From Crocinitomicaceae bacterium (lineage in GTDB: Bacteria; Bacteroidota; Bacteroidia; Flavobacteriales_D; CAJJDF01): a DNA stretch of 46,644 bases. Of the stretch, positions 1-46,644 are shown in pieces. The stretch's first letter is position 1; each line of letters starts with the position of its first letter. The notes under the pieces are model-generated. The model searched no databases and had not been told where the DNA came from. It saw only the letters and a list, made by a program, of their open reading frames with translations. The stretch lies in contig JAHEIE010000024.1 of assembly GCA_024639505.1 (NCBI GenBank), positions 1 to 46,644 on the forward strand, read 5' to 3'. Made by a program: the position numbers and the translations under genes.

Positions 1-2
1 AA

Positions 3-584
3 ATTGGAGATACAAACCCTGCCCTCGAAAACAAATTAATGGATGTTTCTGGCGAAGAAATTTACATCGAAGAATTAGGAAAAAAGAACGGAACTTTATT
101 GATTTTTTCTTGCAATACTTGCCCGTTTGTAGTTGGAAATGGCGAAAAATCACAAGGATGGGAAAATAGATACAATGACATCCAAGCAATGGCAACCAAA
201 CTAGAAATAGGTTTTGCTTTGATAAACTCTAACGAAGCAAAAAGAAGCGGAGAAGACTCTTTTGACAACATGATTTTACATGCAAAAGAAAGAGGATACA
301 ATGGAATTAAATACCTCGTTGACAGCAAACATGCTGTTGCAGATGCTTATAGCGCCATGACAACTCCACACGTATATTTATTCAATGCGAACAACGAGCT
401 TGTGTACACAGGTGCAATTGACGACAATGTGGATTCTAAAGAAGAGGTAAAAGAACATTGGTTGGCTGATGCAATGAAAGAATTGGCAGAAGGAAAGGAA
501 ATCACCAAACCAATTACCAAAAACATGGGATGTTCAATAAAAAGAGTTAAAAAAGAAGATGCTCACCATGGTCATGATCACTAA
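3..584 (+). CDS. Thioredoxin-like/AhpC-TSA family redoxin, 5'-truncated by the window edge
   Basis: The frame is open from base 3 (IGDTNPALENKLMDVSGEEI...), so the listed ATG at 39 is probably internal. CNTCPFVVGNG has a CxxC redox motif. His-rich C-terminus HHGHDH. Confidence 0.8.
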   Translation: MGDTNPALENKLMDVSGEEIYIEELGKKNGTLLIFSCNTCPFVVGNGEKSQGWENRYNDIQAMATKLEIGFALINSNEAKRSGEDSFDNMILHAKERGYNGIKYLVDSKHAVADAYSAMTTPHVYLFNANNELVYTGAIDDNVDSKEEVKEHWLADAMKELAEGKEITKPITKNMGCSIKRVKKEDAHHGHDH

Positions 585-607
585 ATCAAAACTAAATAGT
601 TTTACAC

Positions 608-638
608 AGCCTCGATGATTTATCGGGGCTTTTTTTTG
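608..638 (+). terminator. Rho-independent terminator after the redoxin gene
   Basis: AGCCtCGAT-gattt-ATCGgGGCT stem followed by an 8-T run. Confidence 0.8.
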
Positions 639-736
639 TCAAATTTTGTTCAACCTCAAATAACCTTTAATAAATGAAAAGAAAAATTCATCTTTACATG
701 TTACATTTCGTACATTTATTAAACCAAAAATCACGA

Positions 737-1975
737 ATGAAAACAGAAATAATCTCAATAGGAGACGAACTACTTATAGGTCAAACTATCAACACCAATG
801 CATCTTGGATGGGTCAAGAATTGGCTAAAATTGGAATCAAAAACAACCGAACGATTACCATTTCGGATACCGAAGAAGAAATTCATGAGGCTTTAAAAGG
901 AGCCGAATCGTACGCAGATTTAATTTTAATAACTGGAGGGCTAGGCCCAACAAAAGACGATATCACAAAAAAAGTTTTGTGCGATTATTTTGACACCGAA
1001 CTTGAACTGAATCAGGAGGTTTTAACAGATATTCAAGCTTATTTTAAATTGAGAAATAAACCTTTTTTAGAAACAAATAACATGCAAGCAATGCTTCCAA
1101 AAGCATGCACGGTTTTGAGGAACTCAATGGGAACAGCAAGCGGAATGTGGTTCGAGAGAAATGGAAAAGTGTTCGTTTCTATGCCTGGCGTACCTTACGA
1201 AATGAAACACTTAATGGAAACAGGAGTATTTCCGAAAGTAAAAGAAACATTTCAGCTTCAGGAGCTAGCACACAGAACCATACTCACCCACGGAATTGGA
1301 GAATCATTCTTGGCAGAGATAATAATGGATTGGGAAAATAGATTGAGAGAATCCAATTTAGAAATGGCTTATTTACCCTCTCCGGGATTAGTAAAACTAA
1401 GAGTAACAAGCAATACTGGCGACACAAATAAGGTGAATTTATTCTGTGATGAATTGTACCAAATTATACCCGAATACATTTTTGGAGAAGGAACCATAAC
1501 TATGGAAGAAACCTTAGCTAATTTATTATTAGAAAAAAATGCAACCATTTCTTTAGCAGAAAGTTGTACAGGCGGTTATGCTTCTCATCTACTTACCAAA
1601 ATCCCAGGAAGTTCTTCTTTTTACGAGGGAAGTATCATTTGCTATTCCTACGACATCAAAGAAAAAGAACTGAACGTGCCAAAATCTGTTTTACTTAATA
1701 AAGGAGCAGTGAGCCAAGAAGTTGTGGAGATACTGAGCGAAGAAATAAGAAAAAAATACAACACAGATTATTCTATCTCTATATCAGGAATCGCAGGACC
1801 TTCTGGAGGAACAGAAGACAAACCATTAGGAACGGTTTGGATTTCGGCAAGGAGTAAAGAAAAAGTAGTTTCAAAGAAATTTAACTTTGGGAATAATCGA
1901 GAGCGAAACATCTCGCAATCGGCAGTTGCAGGATTTAATTTATTGAGAAAATTAATCCTCATGGAAGAGAAATAA
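737..1975 (+). CDS. cinA: CinA-like competence/damage-inducible protein (MoCF-like plus nicotinamide-nucleotide amidase domain)
   Basis: MKTEIISIGDELLIGQTINTNA and LITGGLGPTKDDITK at the N-terminus; SLAESCTGG and SGIAGPSGG in the C-terminal domain. Start moved from 674 to the ATG at 737, where family similarity begins. Confidence 0.93.
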   Translation: MKTEIISIGDELLIGQTINTNASWMGQELAKIGIKNNRTITISDTEEEIHEALKGAESYADLILITGGLGPTKDDITKKVLCDYFDTELELNQEVLTDIQAYFKLRNKPFLETNNMQAMLPKACTVLRNSMGTASGMWFERNGKVFVSMPGVPYEMKHLMETGVFPKVKETFQLQELAHRTILTHGIGESFLAEIIMDWENRLRESNLEMAYLPSPGLVKLRVTSNTGDTNKVNLFCDELYQIIPEYIFGEGTITMEETLANLLLEKNATISLAESCTGGYASHLLTKIPGSSSFYEGSIICYSYDIKEKELNVPKSVLLNKGAVSQEVVEILSEEIRKKYNTDYSISISGIAGPSGGTEDKPLGTVWISARSKEKVVSKKFNFGNNRERNISQSAVAGFNLLRKLILMEEK

Positions 1976-1987
1976 AACAAATACAAC

Positions 1988-3382
1988 ATGAAAAATCCAC
2001 ATCAAATTCTTTTCGATTTACAAAAAGCTTTTTTTCAAAAAGAACTAAAAACTAGTTCAATTAACGAACGATTAAAAAAGCTAAAATCACTTAAAAAATG
2101 GATCGTAAATAACGAAAAATTCATTTGCGAAGATATTTACAAGGATTTTGAAAAAGGCAGAGAAGAAGTTTTATTGACTGAAATAAAACCAATTATAGAT
2201 GAAATAAAACAACACATCTCGCACCTCGCAGAATGGAGTGAAGCAAAAACAGTTTCGGCTCCCTTGGCGTTTTGGGGTACAAAATCTCACATAAAGTACG
2301 AACCAAAAGGAGTTACTTTGATCATCGCTCCGTGGAACTATCCATTTAATTTATGTATTGGACCGCTGGTTTCGGCTATTGGAGCTGGATGCACTGCTAT
2401 TTTGAAACCAAGCGAACACACACCTAATACAGCTAATCTTATCGAAAAAATGATTTCGGAGTTATTTCATGAAAAAGAAATTTCGGTTGTGAAAGGAGGA
2501 GTTTCTGTATCTTCTGATTTGCTGGAACTACCTTTTGATCACATATTTTTTACTGGTAGTCCGCTGGTGGGAAAAATTGTGATGTCTGCAGCTTCCAAAA
2601 ACCTAACCTCGGTGACTCTAGAACTGGGAGGAAGAAACCCTACGATTGTAGATGAAACGGCTAATTTAAAAGACACTGCACAAAAAATTGTTTGGGGAAA
2701 ATTTATCAACTCAGGACAAACCTGCATTGCGCCAAACTACATTTTGGTTCACCAAAGTAAAGCTGCAGACCTAAAGAAAAAATTAATTGAACAGATTGAA
2801 ATTCAATTCCCTATTTCTGACAAAACAAGAACCAAAATTGTAAACTCATTGCACTTTGGAAGATTAACCTCTTTATTGGAAAACACACTAAACAATGGAG
2901 GAAAGTTAATTCATGGTGGAGAAAATGATACCGAAACAAACTTTCTTTCTCCTACCCTTTTGGATTCCATTTCTATAGAAAACCCGATTTTTCAGGAAGA
3001 AATTTTTGGACCTCTTCTTCCGATTATGACTTACAATAATTTGACTGAAGTGGTCGACATCATAAATAATACAGAGAAACCTTTGGCTCTTTATTTATTT
3101 AGTAAATCAAGTAAAAACCAAAATTTCATCTTGAATAATACGAGTGCTGGAACAACTGCTATAAATGAAACAACGGTTCAGTTCGCACAACCCCACTTAC
3201 CTTTTGGAGGAGTAAATCACAGCGGAATAGGAAAAGCGCATGGCGAATTTGGGTTTCAAGAATTTTCTAATTCTAGATCTGTACTGAAACAAAGAGTTGG
3301 ATTTACTACGCTCAAAACTATTTCACCTCCTTACACCAACTTCAAAAAGAAACTGATTCGGTTTATTACTTTCAAAGTTTAA
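1988..3382 (+). CDS. NAD(P)-dependent aldehyde dehydrogenase
   Basis: APWNYPFNL, FTGSPLVGKIV, LELGGRNP, GQTCIAPNY (catalytic Cys) and EEIFGPLLP motifs. Confidence 0.93.
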   Translation: MKNPHQILFDLQKAFFQKELKTSSINERLKKLKSLKKWIVNNEKFICEDIYKDFEKGREEVLLTEIKPIIDEIKQHISHLAEWSEAKTVSAPLAFWGTKSHIKYEPKGVTLIIAPWNYPFNLCIGPLVSAIGAGCTAILKPSEHTPNTANLIEKMISELFHEKEISVVKGGVSVSSDLLELPFDHIFFTGSPLVGKIVMSAASKNLTSVTLELGGRNPTIVDETANLKDTAQKIVWGKFINSGQTCIAPNYILVHQSKAADLKKKLIEQIEIQFPISDKTRTKIVNSLHFGRLTSLLENTLNNGGKLIHGGENDTETNFLSPTLLDSISIENPIFQEEIFGPLLPIMTYNNLTEVVDIINNTEKPLALYLFSKSSKNQNFILNNTSAGTTAINETTVQFAQPHLPFGGVNHSGIGKAHGEFGFQEFSNSRSVLKQRVGFTTLKTISPPYTNFKKKLIRFITFKV

Positions 3383-3425
3383 CACTTACTTTTATAAAAA
3401 AAGAGTAAATCCTAAAAAAAAGCCG

Positions 3426-3433
3426 TACATTTG
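3426..3433 (+). promoter_or_regulatory. Putative Bacteroidota -7 element for guaB
   Basis: TACATTTG matches TAnnTTTG, 28 bp upstream of the probable guaB ATG (3461). No clear -33 TTG. Confidence 0.45.
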
Positions 3434-3460
3434 CATGCAATTACAGAAAAACAAACGACC

Positions 3461-4927
3461 ATGTCTCATTCTAAAATTGTACAAGAAGGACTTACCTACG
3501 ATGATGTTCTCTTAATACCAGCTTATTCCAATGTCTTGCCAAATGCAGTAACATTAGAAAGCAAAATCACCAAAAACATAACGATAAAAACTCCTATCCT
3601 ATCTGCCGCGATGGATACGGTTACTGAATCTGAATTGGCGATTGCAATTGCTCAGCAAGGAGGAATTGGGATAATTCACAAAAACATGTCGGCTGAATCA
3701 CAAGCAAAAGAGGTAAGAAAGGTAAAAAGAAGCGAAAGCGGAATGATTACCGATCCTGTAACTTTAACTTCCAAGGCTACTGTAGGAGATGCCTTAAACT
3801 TGATGGCTGAATTCAAAATTGGAGGAATTCCAATTGTAGATGAAAATGGAGCTTTGAAAGGAATTGTGACAAACAGAGACTTGAGGTTTGAAAAAGAAAA
3901 TTCGAAAAAAATTACAGAAGTAATGACCTCGGAAAAATTGGTAACTGCTATGAATGAAATTTCATTGGTAGAAGCTGAAAAAATTCTTCAACAACATAAA
4001 ATTGAAAAATTACTAATTGTAGATAATTCAAATAAACTAACTGGATTAATCACATACCGAGATATTATTAAAGTAAAAAAACACCCAAACTCTTGCAAGG
4101 ATGAGCAAGGAAGATTAAGAGTAGGTGCAGCAGTTGGAGTAACTCATGATACTTTGGAAAGAGTTGCTGCATTAGTTGGCGCAGGAGTAGATGCAATAGT
4201 TATTGATACGGCTCATGGTCATTCTCAAGGAGTAATTGATAAGCTTAAATTGGTAAAAGAAAACTATCCAAAGCTACAAGTAATTGTAGGAAATATTGCG
4301 ACAGCAGAAGCGGCAAGAATGCTAGTAAATGCCGGTGCAGATGCAGTAAAAGTAGGGATTGGACCTGGTTCTATTTGTACTACTCGAATAATTGCTGGTG
4401 TGGGAGTTCCACAATTGTCTGCTATTATGAATGTAGCCGAAGAACTAAAAGGTACAGGAGTTCCTGTAATTGCTGATGGAGGAATACGATTTACGGGAGA
4501 TATTGTAAAAGCAATTGCGGCTGGAGCAAGTTCTGTAATGCTAGGTTCTATGTTTGCTGGAGTGGCAGAATCACCAGGAGAAACAGTGATATACCAAGGT
4601 CGTAAATTCAAAACTTACAGAGGAATGGGATCTTTAGAAGCAATGAAAAAAGGTTCTAAAGACAGGTATTTTCAAGACAGCGAAAATGACGATAAAAAAC
4701 TAGTTCCGGAAGGAATTTCTGGGCGAGTTCCATTTAAAGGTTATTTGAGCGAAGTAATGCACCAACTAATTGGTGGATTGCGTTCTGGAATGGGATATTG
4801 CGGGGCCAAAGACATTGAATCATTGAAAGAAGCTAAGTTTATAAAAATTACCTCAGCAAGTATTCAAGAGAGTCACCCTCATGATGTTACCATTACAAGA
4901 GAAGCTCCAAACTATAGCTTAAAATAG
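3461..4927 (+). CDS. guaB: IMP dehydrogenase with CBS domains
   Basis: [36 protein letters not shown] and [11 protein letters not shown]. Start chosen at M11 of the listed ORF ([15 protein letters not shown]). Confidence 0.96.
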
Positions 4928-5001
4928 GTTTTTCAAGTTACTTTCTATTTTTATTAAAAAAAGGGTAAATTAGCCTTTCAAATTACAAAAACAAAAAAGC
5001 A

Positions 5002-6906
5002 ATGAAGAAAACTCTTATTTTATTGATCTCTATTTTTTTATTTAATTCCATTTTGGCACAGGTAAATCCTGTTTTGCTGAAAGTTGCGGGTGAAGAAATC
5101 AGAAAAGATGAATTTCTGTATAACTACACCAAAAACAACTCGGATGTAAAGTATGATCAAGCCTCATTGGACGCTTACACCGATATGTTTGTGAAATACA
5201 AACTAAAAGTTGCAGACGCAAGAGCAGAAGGATTTGATACAATTCCAAGACTTCAGAATGAACTGAAAGGTTATGTAGAAAAATCTGCCGAGAAATATTT
5301 ATCTGACCCAAATGCAACAGATGAATTAATAAAAGAAGCATACGAAAGAAAAAAATATGAAATAAATGCTAGCCATATCCTAATCATGGAAGGAAATGCC
5401 TATGAAAAAATAATGGAAGCAAGAAAGGAGATCATGGGTGGTGCAGATTTTGAAACAGTTGCACTGAAATATTCTCAAGACCCATCGGTTCAAGAAAACA
5501 AAGGGAATTTAGGTTATTTTACCGCTTTCCAAATGGTTTATCCATTCGAAGATGCTGCATTCAACACTCCTGTAGGAAGTGTTTCTATGCCCGTAAAAAC
5601 AAGATTTGGATATCACTTGATTAAAGTAAATGACAAACGTCCTAATCCTGGTCAGGTTCAAGTGGCTCACATTTACACAAAAGTTTCTGCTGATGCAGAT
5701 GAGCAAACAAAAGCAAATGCCGAAGCCAAAAGTAGAGACATTTACAACGAATTGATGTCAGTAAAAAGAGACTTTGCAACTTTAGCAAAAGAATATTCTG
5801 ACGATAACACCTCGGCAAATAAAGGAGGAGAACTACCGATGTTTGGTTCGGGAAGAATGGTTCCTGAATTTGAAAAAGTGGCTTTTGGATTAGAGAAAAA
5901 CGGAGATATTTCTGAGCCTTTTAAAACTTCTTACGGATGGCATATTGTTAAGAAATTGAATTCACAACCGATTGGAAGTTATGACGAAATGAAAAGCGAA
6001 ATCCTTTCGAACATAAAAAGAGGTGACCGAAGTGGAAAAACGAAAGAACACTTTGTAAACAAACTAAAAGTAGAGTATAAATACAAAGACAAATCATCCA
6101 AATGGATGAGTAATAGTTTTTCAAACGAAGTGATTGGAAGATTGAAAGCAGATGATGATAAAATTGCTTTTAAATACAAAAAGGTTCCAGGATTATTCAA
6201 GCCTTCTACCAAAATAAATGTATCTGAATTTAGAAATTACCTTACCTCTCACCTACCAGCTTCTCAGCAGGATATTGAGAGCAATTACAAAGAATTTACA
6301 AACGAGTACTTTTACAACTACGAAAAATCTCAATTATTCGTAAAATACCCTGAATACAAATCTCTGGTAAAAGAATTTGAAGATGGAATCCTTTTGTTTG
6401 AAATATCTGACCAAAAGGTTTGGACAAAATCGAGCAAAGACTCATTGGGACTTGAAACATTTTTTGAATCTACTAAAAACAAATACTTGTGGAAGAAAAG
6501 AGCTGATGTTGAGATTTATTCTTCTTCTAAAAAAGAGGTTATACTAATGGCAATGAGTTTGGCAAAAGATTCGGGAAAGACTTCACGAGAGATACTTATG
6601 GCAGGAAACACTGCTTCTCAATTGGACCTAACTGTAAAAGCTGGAAAGATAGAAATTGAAGAAAATGAAATTCTATCACAGTTTGAATTGGAAAAAGGAA
6701 TTTCTGAATTGAAATTGATTGATGGAAAATATGTATTCCTAAAAGTTAACGAAATCCTTCCTTCTCAAAACAAAGAATTAAAAGAAGTAAGAGGAACTGT
6801 GATTTCTGAGTACCAACAATACTTAGAAAAAGAATGGATAAAAGAATTGAATGACAAGTATCCTGTTGAATTGAACAAGGAAGAAGTATATAATCTGAAT
6901 AAATAA
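5002..6906 (+). CDS. SurA/PpiC-type periplasmic peptidylprolyl isomerase with two parvulin domains
   Basis: Signal peptide plus two rotamase blocks (INASHILI...FGYHLIKV; VQVAHIYTKV...YGWHIVKKL). Confidence 0.88.
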   Translation: MKKTLILLISIFLFNSILAQVNPVLLKVAGEEIRKDEFLYNYTKNNSDVKYDQASLDAYTDMFVKYKLKVADARAEGFDTIPRLQNELKGYVEKSAEKYLSDPNATDELIKEAYERKKYEINASHILIMEGNAYEKIMEARKEIMGGADFETVALKYSQDPSVQENKGNLGYFTAFQMVYPFEDAAFNTPVGSVSMPVKTRFGYHLIKVNDKRPNPGQVQVAHIYTKVSADADEQTKANAEAKSRDIYNELMSVKRDFATLAKEYSDDNTSANKGGELPMFGSGRMVPEFEKVAFGLEKNGDISEPFKTSYGWHIVKKLNSQPIGSYDEMKSEILSNIKRGDRSGKTKEHFVNKLKVEYKYKDKSSKWMSNSFSNEVIGRLKADDDKIAFKYKKVPGLFKPSTKINVSEFRNYLTSHLPASQQDIESNYKEFTNEYFYNYEKSQLFVKYPEYKSLVKEFEDGILLFEISDQKVWTKSSKDSLGLETFFESTKNKYLWKKRADVEIYSSSKKEVILMAMSLAKDSGKTSREILMAGNTASQLDLTVKAGKIEIEENEILSQFELEKGISELKLIDGKYVFLKVNEILPSQNKELKEVRGTVISEYQQYLEKEWIKELNDKYPVELNKEEVYNLNK

Positions 6907-6933
6907 AAGGAACAAACTTCTTCTTATCCCTAC

Positions 6934-6966
6934 AAAAAAAGCCACTCAATGAGTAGCTTTTTTTTG
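6934..6966. terminator. Bidirectional terminator between convergent genes
   Basis: A7-GCcACTCA-at-GAGTaGC-T9 hairpin between convergent stop codons. Confidence 0.8.
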
Positions 6967-6984
6967 GAATGTGATTTTGATAAA

Positions 6985-8460
6985 TTAGAATCTAAAACCT
7001 GCAGTTACCATAAAATTATTGATGTATCTATCAGTAATAATTGGCTCTACCAGCTCAGGATCGTACAAGTATGATTCCTCTTGCCATTGAGTTCTCAGAA
7101 AGGTAAAGTCCAAAGAAAAACTTTGGTTTTTGAATCCAATTCCTCCAGAGATGTTTGTTCTAGAATTATCTACAAGCGACACTTCATCTTTTATTGGAGA
7201 ACCAAAATATGCATATCCTCCTCTAACAGTCCAATGGTTTGTGACTCTATACTCTCCTCCAACTTTTAAGATATTTGCTGTCTGATAAATATCATTTACC
7301 GTATTATTTTCAATGTCAAAATTGTAAGGATTTAAATCGCCCTGCGCTCCATTAAAACTTGCGTTAGAATAGTCTATTAATTCATATTCCATAGAAATAA
7401 GCCCTCTTTTTTTGTACAAAAAAGCTGCACTAGCAATCAATCTTCCTGGAGTACGCAATCTATAATCGTATATTCCTTCGGGCGATTCTGCTCTTTCGTT
7501 ATAAAAGTTATCTATAAAATTGGAAGTAAAATTCGTGTTGTAAGAATCGCTCATACTGTACCAAGTTGGTGTATGAACAGCCAAACCAAATCGTACTGAT
7601 TTTACAGGCACAAAAATAGCTCCTAACTTAATATTAAATCCACTACCGGTAGTACTCACGTTTTCTTCAAATGTATAGTTTTCGGTATCCAATACGGCAT
7701 CTGGATTGGCAAAAGTCTCGGTAAAAGTTCTGGTAGAATTGTATCGAATTCGAGGAAATCCTATACTACCTCCCACGTATAATTTACCGTCATAATTTCC
7801 ACTAAAAGTAATGTCTGTTTGGTATTGAGCACCTCTTGTGGTTGTTTTACTTCTTTGGTTTATTTCCGAATTTGCAGTATCGTACCACGGAACATACAAA
7901 TTTGATATTGAATCGAACAATAAAAGATTGGCATCAAAAGCTTGCCCTTCGTAAAAATCTGAAAGTCCAGACAACGGAATATTATTATTGTTGAGATAAT
8001 TGGTATAAGAAAGCAACATGGAGTTATCATTGATACCTTCTACTCGCGTTCTTCCATGAAAATCATTTGTTCTATTTGTACTAATTCCTACCTGAAAATA
8101 TCGCCACATACTTGCTTTGTTAAAATCTATTGGAACCGCAAACACTACTCCGATGTTAGGGATATTAAAATTCCCTTTGGTATCCGAGTTAAATGAATTG
8201 TTATACTCTGATTCTGCTCCAGCAAAAGTTACATTTCCTGTAAAACTGAAGTCTGATCTACTGTATCGTCCCATTCCCGCAGGATTAATACTTATTGCCG
8301 ACATATCAGCTCCTAGCGCCCCCATTGCTCCACCCAAACCGTTAAACCTAGCAGTTCCTCCGTAGTTCAAATAACTATACCGCAAGGCATCTGTCTCATT
8401 CTGGGAGTAGCCAAATATTGCCACAGAAATCCCAACAAGAGTTGTTAATATCCTTTTCAT
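6985..8460 (-). CDS. OmpP1/FadL-type outer membrane protein
   Basis: Signal peptide, LGGAMGALGADMSAISINPAGMGRY N-terminal signature and C-terminal barrel strand ending GFRF. Confidence 0.8.
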   Translation of the reverse strand: MKRILTTLVGISVAIFGYSQNETDALRYSYLNYGGTARFNGLGGAMGALGADMSAISINPAGMGRYSRSDFSFTGNVTFAGAESEYNNSFNSDTKGNFNIPNIGVVFAVPIDFNKASMWRYFQVGISTNRTNDFHGRTRVEGINDNSMLLSYTNYLNNNNIPLSGLSDFYEGQAFDANLLLFDSISNLYVPWYDTANSEINQRSKTTTRGAQYQTDITFSGNYDGKLYVGGSIGFPRIRYNSTRTFTETFANPDAVLDTENYTFEENVSTTGSGFNIKLGAIFVPVKSVRFGLAVHTPTWYSMSDSYNTNFTSNFIDNFYNERAESPEGIYDYRLRTPGRLIASAAFLYKKRGLISMEYELIDYSNASFNGAQGDLNPYNFDIENNTVNDIYQTANILKVGGEYRVTNHWTVRGGYAYFGSPIKDEVSLVDNSRTNISGGIGFKNQSFSLDFTFLRTQWQEESYLYDPELVEPIITDRYINNFMVTAGFRF

Positions 8461-8493
8461 TGTGTTTGTTTTTAAAAAATAAATTGAATACGC

Positions 8494-10035
8494 TTATCTT
8501 CTACCTCCTCTCGAAGAAGAAGAGGAAGAACTTCTACTACTTCCACCTGAACTTCTAGAAGGAGATGAGCTTCTCATTGATGGAGAACTACTTCTGCTCG
8601 GTGTGCTACTTCTGCTCGGAGAACTACTTCTACTTGGTGTGTAGCTTCTATTTCTTGAAGGAGCCGTTCTACTTGGTGTGTAGCCACTATTCCTAGATGG
8701 TGTTGCTGATCTAGGAGAAGGAGTGTAACTTCTATTTGGTGTACTTGTACGCGACCTTGAATTCACCGATGGCGAAGTTCTTCTTGGAGCACTAGAACCC
8801 ACAGTTGCTCTTGAAGGCGAACCTATAGCCACTCGGTTAGGAGTTGCCGTTCTTGGGTTTCTGGATGGAGTACTCGTCCTAGGAACTGATGTTCTTGGTG
8901 TAGACGTTCTTGGTGTGCTCGAGTTTGGCAAAGTCGCTCTTGAAGGAACTGATGTTCTTGCAGGAGCTGTTCTTACAGTTGTAGAAGTATTTGGCCTAGA
9001 TGTTCTAGGAGTTGTAACATTTGTTGCTGGTCTAGAATTTCTAACCTCACTTGATCTGCTCTGCACTTCCCTACTCGAGTTTCTCAAAGTAGAAGTTCTT
9101 GCTGAGGAATTATCTAATCTCACCGAACTGTTTCTTGGTTCCGATGCATTTCTGTCAACAACCTCTGGTCCTCTTCCGGTTTCTTCTCTTCTCATAGAAA
9201 AACCTTCAGACTGCGAACCAGTATAAGCTGTTGTATTATCTTTTGTAGCTATTCTCGAAGAATTATATCCTCTAGCGTTAGATCTTCTGTCTCCATAGAC
9301 TGAAGAAACTCTCGTGCTACTTCCTCTACTTCCTCTGTGACCATATGAAATACCACGCGAATTAGATTCAAATCCATTTCCATTGGCAGCCATAACTCCG
9401 TGATTAAACCCTTGGTTGTAAGCCCAACCATTATTGTTCCATCCATTATTCCAACCGTTGTTCCAATGATTAAATCCCCAACCGTTGTATATGTATGGAT
9501 TATAGTGGTTCCATCCGCCCCAAGCATAAGAATTATTCCAACCGCCACCCCAGCCATTGTTCCATCTATTCCAACGATTAAATCCATATGGATTTCCCCA
9601 ACCTACGTTGTATCCTACTCCCCAACCGTTCCATGAATTCCAACCTACATTCCAACCTGGGATACCCCAAGAGTTCCAACCGTTGTTCCAATAAGGATCA
9701 TTCCATCCATTATTCACATTGTTAAACCTATTAAATCTATCGGAATACTGATAATTTCCACCGTAATAATTATTGGTAATGTATGTATTACCTTGCAAAG
9801 AATCCTTTGTAGAGTTGTAAGAAGGATCATAATACTCATCTTGCTCTATCCAAGTTCCAGGATCTTCTCCTTTTACATATTCATTTGAGTTCGACTCAGA
9901 GGAAGAAGTCGAAAACACAGTATTTGTATTGTCTGAATATACGTCATCAAAATCGTCAAATCCTTCTTGAGAAAAAGATTGAGCACATAAAAATGCGAGG
10001 GCCGAGAGTAATAGATAGTTGAATTTCATAGTCAC
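8494..10035 (-). CDS. Secreted low-complexity protein: Trp/Asn/Gly-rich centre and Ser/Arg/Thr/Pro-rich C-terminus
   Basis: Signal peptide [32 protein letters not shown]-type repeats; long SR/TPSR/SPSRSS tail ending [10 protein letters not shown]. Confidence 0.8.
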
Positions 10036-10152
10036 TGTGTTTTTTTGGTGTATACCTTTCTTTGTAATTCACCTCTAAATTACGATAATTTATCTAAATT
10101 TGAAGGCATCAATTTATGTCAAAAACACAAATACTGTGCCACAAATACAATT

Positions 10153-11631
10153 ATGAGTAAGAAATTAACTACAAGAAGTGAGAACTATTCCGAATGGTAC
10201 AATGAGTTGGTTGTAAAAGCTGATTTAGCAGAAAATTCAGGAGTAAGAGGATGTATGGTTATCAAACCTTATGGCTATGCAATCTGGGAAAAAATGAAGG
10301 ACGAATTGGACCGACAGTTCAAAGAGACTGGGCATCAAAATGCCTATTTCCCAATTTTTGTTCCAAAACATATGTTTGAAGCTGAAGAAAAAAACGCAGA
10401 AGGATTTGCGAAAGAGGCAGCTATCGTTACTCATTACCGATTGAAAAACGATCCTGACAAACCAGGAAAACTAATGGTTGACCCTCAGGCAAAATTAGAA
10501 GAAGAACTTATCGTAAGACCAACTTCAGAAGCAATTATTTGGAGTACTTACAAAAAATGGATTCAATCTTACAGAGATTTACCTATTCTTATTAATCAAT
10601 GGGCAAATGTTGTAAGATGGGAAATGAGAACTCGTTTGTTCCTCAGAACTGCTGAGTTTTTATGGCAAGAAGGACATACTGCTCACGCTACAAAGCAAGA
10701 GGCAGTTTCGGAAACAGAACAAATGTTGCAAGTGTACGCAAAATTTGCAGAAGAGCACATGGCTGTTCCCGTATTGAAAGGAAGAAAAACAGATAGCGAG
10801 AGATTTGCTGGAGCCGAAGACACTTTGTGTATTGAAGCACTAATGCAAGATGGAAAGGCTCTTCAAGCTGGAACTTCTCACTTTTTGGGACAAAACTTTG
10901 CCGATGCATTTGACGTTAAGTTTGTGAACAAAGAAGGAAAACAAGAATTGGTTTGGGGAACTTCTTGGGGTGTATCTACAAGATTGATGGGCGCTTTAAT
11001 TATGGCTCACTCGGATGATGCTGGATTAGTTTTACCTCCAAAGTTAGCACCTATTCATGTTGTTATTGTACCTATTTATAGAAATGAAGAAGGATTAAAA
11101 CAAGTGATGGAATCAGCAACAAAAATTGCTAACGAATTAAAATCGAAAGGAATCTCTGTAAAGCTTGATGATGATGACAACAGAAAACCAGGATGGAAAT
11201 TTGCCGAATATGAATTGAAAGGGGTTCCTTTGAGAATGGCAATTGGACCAAGAGATGTAGAAAATAATGTTGTTGAACTTGCCCGAAGAGATACTCAAAC
11301 AAAATCATCTGTGCCTCAAGAAGGAATAGCAGATTACGTTGAATTACTACTAGACGAGATTCAAGAAAAGATCTACACCAAAGCCCTGAATTACCGAGAT
11401 AGCCACATTACAAAAGTAGATTCTTATGAAGAGTTCAAATCAATTTTGGAATCAAAGGGAGGGTTTATTTCTGCACATTGGGATGGAACTGAAGAGACTG
11501 AGCAAAAAATTAAAGAAGAAACAAAGGCTACCATAAGGTGTATTTTACTTAACAATGAGCAAGAGGAAGGAACTTGCATTGTTAGCGGAAAACCATCAAA
11601 AGAAAGAGTTATTTTTGCGAAAGCTTATTAA
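10153..11631 (+). CDS. proS: Prolyl-tRNA synthetase
   Basis: [50 protein letters not shown] and [13 protein letters not shown]. Start placed at the internal ATG 10153 ([16 protein letters not shown]). Confidence 0.96.
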
Positions 11632-11642
11632 AAAAATCTAAC

Positions 11643-12329
11643 ATGGAAAACAAAGAACTGGACCACATCGCATTAACTCTGTGCACAAAATCAACTTTAA
11701 AACAAGATATATTTAAAAATACTGTAGACCAATTTCAAGAAATGAAAAAGGTGGCACAGAAAGTGGTAGAGCAAATAAAGGGACGAGTTTGTATGAAAGA
11801 CGACCGTATCGTTATTGATTTTACCGAAAAAAGCAAATATGAATTCCATATTACACTGGCAGGTGATATTTTGGTATTCAATTTGCATTCCAATGTTTTT
11901 AAATTTGATGAAAATCATTCGATTTGGAAGACCCCATATTTACGAGAAGATGAAAACAGAGGTTACACAGGTATTATTAACATATACAATTTTTTGGCAG
12001 ATTCTTTCAGGTTTAACAGAATTAATGACTCTGGATATTTGGTTGGAAGAGTGTTTATTAATTCCGAAAATCACTTTATAGCAGAGGGAAAACGAAAAAT
12101 GGGATTCCTTTATACAGAATTTGAAAAATTATTTTTTGATGAGAACTACATGGAAGACATCATCGAAAATATCATGATACACGTGCTAGATTTTGACCTT
12201 TACGCACCTCTTTACGAACACGTTAGCGAGGTTTCTGTTCACCAAATAAAAACCACTGGAGACAGCATTCAGCTTAAGACAGGAAAGAGGATGGGGTTCC
12301 AATTTGGTACTGATTCAAAAATAACTTAA
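11643..12329 (+). CDS. Uncharacterised protein, 228 aa
   Basis: Complete ORF 11 bp after proS on the same strand. No recognised motif. Confidence 0.7.
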   Translation: MENKELDHIALTLCTKSTLKQDIFKNTVDQFQEMKKVAQKVVEQIKGRVCMKDDRIVIDFTEKSKYEFHITLAGDILVFNLHSNVFKFDENHSIWKTPYLREDENRGYTGIINIYNFLADSFRFNRINDSGYLVGRVFINSENHFIAEGKRKMGFLYTEFEKLFFDENYMEDIIENIMIHVLDFDLYAPLYEHVSEVSVHQIKTTGDSIQLKTGKRMGFQFGTDSKIT

Positions 12330-12348
12330 AAAAAAGTGAGATTTTTTT

Positions 12349-12376
12349 TTGAATTAGAAAAATTGTTCTAAATTTG
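12349..12376 (+). promoter_or_regulatory. Promoter for tRNA-Glu/rpsT
   Basis: TTG - 17 nt - TAAATTTG fits the Bacteroidota -33/-7 consensus (TTG / TAnnTTTG). Confidence 0.6.
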
Positions 12377-12408
12377 CATTCCCAAAATAACAAATGGGAA
12401 GACATTTT

Positions 12409-12480
12409 GGCCCGTTCGTCTATCGGCTAGGACTCAGGATTTTCATTCCTGCAAGAGGGGTTCGATTCCCCTACGGGCTA
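12409..12480 (+). tRNA. tRNA-Glu (anticodon TTC)
   Basis: Cloverleaf: acceptor GGCCCGT/ACGGGCT, anticodon arm CAGGA-TTTTCAT-TCCTG, T arm AGGGG-TTCGATT-CCCCT. Confidence 0.95.
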
Positions 12481-12514
12481 CTATAGTTAAACACTAAATA
12501 TAAATTAACACATT

Positions 12515-12766
12515 ATGGCTAACCACAAGTCAACAAAAAAAAGAATTAGATCTACAGAAGTGAGAAGACTTAGAAATAAGTATTACCACAAATCTGCCAG
12601 AACAGCTATCAAGAAATTGAGAGGAATGGAAGATAAGAAAGAAGCTACTACATTCTTACCTGTTGTAAGTAGTATCCTTGACAAATTGGTTAAGAGAAAC
12701 ATTATCCATAAAAACAAAGCAGCTAACTTGAAGTCAAGCTTAACTTTGAAAGTGAACAAATTATAA
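12515..12766 (+). CDS. rpsT: 30S ribosomal protein S20
   Basis: MANHKSTKKRIRSTEVRRLRNKYYHKSARTAIKKL is the S20 N-terminal pattern. Confidence 0.95.
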   Translation: MANHKSTKKRIRSTEVRRLRNKYYHKSARTAIKKLRGMEDKKEATTFLPVVSSILDKLVKRNIIHKNKAANLKSSLTLKVNKL

Positions 12767-12789
12767 TTAGTTAACTAACTTTTATAAAA

Positions 12790-12821
12790 ACCATTCGTCA
12801 GTTGACGAATGGTTTTTTTTT
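12790..12821 (+). terminator. Rho-independent terminator of rpsT
   Basis: ACCATTCGTCA-gt-TGACGAATGGT perfect stem followed by a T run. Confidence 0.9.
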
Positions 12822-12897
12822 GCTCTAAATTGAACACAAATTCTCACAAGACTTGTATCTTTATATTCTATAAAAATACTGAAACAACAATACCAAG

Positions 12898-15339
12898 ATG
12901 AAGATATCTTACAACTGGCTAAACGAATATTTAAACCTAACTACTACTCCTGAACAAACTTCAGAAATATTGACTGACATTGGTTTGGAGGTTGAAAAAA
13001 CTGAAATCGTAGAATCAGTTCCTGGTGGTTTAAAAGGATTGGTGATTGGTGAAGTACTGGAAGCTGAAAAACATCCGGATGCCGATAAACTGAAAAAGAC
13101 TAAGGTAAATATTGGTTCAGAAATATTAAATATTGTTTGTGGCGCTCCTAATGTAGATAAAGGTCAAAAAGTGGTTGTTGCAACAGTAGGAACTACTCTT
13201 TACACCGAGAAGGGAGAATCATTTAAGATTAAAAAATCAAAAATAAGAGGAGAAGAATCAGCCGGAATGATTTGTGCCGAGGATGAAATAGGATTAGGAA
13301 AAAGCCATGAGGGAATTATGGTATTGGATTCCAATGCAAAAATTGGAACACCTGCCGCTGACTATTTTGATTTAAAAAATGATGTTGTTTTTGATATTGG
13401 ACTTACCCCAAACCGTGCGGATGCCATGAGTCATTTTGGTGTAGCAAGAGATTTGATGGTTGCTCTGAAACATAAAGAAATACTACCAAAAGAAGCACAA
13501 TGCTGCTCACCTTCTGTTGCAGATTGGAAAACTGACAACACGGATTTGAACATTGAGATTGAGGTAAAAAATATGGATGCTTGTCCAAGGTATGCAGGCG
13601 TTACATTGAGTGGTCTTAAGGTTGCAGAATCTCCGGAATGGTTACAAAAAAGACTTAAAGCAATTGGTTTATCACCAATAAACAATATAGTTGACGCAAC
13701 AAATTATGTATTGCACGAATTAGGGCAACCACTTCATGCATTTGATGCCGATAAAATAAAAGGCAACAAAGTAATTGTACAAAACGCAAAAAACAAACAA
13801 AAGTTCACTACCCTAGACGAAACTGAAAGAGAATTGCATACTGACGACTTGATGATTTGTAATGAAACAGAACCTATGTGTGTTGCAGGTGTATTTGGTG
13901 GTATTGATTCGGGTGTGAGTAGTTCTACTACCTCTATTTTCTTAGAAAGCGCTTATTTCAATCCTGTTTCTGTTCGTAAGACTGCCAAAAGACAAGCACT
14001 CAACACAGACGCATCTTTCCGTTTTGAAAGAGGAATTGACCCAGAAACAGTTATTTACGCTCTAAAAAGAGCTGGATTGCTTATCAAGGAAATTGCCGGG
14101 GGTACAATCTCATCTGATATCAAAGAATTCTATCCGAATGAAATAAAAAACCATCAGGTTGAATTTAATTACGACAACTGTAACAGACTTATTGGAACTG
14201 AAATTTCGGACGAAACAATCGACTCAATATTGAAAAACCTAGGTATTCAAACTATTTCTAAAACAAATCGGGATTTGGTTCTTGAGGTTCCTGCTTTTAG
14301 AAATGATGTACTAAGAGAAGCTGATATAACAGAGGAAATCCTGAGGATATTTGGATTTAATAACATCCCTGTTCCAGAAAAACTAAATACTTCTATTACT
14401 TACCGAGAAAAAAATGACAGCAGAGCATTAATCAACCTCGTTTCGGATAGATTGAGCGATAATGGATTTGCTGAAATTATGTCAAACTCATTGACGAAGT
14501 CAAGTTATTTGACTGATTTTCAATCGAAAAAAATAAATCCGGACTACGCTGTAAGAATGCTGAACCCGTTGAGTAGCGAACTTGATGTTATGCGCCAATC
14601 TCTTCTATTTAATGGAATGGAGGCAATCATTTACAACATCAATCGAAAACAAAGTGATTTGAAGCTTTATGAATTTGGTAAAACCTATTTTAAATTCGAA
14701 TCGGGATATGAAGAAAATCAAGTTTTAAGTTTGTTTGTAACAGGAAAAGATGATACTGAAAATTGGGACAACGAAGATAAACCTGTTGATTTTTTCTCCA
14801 TCAAAAAAGAGGTTTTGAACACCCTGAATCGTCTAGGAATCATGAAGAACTTTTCGACAAACGCTACTAAAAACGAACTTTTAGTAGAAGGTTTAGCCGT
14901 CAGTATAAACAAGAAACTAGTAGCAGACTTTGGAAAAGTAAGTAAAAAAGTATTGGCTAATTTTGGAGTGAAGCAACCTGTGTACTATGCCGAGATAAAT
15001 TGGGATAACGTTCTTCAGTTGATGATAATGAACAAGACAAAGTATAAAGAGTTGGCTAAATTCCCATCTTCTAGACGTGACTTATCCCTATTGATAGACA
15101 AAGCTGTGAAATTTGAACAGATAGAGGAGATTGCCGCAAATGCAGACAGAAAAATTTTAAAAGAGATTGGTTTGTTTGATATTTACGAAGGTAAAAACTT
15201 GGCAGAAGGAAAAAAATCCTATGCAGTTAGTTTCTTATTTCAAGATGAGAATAAAACCTTGGTTGACAAGCAAATTGAGAAAATAATGACGAAAATACAA
15301 GGTGAATTGGAAAGTAAATTGGGTGCTAGCTTGAGGTAG
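12898..15339 (+). CDS. pheT: Phenylalanyl-tRNA synthetase beta subunit
   Basis: MKISYNWLNEYL, tRNA-binding domain (GEVLEAEKHPDADKL), B5 and FDX-ACB regions (FPSSRRDLSLL). Confidence 0.96.
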   Translation: MKISYNWLNEYLNLTTTPEQTSEILTDIGLEVEKTEIVESVPGGLKGLVIGEVLEAEKHPDADKLKKTKVNIGSEILNIVCGAPNVDKGQKVVVATVGTTLYTEKGESFKIKKSKIRGEESAGMICAEDEIGLGKSHEGIMVLDSNAKIGTPAADYFDLKNDVVFDIGLTPNRADAMSHFGVARDLMVALKHKEILPKEAQCCSPSVADWKTDNTDLNIEIEVKNMDACPRYAGVTLSGLKVAESPEWLQKRLKAIGLSPINNIVDATNYVLHELGQPLHAFDADKIKGNKVIVQNAKNKQKFTTLDETERELHTDDLMICNETEPMCVAGVFGGIDSGVSSSTTSIFLESAYFNPVSVRKTAKRQALNTDASFRFERGIDPETVIYALKRAGLLIKEIAGGTISSDIKEFYPNEIKNHQVEFNYDNCNRLIGTEISDETIDSILKNLGIQTISKTNRDLVLEVPAFRNDVLREADITEEILRIFGFNNIPVPEKLNTSITYREKNDSRALINLVSDRLSDNGFAEIMSNSLTKSSYLTDFQSKKINPDYAVRMLNPLSSELDVMRQSLLFNGMEAIIYNINRKQSDLKLYEFGKTYFKFESGYEENQVLSLFVTGKDDTENWDNEDKPVDFFSIKKEVLNTLNRLGIMKNFSTNATKNELLVEGLAVSINKKLVADFGKVSKKVLANFGVKQPVYYAEINWDNVLQLMIMNKTKYKELAKFPSSRRDLSLLIDKAVKFEQIEEIAANADRKILKEIGLFDIYEGKNLAEGKKSYAVSFLFQDENKTLVDKQIEKIMTKIQGELESKLGASLR

Positions 15340-15491
15340 TTTTTTTTTGGAAAATATTTACATCCAGACGAAATTCGATTTATGGAAAATGAACAGAAAA
15401 ACTCTTTGTAAATCTGTGTTCGATATCTTTCTGTGAAATTTCCTTAACTTTAAACTCAACCAACTTTGGCTCACTTTAAATACCCCAAACA

Positions 15492-16409
15492 ATGAAACTT
15501 CCTTTTTCGCATAGTTTACAATCCATAGCCGAATTAATCGATTGCAGATTCATTGGAAGTCCTGATTTCTTGGTAACTGGAATGAATGAGATTCATCAAG
15601 TAGAAACTGGCGACTTGGTATTTGTGGATAATGAAAAGTACTATCAGAAGGCTCTTAATTCATCAGCTACCACAATACTTATCGACAAAGAAGTAGAGTG
15701 CCCAAAAGGAAAAGCTTTAATCATTTCTGAGAATCCATTTAGAGATTTTAATAAACTCACCCAACACTTTAGTCCAGTTGAAATTTGGAGCAAAAAAAAC
15801 CAAGACATTCATGAATCGGCCATGCTTTTTCCGAATGTTACTCTTGGAGACAAAGTGAAAATTGGTGCAAATTCTATTATCTACCCAGGTGTTGTAATCT
15901 ATAGCAACACAACTATCGGGGAAAATGTAATTATTCATGCAAATACAGTAATTGGCGGTGATGCATTTTATTTTCAAACTAAAAATGGTTCGCACAACAA
16001 GCTGCATTCTTGTGGCTCGGTAGAAATTGAGAACAATGTAGAAATTGGCGCTTCTTGCTCTATTGACAAAGGAGTTTCGGGAGTTACAAAAATTGGCGAA
16101 GGAACAAAAATTGATGCACAAGTTCATATTGGTCACGATACAATCGTTGGAAAAAATTGTCGATTTGCAGCCCAGGTAGGAATTGCAGGTTGTGTGGTTA
16201 TCGAAGACAACGTTACTCTCTGGGGACAAGTAGGAATTCCAGCAAACTTAACTCTCAAAAAGAACTCAACTGCTCTTGGTCAGGCCGGAATTTTGAAGAA
16301 TATGGAAAAGGGAAAAACGTATTTGGGCAGTCCTGCGAAAGAAGCTCGGGAGGAATTTAAAGAAATGGCTTTGATAAGGAAATTACCTGAGATTTTGGGG
16401 TTGAAATAA
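15492..16409 (+). CDS. LpxD-like UDP-3-O-acyl-glucosamine N-acyltransferase (left-handed beta-helix)
   Basis: Hexapeptide repeats (IGANSIIYPGVVI...IGENVIIHANTVIGGDAF), KIDAQVHIGHDTIVG and an LpxD-type N-terminal domain. Confidence 0.82.
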   Translation: MKLPFSHSLQSIAELIDCRFIGSPDFLVTGMNEIHQVETGDLVFVDNEKYYQKALNSSATTILIDKEVECPKGKALIISENPFRDFNKLTQHFSPVEIWSKKNQDIHESAMLFPNVTLGDKVKIGANSIIYPGVVIYSNTTIGENVIIHANTVIGGDAFYFQTKNGSHNKLHSCGSVEIENNVEIGASCSIDKGVSGVTKIGEGTKIDAQVHIGHDTIVGKNCRFAAQVGIAGCVVIEDNVTLWGQVGIPANLTLKKNSTALGQAGILKNMEKGKTYLGSPAKEAREEFKEMALIRKLPEILGLK

Positions 16410-16561
16410 GTATTGATAACAGCTTTTAAGACTGATCAAAAATTCATTGACATCCTGAAATTGATTCAGAATCTGGCTAATAATATTGCACGTTAGCAAT
16501 TGGAATCATTTCAACGAACCTGAATAATTTAAAAATAATTCAGAACCATACGAGTTAAAAA

Positions 16562-16870
16562 TCAAAATGAGATGTTTTTGTATTTTTCAATCTTCTCGTA
16601 CCAATCTACCTTCATTTCAAAAGAAACATTTTGGTCCTTTATTTTGTGTTCTTGAAAATCTATAATTTTAGTTAATTGAGTCCAAAGCTCTGGGTTAGTT
16701 TGCCAAAATGATTGTTCTATTGCTAACACGGTTATTAGTAAATCACCTTCGTAAAATTTTGCTTTGACCATTATATCTTCCTTTAATTCATTAATTGAAA
16801 GAAGGACAATTTCTAAATCATTGTTTTCTTCGAAAGAAAGGAGTGTGGTAATTAGATTATCTAAAGTCAT
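16562..16870 (-). CDS. Small uncharacterised acidic protein, 102 aa
   Basis: Complete ORF in an otherwise unexplained interval; plausible composition. No family recognised. Confidence 0.55.
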   Translation of the reverse strand: MTLDNLITTLLSFEENNDLEIVLLSINELKEDIMVKAKFYEGDLLITVLAIEQSFWQTNPELWTQLTKIIDFQEHKIKDQNVSFEMKVDWYEKIEKYKNISF

Positions 16871-16932
16871 GTGTTAGAATAGAAACGAAGCCTCCAGCTG
16901 GGAAGCCGAAATAACATCAAAAAATAGAAAGA

Positions 16933-17790
16933 TTAAAGACTACCACCGTTAGTTGTGCTAGAATCATTGTCCCATACTTTGGGGCAATCGGGTTTTGTGA
17001 GCCAAGTAAACCTCAGCGAAAAAATAACCGGACGATATCTGGAATTAAATACTCCAAAAGTAGAACGACCACTCTCCCACTCCCAAACATTGATAAGAGG
17101 AATCTCGACCGAAGGAATGATGTACCACATTTCGGAAATACGAATTCCTATTCCAAATTTATAATGCAATTGAGCCCTTAATCTTGAAGGATTATCTTGG
17201 TAAGTTTCGTCAAATCCCGATTCATCTTCCGTCTTTACAGTTTGAGAAACAGCAAAATCTATATTGGCTCCAAGGGTGTTTTGAAAAAATATATTCTTAT
17301 TAATTGCTAATATATTATTGGCATTAAAATGAGAAGAAACTGAATGACTTTGGAACGATTGTGAATAAGAAGTAGTATCACTCAAAACCAAATTTTGGCT
17401 AATTAAATCATAAGATTGAGCGGCTCTAAATTGCTTGTAGGACAATCCATAATCGATGTAACTTATTGGCTTTTTTGTACTCAACAATCTGTAACCTCCT
17501 AATTCTAGATACAATCCAAATTCTGATTTCTGTTCTAAATTGATGGCTGTAAGAACTATCGGCTGAAAAGAAGACGTTGTCAAAGTTGGTGAATAATCGA
17601 TAAAATTAAGTTTGGGGGTAGCCGTTACACCCACTCCAAAATACCAACCTGTATTGTTCAGTGGTTTTATGAATTCACCCATTTTTTGGGTTCTTTTTTT
17701 ACCACCATACCTATTGAATTGAGCTGATGACTGTAAAGCTAAAACTACAAACGTGAGAAATAAAAAAAGAGTATAACAAACTGATTTCAT
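16933..17790 (-). CDS. Uncharacterised exported (possibly outer-membrane) protein
   Basis: Signal peptide MKSVCYTLFLFLTFVVLALQSSAQ; alternating beta-strand-like segments. Confidence 0.65.
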   Translation of the reverse strand: MKSVCYTLFLFLTFVVLALQSSAQFNRYGGKKRTQKMGEFIKPLNNTGWYFGVGVTATPKLNFIDYSPTLTTSSFQPIVLTAINLEQKSEFGLYLELGGYRLLSTKKPISYIDYGLSYKQFRAAQSYDLISQNLVLSDTTSYSQSFQSHSVSSHFNANNILAINKNIFFQNTLGANIDFAVSQTVKTEDESGFDETYQDNPSRLRAQLHYKFGIGIRISEMWYIIPSVEIPLINVWEWESGRSTFGVFNSRYRPVIFSLRFTWLTKPDCPKVWDNDSSTTNGGSL

Positions 17791-17820
17791 GGTGATTTAG
17801 ATTTTTTTTAGACACTACAA

Positions 17821-18549
17821 TTAATAAAAGCTATCTCTTTTTTTGTTCCAGATTAGAACTAAAATAAAACCTGCAATGGCTCCACCCAAATGAGCAAAAT
17901 GAGCAATGTTATCCCATTCAAATCTATTTACACCTAAAAATAATTCGACAAGCATATAAAACGGAATAAAATATTTTGCTTTTACAGGAATTGGCAAGAA
18001 AATCAACATCAGTTCCGTATTTGGAAACAAATAAGCAAAGGCAGCCAACAATCCCATTATTGCACCTGAAGCTCCCACCATTCCTAAATCATTGTATATC
18101 ACAGCATTTACCGCAGAAATCAAATAACCTTGCGTATCTGGAAAGTATCTGCCCTCTGCAGCAATCGTAAGAATTTGCTCTATTTCCACAGCAGAATAGC
18201 CAGCCATGGCTGAGGAATAATTGTAATAATTGAAGAGCAACTGAAGAACCAAAGCTCCTGCTGCTGAAACAAAATAAACTATCAAAAACTTCTTACCTCC
18301 CCATACTTTTTCGAGCGTAGAACCAAACATGGCAAGGGCAAACATATTGAAAAGCAAGTGAGCAAAACTCCCGTGCATAAAAATGTGTGTAATCAATTGA
18401 TGAGGCATAAAATAATCACTCCCGATATTATGTAAAGCCAACATTTCCCTATAATCTGGAAAAAGCTGAATTCCTAAGAACATAAGTATATTAATTATCA
18501 GTAGGTTTTTCACAATCTCAGGAAGATTTCTCAGTAAGTTACTAATCAT
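17821..18549 (-). CDS. Rhomboid-family intramembrane serine protease
   Basis: HIFMHGSFAHLLFNMFALAMFG, VGASGAIMG (GxSG nucleophile) and HFAHLGGAIAGF (catalytic His). Starts directly at the mutL stop. Confidence 0.92.
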   Translation of the reverse strand: MISNLLRNLPEIVKNLLIINILMFLGIQLFPDYREMLALHNIGSDYFMPHQLITHIFMHGSFAHLLFNMFALAMFGSTLEKVWGGKKFLIVYFVSAAGALVLQLLFNYYNYSSAMAGYSAVEIEQILTIAAEGRYFPDTQGYLISAVNAVIYNDLGMVGASGAIMGLLAAFAYLFPNTELMLIFLPIPVKAKYFIPFYMLVELFLGVNRFEWDNIAHFAHLGGAIAGFILVLIWNKKRDSFY

Positions 18550-20379
18550 TTAAAATTGTTTGTTTAGTTCGTCCAAAGTAAAGGTAAGGTAAGTTTTTTT
18601 TCCGTTTAGCGCGTATTCTGGTTGATCGCATGCAAATAATTCGTCAACCAAATTATTGATTTCTAGCTCGGTCAATTGTTTCCCTCGTTTTATTGACATA
18701 TTAAAAGCCATTGCTCTCACCAAACTTTCTTGAATATCAAGATTCAATTTATCCTGATTATTCTTTACCTGTTCCAATATTTGCTCAAAGGATTTTTGGT
18801 AGTTGGTATCTTTCAGTCCAGAGGGAACTCCATTGATTGATATGGTATTTTTTCCAAACTCAGCAATATCAAAACCTAGAATTTGGATTTCTTGCCAAAT
18901 CTCTTTGAGAAGAGCAAAGTTACTTGCTGAAAACTCCAATTGAACTGGAAACAGCTCTTTTTGTGAAGAAATAGAATGATTGTTCAAGGAATAAGAAAAC
19001 TTTTCGTACAAAATACGCTCGTGTGCTTTTTGTTGATCAATTAAAATATATCCCGATTTTATTTGAGAATAAATGTATCTGTTATGAATTTGAAATATTT
19101 TCTTATCCATTTCAACCGGCATTAGCTCCTGACTTCCCTCTTCTTGTGGAGGAATAAATTCCCGCTGCTGTTCGTACATTTTTCGCAAAGCATCTATCTG
19201 TACACTACTCGGTTTTTCGGTTCTATGAACCACCGAACTCTTTTTCATCTGTGTAGTTCCATTCGATTCCCTATCAAATGGATTGAATTGAGGATTTACT
19301 TTTATTTGAGGTACTTTCACTTCCATTCCCTTTTGAAACGGTTCTACATTGAAACTCGTTTCTTGTTCAAAGTCAAGTGAAGGCGCTACCTGATATTTAC
19401 CGATTGATTGTTTGACGGCTGAATTCAAGATAGCAAAAATCGCTTTTTCATCTTCAAACTTTATTTCAGTTTTGGTCGGATGAATATTGATATCAATGCT
19501 GGCTGGTTCCATTTCCATGTAAATAAAGTACGAAGGATAACTTTTATTCGGCATTAAATCCTGGTATGCTTGCATTACAGCATAATTCAAGTAGCTATTT
19601 TTGATGAATCGTTTATTCACAAAAAAGAATTGTTCACCTCTGGTTTTTTTGGCAAACTCCGGTTTTCCTATAAATCCAGTTAAGTTTGTTATGGATGTCT
19701 TTTCATCTATCGGCACCAGGGATTGGTTGAATTTTTTTCCAAACACATTCACAATTCTCTGTCTCAAGGTTCCTTGCGGAAGATTGAATGTTTCAGATCC
19801 GTTTTGGAGCATTTTAAAACTCACTTCGGGATGAGTAAGTGCAACTCTCTGGAATTCATCAATGATGTGTCGTGTTTCTACTTGGTTTGATTTCAGAAAA
19901 TTTCGTCTTGCTGGGATGTTAAAAAACAAGTTTTTAATTGCAATTGAAGTCCCGTTTTTGGTTTGAGTAGGTTCTTGAACTGTTATTTTACTTCCTTCAA
20001 TTTCAATTTTTGTACCTAATTCTTCTTCATGAAGCTTTGTTTTCATTTCTACCTGGGCCACTGCCGCAATAGAAGCCATTGCCTCTCCTCTAAATCCCTT
20101 TGTTCGAATACTAAACAAATCATTTGTCTCTTTTATTTTGGAAGTTGCATGCCTTTCAAAACACATACGAGCATCAGTCTCACCCATTCCACAACCATCA
20201 TCAATAACTTGAATGAGTGTTTTTCCAGCATCTTTTATTATGAGTTGAACATTAGTTGCACCAGAATCAATAGAATTCTCTAATAATTCTTTCACTGCTG
20301 AAGCCGGTCTTTGAACCACTTCACCAGCAGCAATCTGGTTAGCAACGGAATCTGGAAGGAGTTTTATGAGGTTTGACAT
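18550..20379 (-). CDS. mutL: DNA mismatch repair protein MutL
   Basis: IAAGEVVQRPASAVKELLENSIDSGAT, DDGCGM, RHATSKI, TKGFRGEAMASI (GHKL ATPase motifs). Confidence 0.97.
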   Translation of the reverse strand: MSNLIKLLPDSVANQIAAGEVVQRPASAVKELLENSIDSGATNVQLIIKDAGKTLIQVIDDGCGMGETDARMCFERHATSKIKETNDLFSIRTKGFRGEAMASIAAVAQVEMKTKLHEEELGTKIEIEGSKITVQEPTQTKNGTSIAIKNLFFNIPARRNFLKSNQVETRHIIDEFQRVALTHPEVSFKMLQNGSETFNLPQGTLRQRIVNVFGKKFNQSLVPIDEKTSITNLTGFIGKPEFAKKTRGEQFFFVNKRFIKNSYLNYAVMQAYQDLMPNKSYPSYFIYMEMEPASIDINIHPTKTEIKFEDEKAIFAILNSAVKQSIGKYQVAPSLDFEQETSFNVEPFQKGMEVKVPQIKVNPQFNPFDRESNGTTQMKKSSVVHRTEKPSSVQIDALRKMYEQQREFIPPQEEGSQELMPVEMDKKIFQIHNRYIYSQIKSGYILIDQQKAHERILYEKFSYSLNNHSISSQKELFPVQLEFSASNFALLKEIWQEIQILGFDIAEFGKNTISINGVPSGLKDTNYQKSFEQILEQVKNNQDKLNLDIQESLVRAMAFNMSIKRGKQLTELEINNLVDELFACDQPEYALNGKKTYLTFTLDELNKQF

Positions 20380-20490
20380 GGTTTGTTTTTACAAGTGTAA
20401 AAATACAAATCCTGATTGCGTTTGACAACTTAATTTTCCTTGGTTTCTGGACAAGTTTTCAACTGTTATGGAATAGCAATCATATGTTGG

Positions 20491-20610
20491 CCTTCGATAC
20501 TCGAATTCTCTATCGCTACTTCGAACTCAGCCCGCAGATTCTGCTATGTAAATTTGAACTACAAAACTGAACCCTGAGATCGACTGAAAGGAGAATACCG
20601 AAGAGTGACT
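20491..20610. repeat. Candidate degenerate intergenic repeat element
   Basis: CCTTCGATAC...TTCGAACTCAGCCCGCAG...CTGAACCCTGAGATCGACTGAAAGG has degenerate palindromic arms and is more GC-rich than neighbouring spacers. Confidence 0.35.
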
Positions 20611-20670
20611 TAAAATTTACAAATTCACTTCATGTCACGACAATTCATTAAAGGGCTGAAAAATCTATCT

Positions 20671-22008
20671 CTACCTCACTTCTTTCTCAACGAACGAAAT
20701 ATTAAAAGATTCTAGCTCTTTTAAAATAGGTTCGTAGTATTTTTTGGAAATAGGAAGATCTACACCAGTTGATTTTATAGTTCCATCTAAAATTAATTTA
20801 CAACAAATCCCTACGGGTAATCCCACAGTATTACTCATTGCGGTATAAGTTTGATCTTCTCCTATCGAAACCATGCTCGAATGAACTTCCTTGGTTTCTC
20901 CTTGCTTATTCCTATAAATTAATTTGTGCCACATCACTATCATATCCTTGTCTTCGGGCTCTAGTGTCCACTTTTCTTCTAATATTTTTTGTAGAATTTG
21001 GGCTGGCGTAGCATTTTTCAAACCTACTTTAGTTTCCTCAAATATTCCTAACCAAACAAGCTTTTCCCATAGAGTATCATCTTGTTCAATTTTCAGGTAA
21101 TGCCTCAATTTTAACTCAACTGAATCGGATGGGCTATAAGCCAAAAATGAATTGATAAAATCACGATAGGTCATTTCTTCTGTGTTTTCCATCGTGTAAC
21201 TATCATCCGTTGCTCCAATTTGTACAAATACATCCCAAGCTCTAGAAAAACCAACTCTTCGCAGTGTTCCTCTGTAAATTGTATTGATATTTTCTAATCC
21301 ATATACAGATTGGTATTTTAAAGAATCTCTATTTGCTATCCCTTCAAATTTTCCAAAACCATCAATATCTATAAACTCTGTTCTACGAAATAGCTTGTTG
21401 TATGGAATGTATTTGAATTGATTCTCTTCTATAAACTTAGCAGAACCTCCTTGACCAGCAATTACTACATTTCTCGGATTCCAAGTAAACTTATAGTTCC
21501 AAGGATTATTATCGCTATCAGGCGCAACCAAACCACCCGTAAACGATTCAAAGTTTAGAATTTCCCCTCCGTCTTCCTTAATCTCATTAATCAATTTCAT
21601 GGCACTCATATGATCAATACCCGGATCTACACCTAGCTCATTCATTACAAGCACTCCTGCCTCCTTGGCTGCCGAATCCAAAGCTTTTACTTCGGGAGAA
21701 ATATAAGAAGGAGTTACCACATTTTTTTTCTGATTAATAGCTTCTTCTATAACATGAATATGGAAACTTGCTGGAAGCATGGAAACAATTAAATCTGCTT
21801 GTGACACCTCTTGTTTTACTTGATCTTTATTAAAAACATCAAATTGAACTGCCACAGCTAATTCATGATTTGCAATTTTACTTTCGGCCATTTTTACGTC
21901 CATATCGCATACCCTTATCAACCAATTATTCTGTTTTGCCTGATGTAACATATACCTTATAAGACTAGAGGACGAGCGTCCAGCTCCCAAAATCGCGATT
22001 TTTTTCAT
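20671..22008 (-). CDS. Saccharopine dehydrogenase-family oxidoreductase
   Basis: N-terminal Rossmann IAILGAGRSSSSLIRYM, MNELGVDPGIDHMSAMKLI, NTVGLPVGICCKLILDG. Confidence 0.9.
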   Translation of the reverse strand: MKKIAILGAGRSSSSLIRYMLHQAKQNNWLIRVCDMDVKMAESKIANHELAVAVQFDVFNKDQVKQEVSQADLIVSMLPASFHIHVIEEAINQKKNVVTPSYISPEVKALDSAAKEAGVLVMNELGVDPGIDHMSAMKLINEIKEDGGEILNFESFTGGLVAPDSDNNPWNYKFTWNPRNVVIAGQGGSAKFIEENQFKYIPYNKLFRRTEFIDIDGFGKFEGIANRDSLKYQSVYGLENINTIYRGTLRRVGFSRAWDVFVQIGATDDSYTMENTEEMTYRDFINSFLAYSPSDSVELKLRHYLKIEQDDTLWEKLVWLGIFEETKVGLKNATPAQILQKILEEKWTLEPEDKDMIVMWHKLIYRNKQGETKEVHSSMVSIGEDQTYTAMSNTVGLPVGICCKLILDGTIKSTGVDLPISKKYYEPILKELESFNISFVEKEVR

Positions 22009-22143
22009 AGATTATTATCTGTTTTCTCGAAATTAAGGTTTTCACAAATACTTTGCAACTTGTTAAATTTTATTGTTATTAACAACTAACAAAATAGGTG
22101 CAGATTGAAGATAAAACTCTTCATTTCTTATAACTTTACAAAC

Positions 22144-23943
22144 ATGAAAAAATCAATAAACATAGGTTACGAGCAACGAATAGAAGTCCTTTCTGTTCTT
22201 GAAAAAAAACAAGAATCTATTTTGAAAAATATTTTACTCGGTAGAGTATCAAGTTTCATAATCCTAATCTTGCTGGTTGCCTTTTCTATCTATACAAATT
22301 CTGGCGCGGTGCTTTGGTTCAGCTTATTTCCATTTTTGGGTTTTGCTTTGCTGCTTATAAAAAACAGAAAAGAGAATGCAAAGCTACTTTTGATTCAAAA
22401 AAAAATAAGTACAAATAAAGAAGAATTACAATACCTCAAATCCGATTTTTCTCCTTTCGAAAACGGAACAAATTTCATTGATTCCAGTCATAATTTCTCT
22501 CATGATTTGGATGTGTTTGGAAAAGGTTCTCTTTTTCAATCTATCAACAGAACTAGTTCATCCGAATCTGAAGAAACACTTGCCAAACTCCTACAACACC
22601 CTTTTGTTTCTGAAAATGAAATTCTTGAAAGACAAAAAGGAATAGCTGAGTTGACATCCAAAGTGGAATGGCGAGAGGAATTCAGAGCTACAGGAAAGTT
22701 GTTTGCTACACAAAAAAACAAAACTGAATTAGTTTCTGGATGGAACAAAGAGGAAATTCCTGGTTTTGAAAACTTGAAATTATGGAAATTTATCCTCTGG
22801 GGAATTCCTGTTTTTATGTGCTTAATATTCATCTTGGCATATTTTGCTTATCTACCCTGGGGTGTAGCTATTTTGGCGGCAAGTATTCCTTTGGGGCTGT
22901 TAGGAAATAAACTAAAACTAATTAACAAACAACACTCAAAAATCTCTCAATTTCTTCCTGTTCTTCAACAAAACTCGCAGCTCACTAAATTGATTGAAGA
23001 CGAACCTTTTGAATCTACAATTCTACTGGAATTTCAAAAAAAATTAAAGAATAAAAAAAACATTGCTTCGGAAGAAATAAGCGAACTTGCCAAACTCACC
23101 CAGCAGTTAGACAATAGAAGCAACCCAGTATTTGCTATTGTCATGAACGCTCTTTTCATTTGGGACTTGCAATATTTGTTCAGGTTAAAACAGTGGCTCA
23201 CAAAAAACGAAAACAAGTTAAAATACTGGTTAGAAGCTGTGTACAACATAGAAACCTTCCTCAGTCTGGCAACATATTCGTATAACAATCCAACTTTCTC
23301 TCAAGCCATTCCATCTTCTGAATCAGTAATAAAAACCATAAAATTGGCTCACCCACTTTTGCCAAACAAAACACGAATCGCAAATGATTTCGAAACTAAA
23401 AATCTTCAAGAATTTGAAATAATTACGGGAGCCAACATGGCTGGTAAAAGCACATTTTTAAGAGCTATTGGGATTAATTTAATTTTAGCGAATTGCGGAG
23501 CTCCAGTTTGTGCAGAGTTCTTTAGTTTTAATCCTATCACAATTTTCTCTAGCATGAGAACTTCTGATTCATTGAAAAACAACGAATCATATTTTTACTC
23601 TGAACTAAAAAGACTTCAAACGATTGTTGAGAAATTAAAAACTGGTGAGAAACTTTTTGTAATTCTAGACGAAATTTTAAAAGGAACAAATTCAAAAGAC
23701 AAGGCCGAAGGGTCTAAAAAATTCGTGAAACAAATTCTAAAATATCAAGCTGCGGGAATTATAGCTACACATGATTTATCGCTCTGTTCTCTTAGAGATG
23801 AATTTCCTGAGCAAATAAAAAACAAGTATTTTGATGTAGAAATTGAAAACGACCAATTGGTATTCGATTACAAACTAAAAAACGGAATCTGTTCCAACAT
23901 GAATGCCGAATTTCTGATGAAGAAAATGGGCATTACGAATTGA
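22144..23943 (+). CDS. Membrane-associated MutS-family ATPase lacking the mismatch-recognition domain
   Basis: MutS Walker A GANMAGKSTFLRAIGINLILANCGAPV, Walker B LFVILDEILKGTNSKD and ATHDL. Two hydrophobic hairpins (RVSSFIILILLVAFSIYTNSG...LFPFLGFALLLI; ILWGIPVFMCLIFILAYFAYLPWGVAILAASIPLGLLG). Start at the internal ATG 22144. Confidence 0.88.
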   Translation: MKKSINIGYEQRIEVLSVLEKKQESILKNILLGRVSSFIILILLVAFSIYTNSGAVLWFSLFPFLGFALLLIKNRKENAKLLLIQKKISTNKEELQYLKSDFSPFENGTNFIDSSHNFSHDLDVFGKGSLFQSINRTSSSESEETLAKLLQHPFVSENEILERQKGIAELTSKVEWREEFRATGKLFATQKNKTELVSGWNKEEIPGFENLKLWKFILWGIPVFMCLIFILAYFAYLPWGVAILAASIPLGLLGNKLKLINKQHSKISQFLPVLQQNSQLTKLIEDEPFESTILLEFQKKLKNKKNIASEEISELAKLTQQLDNRSNPVFAIVMNALFIWDLQYLFRLKQWLTKNENKLKYWLEAVYNIETFLSLATYSYNNPTFSQAIPSSESVIKTIKLAHPLLPNKTRIANDFETKNLQEFEIITGANMAGKSTFLRAIGINLILANCGAPVCAEFFSFNPITIFSSMRTSDSLKNNESYFYSELKRLQTIVEKLKTGEKLFVILDEILKGTNSKDKAEGSKKFVKQILKYQAAGIIATHDLSLCSLRDEFPEQIKNKYFDVEIENDQLVFDYKLKNGICSNMNAEFLMKKMGITN

Positions 23944-23944
23944 T

Positions 23945-24109
23945 CTACTTCAAGTATTTCAATACAATAAGAATGACACAAAAAATAAACAAATAGATTG
24001 AAAGCCTATTAATTCCCTGCATCGTTTTATGTGAAGCATTTAAGTTTTCGGATTCCTCTTTCTGAAACAATGTTTTAGGATTGAGGTAATAGATTATTTT
24101 TTTTAACAT
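23945..24109 (-). CDS. Small single-TM membrane protein, 54 aa, resembling Bacteroidota DUF6728-type mini-proteins
   Basis: Absent from the ORF track. Translation: MLKKIIYYLNPKTLFQKEESENLNASHKTMQGINRLSIYLFIFCVILIVLKYLK*, with one C-terminal TM helix. Confidence 0.7.
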   Translation of the reverse strand: MLKKIIYYLNPKTLFQKEESENLNASHKTMQGINRLSIYLFIFCVILIVLKYLK

Positions 24110-24163
24110 ACGTTCATTTTGTGATTATGATGGCTAAAATTAAGGCAAAAAAAAGTAGAAAGC

Positions 24164-26239
24164 TTAAAACAAGTATCTAAATACAACTTTGACATCAGAA
24201 CGAACATTCCCTTGAATTTCTTCTAATCCGCTTAATAAAGTTTCTTCGTTTCGGTAATTCCAAACTCCGTAGCGAATCCAAAAATCAAACTTTTTGCGGT
24301 ATTTGTAGCGCGCTGTGAGATAAAAACGAGAACCAACTTTGTAGTATGCCGGAATGTAAAAATAATACAACACATCATTTTCATAAGCATAAATACGGGC
24401 ATTAAACGACTGAGCATCAAACAATGCATATCTTGCAGTAAACGAATAGGATTTTGATTTTGGTTTAAAAACTACATCCTGATAAGCCAAGAATCCATAT
24501 TCCGATTTTGTATCTCCCTTTTTGTATTTAGTAACTTCCACTCTATTTCTCAAACTCAAATAATCAGTAATTTTCATCGATACATTTAGCCTATAATTCG
24601 TCCGATATTCTTGAGTCAATTGATAAATTGCGCTTTCTACTTGGCTGTTGTTCACCTCCCTTTCTTGCCTTCTGTATCGAAAATATGCCGTAAAATTTCT
24701 TGACTTTCTGTAACTCAATTGAGTTATGAACTCCTTTCCTCCAGAGTTTGGTGAATACGCCTGAAATCGCATCCAAGGAAAAGTGAAAAAATCCATTGAA
24801 CCTGTCAAAGTAAAACTCTTGTTGAGCTTTGCTTCCACCCCCATAAATATCCCTTTTTCGTTCCATGAATTGCTACTTTCTGCCAATCCATTACTTAGTA
24901 AGTTTTGATATTCTTTTCCGTAATTTCTGTGGAGCATTGTAAACGAAAGCCTAGAATCTAATGACAATAGCACACCATTTACATAAGCAATCCCTCCATT
25001 TTGACTTCGAGAAAACTCTCCGAAAAAATTAAAATTTCGAAGCACATAATTGTAATCAACACCGGCCACAAAATTTTGATTGGAAGCAAATTCGAATTGA
25101 TTGTAAAAACTTAATTTCCTGTCAAACTCTCCTCCGTAGCGAGAAGCAAAACCGTTGGCACCAATTCTAAGAGCCGAGCTTATGTACTCAATTCTACCAC
25201 CAAAATGAGTTTCAAGAATAGCATCCTTGTTTTCGTATTCAGATTGTGTTCTGTGAAAACCGCTATTTTGTAAGGAAGAAAATGCAACTTCATTGGTCAC
25301 ATTATCAAGAGTATCGGTAACATTTGCATCTAATTTTTTGCGCGAATAAAAAGCCGAAAGATGTATTTTTTCTGTTAGTGCAAAGGTTGCCGCTCCACCT
25401 CTCAAAAAATTATTTTCATCGGCAGAAGCATACTGCCTTATTCCCACAGGATTTCTTTTTACCGTACTTACATCCACCGATTTACCAAAAGCCAAACCAC
25501 TCCAAAGTGTTAGACCTTGACCAACTTGGAAGTGATAATCTCCCAAAGCCAAAGCTTTTAATCGTCCAAAATCTTTGAGATAAAAATGTGCCGAATAATA
25601 ATCGAATCCTTGCTTTTGATCGCCTCTAAAAAACTGTTCGCCTTGATCTTTTTCGCCAGTTATCCCTACACTTATTTTATTTAAATACCGAAATCTGTAA
25701 CGAACAAACAATTTATCGGGGCTACCCAAATAACGAGTATCATCCTCATTTTCTTTGGCAGAATATCCTTTTTTCTGTTGCAAGTCGCGGATATTCCTCA
25801 TGTATAATTCATTAGAACTATTCTTCATTATTTCTTTGAAAGAAACATTTGGAGCAAACAATTCGGAAGAAACCATTGAAAAAGGAAGGAAATTTCGAAT
25901 GGTAGGTAAATCAAACATTTCCACGGATTGTAATTCGTAAATCGTCATCAACTTTCCGTTTTCCTCAATGTGTTTTTTGAGATTTACAACTTGTATTTCC
26001 GACAACAAACCGAGTTCTAGTAAAACATCTACCTGCTTTGTTTGATTAAGATTTACGGGGTGGTCATAGTAGTAATATAAATTATCGAAGAGTGTGGAAT
26101 AATCTATACTTTCATTGTCACCGCCTATGTACTCAATCCTCTGTTCGATGATTTCGTTTTTCTCTTCCGATTTGGTTTGAGAATATCCCAAAGAAGCAAA
26201 TCCCAGAAAAAATAATAGTATGTGCGATTTCAAAATCAT
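24164..26239 (-). CDS. Helix-hairpin-helix N-terminal domain protein with a long beta-rich C-terminus (probable outer-membrane protein)
   Basis: Signal peptide; LLELGLLSEIQVVNLKKHIEENGKLMTIYELQSVEMF is HhH-like; remainder is barrel-like repeats ending DVKVVFRYLF. Confidence 0.75.
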   Translation of the reverse strand: MILKSHILLFFLGFASLGYSQTKSEEKNEIIEQRIEYIGGDNESIDYSTLFDNLYYYYDHPVNLNQTKQVDVLLELGLLSEIQVVNLKKHIEENGKLMTIYELQSVEMFDLPTIRNFLPFSMVSSELFAPNVSFKEIMKNSSNELYMRNIRDLQQKKGYSAKENEDDTRYLGSPDKLFVRYRFRYLNKISVGITGEKDQGEQFFRGDQKQGFDYYSAHFYLKDFGRLKALALGDYHFQVGQGLTLWSGLAFGKSVDVSTVKRNPVGIRQYASADENNFLRGGAATFALTEKIHLSAFYSRKKLDANVTDTLDNVTNEVAFSSLQNSGFHRTQSEYENKDAILETHFGGRIEYISSALRIGANGFASRYGGEFDRKLSFYNQFEFASNQNFVAGVDYNYVLRNFNFFGEFSRSQNGGIAYVNGVLLSLDSRLSFTMLHRNYGKEYQNLLSNGLAESSNSWNEKGIFMGVEAKLNKSFTLTGSMDFFTFPWMRFQAYSPNSGGKEFITQLSYRKSRNFTAYFRYRRQEREVNNSQVESAIYQLTQEYRTNYRLNVSMKITDYLSLRNRVEVTKYKKGDTKSEYGFLAYQDVVFKPKSKSYSFTARYALFDAQSFNARIYAYENDVLYYFYIPAYYKVGSRFYLTARYKYRKKFDFWIRYGVWNYRNEETLLSGLEEIQGNVRSDVKVVFRYLF

Positions 26240-26242
26240 TGG

Positions 26243-27052
26243 CTATAAGGAATATCTTAAGCCCAAGGAAGGTGTAATTCCTAATGTGGGATGAAATGCC
26301 GAAGAAAAATCGAGTTTAAATTTTCCCTTTGCAACACCAAAACCTATAGTTGGCATCGAGGGATTTGTGATAATTCCGGCACGCAAATACAAATTTTCTA
26401 TCGGAAAATACTCTATTCCAATCTTAATAGAAAAAGGAAGGTCTATGTCTTTTTCTACCTCCACATTTCCGGTTACTTTATCAGAAAATTTGTAGGCCAT
26501 TCCAAGATTCAACACTACAGGAATTTCCTCGTTTTGATAATCGTTGAGTTTGGTTTGAGATGGGTTGAACAAATGAAATCCAATTTGAATATTTTTTGTT
26601 GGCTTGGCCAAAAAACCAATTTCAAAAGATAGGTTCTGTGCTCTACCATAGTTATTTCCGAGGTTCAACGAGTGATAGTTGAGCCGAATACCTAAATTCA
26701 CTTTCTCTGAGAGTTTCATGCCATAACCAAGACCTATTTTGGACTCACGGTACAAATTATCGCCAACTCCTGTATAATTAAAGCCAAAAGTTCCTCTTTG
26801 TGTTGGGATTGCGATAGCTAATGATTGAATGCCCAAAGATTGTAACAAAAATCTACTTTCGTAAGAAGCTCCAAAACTAATTGAATTCACATCGGCCAAT
26901 GCAGCTTGATTGTATCGAATTGCCCAAACATCGGCAATACAAAGCCCTGTATTCCCCATTCCCGTTGCTCGCCCACCAATATTAAAATTATCATTACCCG
27001 AAAATAAGACAGTAGGAATCAAGAAAATGGAAAGAAATAACTTTTTCATCAA
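26243..27052 (-). CDS. PorV/PorQ-like outer membrane beta-barrel protein
   Basis: Signal peptide, GGRATGMGNTGLCIADVWAIRYNQAALA signature; ends 3 bp before the HhH gene. Confidence 0.7.
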   Translation of the reverse strand: MMKKLFLSIFLIPTVLFSGNDNFNIGGRATGMGNTGLCIADVWAIRYNQAALADVNSISFGASYESRFLLQSLGIQSLAIAIPTQRGTFGFNYTGVGDNLYRESKIGLGYGMKLSEKVNLGIRLNYHSLNLGNNYGRAQNLSFEIGFLAKPTKNIQIGFHLFNPSQTKLNDYQNEEIPVVLNLGMAYKFSDKVTGNVEVEKDIDLPFSIKIGIEYFPIENLYLRAGIITNPSMPTIGFGVAKGKFKLDFSSAFHPTLGITPSLGLRYSL

Positions 27053-27160
27053 AGGCCAGTTTCCTTAAATATAAGCCAATTGAAAAGTTTTAGAAAGGAA
27101 TAGAGTTTTTAAATGTGATTAAAAAACCATTTTTAGGAAGAAAAAATTAGAAAAATCGTC

Positions 27161-28888
27161 TTAATTCCTTGCGTATTTCCTTCTTCTCAAGAAATTATAA
27201 AGCAATCCAAAAACAACCATCACAAAAATAGGGACGAACACATTAATTGCTTTCCAAAAGCTACGTTCTTTCTTTACTTTTGCCTTGTCAAGTGGGCGCA
27301 ATGTTATGGTTTTGCTTCTTAGTGGAATTAGATCATCAGTTCCCATTAGGCTTTCCATTGCATTCACAAAAAATTCTTTGTTTCCGTATGTTGCACTTCT
27401 ATCATACCTATCAAAATTGATATTCATTGGGCGCACAATCATTACTCCTTTGTTATTGGGAAATGAATCTACCTCTCCATGAATTATGTCACCGTCACTA
27501 ATTACGAGCATGCTGTTTTCCACACTTTCGTTTTTGTGTTTTATAGGCGTGTTTTTGAAATAAGTATCTGTTAATCGGTTTCTAAAACTAGATTTAAAAG
27601 TCCCCGTAAGCATTGCTGCAACAGTCTGGTATGGCTGAGAATTATATTTTAATGCTTCTGGTTTCAGGTTTATCATTTGATAATTTATCCTCACCGGAAC
27701 TTTATAAGTCATAGCATTTTCTGAACTTTGTAAAAGTGCAGTTTTTGTTACATTTTCTGTCTTCAACAAATCCAAAGTACCCGCATATTTTAATCGAATA
27801 GGATCCAAATTATCTACTACCGTGTTTTTTATCCTCCACGAATTCATTACCGGATGATAATACCAAGGATACAAGTTTCCTCCCAAGGGGATTTTTGCCG
27901 AATTAACATCAATAAGTAGGTTTTTATTGAAACGCACTCCGTAATTAAACAACTGTGCATCAATATCATTTAGATTTCTTTCTAATCCAAAAGTCTCTTC
28001 GTTTCTATTCAAAGAATCGATATCTACTTCTACCATATCTAGCAACCATGCCACTTTTCCACCATTCATAATAAACTGATCGATGATGTATTTATCCTTC
28101 TCAGAAATAGGCTGAGTTGGTTTCGCTACAACTAATGCATCAAATGATTTTAGTGCGTTTATCCTTCCCTCAATAGTTACATCTTCTACAGCATGAAACT
28201 TGGATAATTCATAGGTCACATCATACCTTTCAATTTCTTTGAGCTCACCGTGGCCTTGTAAAAAAGCTATCTTTTTTCTGTTCGGGCTAACTGCTTTGTA
28301 AATTCCCTCAAGTAATTGATATTCCAAGTCGTTTATCAAAGCTTCTATCGGAATCAAATCAATTGGAACTGGAATAGCGATTCCAGAGTTAGGATCTAAG
28401 TTACTTGGTCCCAAAATTTGAATTGGAATGTTTTTGTTATCAACTGTTCTGAGGATAATCCCTCCAAACAATAAATTATCTTTTTTTGTACCTCCCACAA
28501 TCGAAGTTACTTTGGTTGGTTTCAATCCAAACTCATACAACTGGGTATAAACTTCGTTTTTTCGAGTTTCATCTTCAGCAGGATCAATAAATTCATAATA
28601 AATATTTGCTCCACCAAAAGCCTCTAGTTCACTCAGTTTTTCTTGCAAAGCAGATTGTAATTTTCTCAATTCGGGAGGTAAATCTCCTTCAAGGTAAACC
28701 TCGAATCGCAATTCATCTGAAATCAAGGAATCATTTTCAAGTATTTCTATCGTTTTGTCCGAAAGAGAATGAATCTTTTCTTCGGTAAGATCTACTCTAA
28801 AAAACTTCTTCGAACCGATGTAGTTTACCAGTAAAACAACCATGGCAACTGCCAAAATCTGAACCCCTAATTTTGTAGTTCCACTCAT
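27161..28888 (-). CDS. gldG: Gliding-motility ABC transporter component GldG
   Basis: N-terminal TM plus VDLTEEKIHSLSDKTIEIL, C-terminal TM; directly downstream of gldF. Confidence 0.92.
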   Translation of the reverse strand: MSGTTKLGVQILAVAMVVLLVNYIGSKKFFRVDLTEEKIHSLSDKTIEILENDSLISDELRFEVYLEGDLPPELRKLQSALQEKLSELEAFGGANIYYEFIDPAEDETRKNEVYTQLYEFGLKPTKVTSIVGGTKKDNLLFGGIILRTVDNKNIPIQILGPSNLDPNSGIAIPVPIDLIPIEALINDLEYQLLEGIYKAVSPNRKKIAFLQGHGELKEIERYDVTYELSKFHAVEDVTIEGRINALKSFDALVVAKPTQPISEKDKYIIDQFIMNGGKVAWLLDMVEVDIDSLNRNEETFGLERNLNDIDAQLFNYGVRFNKNLLIDVNSAKIPLGGNLYPWYYHPVMNSWRIKNTVVDNLDPIRLKYAGTLDLLKTENVTKTALLQSSENAMTYKVPVRINYQMINLKPEALKYNSQPYQTVAAMLTGTFKSSFRNRLTDTYFKNTPIKHKNESVENSMLVISDGDIIHGEVDSFPNNKGVMIVRPMNINFDRYDRSATYGNKEFFVNAMESLMGTDDLIPLRSKTITLRPLDKAKVKKERSFWKAINVFVPIFVMVVFGLLYNFLRRRKYARN

Positions 28889-29616
28889 TATTTCCCTCTT
28901 TTTAAACTCAGTTTTGTAGCCAATAAAAATACGACTATCAAACTAATGAAGTACAACAAATCACGACTATCAATTACTCCTCGCTGAATAGATGCGTAAT
29001 GCTCTTCGATGCCAAAGTTTTTAATTAAATATGCGGTTTCTCCAGATTCAATATTATTACCAATAAAATCGAAACCTAAATAAACCATAAAGCACAATAC
29101 AACAGCCACCAAAAACGAAACAATTTGATTGGTAGAAAGCGAAGAAGCAAACAGCCCTACGGATAAAAAACTCGCTCCCAAAAAGAACAAACCGATGTAA
29201 GAACCAATTGTCCCTCCAGAATCAATATTACCAACAGGATTTCCCAACTGAACTACCGAGAAATAGTAAACCAAAGTAGGCAAAAGACTCAAAATCAACA
29301 AAATAATTCCTGCCAAATATTTTGCCAATACAATTTGAAAATCAGTAATTGGTTTGGTGAATAAAAGCTCCAATGTTTGCATTCTGCGTTCTTCAGCGAA
29401 CAAACGCATTGTAATTGCTGGAATCAAAAACAAAAAAATAGCTGGCGCATTGGTAAACAAAAACCCCAAGTCCGAAAATCCTGAATCAAACACATTGGTT
29501 TCTCCTGGGATGACCCACATAAACAAACCAATAGACAATAGAAAGATAACTATGGTAATGTAACCAACCAAAGAGCTAAAAAAACTTCCTACTTCTTTCT
29601 TAATTAATGATAGCAT
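28888..29616 (-). CDS. gldF: ABC transporter permease GldF
   Basis: Six-TM permease, LFAEERRMQTLELLFTKPITDFQIVLAKYLAG; TAATG overlap with gldG. Confidence 0.92.
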   Translation of the reverse strand: MLSLIKKEVGSFFSSLVGYITIVIFLLSIGLFMWVIPGETNVFDSGFSDLGFLFTNAPAIFLFLIPAITMRLFAEERRMQTLELLFTKPITDFQIVLAKYLAGIILLILSLLPTLVYYFSVVQLGNPVGNIDSGGTIGSYIGLFFLGASFLSVGLFASSLSTNQIVSFLVAVVLCFMVYLGFDFIGNNIESGETAYLIKNFGIEEHYASIQRGVIDSRDLLYFISLIVVFLLATKLSLKRGK

Positions 29617-29619
29617 GAA

Positions 29620-30273
29620 TTATTTTTTCTTAAATGACATGAGCAAAGAAAATACACGATCAATATCTTCATTCTTCACTACCAATGTAATTTCATTGGT
29701 GGTGGATATGATTTCGAAAATATTGATGTTTTCCCATGCAATTTTCTTTAACAAAAAGTAATAAGCTCCCGGAACATTAAAATCTGGCAACCTTAATGTT
29801 ACAGAGGATAAATCTTCCATTTTGAACAAAAGAGTTTCGTCTTTGAACAACTCGTCTACTTTGTCAGATAATGATTTAATCACCACAATATTTGACTCAT
29901 AAACACCTTGAGAAACTGTACAAAACCCATCTACTTTATCACTTGATTCTTCCAAGAGTTTCATTTGGGCAGTTGCCAAAGTTGGTGAATTTTTAAAAGC
30001 ATAATCATTTAAATTACTTCGAATAATTATATCTCCTAGAGATTTCATGAATTCTTTGATTTTACCATTGATGGAATTAAACTTTTCGAATTCCATTCTG
30101 TTTATGGCCATAACTAAAGCTCCTGTTTTAACTGGCTTCCCTAACTCCTCTTCTACTTTTGGTTGCAACATTCTCGCCAATGAAGAGATATTAATTAAAT
30201 CTTCGGCAATTGATTCTTCCAAAAATGGGGATGCAGATATCTCCTTTTCAATAATTTTTGAAATTGTACTCAT
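29620..30273 (-). CDS. ACT-like domain protein of unknown function
   Basis: N-terminal helical segment (SPFLEESIAEDLINISSLARMLQPKVEEELGKPVKTGALVMAINRM) then VPGAYYFLLKKIAWENINIFEIISTTNEITLVVKNEDIDRVFSLL. Start at ATG 30273. Confidence 0.75.
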   Translation of the reverse strand: MSTISKIIEKEISASPFLEESIAEDLINISSLARMLQPKVEEELGKPVKTGALVMAINRMEFEKFNSINGKIKEFMKSLGDIIIRSNLNDYAFKNSPTLATAQMKLLEESSDKVDGFCTVSQGVYESNIVVIKSLSDKVDELFKDETLLFKMEDLSSVTLRLPDFNVPGAYYFLLKKIAWENINIFEIISTTNEITLVVKNEDIDRVFSLLMSFKKK

Positions 30274-30399
30274 TCTTTTTCTTTTTTCTTCTTTACAGAT
30301 CAAAAATAAGGATGATTTTGTTACTAAAAAAGAGTTTTTGTTTCTTTTTTAACAAATCTTATTAAAAACCTTACTTTTTTATACACTTCTGTTAATAAA

Positions 30400-31857
30400 C
30401 TAATCTTTTGTTTTTTCAAAGATAGCAATAGCCTCAATGTGCGCAGTATGAGGGAATTGGTCTACAAAACTAATTTTAGTCATTTCATACCCTTTTTCCT
30501 TCAACACCTCAATATCACGTGATTGAGTTGCAGGATTACAAGAAACATAAACGATTCTTTGAGCATCAATTTGTGCAACCTTCACCAAAGTTTTAGGAGC
30601 AATTCCGCCACGAGGAGGATCCAGAACTATCGTCTTTATTTTGCCTTCATACTGAGGGAATTTGGTCAAAAATTTACCCACATCAGCAGCAAACCACTTC
30701 GCAGTTTCTACTTCGTTTCGTTTTGCATTCTCTTTGGCGTTTTCAATCGCTTCAGACACAATATCTACACCAACCACCTGTACACCAGTCTTTTTCGAAA
30801 TCAACTGACCAATAGTTCCTGTTCCACAAAACAAATCCATAACCGTATCATCTTTCGAATATTCCGTATCTTCCATCACGTAATCAATCACTTTAGAATA
30901 CAGTCTTTCGGCAGACTGAGGGTTAGTTTGGAAAAAACTTTGCATACTTACCTCAAAAGATAATCCTAGTAAATTTTCTTGAATCAGGTTCTCACCAAAC
31001 AACATTTCGTAATCATTCTCATCGTTGTGCGATCTTTCACCCAAGCTATCATTAATTGTATGAAGAATTCCGGCTACTCTATTATCAAACAAACCAACCA
31101 CAAACTCCACAAATGCCTTTTTGTCAAAATGAACCAAACCAGATTTTGATGTGGTTAAATTAAGCAGTAACTGATTGTTGGCAAATGATTTTCGAACAGT
31201 TAAATACCTGTAAAACCCGTGTTTCTTTGGCGGATGCCAAGCAGGCAAACCCGTTTTTTCTAGGTAAACTCTTATCTCTTTCAGCTTGTTCTCAAACTCG
31301 GCATCAAACAATCCCGAATCATTATCCAAGTCTTCTACAATCCACCAAGTACCTCTGCGCTTAAAACCAAGAGCAAATTCATCGTCTAGTGTCTCTTCTT
31401 GTTCAAAATCGTAACGAATTGTACTGAATGCGTACTCCATTTTGTTTCGGTAATGAAAACTAGTGGGCGATTCTATGTATGTGTCAAATAATTCCTCAAT
31501 ATTGGCTACTTTCCCAATTCTTCTGTATTGTTCAAGAGTTGTATTCTTTTTATAATCTCTCTGATTTTCAACAGGCAAAGTAATATATGGAGCTCCCGAA
31601 ATAGGCTGATAAGCCAAATCTATTTCATTGGGAGAAGGAGAAACAATCTCAATTAATTTTCCCTCCAAAAAACTTTTTTTCTTCTTAAAAATTCTTGTTT
31701 TCACAATTTGCCCAGGAATTGTATTGGGCACAAACATCACAATTTTCCCTTCACCTACATTGAGCTTTGCCAGACCTTTTCCTCCAAAAGCCATGTCTTC
31801 GATCTCAATTTCAATGATATTTCCTTTTTTAATGTCTTGCTGAGCGTAGGTTTTCAT
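30400..31857 (-). CDS. rlmD: 23S rRNA (uracil-5)-methyltransferase, RlmD/TrmA family
   Basis: N-terminal TRAM-like region, FFQTNPQSAERLY, DLFCGTGTIGQLIS, LDPPRGGIAPKTL and VYVSCNPATQSRDI. Start at the internal ATG 31857. Confidence 0.9.
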   Translation of the reverse strand: MKTYAQQDIKKGNIIEIEIEDMAFGGKGLAKLNVGEGKIVMFVPNTIPGQIVKTRIFKKKKSFLEGKLIEIVSPSPNEIDLAYQPISGAPYITLPVENQRDYKKNTTLEQYRRIGKVANIEELFDTYIESPTSFHYRNKMEYAFSTIRYDFEQEETLDDEFALGFKRRGTWWIVEDLDNDSGLFDAEFENKLKEIRVYLEKTGLPAWHPPKKHGFYRYLTVRKSFANNQLLLNLTTSKSGLVHFDKKAFVEFVVGLFDNRVAGILHTINDSLGERSHNDENDYEMLFGENLIQENLLGLSFEVSMQSFFQTNPQSAERLYSKVIDYVMEDTEYSKDDTVMDLFCGTGTIGQLISKKTGVQVVGVDIVSEAIENAKENAKRNEVETAKWFAADVGKFLTKFPQYEGKIKTIVLDPPRGGIAPKTLVKVAQIDAQRIVYVSCNPATQSRDIEVLKEKGYEMTKISFVDQFPHTAHIEAIAIFEKTKD

Positions 31858-32035
31858 TTTATGTTGATTTTGTGGTGCGAAGATAGTGGGAATTTTGTGG
31901 AATGAAACAGTATATTTCTGAAATAAAACTAAGACGTAAAAAAGAACTCTGAAAATAAAATCAATTGCATAGATTGACAAGTAAAACTAATCAGTATTGC
32001 TGGAAAAAGAATTTAAACAAATATTACCTTGATTT

Positions 32036-32971
32036 CTAAACCGGCCCAATCGCTTCACTCCCATTCAATTTTGGCAACAACTTAGCAACTGATTTTTTAA
32101 TCGTTTTTTCCATGTCTACCAAGAGTTTTTTCTTCACAAAATGTTTGTGAGTGATCAATCCTACTTTACGAACGGGAACCGGATTTTGAAAAGGTATCAA
32201 CCGTTTTTTCTCGGAATCTTTAAGTTCGGAAGACAATAAATAAGGCAAAATAGTAATCCCATCATTTGCCTTGGTAAATCGCATCAAACTATCTAATGAA
32301 CCCGCTTTGAACTGAAAATTTACATTTTTTTTGGGTGCATCGCTCGATAACTCACAAATCTGCTTCACTTGTGTACTCAGGCAATGTCCATCTTCAAGAA
32401 ACCAAAGGTTGGAAAAATCCAATTGTGATACCGAAGTTGTTTTGGCAATTTTGGAGGAATTACAATCGTACACCAAAAAGGGTTCTTCGTACAATTCTAC
32501 TTCATCCAACTGAGAATCTACCAATGGGATTGCTAAAATCCCAACATCAATAGCTCTGCTCTTGAGTGAGCTCTGGATATTAGCAGTAGTCATTTCGCTT
32601 ACAATCATTTTTACTTTGGGAAACTTATTGGCAAAATCTGCTAAAAACAAAGGCAATAAATACGGAGCAATTGTAGGAATAATCGCAATTCTTAGTTCCC
32701 CAACCATTTCGCCTTTCAATTCTTGAGTCAAATTTTCCAGAGCCTCCATTTCATACTGAACAATTCTCATTTGTTCAATCAGCTTTCTCCCCTCTTTTGT
32801 TATGGTTACTGGTTTTGTTTTTCGGTTAAAAATAAACACACCAATCTCTTCCTCTAGCTTATTTATCATTGTACTCAAAGTAGATTGAGTAACAAAACAA
32901 GATTCTGCGGCAGTTTCAAAATGAGCATATTTTGCTACAGCAAGCACATATTTTATTTGTTGAATTGTCAT
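32036..32971 (-). CDS. oxyR: OxyR-like LysR-family regulator (hydrogen peroxide-inducible genes activator)
   Basis: MTIQQIKYVLAVAKYAHFETAAESCFVTQSTLSTMINKLEEEIGV LysR HTH; divergent from katG. Confidence 0.88.
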   Translation of the reverse strand: MTIQQIKYVLAVAKYAHFETAAESCFVTQSTLSTMINKLEEEIGVFIFNRKTKPVTITKEGRKLIEQMRIVQYEMEALENLTQELKGEMVGELRIAIIPTIAPYLLPLFLADFANKFPKVKMIVSEMTTANIQSSLKSRAIDVGILAIPLVDSQLDEVELYEEPFLVYDCNSSKIAKTTSVSQLDFSNLWFLEDGHCLSTQVKQICELSSDAPKKNVNFQFKAGSLDSLMRFTKANDGITILPYLLSSELKDSEKKRLIPFQNPVPVRKVGLITHKHFVKKKLLVDMEKTIKKSVAKLLPKLNGSEAIGPV

Positions 32972-32975
32972 GACA

Positions 32976-33005
32976 CAAAGATAATTTTAATATTTATATC
33001 ATCAA
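32976..33005 (-). promoter_or_regulatory. Promoter of oxyR
   Basis: Minus strand reads TTG - 19 nt - TATCTTTG, consensus -33/-7, ending only 4 bp before the oxyR ATG. Confidence 0.65.
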
Positions 33006-33049
33006 TGTTTGTATCTAAAATATCGTTTTTATAAATAACAAATACTTAG

Positions 33050-33057
33050 TAGATTTG
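33050..33057 (+). promoter_or_regulatory. Putative -7 element of katG
   Basis: TAGATTTG matches TAnnTTTG. No TTG at -33, consistent with activator dependence. Confidence 0.5.
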
Positions 33058-33061
33058 TTAA

Positions 33062-35341
<2,280 letters not shown>

Positions 35342-35363
35342 TACAATAAACTCCAAAATAATT

Positions 35364-35397
35364 AAACGACTCTGTGTAAACAGGGTCGTTTTTTTTT
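35364..35397 (+). terminator. Rho-independent terminator of katG
   Basis: AACGACtCTGT-gtaa-ACAGgGTCGTT plus a T9 run. Confidence 0.9.
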
Positions 35398-35420
35398 GAA
35401 AAATAATTGTACAAAACCTC

Positions 35421-35459
35421 CTTTTGTTAAATATATAACTACATTTGTTAAATATTTAA
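35421..35459 (+). repeat. 21-bp-period tandem direct repeat over the lysC promoter
   Basis: CTTTTGTTAAATATATAA (35421-35438) and CATTTGTTAAATATTTAA (35442-35459), 16/18 identical; second copy overlaps TACATTTG (35440-35447). Confidence 0.75.
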
Positions 35460-35466
35460 TAACGAC

Positions 35467-36780
35467 ATGAAAGTAATAAAATTTGGAGGCACTTCGGTAG
35501 GCTCTCCTGAAAGGATGAAAAAGGTAGCTGACCTAGTTGCCAATGAAAATGCCATTGTGGTACTTTCGGCAGTAAGCGGAACTACAAACGCATTGACAGA
35601 AATAGCTCAATTATTGTATAAAAACGAGCGAAATTTAGCCAAACATTCCATTCAAGGTTTACTGAAACAGTATCATAGTTTTGTAACTGAATTATTAAGT
35701 TCAGAACAACAACTCACCAAAGCCAAAGACATGATAGAGAGTCATTTTTCTCACATTGATTCTTTCACCGAAGATTTATTTACGATTCACGAAGAAAAAA
35801 CAATATTGGCGCAAGGCGAATTGATTTCTACAGCGCTTTTTCAATTGTATTTGGAAGAAAAAGGAATAAACTCTTGCCTTCTTCCTGCTTTGGATTTTAT
35901 GCGAATCGACAAAGATTTAGAACCTGATAACTATTACATTCAGCATAATTTGGAAAGAGAACTAAAGCTTTGCCATTCGAAATTATACATCACCCAAGGA
36001 TACATTTGCAGAAATGTGTTCGGAGAAATTGACAACCTAAAACGTGGAGGAAGTGATTACACGGCTTCATTAATTGGAGCTGCAATCCAAGCATCTGAAA
36101 TTGAAATTTGGACAGACATTGATGGAATGCACAACAACGACCCAAGAGTAGTGGACAATACGTTTTCTATCGAATCTTTGTCGTATGATGAAGCGGCCGA
36201 ACTTGCATATTTTGGAGCAAAAATTTTGCATCCTGCCAGTGTGTATCCTGCACAATTAAGGGGAATTCCTATTTGGTTGAAAAATACAATGGAACCCAAC
36301 AAACTTGGTACTAAAATAGCCAAAGAAATTGAAGAAAGAGAATTTACTGCCGTAGCAGCCAAAGATGGAATTACAGCTATCAAAATAAAATCTGGAAGAA
36401 TGCTGTTGGCCTACGGTTTCTTGCGAAAAATCTTTGACATTTTTGAACGGTACAAAACACCAATTGATGTTATTACTACTTCGGAAGTGGCTGTTTCTAT
36501 TACCATTGACGACAATACAAATTTGGATGCAATTCAAGAAGAATTGAGTTATTTGGGCGAAGTAGAAATCAACAAAAACCTTTCGATCGTATGTGTTGTA
36601 GGTAATTTCTCTCACGAGTCGATGGGTTCAGGAAATCAAATTTTTGATAGTTTACAAAACATTCCAATCCGAATGATTTCTTACGGAGGAAGCCAGCACA
36701 ATGTATCTATTGTGATAGAAACGGAATACAAAAAAGACGCACTTGTGGCTTTGAATAATGGACTTTTTAATCAGAACTAA
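35467..36780 (+). CDS. lysC: Monofunctional aspartate kinase with ACT domains
   Basis: MKVIKFGGTSVGSPERMK, LKRGGSDYTASLIGAAI, EIWTDIDGMHNNDPRVV. Confidence 0.94.
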   Translation: MKVIKFGGTSVGSPERMKKVADLVANENAIVVLSAVSGTTNALTEIAQLLYKNERNLAKHSIQGLLKQYHSFVTELLSSEQQLTKAKDMIESHFSHIDSFTEDLFTIHEEKTILAQGELISTALFQLYLEEKGINSCLLPALDFMRIDKDLEPDNYYIQHNLERELKLCHSKLYITQGYICRNVFGEIDNLKRGGSDYTASLIGAAIQASEIEIWTDIDGMHNNDPRVVDNTFSIESLSYDEAAELAYFGAKILHPASVYPAQLRGIPIWLKNTMEPNKLGTKIAKEIEEREFTAVAAKDGITAIKIKSGRMLLAYGFLRKIFDIFERYKTPIDVITTSEVAVSITIDDNTNLDAIQEELSYLGEVEINKNLSIVCVVGNFSHESMGSGNQIFDSLQNIPIRMISYGGSQHNVSIVIETEYKKDALVALNNGLFNQN

Positions 36781-36781
36781 A

Positions 36782-37924
36782 ATGAGAAAAGAACAACTTA
36801 TTCAGCACAAAACTCCATTTTATTGTTATGATTTGGAGCTACTTACTCAAACTTTGGACGTAGCACTACTTCATGCTAACAAACACTCTTATCACATTCA
36901 TTATGCGTTGAAAGCAAATACCAATGACCGAATTTTGAATTTGATACAATCAAAAGGATTTGGAGCGGATTGTGTGAGTGGAAATGAAGTAAAAAAAGCG
37001 ATTGAAATTGGTTTTGAACCCAATCAAATTGCCTTTGCAGGAGTTGGAAAATCAGACGAAGAGATATTGATTGGTCTAGAAAACAACATTTTTACTTTCA
37101 ATTGCGAATCGGTAGAAGAAATAGTAGTAATAAATGAATTGGCATCGCAAAAAAATAAAATTGCCAAAATTGCTTTGAGACTGAACCCTAACGTGGATGC
37201 CAAAACGCACAAATACATCACCACAGGATTAGAAGAAAACAAATTTGGGATTAATAGTTGGGAATTGGAAAATTTACTTGCTCAATTGCCTTCTTGGAAA
37301 CACATTAAAATTACAGGGCTTCATTTTCATATTGGTTCTCAAATCACTTCAATGACTCCGTTCAAAAATTTGTGTATCCGTGTAAACGAGCTGAATACTT
37401 GGTTTTTGGAAAGAGGAGTCCAAATCGAACATCTGAACTTAGGCGGAGGATTAGGAATTGATTACCAAAACCCTACAGAAAATCATATTCCAGATTTTGA
37501 GTTGTTTTTTGGAGTTTTCAAGCAATTTTTAGAACCAAAACCTCACCAAGAAGTACATTTTGAATTGGGAAGAAGTTTGGTTGCCAACTGCGGAAGCTTA
37601 ATCTCCAAGGTATTGTACATCAAAAAAGGAATCAAAACCAATTTCGCCATCCTAGACGCAGGAATGACGGAACTTATTCGTCCAGCTTTATACCAAGCTT
37701 CCCATCACATCGAAAATTTAATTTCAAATTCTCCCGAAACAGAATTCTACGATGTGGTTGGCCCAATCTGCGAATCATCAGATTGTTTTGGAAAAAGGAT
37801 TAAACTAAAAGAAACTAAAAGAGGTGATTTTATAAAAATACACAGTGCCGGTGCTTATGGGGAGGTGATGACTTCGAGGTATAATTTGAGGGAGCAGAAT
37901 GACGTAGTTTTTGTTAATGGATAA
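36782..37924 (+). CDS. lysA: Diaminopimelate decarboxylase
   Basis: HYALKANTND (PLP Lys), HFHIGSQI, LNLGGGLGI, GPICESSDCFG, GAYGEVMTSRYN. Start at ATG 36782, 1 bp after the lysC stop. Confidence 0.93.
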   Translation: MRKEQLIQHKTPFYCYDLELLTQTLDVALLHANKHSYHIHYALKANTNDRILNLIQSKGFGADCVSGNEVKKAIEIGFEPNQIAFAGVGKSDEEILIGLENNIFTFNCESVEEIVVINELASQKNKIAKIALRLNPNVDAKTHKYITTGLEENKFGINSWELENLLAQLPSWKHIKITGLHFHIGSQITSMTPFKNLCIRVNELNTWFLERGVQIEHLNLGGGLGIDYQNPTENHIPDFELFFGVFKQFLEPKPHQEVHFELGRSLVANCGSLISKVLYIKKGIKTNFAILDAGMTELIRPALYQASHHIENLISNSPETEFYDVVGPICESSDCFGKRIKLKETKRGDFIKIHSAGAYGEVMTSRYNLREQNDVVFVNG

Positions 37925-37943
37925 TTGACAATGTACAATTGAT
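37920..37943 (+). repeat. Dispersed stop-codon-adjacent repeat, copy 1
   Basis: GATAATTGACAATGTACAATTGAT overlaps the lysA stop; 21/24 match to the reverse complement of 42757-42780. Confidence 0.6.
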
Positions 37944-37987
37944 AAATATTTGTCATCGTGTTATTCAGCGTGATTATTCATCGTTCT

Positions 37988-38109
37988 CACCTCTTGAGAG
38001 GGGATTAAGGGGCGTGTTTTTCATCAGATTTTGAGATTTAATAAATCATGAGGAGAAGTTGCTCGTAAAATAACACACCCCTTGTATTCCTCCCGAGAAG
38101 TCGGGAGGG
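37988..38109. repeat. Long imperfect inverted repeat (REP/MITE-like)
   Basis: Left arm CTCTTGAGAGGGGATTAAGGGGCGTGTTTTT; right arm AAAATAACACACCCCTTGTATTCCTCCCGAGAAGTCGGGAGGG, related as reverse complements. Confidence 0.6.
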
Positions 38110-38200
38110 TTCTTCAGGAAGGATTCTTGCTTTAAGATCCCCATATTCGCGAGGATGCCGAAAGTGTAATAGTAAGATTAGAATTTGTCAATTCATCAAA

Positions 38201-38231
38201 TTGCCAATTTAGCCAATAAACCTTACCTTTG
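38201..38231 (+). promoter_or_regulatory. Promoter of the ABC-F gene
   Basis: TTG (38201) - 20 nt - TACCTTTG (38224-38231). Confidence 0.65.
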
Positions 38232-38244
38232 CAGTCAAATATAA

Positions 38245-39855
<1,611 letters not shown>

Positions 39856-39878
39856 ACACCCAAAAACTTTATTTCTGA

Positions 39879-39892
39879 GTGACTTTTGTCAC
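39879..39892. promoter_or_regulatory. Candidate CRP/FNR-family operator
   Basis: GTGAC-TTTT-GTCAC perfect inverted repeat about 30 bp upstream of TATCTTTG (39915-39922). Confidence 0.45.
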
Positions 39893-39950
39893 AAACAAAC
39901 AGAATACATTAACATATCTTTGTTTACTAATTATCTGATAAACACTAATT

Positions 39951-40157
39951 ATGAAAAAGAACATGGGTACTGCAGACAAAGGAATTAGAATTTCTATCGC
40001 CATTGTATTGGCAATTTTAAGTTTCACAAATGTAATAACTGGAACACTAGGTATTATCGCTCTGCTTGTAGCCGCAATTTTTGTTCTAGCTAGTCTTATA
40101 AGTTTTTGCCCTCTTTACTCAATTTTTGGAATAAAAACTTGTAAGATTAAAAAGTAA
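39951..40157 (+). CDS. YgaP-like/DUF2892 small membrane protein
   Basis: KNMGTADKGIRISIAIVLAIL..., two TM helices, terminal FCPLYSIFGIKTCKIKK. Confidence 0.85.
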   Translation: MKKNMGTADKGIRISIAIVLAILSFTNVITGTLGIIALLVAAIFVLASLISFCPLYSIFGIKTCKIKK

Positions 40158-40158
40158 A

Positions 40159-40776
40159 TTAATCCACCCCTAAATATTTGTGAGTTTGAACAGAGATTCT
40201 CCATTGAGAATTTTGGGTGATGTAAGATAAAATAAGATCATACATTTTTTCTTTCTTCTCCCACTCAGCTTGCAAATACAGTTTGCAATGTTCAGGAACT
40301 TGCTTGGAGTGAGTTTCTGCCCATTCAATATCTGATTTATTGAACACCACTATTTTCAATTCGTGAGCTTTGGAAATCACTGAATCGAGTGGTTTTTTGA
40401 ATTTTTTTGGCGACAAACATATCCAATCGTATTCACCTCTCAATTCGTATGCTCCCGAAGTTTCCACGGCAATTTCTACGTTCAAAGTATGCAATTGATT
40501 CGTCAAATAGGATAAATCATACATTCCTGGTTCTCCACCAGTAATAACTACAAAGTTGGTTCCTGATTCTTTTACTTGATTTACCAACTCCGAAACTTGA
40601 AGAATTTCGTGTTCGTTGGCATTCCAACTGTCTTTCACATCACACCACACGCAGCCCACATCGCAACCTGCAACACGAATAAAAAAAGCAGCTCGCCCCG
40701 AATAAAACCCTTCACCCTGAACGGTGTAAAAAGTTTCCATGATTGGCAATTCTGTAATTGGATTGGGTTTACTCAA
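40159..40776 (-). CDS. queE: 7-carboxy-7-deazaguanine synthase (radical SAM)
   Basis: METFYTVQGEGFYSGRAAFFIRVAGCDVGCVWCDVKDSW with CX3CX2C. Start proposed at TTG 40776 because family similarity seems to extend upstream of METF. Confidence 0.88.
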   Translation of the reverse strand: MSKPNPITELPIMETFYTVQGEGFYSGRAAFFIRVAGCDVGCVWCDVKDSWNANEHEILQVSELVNQVKESGTNFVVITGGEPGMYDLSYLTNQLHTLNVEIAVETSGAYELRGEYDWICLSPKKFKKPLDSVISKAHELKIVVFNKSDIEWAETHSKQVPEHCKLYLQAEWEKKEKMYDLILSYITQNSQWRISVQTHKYLGVD

Positions 40777-41332
40777 AGCTGTAAATTTCAGTTGGTGTAA
40801 TGCAACGATGCATTTTCTTGTCAAAGGTATCTAAATCTTTTATTTCATCAATAGGTTCAAAAAGAGAAAGTCCAATTAATTGAGTCTTTTTTGGTAGTTG
40901 AGATAAAAAACGATCATAAAACCCACCCCCATAACCTACTCGGAATCCATTTTTGTCGAAAGCCAACAGCGGAAGTAAAACAATATCAATTTCCTCAATT
41001 TCAGCTTGTTTAGCTTCATTTGGCTCAAGAATACCATGTGAATTCAATACAAGTTCAGTATTTTTTTCAAAGTAAAAATGAGTCATCGAATTATCATTAA
41101 AATTAGTTTTTGGAACAACTACTTTTCCTTTTTCCATAATTCTATCGATAAGCAGCCAGGTATCAATTTCGTTGTTTTTTTCGATAGGAATAAAACAATG
41201 AACGGTTTTGGATTCTAGTATAAAATTTTGTGATACAATATCGGATATTTTCAAACTTTCCAGCTTCACAAATTGAGAAGACAATGATTTTCTTTTGGTT
41301 AAATATTCTTTACGAATTTGTTTCTTATTCAT
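40769..41332 (-). CDS. 5-formyltetrahydrofolate cyclo-ligase
   Basis: KKQIRKEYLTKRKSLS..., LLPLLAFDKNGFRVGYGGGFYDRFL. Confidence 0.94.
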   Translation of the reverse strand: MNKKQIRKEYLTKRKSLSSQFVKLESLKISDIVSQNFILESKTVHCFIPIEKNNEIDTWLLIDRIMEKGKVVVPKTNFNDNSMTHFYFEKNTELVLNSHGILEPNEAKQAEIEEIDIVLLPLLAFDKNGFRVGYGGGFYDRFLSQLPKKTQLIGLSLFEPIDEIKDLDTFDKKMHRCITPTEIYSFE

Positions 41333-41347
41333 TTTATCCAGATCTAT

Positions 41348-42268
41348 TTATTTCAATGTAAATTTAATTGGTAGAGTATATTTCACTCTTACCTTCTTAC
41401 CTCGGTTTTCTCCTGGAATCCATTTCGGCATAGAATTCAGCACTTTAATCGCCTCATCATCACAACCATAGCCAATTCCTCTTAACACAATCACCTTAGA
41501 AACACTTCCATCTAACCCTACAACAAACTGAGCATAAACAGTCCCTTCTACTCCATTTTTCTTAGCCTGTTTAGGATATTTTATCTGACTTGAAAGATAT
41601 GACATTAAACTATCTACCCCTCCAACAAACTCTGGCATTAACTCAGTAAATTCATACACAGTCGAATCATTATCCAAAACAGGTTGAGATTCTAATTCCA
41701 TAAGCCCCATTAATTCTGGCTCTACCACCTCGATTATTTCTGGTTCTACAATCATTACATCTCCCATAATGATAGTCTCAATCTCGCCTTTTCTGGGCTT
41801 GCAACTTGCCTTTTTCGTTTCAATTTTTCCAATTTTAACACTCTGTTTTTTAGGGATTGAATCTACCTCAACTTGGGAATTTGTGGTATCCACTGTGGGC
41901 AAAGTATCCACTTGAACGATTTCACCAAGAGTTAGATTCGTTCCAATTATTGAATTCGGTTTGCTTTGGCATGAAACCAAAGCTAAAGTAGCCATCGATA
42001 ACAATAAAAAAGCTCTATTCCCCTTCTGTATTCTTGTACTTTCAACAATCGCCTGTAGTTCGGTGAAATGAAAATCAGTTTGACCACCTAAGATTCGGGC
42101 GCATGTGGATTTACTTTGATTTTGAATCAAATAAATTAGAATCTCGTCTCTGGTCATTTCAGTAAAATCTACAACCGATTTTACACACAATTCACAATGC
42201 CGAGATTTCACCCCAATTTTCATTTTACTCCAATCCTCTGAACAGGGCTCATTTATCTTAACTTTCAT
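41348..42268 (-). CDS. TonB C-terminal-domain protein with N-terminal Cys-rich cytoplasmic module
   Basis: C-terminus YPKQAKKNGVEGTVYAQFVVGLDGSVSKVIVLRGIGYGCDDEAIKVLNSMPKWIPGENRGKKVRVKYTLPIKFTLK is TonB-like. N-terminus MKVKINEPCSEDWSKMKIGVKSRHCELCVKSVVDFTEMTRDEI. One TM. Start at ATG 42268. Confidence 0.85.
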   Translation of the reverse strand: MKVKINEPCSEDWSKMKIGVKSRHCELCVKSVVDFTEMTRDEILIYLIQNQSKSTCARILGGQTDFHFTELQAIVESTRIQKGNRAFLLLSMATLALVSCQSKPNSIIGTNLTLGEIVQVDTLPTVDTTNSQVEVDSIPKKQSVKIGKIETKKASCKPRKGEIETIIMGDVMIVEPEIIEVVEPELMGLMELESQPVLDNDSTVYEFTELMPEFVGGVDSLMSYLSSQIKYPKQAKKNGVEGTVYAQFVVGLDGSVSKVIVLRGIGYGCDDEAIKVLNSMPKWIPGENRGKKVRVKYTLPIKFTLK

Positions 42269-42400
42269 AATGCGTTTGTTTTTCATTCTGTACACCCCAT
42301 TCATCAGAAGGTTCAATGAATGACACCAAACTTCGAGAAATATTGGTTAGAAAAAATATAAAACCAATAAAACCTGCAACTTGAAGCTCACAACCAGTTT

Positions 42401-42703
42401 TTACATCCCAGGCAACATTCCTGCTGAAGCCGCTTTCATTTCAGATTCATTTACTCTTTCAGCTTTCTCTAAAGCATCGTTGGTAGCGATCAAAACTAAA
42501 TCTTCCAATTCTTCTTTGTCCAAATTAGCCAATTCCTCATTGATAGAAATAGCATTTACTTTTCTGTTCCCAGTCATTATTACCGATACTTTTCCATTAC
42601 TCGCTTTTCCTTCCACAGTAATTGTGTCCAGTCTAGCTTTAGTTTCTTCTACTTTTTGTTGCATTTCCTGCAACTTTTTCATCATTCCGTTTCCTCCAAA
42701 CAT
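42401..42703 (-). CDS. YbaB/EbfC family nucleoid-associated protein
   Basis: MFGGNGMMKKLQEMQQKVEETKARLDTITVEGKASNGKVSVIMTGNRKV. Confidence 0.94.
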   Translation of the reverse strand: MFGGNGMMKKLQEMQQKVEETKARLDTITVEGKASNGKVSVIMTGNRKVNAISINEELANLDKEELEDLVLIATNDALEKAERVNESEMKAASAGMLPGM

Positions 42704-42756
42704 ATTTCATTAATTAAAAATGGATAATTACCCATTATTTATACTTAACCAAAACT

Positions 42757-42780
42757 ATCAATTATTCATTGTTAATTATC
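42757..42780 (-). repeat. Dispersed stop-codon-adjacent repeat, copy 2
   Basis: ATCAATTATTCATTGTTAATTATC, immediately 3' of fahA; same orientation relative to its gene as the lysA copy. Confidence 0.6.
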
Positions 42781-42782
42781 AA

Positions 42783-44057
42783 TTACAAAGCAGGCAAAAC
42801 CTTCGCCTTCACCTCTCCAAATCCAATTCTCACTCCATCTTTTTCAGAAAATCCTCTCATAATAACCGTATCATTATCATTGATAAATTTTCTTTCTGTC
42901 CCATCCTTCATCGGGATGGTTTTAGTTCCTTTCCAAGACAATTCCAACATAGAACCAAATTCACTTTCTTTTGGTCCAGAAATAGTTCCAGACCCCATAC
43001 AATCTCCTGTTCTTATGTTACATCCATTTACCGAATGGTGAGCCAATTGCTGATTCATATTCCAATACATGTATTTGTAATTAGACTGAGAAACAGTCGT
43101 TTCCTCGCCTCCTTCTGGCTTTATGATTACCTCCAGATTAATATCTACGTGCTTATCGCCAGCATATTCCAAATAAGGCAAAACCTTTGGCTCCTGAACC
43201 GGACCAGCAGTTCGGAAAGGCTCTAAAGCGTCCAATGTAACTATCCAACAAGAAATATGCGAAGCAAAGTTTTTTCCTAAAAATGGGCCAAGCGGCACAT
43301 ATTCCCAACCTTGAATATCTCTTGCACTCCAATCGTTTAGCAATGCCATACCAAAAATGTATTCATCTGCTTCTTCAGTAGAAATGGATTCTCCCAATGG
43401 TTTTCCTTCGTAAGTAAAAAAGGCAGTTTCTAATTCAAAATCTAATAAATTACAATTTCCAAACACAGGAACCTCAACGGTAGGTGGTTTCTTTTGACCT
43501 TTTGGTCTATGAAAATCAACTCCCGAAGGCACAATAGAACTGGATCTTCCATGGTAACCTACAGGAATGTGTTTCCAGTTTGGCAACAAAGCATTGTTTG
43601 GATCACGGAACAAACACCCAACATTGTAGGCATGTTGCTCGCTCGAATAAAAATCGGTATAATCCCCAATGTGCATTGGAAGCAACATTTCTACTTCACT
43701 TTGCAAGTACAAAACTTGCTCACAATGATGCCCATTTTTCTGTAATTCATCATTTTCTGCACTCAATAATTCAGAAATTCTATTTCTCAATTCTCTCGTT
43801 CCTTGCTTCCCGTGACGCATCATTTTATTAAGAATGTTGCAATCAAAATCTTCAATAGTAAACTGAAGTCTTGTCAAATACCCCAAAGAATGTAGTGCTT
43901 TTAAATCCAAAACTTTGTCTCCAATCGCAACTCCTACTCGCGCAGAATTTCCATTGTGAGTGAATATCCCAAACGGTAGGTTTTGAATAGGAAAATCAGA
44001 ATTTGCAGGTACTTCTACCCACGATTTTAAAGCTGGATTGTTGGCTTTTATTGTCAT
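42783..44057 (-). CDS. fahA: Fumarylacetoacetase
   Basis: FPIQNLPFGIFT, DYTDFYSSEQHAYNVGCLFRDPNNALLPNWKHIPVGYHGRSSSIVPSG, NDWSARDIQGWEYVPLGPFLGKNF. Start at ATG 44057. Confidence 0.95.
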   Translation of the reverse strand: MTIKANNPALKSWVEVPANSDFPIQNLPFGIFTHNGNSARVGVAIGDKVLDLKALHSLGYLTRLQFTIEDFDCNILNKMMRHGKQGTRELRNRISELLSAENDELQKNGHHCEQVLYLQSEVEMLLPMHIGDYTDFYSSEQHAYNVGCLFRDPNNALLPNWKHIPVGYHGRSSSIVPSGVDFHRPKGQKKPPTVEVPVFGNCNLLDFELETAFFTYEGKPLGESISTEEADEYIFGMALLNDWSARDIQGWEYVPLGPFLGKNFASHISCWIVTLDALEPFRTAGPVQEPKVLPYLEYAGDKHVDINLEVIIKPEGGEETTVSQSNYKYMYWNMNQQLAHHSVNGCNIRTGDCMGSGTISGPKESEFGSMLELSWKGTKTIPMKDGTERKFINDNDTVIMRGFSEKDGVRIGFGEVKAKVLPAL

Positions 44058-44223
44058 AATTATTGAGTTCAAATTTTGAATAGTAAAAATACAAAACTGT
44101 ACAGAGTAATAAAAGCTTATACCCCTATTTTCCAAATTCCTTTTTCCAAAAACGCTTCAATAGTTTGTCGATTTGCTTTGATAATCTAATTATTTGATAA
44201 AACATTCATGAGTTAGAAAAAAA

Positions 44224-45231
44224 CTACAATTTGACTATTTTCTGAAAATAAGAACCTTTGCCATTTGTTACATTCAAAAAGTAAATAGCATTTTTTAGTT
44301 CAGATAAATCAAGAAAAACATTTGAATCACTTGTTTTTTCTTCGAGAACTACCTTTCCCTCAAAACTAATAATTCTAATAAACGAAGGACCATCTTCCTT
44401 TATATCTAATACCAAAGAATTATAAGTCGGATTAGGAAAAACAGTTACTTCTAAAGGCAAACTATGTTCATTCACACCCAACGTATTTATACTTTCAGAT
44501 GGTTTTGAAGCCTCAGCTTGAACCAAATCTTTGGAAGATGTTTCTTGTAAAATAGCCAATGTAAAAATTCTGGATTCATCCCAAATTGAATTGATAGAAG
44601 AGGTAAACGTGTATACCAATGAATCTCCAATTGTGGCTGGTAAATTTAAAGACATACCCGAAGAAGAGGTCAACGATTTGCGAAATACATCGTAATGTTT
44701 TGTTTCGCCATTTCCTCCAGAATAAAAAACAGTATCCTCTGCCAAGGCAACAAAAAGAGACAAATTACCCAACGTATGAGCCCCTTCTGTTTTTAAAACA
44801 ACAGTTGATTGTATAGAATCTAAACCAAAATTTTGCTGAACTATTCGGATACTAGCTGGCGCACTAAGCGACTGATACGGTGTAAATATTGAATTGCTAG
44901 AATAGTTTGCTCCTCCAGAAATCACATCTCCATTTATTACCAATCTTGGGGTTCCTCCATAAATCCCATAGTAATTTGTTCGTGCATCATTGTCCGTAGA
45001 ATTTTGTTGATACAACTGACAACTACTGTATGGTGCGCTTGGGTGAACAGCCAGGTGTAATACTCCAGAATTATTGCTCAGATTATTATAAAATCCGGGA
45101 TTACGAGAACCGCAAATACTACAGAATGAATTGGTAAAATGTTCTACCACAATTTTTTTTACTACTTGCCCAAAAGATAATTGGCTTAGCATTAGACTTA
45201 GGAATAAAATTCCAGCTACATTTTTTTTCAT
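44224..45231 (-). CDS. Secreted Omp28-like thioredoxin-fold protein with T9SS type A sorting domain
   Basis: Signal peptide; VEHFTNSFCSICGSRNPGFYNNL (CxxC); C-terminal VTVFPNPTYNSLVLDI...AIYFLNVTNGKGSYFQKIVKL. Confidence 0.85.
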   Translation of the reverse strand: MKKNVAGILFLSLMLSQLSFGQVVKKIVVEHFTNSFCSICGSRNPGFYNNLSNNSGVLHLAVHPSAPYSSCQLYQQNSTDNDARTNYYGIYGGTPRLVINGDVISGGANYSSNSIFTPYQSLSAPASIRIVQQNFGLDSIQSTVVLKTEGAHTLGNLSLFVALAEDTVFYSGGNGETKHYDVFRKSLTSSSGMSLNLPATIGDSLVYTFTSSINSIWDESRIFTLAILQETSSKDLVQAEASKPSESINTLGVNEHSLPLEVTVFPNPTYNSLVLDIKEDGPSFIRIISFEGKVVLEEKTSDSNVFLDLSELKNAIYFLNVTNGKGSYFQKIVKL

Positions 45232-45309
45232 AGGGATTGTTTTAATTATTAAATAAGAATTTTAGATAGTTCGCTTTCAATTTCTTTTAACGTCCTTCCT
45301 TTACAATCT

Positions 45310-45346
45310 TTACAAAAAAAAGCCATCTACTTTCGTAAATGGCATT
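45310..45346 (-). terminator. Terminator for the pdhB transcript
   Basis: Minus strand: GCCATttacgaaagtagATGGC followed by an 8-T run. Confidence 0.65.
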
Positions 45347-45366
45347 CAATAATTATTCTCGTGTCA

Positions 45367-45500
45367 GTTCTCGATACAATTTTTATCCGCAATCGCTCCA
45401 TAAAAACCACTCGAATTAAAATGCGTTTGTTGCTCTGCTCTGTCAGTTCGAGTGATTTTAAAATTTTGTGAGAACAAAAACTTAAAATTATATCGAGAAC
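45367..45500. repeat. Nested inverted-repeat intergenic element (MITE-like), about 134 bp
   Basis: Outer arms GTTCTCGATACAATTTT and AAAATTATATCGAGAAC; inner arms AAAACCACTCGAATT and GTTCGAGTGATTTT. Confidence 0.65.
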
Positions 45501-45517
45501 AGAAGAGCTAAAATAAA

Positions 45518-46498
45518 CTAGTTCACATACAATACAGCTTTCACCGCATCAATCACTCTTTTTGGATTTGGCATTGCTTCTTCAATCAATGTTGGAGAAA
45601 ATGCGAATGGTGTATCTGCTTGAGTAACTCTCATTACTGGTGCATCCAAATAATCAAATCCGTATCTCTGAACGTAATAAGCAATCTCAGAAGAAATAGA
45701 AGCCATTGGCCAACTTTCCTCCAATACTACTAATCTATTCGTTTTCTTCACCGATTTCATTACCGTATCCCAATCCAATGGACGAATAGAACGTAAATCA
45801 ATAACTTCACAAGAAATACCTTCTTTTGCCAATTCATCTGCAGCAACGTAAGCTTCTTTAATTATCTTTCCGAAAGAAACGATAGTTACATCATCTCCTT
45901 TTCTTTTTACATCAGCCAATCCAATTGGAATAATGTATTCTCCTTCAGGAATTTCTCCTTTGTCTCCATACATTTTTTCCGATTCCATAATAAGTACTGG
46001 ATCGTTGTCTCTAATTGCTGCTTTCAATAATCCTTTTGCATCGTATGGATTAGAAGGTGTAATCACTTTCAATCCTGGAACATGTGCGTACATTGCTTCA
46101 AAACTCTGAGAGTGAGTAGCTGCCAGTTGTCCAGCAGTTCCGTTTCCACCTCTAAATACGATTGGCACATTGATTTGCCCTCCACTCATTTGCAACATTT
46201 TCGCTGCACTGTTTATGATTTGATCAGCAGCAAGAATCGCAAAATTCCAAGTCATAAACTCTACTATTGGTCTCAAACCATTCATGGCTGCACCCACTGC
46301 GATACCAGCAAAACCAAGCTCTGCAATTGGAGTATCTATTACTCGCTCTGGACCAAATTCGTCCAACATTCCTTGACTTACTTTATAAGCTCCGTTGTAT
46401 TCCGCAACTTCTTCTCCTAGTAAGAAAACACTCTTGTCTCTTCTCATTTCCTCGTTCATCGCTTCACGAAGTGCTTCTCTAAATTGAACTGTTCTCAT
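45518..46498 (-). CDS. pdhB: Pyruvate dehydrogenase E1 component beta subunit
   Basis: MRTVQFREALREAMNEEMRRDKSVFLLGEEVAEYNGAYKVSQGM, DTPIAELGFAGIAVGAAM, RGGNGTAGQLAATHSQSFEA. Confidence 0.93.
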   Translation of the reverse strand: MRTVQFREALREAMNEEMRRDKSVFLLGEEVAEYNGAYKVSQGMLDEFGPERVIDTPIAELGFAGIAVGAAMNGLRPIVEFMTWNFAILAADQIINSAAKMLQMSGGQINVPIVFRGGNGTAGQLAATHSQSFEAMYAHVPGLKVITPSNPYDAKGLLKAAIRDNDPVLIMESEKMYGDKGEIPEGEYIIPIGLADVKRKGDDVTIVSFGKIIKEAYVAADELAKEGISCEVIDLRSIRPLDWDTVMKSVKKTNRLVVLEESWPMASISSEIAYYVQRYGFDYLDAPVMRVTQADTPFAFSPTLIEEAMPNPKRVIDAVKAVLYVN

Positions 46499-46532
46499 CT
46501 ATTCAGTTTATGGGTTATTGTAAAAATAATTC

Positions 46533-46540
46533 CAAAGATA
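46533..46540 (-). promoter_or_regulatory. Putative -7 element of pdhB
   Basis: TATCTTTG on the minus strand, 34 bp upstream of the ATG. No clear -33. Confidence 0.4.
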
Positions 46541-46644
46541 GGAATACTATTTTTTATTTGTCTTATGTTTTTATCGTTTTTTCTGTTTAAAAAAATATCA
46601 CTTCAATAAATTCAAAAAATGCAATTTTATTATGCATGCATACC

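Follow-up and report, generated by a model that had tools for sequence, protein, structure and literature searches.

A predicted membrane-anchored, clamp-less MutS-family ATPase found across Bacteroidota

A 46,644-nucleotide stretch of a Crocinitomicaceae genome (the window) carries a gene whose product joins a MutS-type ATPase to strongly hydrophobic segments, and mutL lies 1.8 kb from it. RefSeq names relatives of this product 'MutS family DNA mismatch repair protein', which raises the question of whether a MutS protein of this build serves mismatch repair and, if not, what its ATPase might act on. According to a 2024 review (PMC12292046), a large number of the prokaryotic MutS subfamilies that lack domains I and II are still largely uncharacterised. 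Our literature searches on membrane MutS proteins returned nothing relevant, and an earlier notice of the class is possible. The group to which the 599-residue protein belongs, here called class A (~600 aa, two hairpins), is apparently a widespread and unstudied bacterial family.

Domain content of the 599-residue protein

The open reading frame runs from an ATG at 22144 to a stop codon at 23941–23943 and encodes 599 residues; an alternative TTG start upstream, at 22105, would give 612 (Table 1). Pfam MutS_V matches residues 426–585 (E = 3.8e-28, 99 bits against a cut-off of 30), and the GANMAGKST, DEILKGTNSKD and ATHD motifs are invariant or near-invariant across 45 aligned homologues, in agreement with the intact MutS domain V ATPase that the first-pass annotation had placed in the C-terminal ~200 residues. 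The protein terminates with the ATPase, and from the alignment we place its end close to the start of the C-terminal HTH region in MutS1.

Table 1. Features of the class A gene in the window.
Feature	Position in window	Strand	Evidence
Membrane-anchored clamp-less MutS-family ATPase gene (predicted)	22144..23943	+	ORF, Pfam MutS_V, 57 orthologues, AlphaFold2 model
Predicted TM hairpin 1, residues ~30–75, within a long predicted helical hairpin (helices 5–51, 61–98)	22231..22368	+	Hydropathy, conservation, model, charge
N-terminal half of MutS domain III core, residues 116–190, motif HxxxxDLDxFGxxSLFxxxNRT	22489..22713	+	Pfam MutS_III, profile alignment to MutS1
Predicted TM hairpin 2, residues ~211–255, between domain III halves	22774..22908	+	Hydropathy, model, alignment
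Second half of domain III / levers, helical, residues 256–395	22909..23328	+	AlphaFold2 secondary structure, alignments
MutS domain V ATPase, residues 396–599	23329..23940	+	Pfam, conserved positions, model, profile alignment
Walker A GANMAGKST, residues 429–437	23428..23454	+	Sequence, conserved positions
Walker B and D-loop DEILKGTNSKD, residues 509–519	23668..23700	+	Sequence, conserved positions
Switch-His motif ATHD, residues 541–544	23764..23775	+	Sequence, conserved positions

Neither mismatch domain I, with its Phe-x-Glu motif (PF01624), nor connector domain II (PF05188) gave a match to the query at E ≤ 10, and the Pfam clamp domain IV (PF05190) gave none in the query either. MutS_I, II and IV are absent from the Pfam matches listed for the 45 family members, as are KOW and SMR domains from those listed for the query and these members. 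The reading that the mismatch-recognition and connector domains are missing is thus borne out by the Pfam matches listed. Two further points in the first-pass annotation need correction, namely the omission of the domain III core that lies between the hairpins and the description of the protein as a membrane-tethered MutS clamp. Residues 126–183 match MutS_III (E = 5.4e-7; 30.6 bits, slightly under the curated cut-off of 34.1), a domain matched in 34 of the 45 family members, and the N-terminal half is therefore not wholly non-MutS. The clamp domain is the part that is missing, and canonical DNA encircling is therefore unlikely. Judged by its sequence, the protein is a member of the MutS superfamily that combines a domain V ATPase with a domain III core.

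Two further MutS_V proteins are encoded in the same genome, a MutS1 of 871 residues and a MutS2 of 714 residues. In the former, all five MutS domains are matched by Pfam and the GDFYETF motif is present. As the genome has a full MutS1 and a MutS2 besides, the 599-residue protein is not the MutS that serves mismatch repair in this cell. Among the Pfam matches listed for the MutS2 of this genome (L155:557-2701) are MutS_V and the MutS2/Smr-associated SH3 domain only, with no Smr.

Conserved hydrophobic hairpins and predicted fold

The two strongly hydrophobic hairpins picked out at first reading proved real and conserved. The 19-residue Kyte-Doolittle mean peaks at 2.39 and 2.22 in hairpin 1 and at 2.46 in hairpin 2, and both hairpins are kept in all 57 divergent orthologues (median identity 31%), which were drawn from order-level and phylum-level relatives. 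The same scan of the MutS2 (714 aa) and of a 572-residue part of the MutS1 from this genome found no window at or above 1.6. Family-wide, Lys and Arg make up 17–23% of the hairpin 1 flanks and of the segment that follows hairpin 2, 13% of the segment preceding hairpin 2 and 1–5% of the two short turns. This charge pattern obeys the positive-inside rule, as expected of an inner-membrane protein with its ATPase inside. With uncharged cores between Lys- and Arg-rich flanks, the segments are membrane-like, and the burial in a soluble core against which the initial reading had been set was not found. Hydropathy and charge pattern over 57–58 sequences, together with the predicted fold, predict four membrane helices.

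The hairpins are the least conserved part of the protein, with a mean identity to the query of 0.20 and 0.18, compared to 0.37 in the domain III core and 0.52 in the ATPase. Since their hydrophobicity is conserved and their sequence is not, they fit a role as anchors. Arg34, at the start of hairpin 1, is the only TM residue that is invariant in the 45 aligned members, and Phe67, also in hairpin 1, is near-invariant.

An AlphaFold2 model based on the 45-member alignment (mean pLDDT 91.2, pTM 0.89) has the MutS fold, and in a structure comparison the nearest solved entries are MutS proteins, with 7oto matching at E = 1.1e-18, a TM-score of 0.55 and 18% identity. Helices 5–51 and 61–98 are modelled as one very long hairpin that is hydrophobic in the middle and helices 211–233 and 239–255 as a second, and the membrane helices pass almost uninterrupted into cytosolic helices. 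A profile alignment to MutS1 (E = 3.8e-34) extends over residues 126–586, from the domain III core through the ATPase, and aligns SLFQSINRTSSSESEETLAKLLQHPF... to the beginning of MutS1 domain III. In the MutS1 of the same genome, domain III spans residues 272–560 with the clamp nested at 429–520 (Pfam). Hairpin 2 would thus sit roughly at the lever-tip/clamp site of MutS1, in a region where the alignment is unreliable residue by residue. Class A and MutS1 therefore share the domain V ATPase and domain III core in the same order, with matching folds, while MutS1 has domains I, II and IV and a C-terminal HTH region that class A lacks, and class A has four predicted TM helices.

Distribution, relatives and gene neighbourhood

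Class A is a pan-Bacteroidota family. It was found in 31 of 60 order-level genomes, the genome of the window included, and in 58 of 198 genomes of a phylum sample (~29%), in which matches of at least 180 bits were taken as class A. Named loci were obtained by an alignment-based scan of genome contigs, a scan with the single protein having yielded none, and the best 80 of them include Bacteroides, Parabacteroides, Tenacibaculum and Chitinophaga. Among the order-level relatives, carriers have larger genomes (mean 3.5 versus 2.6 Mb, p = 1.7e-6 without correction for relatedness), and for this reason class A looks accessory. At one locus (L019, G019:C3:1940287-1941922) the gene is split into two overlapping frames and a stop, likely a pseudogene or a sequencing error.

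Two related classes were recognised. Class B proteins are ~540 residues long and usually have an N-terminal TM segment and one hairpin; they occur in Bacillota (including Staphylococcus, Ruminococcus and Subdoligranulum records and a contig labelled as Listeria phage) and in some Bacteroidota, and are called 'MutS family DNA mismatch repair protein' in RefSeq. The class A and class B profiles align over 456 columns (E = 1.7e-69), and the class B hairpin is located at the site matching class A hairpin 2. The two classes thus share the domain III core, the hairpin site and a DEIxKGTN ATPase; they differ in that class B usually has a single N-terminal TM segment where class A has a hairpin. The called ORFs of three class B members showed no N-terminal TM segment. 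In a S. aureus record (L146) class B adjoins tsaD, and in other Staphylococcus records it is on plasmids; on one of these, S. epidermidis pNuk650 (L148), an Fst toxin and a gene of the AIPR family are close by, a context that may hint at a role of class B in plasmid maintenance or defence. A defence-system library searched against the class A query gave weak ATPase matches only. Class C proteins (~440 aa; L156–L164, L171) are made up of a domain III core plus the ATPase, with no hairpins and no clamp, are soluble by hydropathy and are apparently uncharacterised. The class C model shares the core of class A, and a continuous helix (residues 109–137) takes the place of class A hairpin 2. Two class C copies lie side by side on contig 34 of one genome (G156).

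In a domain V tree, each of classes A, B and C is monophyletic (99/99, 100/98 and 100/99, respectively). The three group in one clade (99/93), apart from MutS1 (100/99) and MutS2 (100/100). Class A hence falls in neither of these clades, and the clustering within a characterised soluble MutS clade that would have told against the initial reading was not seen. As to branching within the clade, one tree joins A and B (94/91) and a larger tree does not. MutS2, like class A, has the domain V ATPase and lacks domains I and II, but characterised MutS2 has the lever/clamp and KOW/SMR and no TM segment (PMC10897456).

MutS8, reported from Amoebophilaceae and giant viruses, is also like class A in being without domain I and in having a domain III-like core motif and an ATPase. 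Cardinium proteins of this subfamily have predicted signal peptides and have been read as secreted effectors acting on host DNA (PMC5698495). Our candidate MutS8 set was collected by way of a Cyclobacteriaceae locus, from small genomes of the order to which that locus led; genome size, order and copy number suggest that these are the MutS8 proteins of Amoebophilaceae. There are two or three copies per genome besides MutS1, each of ~700 residues (L253–L281), with a domain III-like motif, a DEPFSGTNP ATPase motif and, in many, a signal-like N-terminus; an export signal on an ATPase is odd. These putative MutS8 proteins form their own clade (100/100), weakly sister to A+B+C (89/74), and class A therefore does not group with them. 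A viral origin of the family was considered and set aside, as the family alignment found only three IMG/VR contigs and class C none. The three 'viral' contigs (L143, L144 and L145) carry membrane MutS relatives and are either viral or misassigned bacterial DNA.

The genes around class A are not conserved. The first-pass annotation had implied a link to MutL, and this did not survive the comparison: no mutL turned up in the best 80 named loci, congener included, with flanks of up to 6 kb. None was seen in 58 further loci either, whose 1.5-kb flanks are too short at the spacing found in the window. When the neighbours in the 80 loci were clustered, no neighbour was common to more than 14, which indicates that class A has no dedicated operon partner. 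A RuvC-like neighbour, recognised by eye only, was noted in 11 of the 80.

The 54-residue membrane protein that is encoded convergently at 23945–24109, previously suggested as a partner, belongs to DUF6728 (PF20498). Its adjacency is confined to the genus, and DUF6728 is present in 15 of 30 relatives with a class A gene and in 10 of 29 without one, with one further match below the cut-off. Given this genus-only adjacency and a presence independent of the class A gene, DUF6728 is not a general partner. Divergent from the MutS-like gene, at 20671–22008, lies a saccharopine dehydrogenase-like gene, a neighbour common to four relatives of the same family (69–80% identity) and one distant relative (L006–L009 and L063). 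The hint of a lysine connection that it gives, together with the lysine 5,6-aminomutase protein KamC, was judged incidental, because the neighbour is limited to the same family bar that one distant exception.

A possible role at the membrane

MutS domain V ATPases work as dimers with composite ATP sites. Domain III levers transmit ATP-driven motion to the clamp, and in MutS1 they open and close the DNA clamp. Domain content, conservation of the hairpins, fold and clade membership of class A are well supported by the computations. With the ATPase motifs intact, the core kept and the hairpins near the clamp site, it is most economical to read class A as a remodelling ATPase anchored in the membrane. 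We hence propose, with a probability of roughly one half, that class A is no mismatch-repair clamp and that its MutS-type ATPase, held at the membrane by the hairpins, remodels a target associated with the membrane. In such a mechanism the two hairpins, that is four membrane helices, would root the protein in the inner membrane with the ATPase presumably on the cytoplasmic side, and the protein would probably dimerise through its domain V ATPases, forming composite ATP sites as in other MutS proteins. Driven by the binding and hydrolysis of ATP, the lever helices of domain III would move, and these may run into the membrane, and couple to it, in place of a DNA clamp. The likely job would be the ATP-driven loading, opening or dislodging of an inner-membrane protein or nucleoprotein complex.

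There is precedent for targets other than DNA. MutS2 applies its ATPase to ribosomes, which it splits (PMC10897456), indicating that a MutS core can act on a non-DNA target, and MutS-like proteins have been proposed to aid the assembly of adenosylcobalamin enzymes (PMC9164220); from these two cases, MutS cores need not act on DNA. KamC, the reactivase ATPase of lysine 5,6-aminomutase (NF052383), is likewise a MutS-type ATPase named for a non-DNA job. By analogy with ribosome splitting by MutS2 and with KamC, a remodelling role appears most likely for class A. The query matches the KamC model weakly (78 bits against a cut-off of 300), and no cobalamin-enzyme neighbourhood is among the shared neighbours of the 80 loci.

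Alternatively, class A could be a membrane-tethered DNA handler, in which the core holds or remodels incoming, replicating or recombining DNA without a canonical clamp. The best-studied MutS proteins do act on DNA, the RefSeq name of the relatives points the same way and the core could bind DNA in another way, but domains I and IV, which contact DNA in MutS1, are missing, and the 80 loci show no consistent association with recombination, competence or repair genes beyond the RuvC-like gene in 11 of them; we regard this reading as unlikely. A further alternative is an ABC-transporter-like protein in which the dimeric MutS ATPase shifts the membrane helices and so transports or flips a substrate. 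In its favour, the ATPase of MutS domain V is dimeric and of the ABC type, a dimer of chains with four TM helices each would have eight, and the near-unbroken passage of membrane helices into cytosolic ones in the model would suit such a coupling. Yet the TM segments are the part in which conservation is lowest, with Arg34 and Phe67 as the exceptions, and clustering of the 80 loci revealed no substrate-related neighbour genes, making transport quite improbable.

Little credence can be given to an accessory mismatch-repair factor that partners MutL. The mutL gene in the window is what speaks for it; against it stand the 80 loci, the missing connector and mismatch domains, the complete GDFYETF-bearing MutS1 of the genome and the approximately half of order-level relatives that have no class A gene. 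It is equally hard to credit a soluble protein in which the hydrophobic segments are core helices, given the uncharged hydrophobic hairpins, Lys/Arg-rich flanks and short uncharged turns over 57 orthologues and the existence of soluble class C relatives that have no hairpins. More tentatively, the membrane-anchored remodelling ATPase may be viewed as a dimeric ABC-type machine in which lever arms fused to hairpins mechanically power a process in the membrane, either transport or the remodelling of lipids or membrane proteins, in much of Bacteroidota and also in the related Bacillota class, a broader proposal that we hold to be possible and doubtful.

The anatomy of class A gives no support to the 'mismatch repair' label. 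If our preferred reading, a membrane-anchored remodelling ATPase, is true, the annotation would be misleading in many genomes, among them those of Bacteroides and Parabacteroides, which carry class A, and Bacillota with the related class. It would also reveal a further kind of use for the MutS ATPase core, at the membrane.
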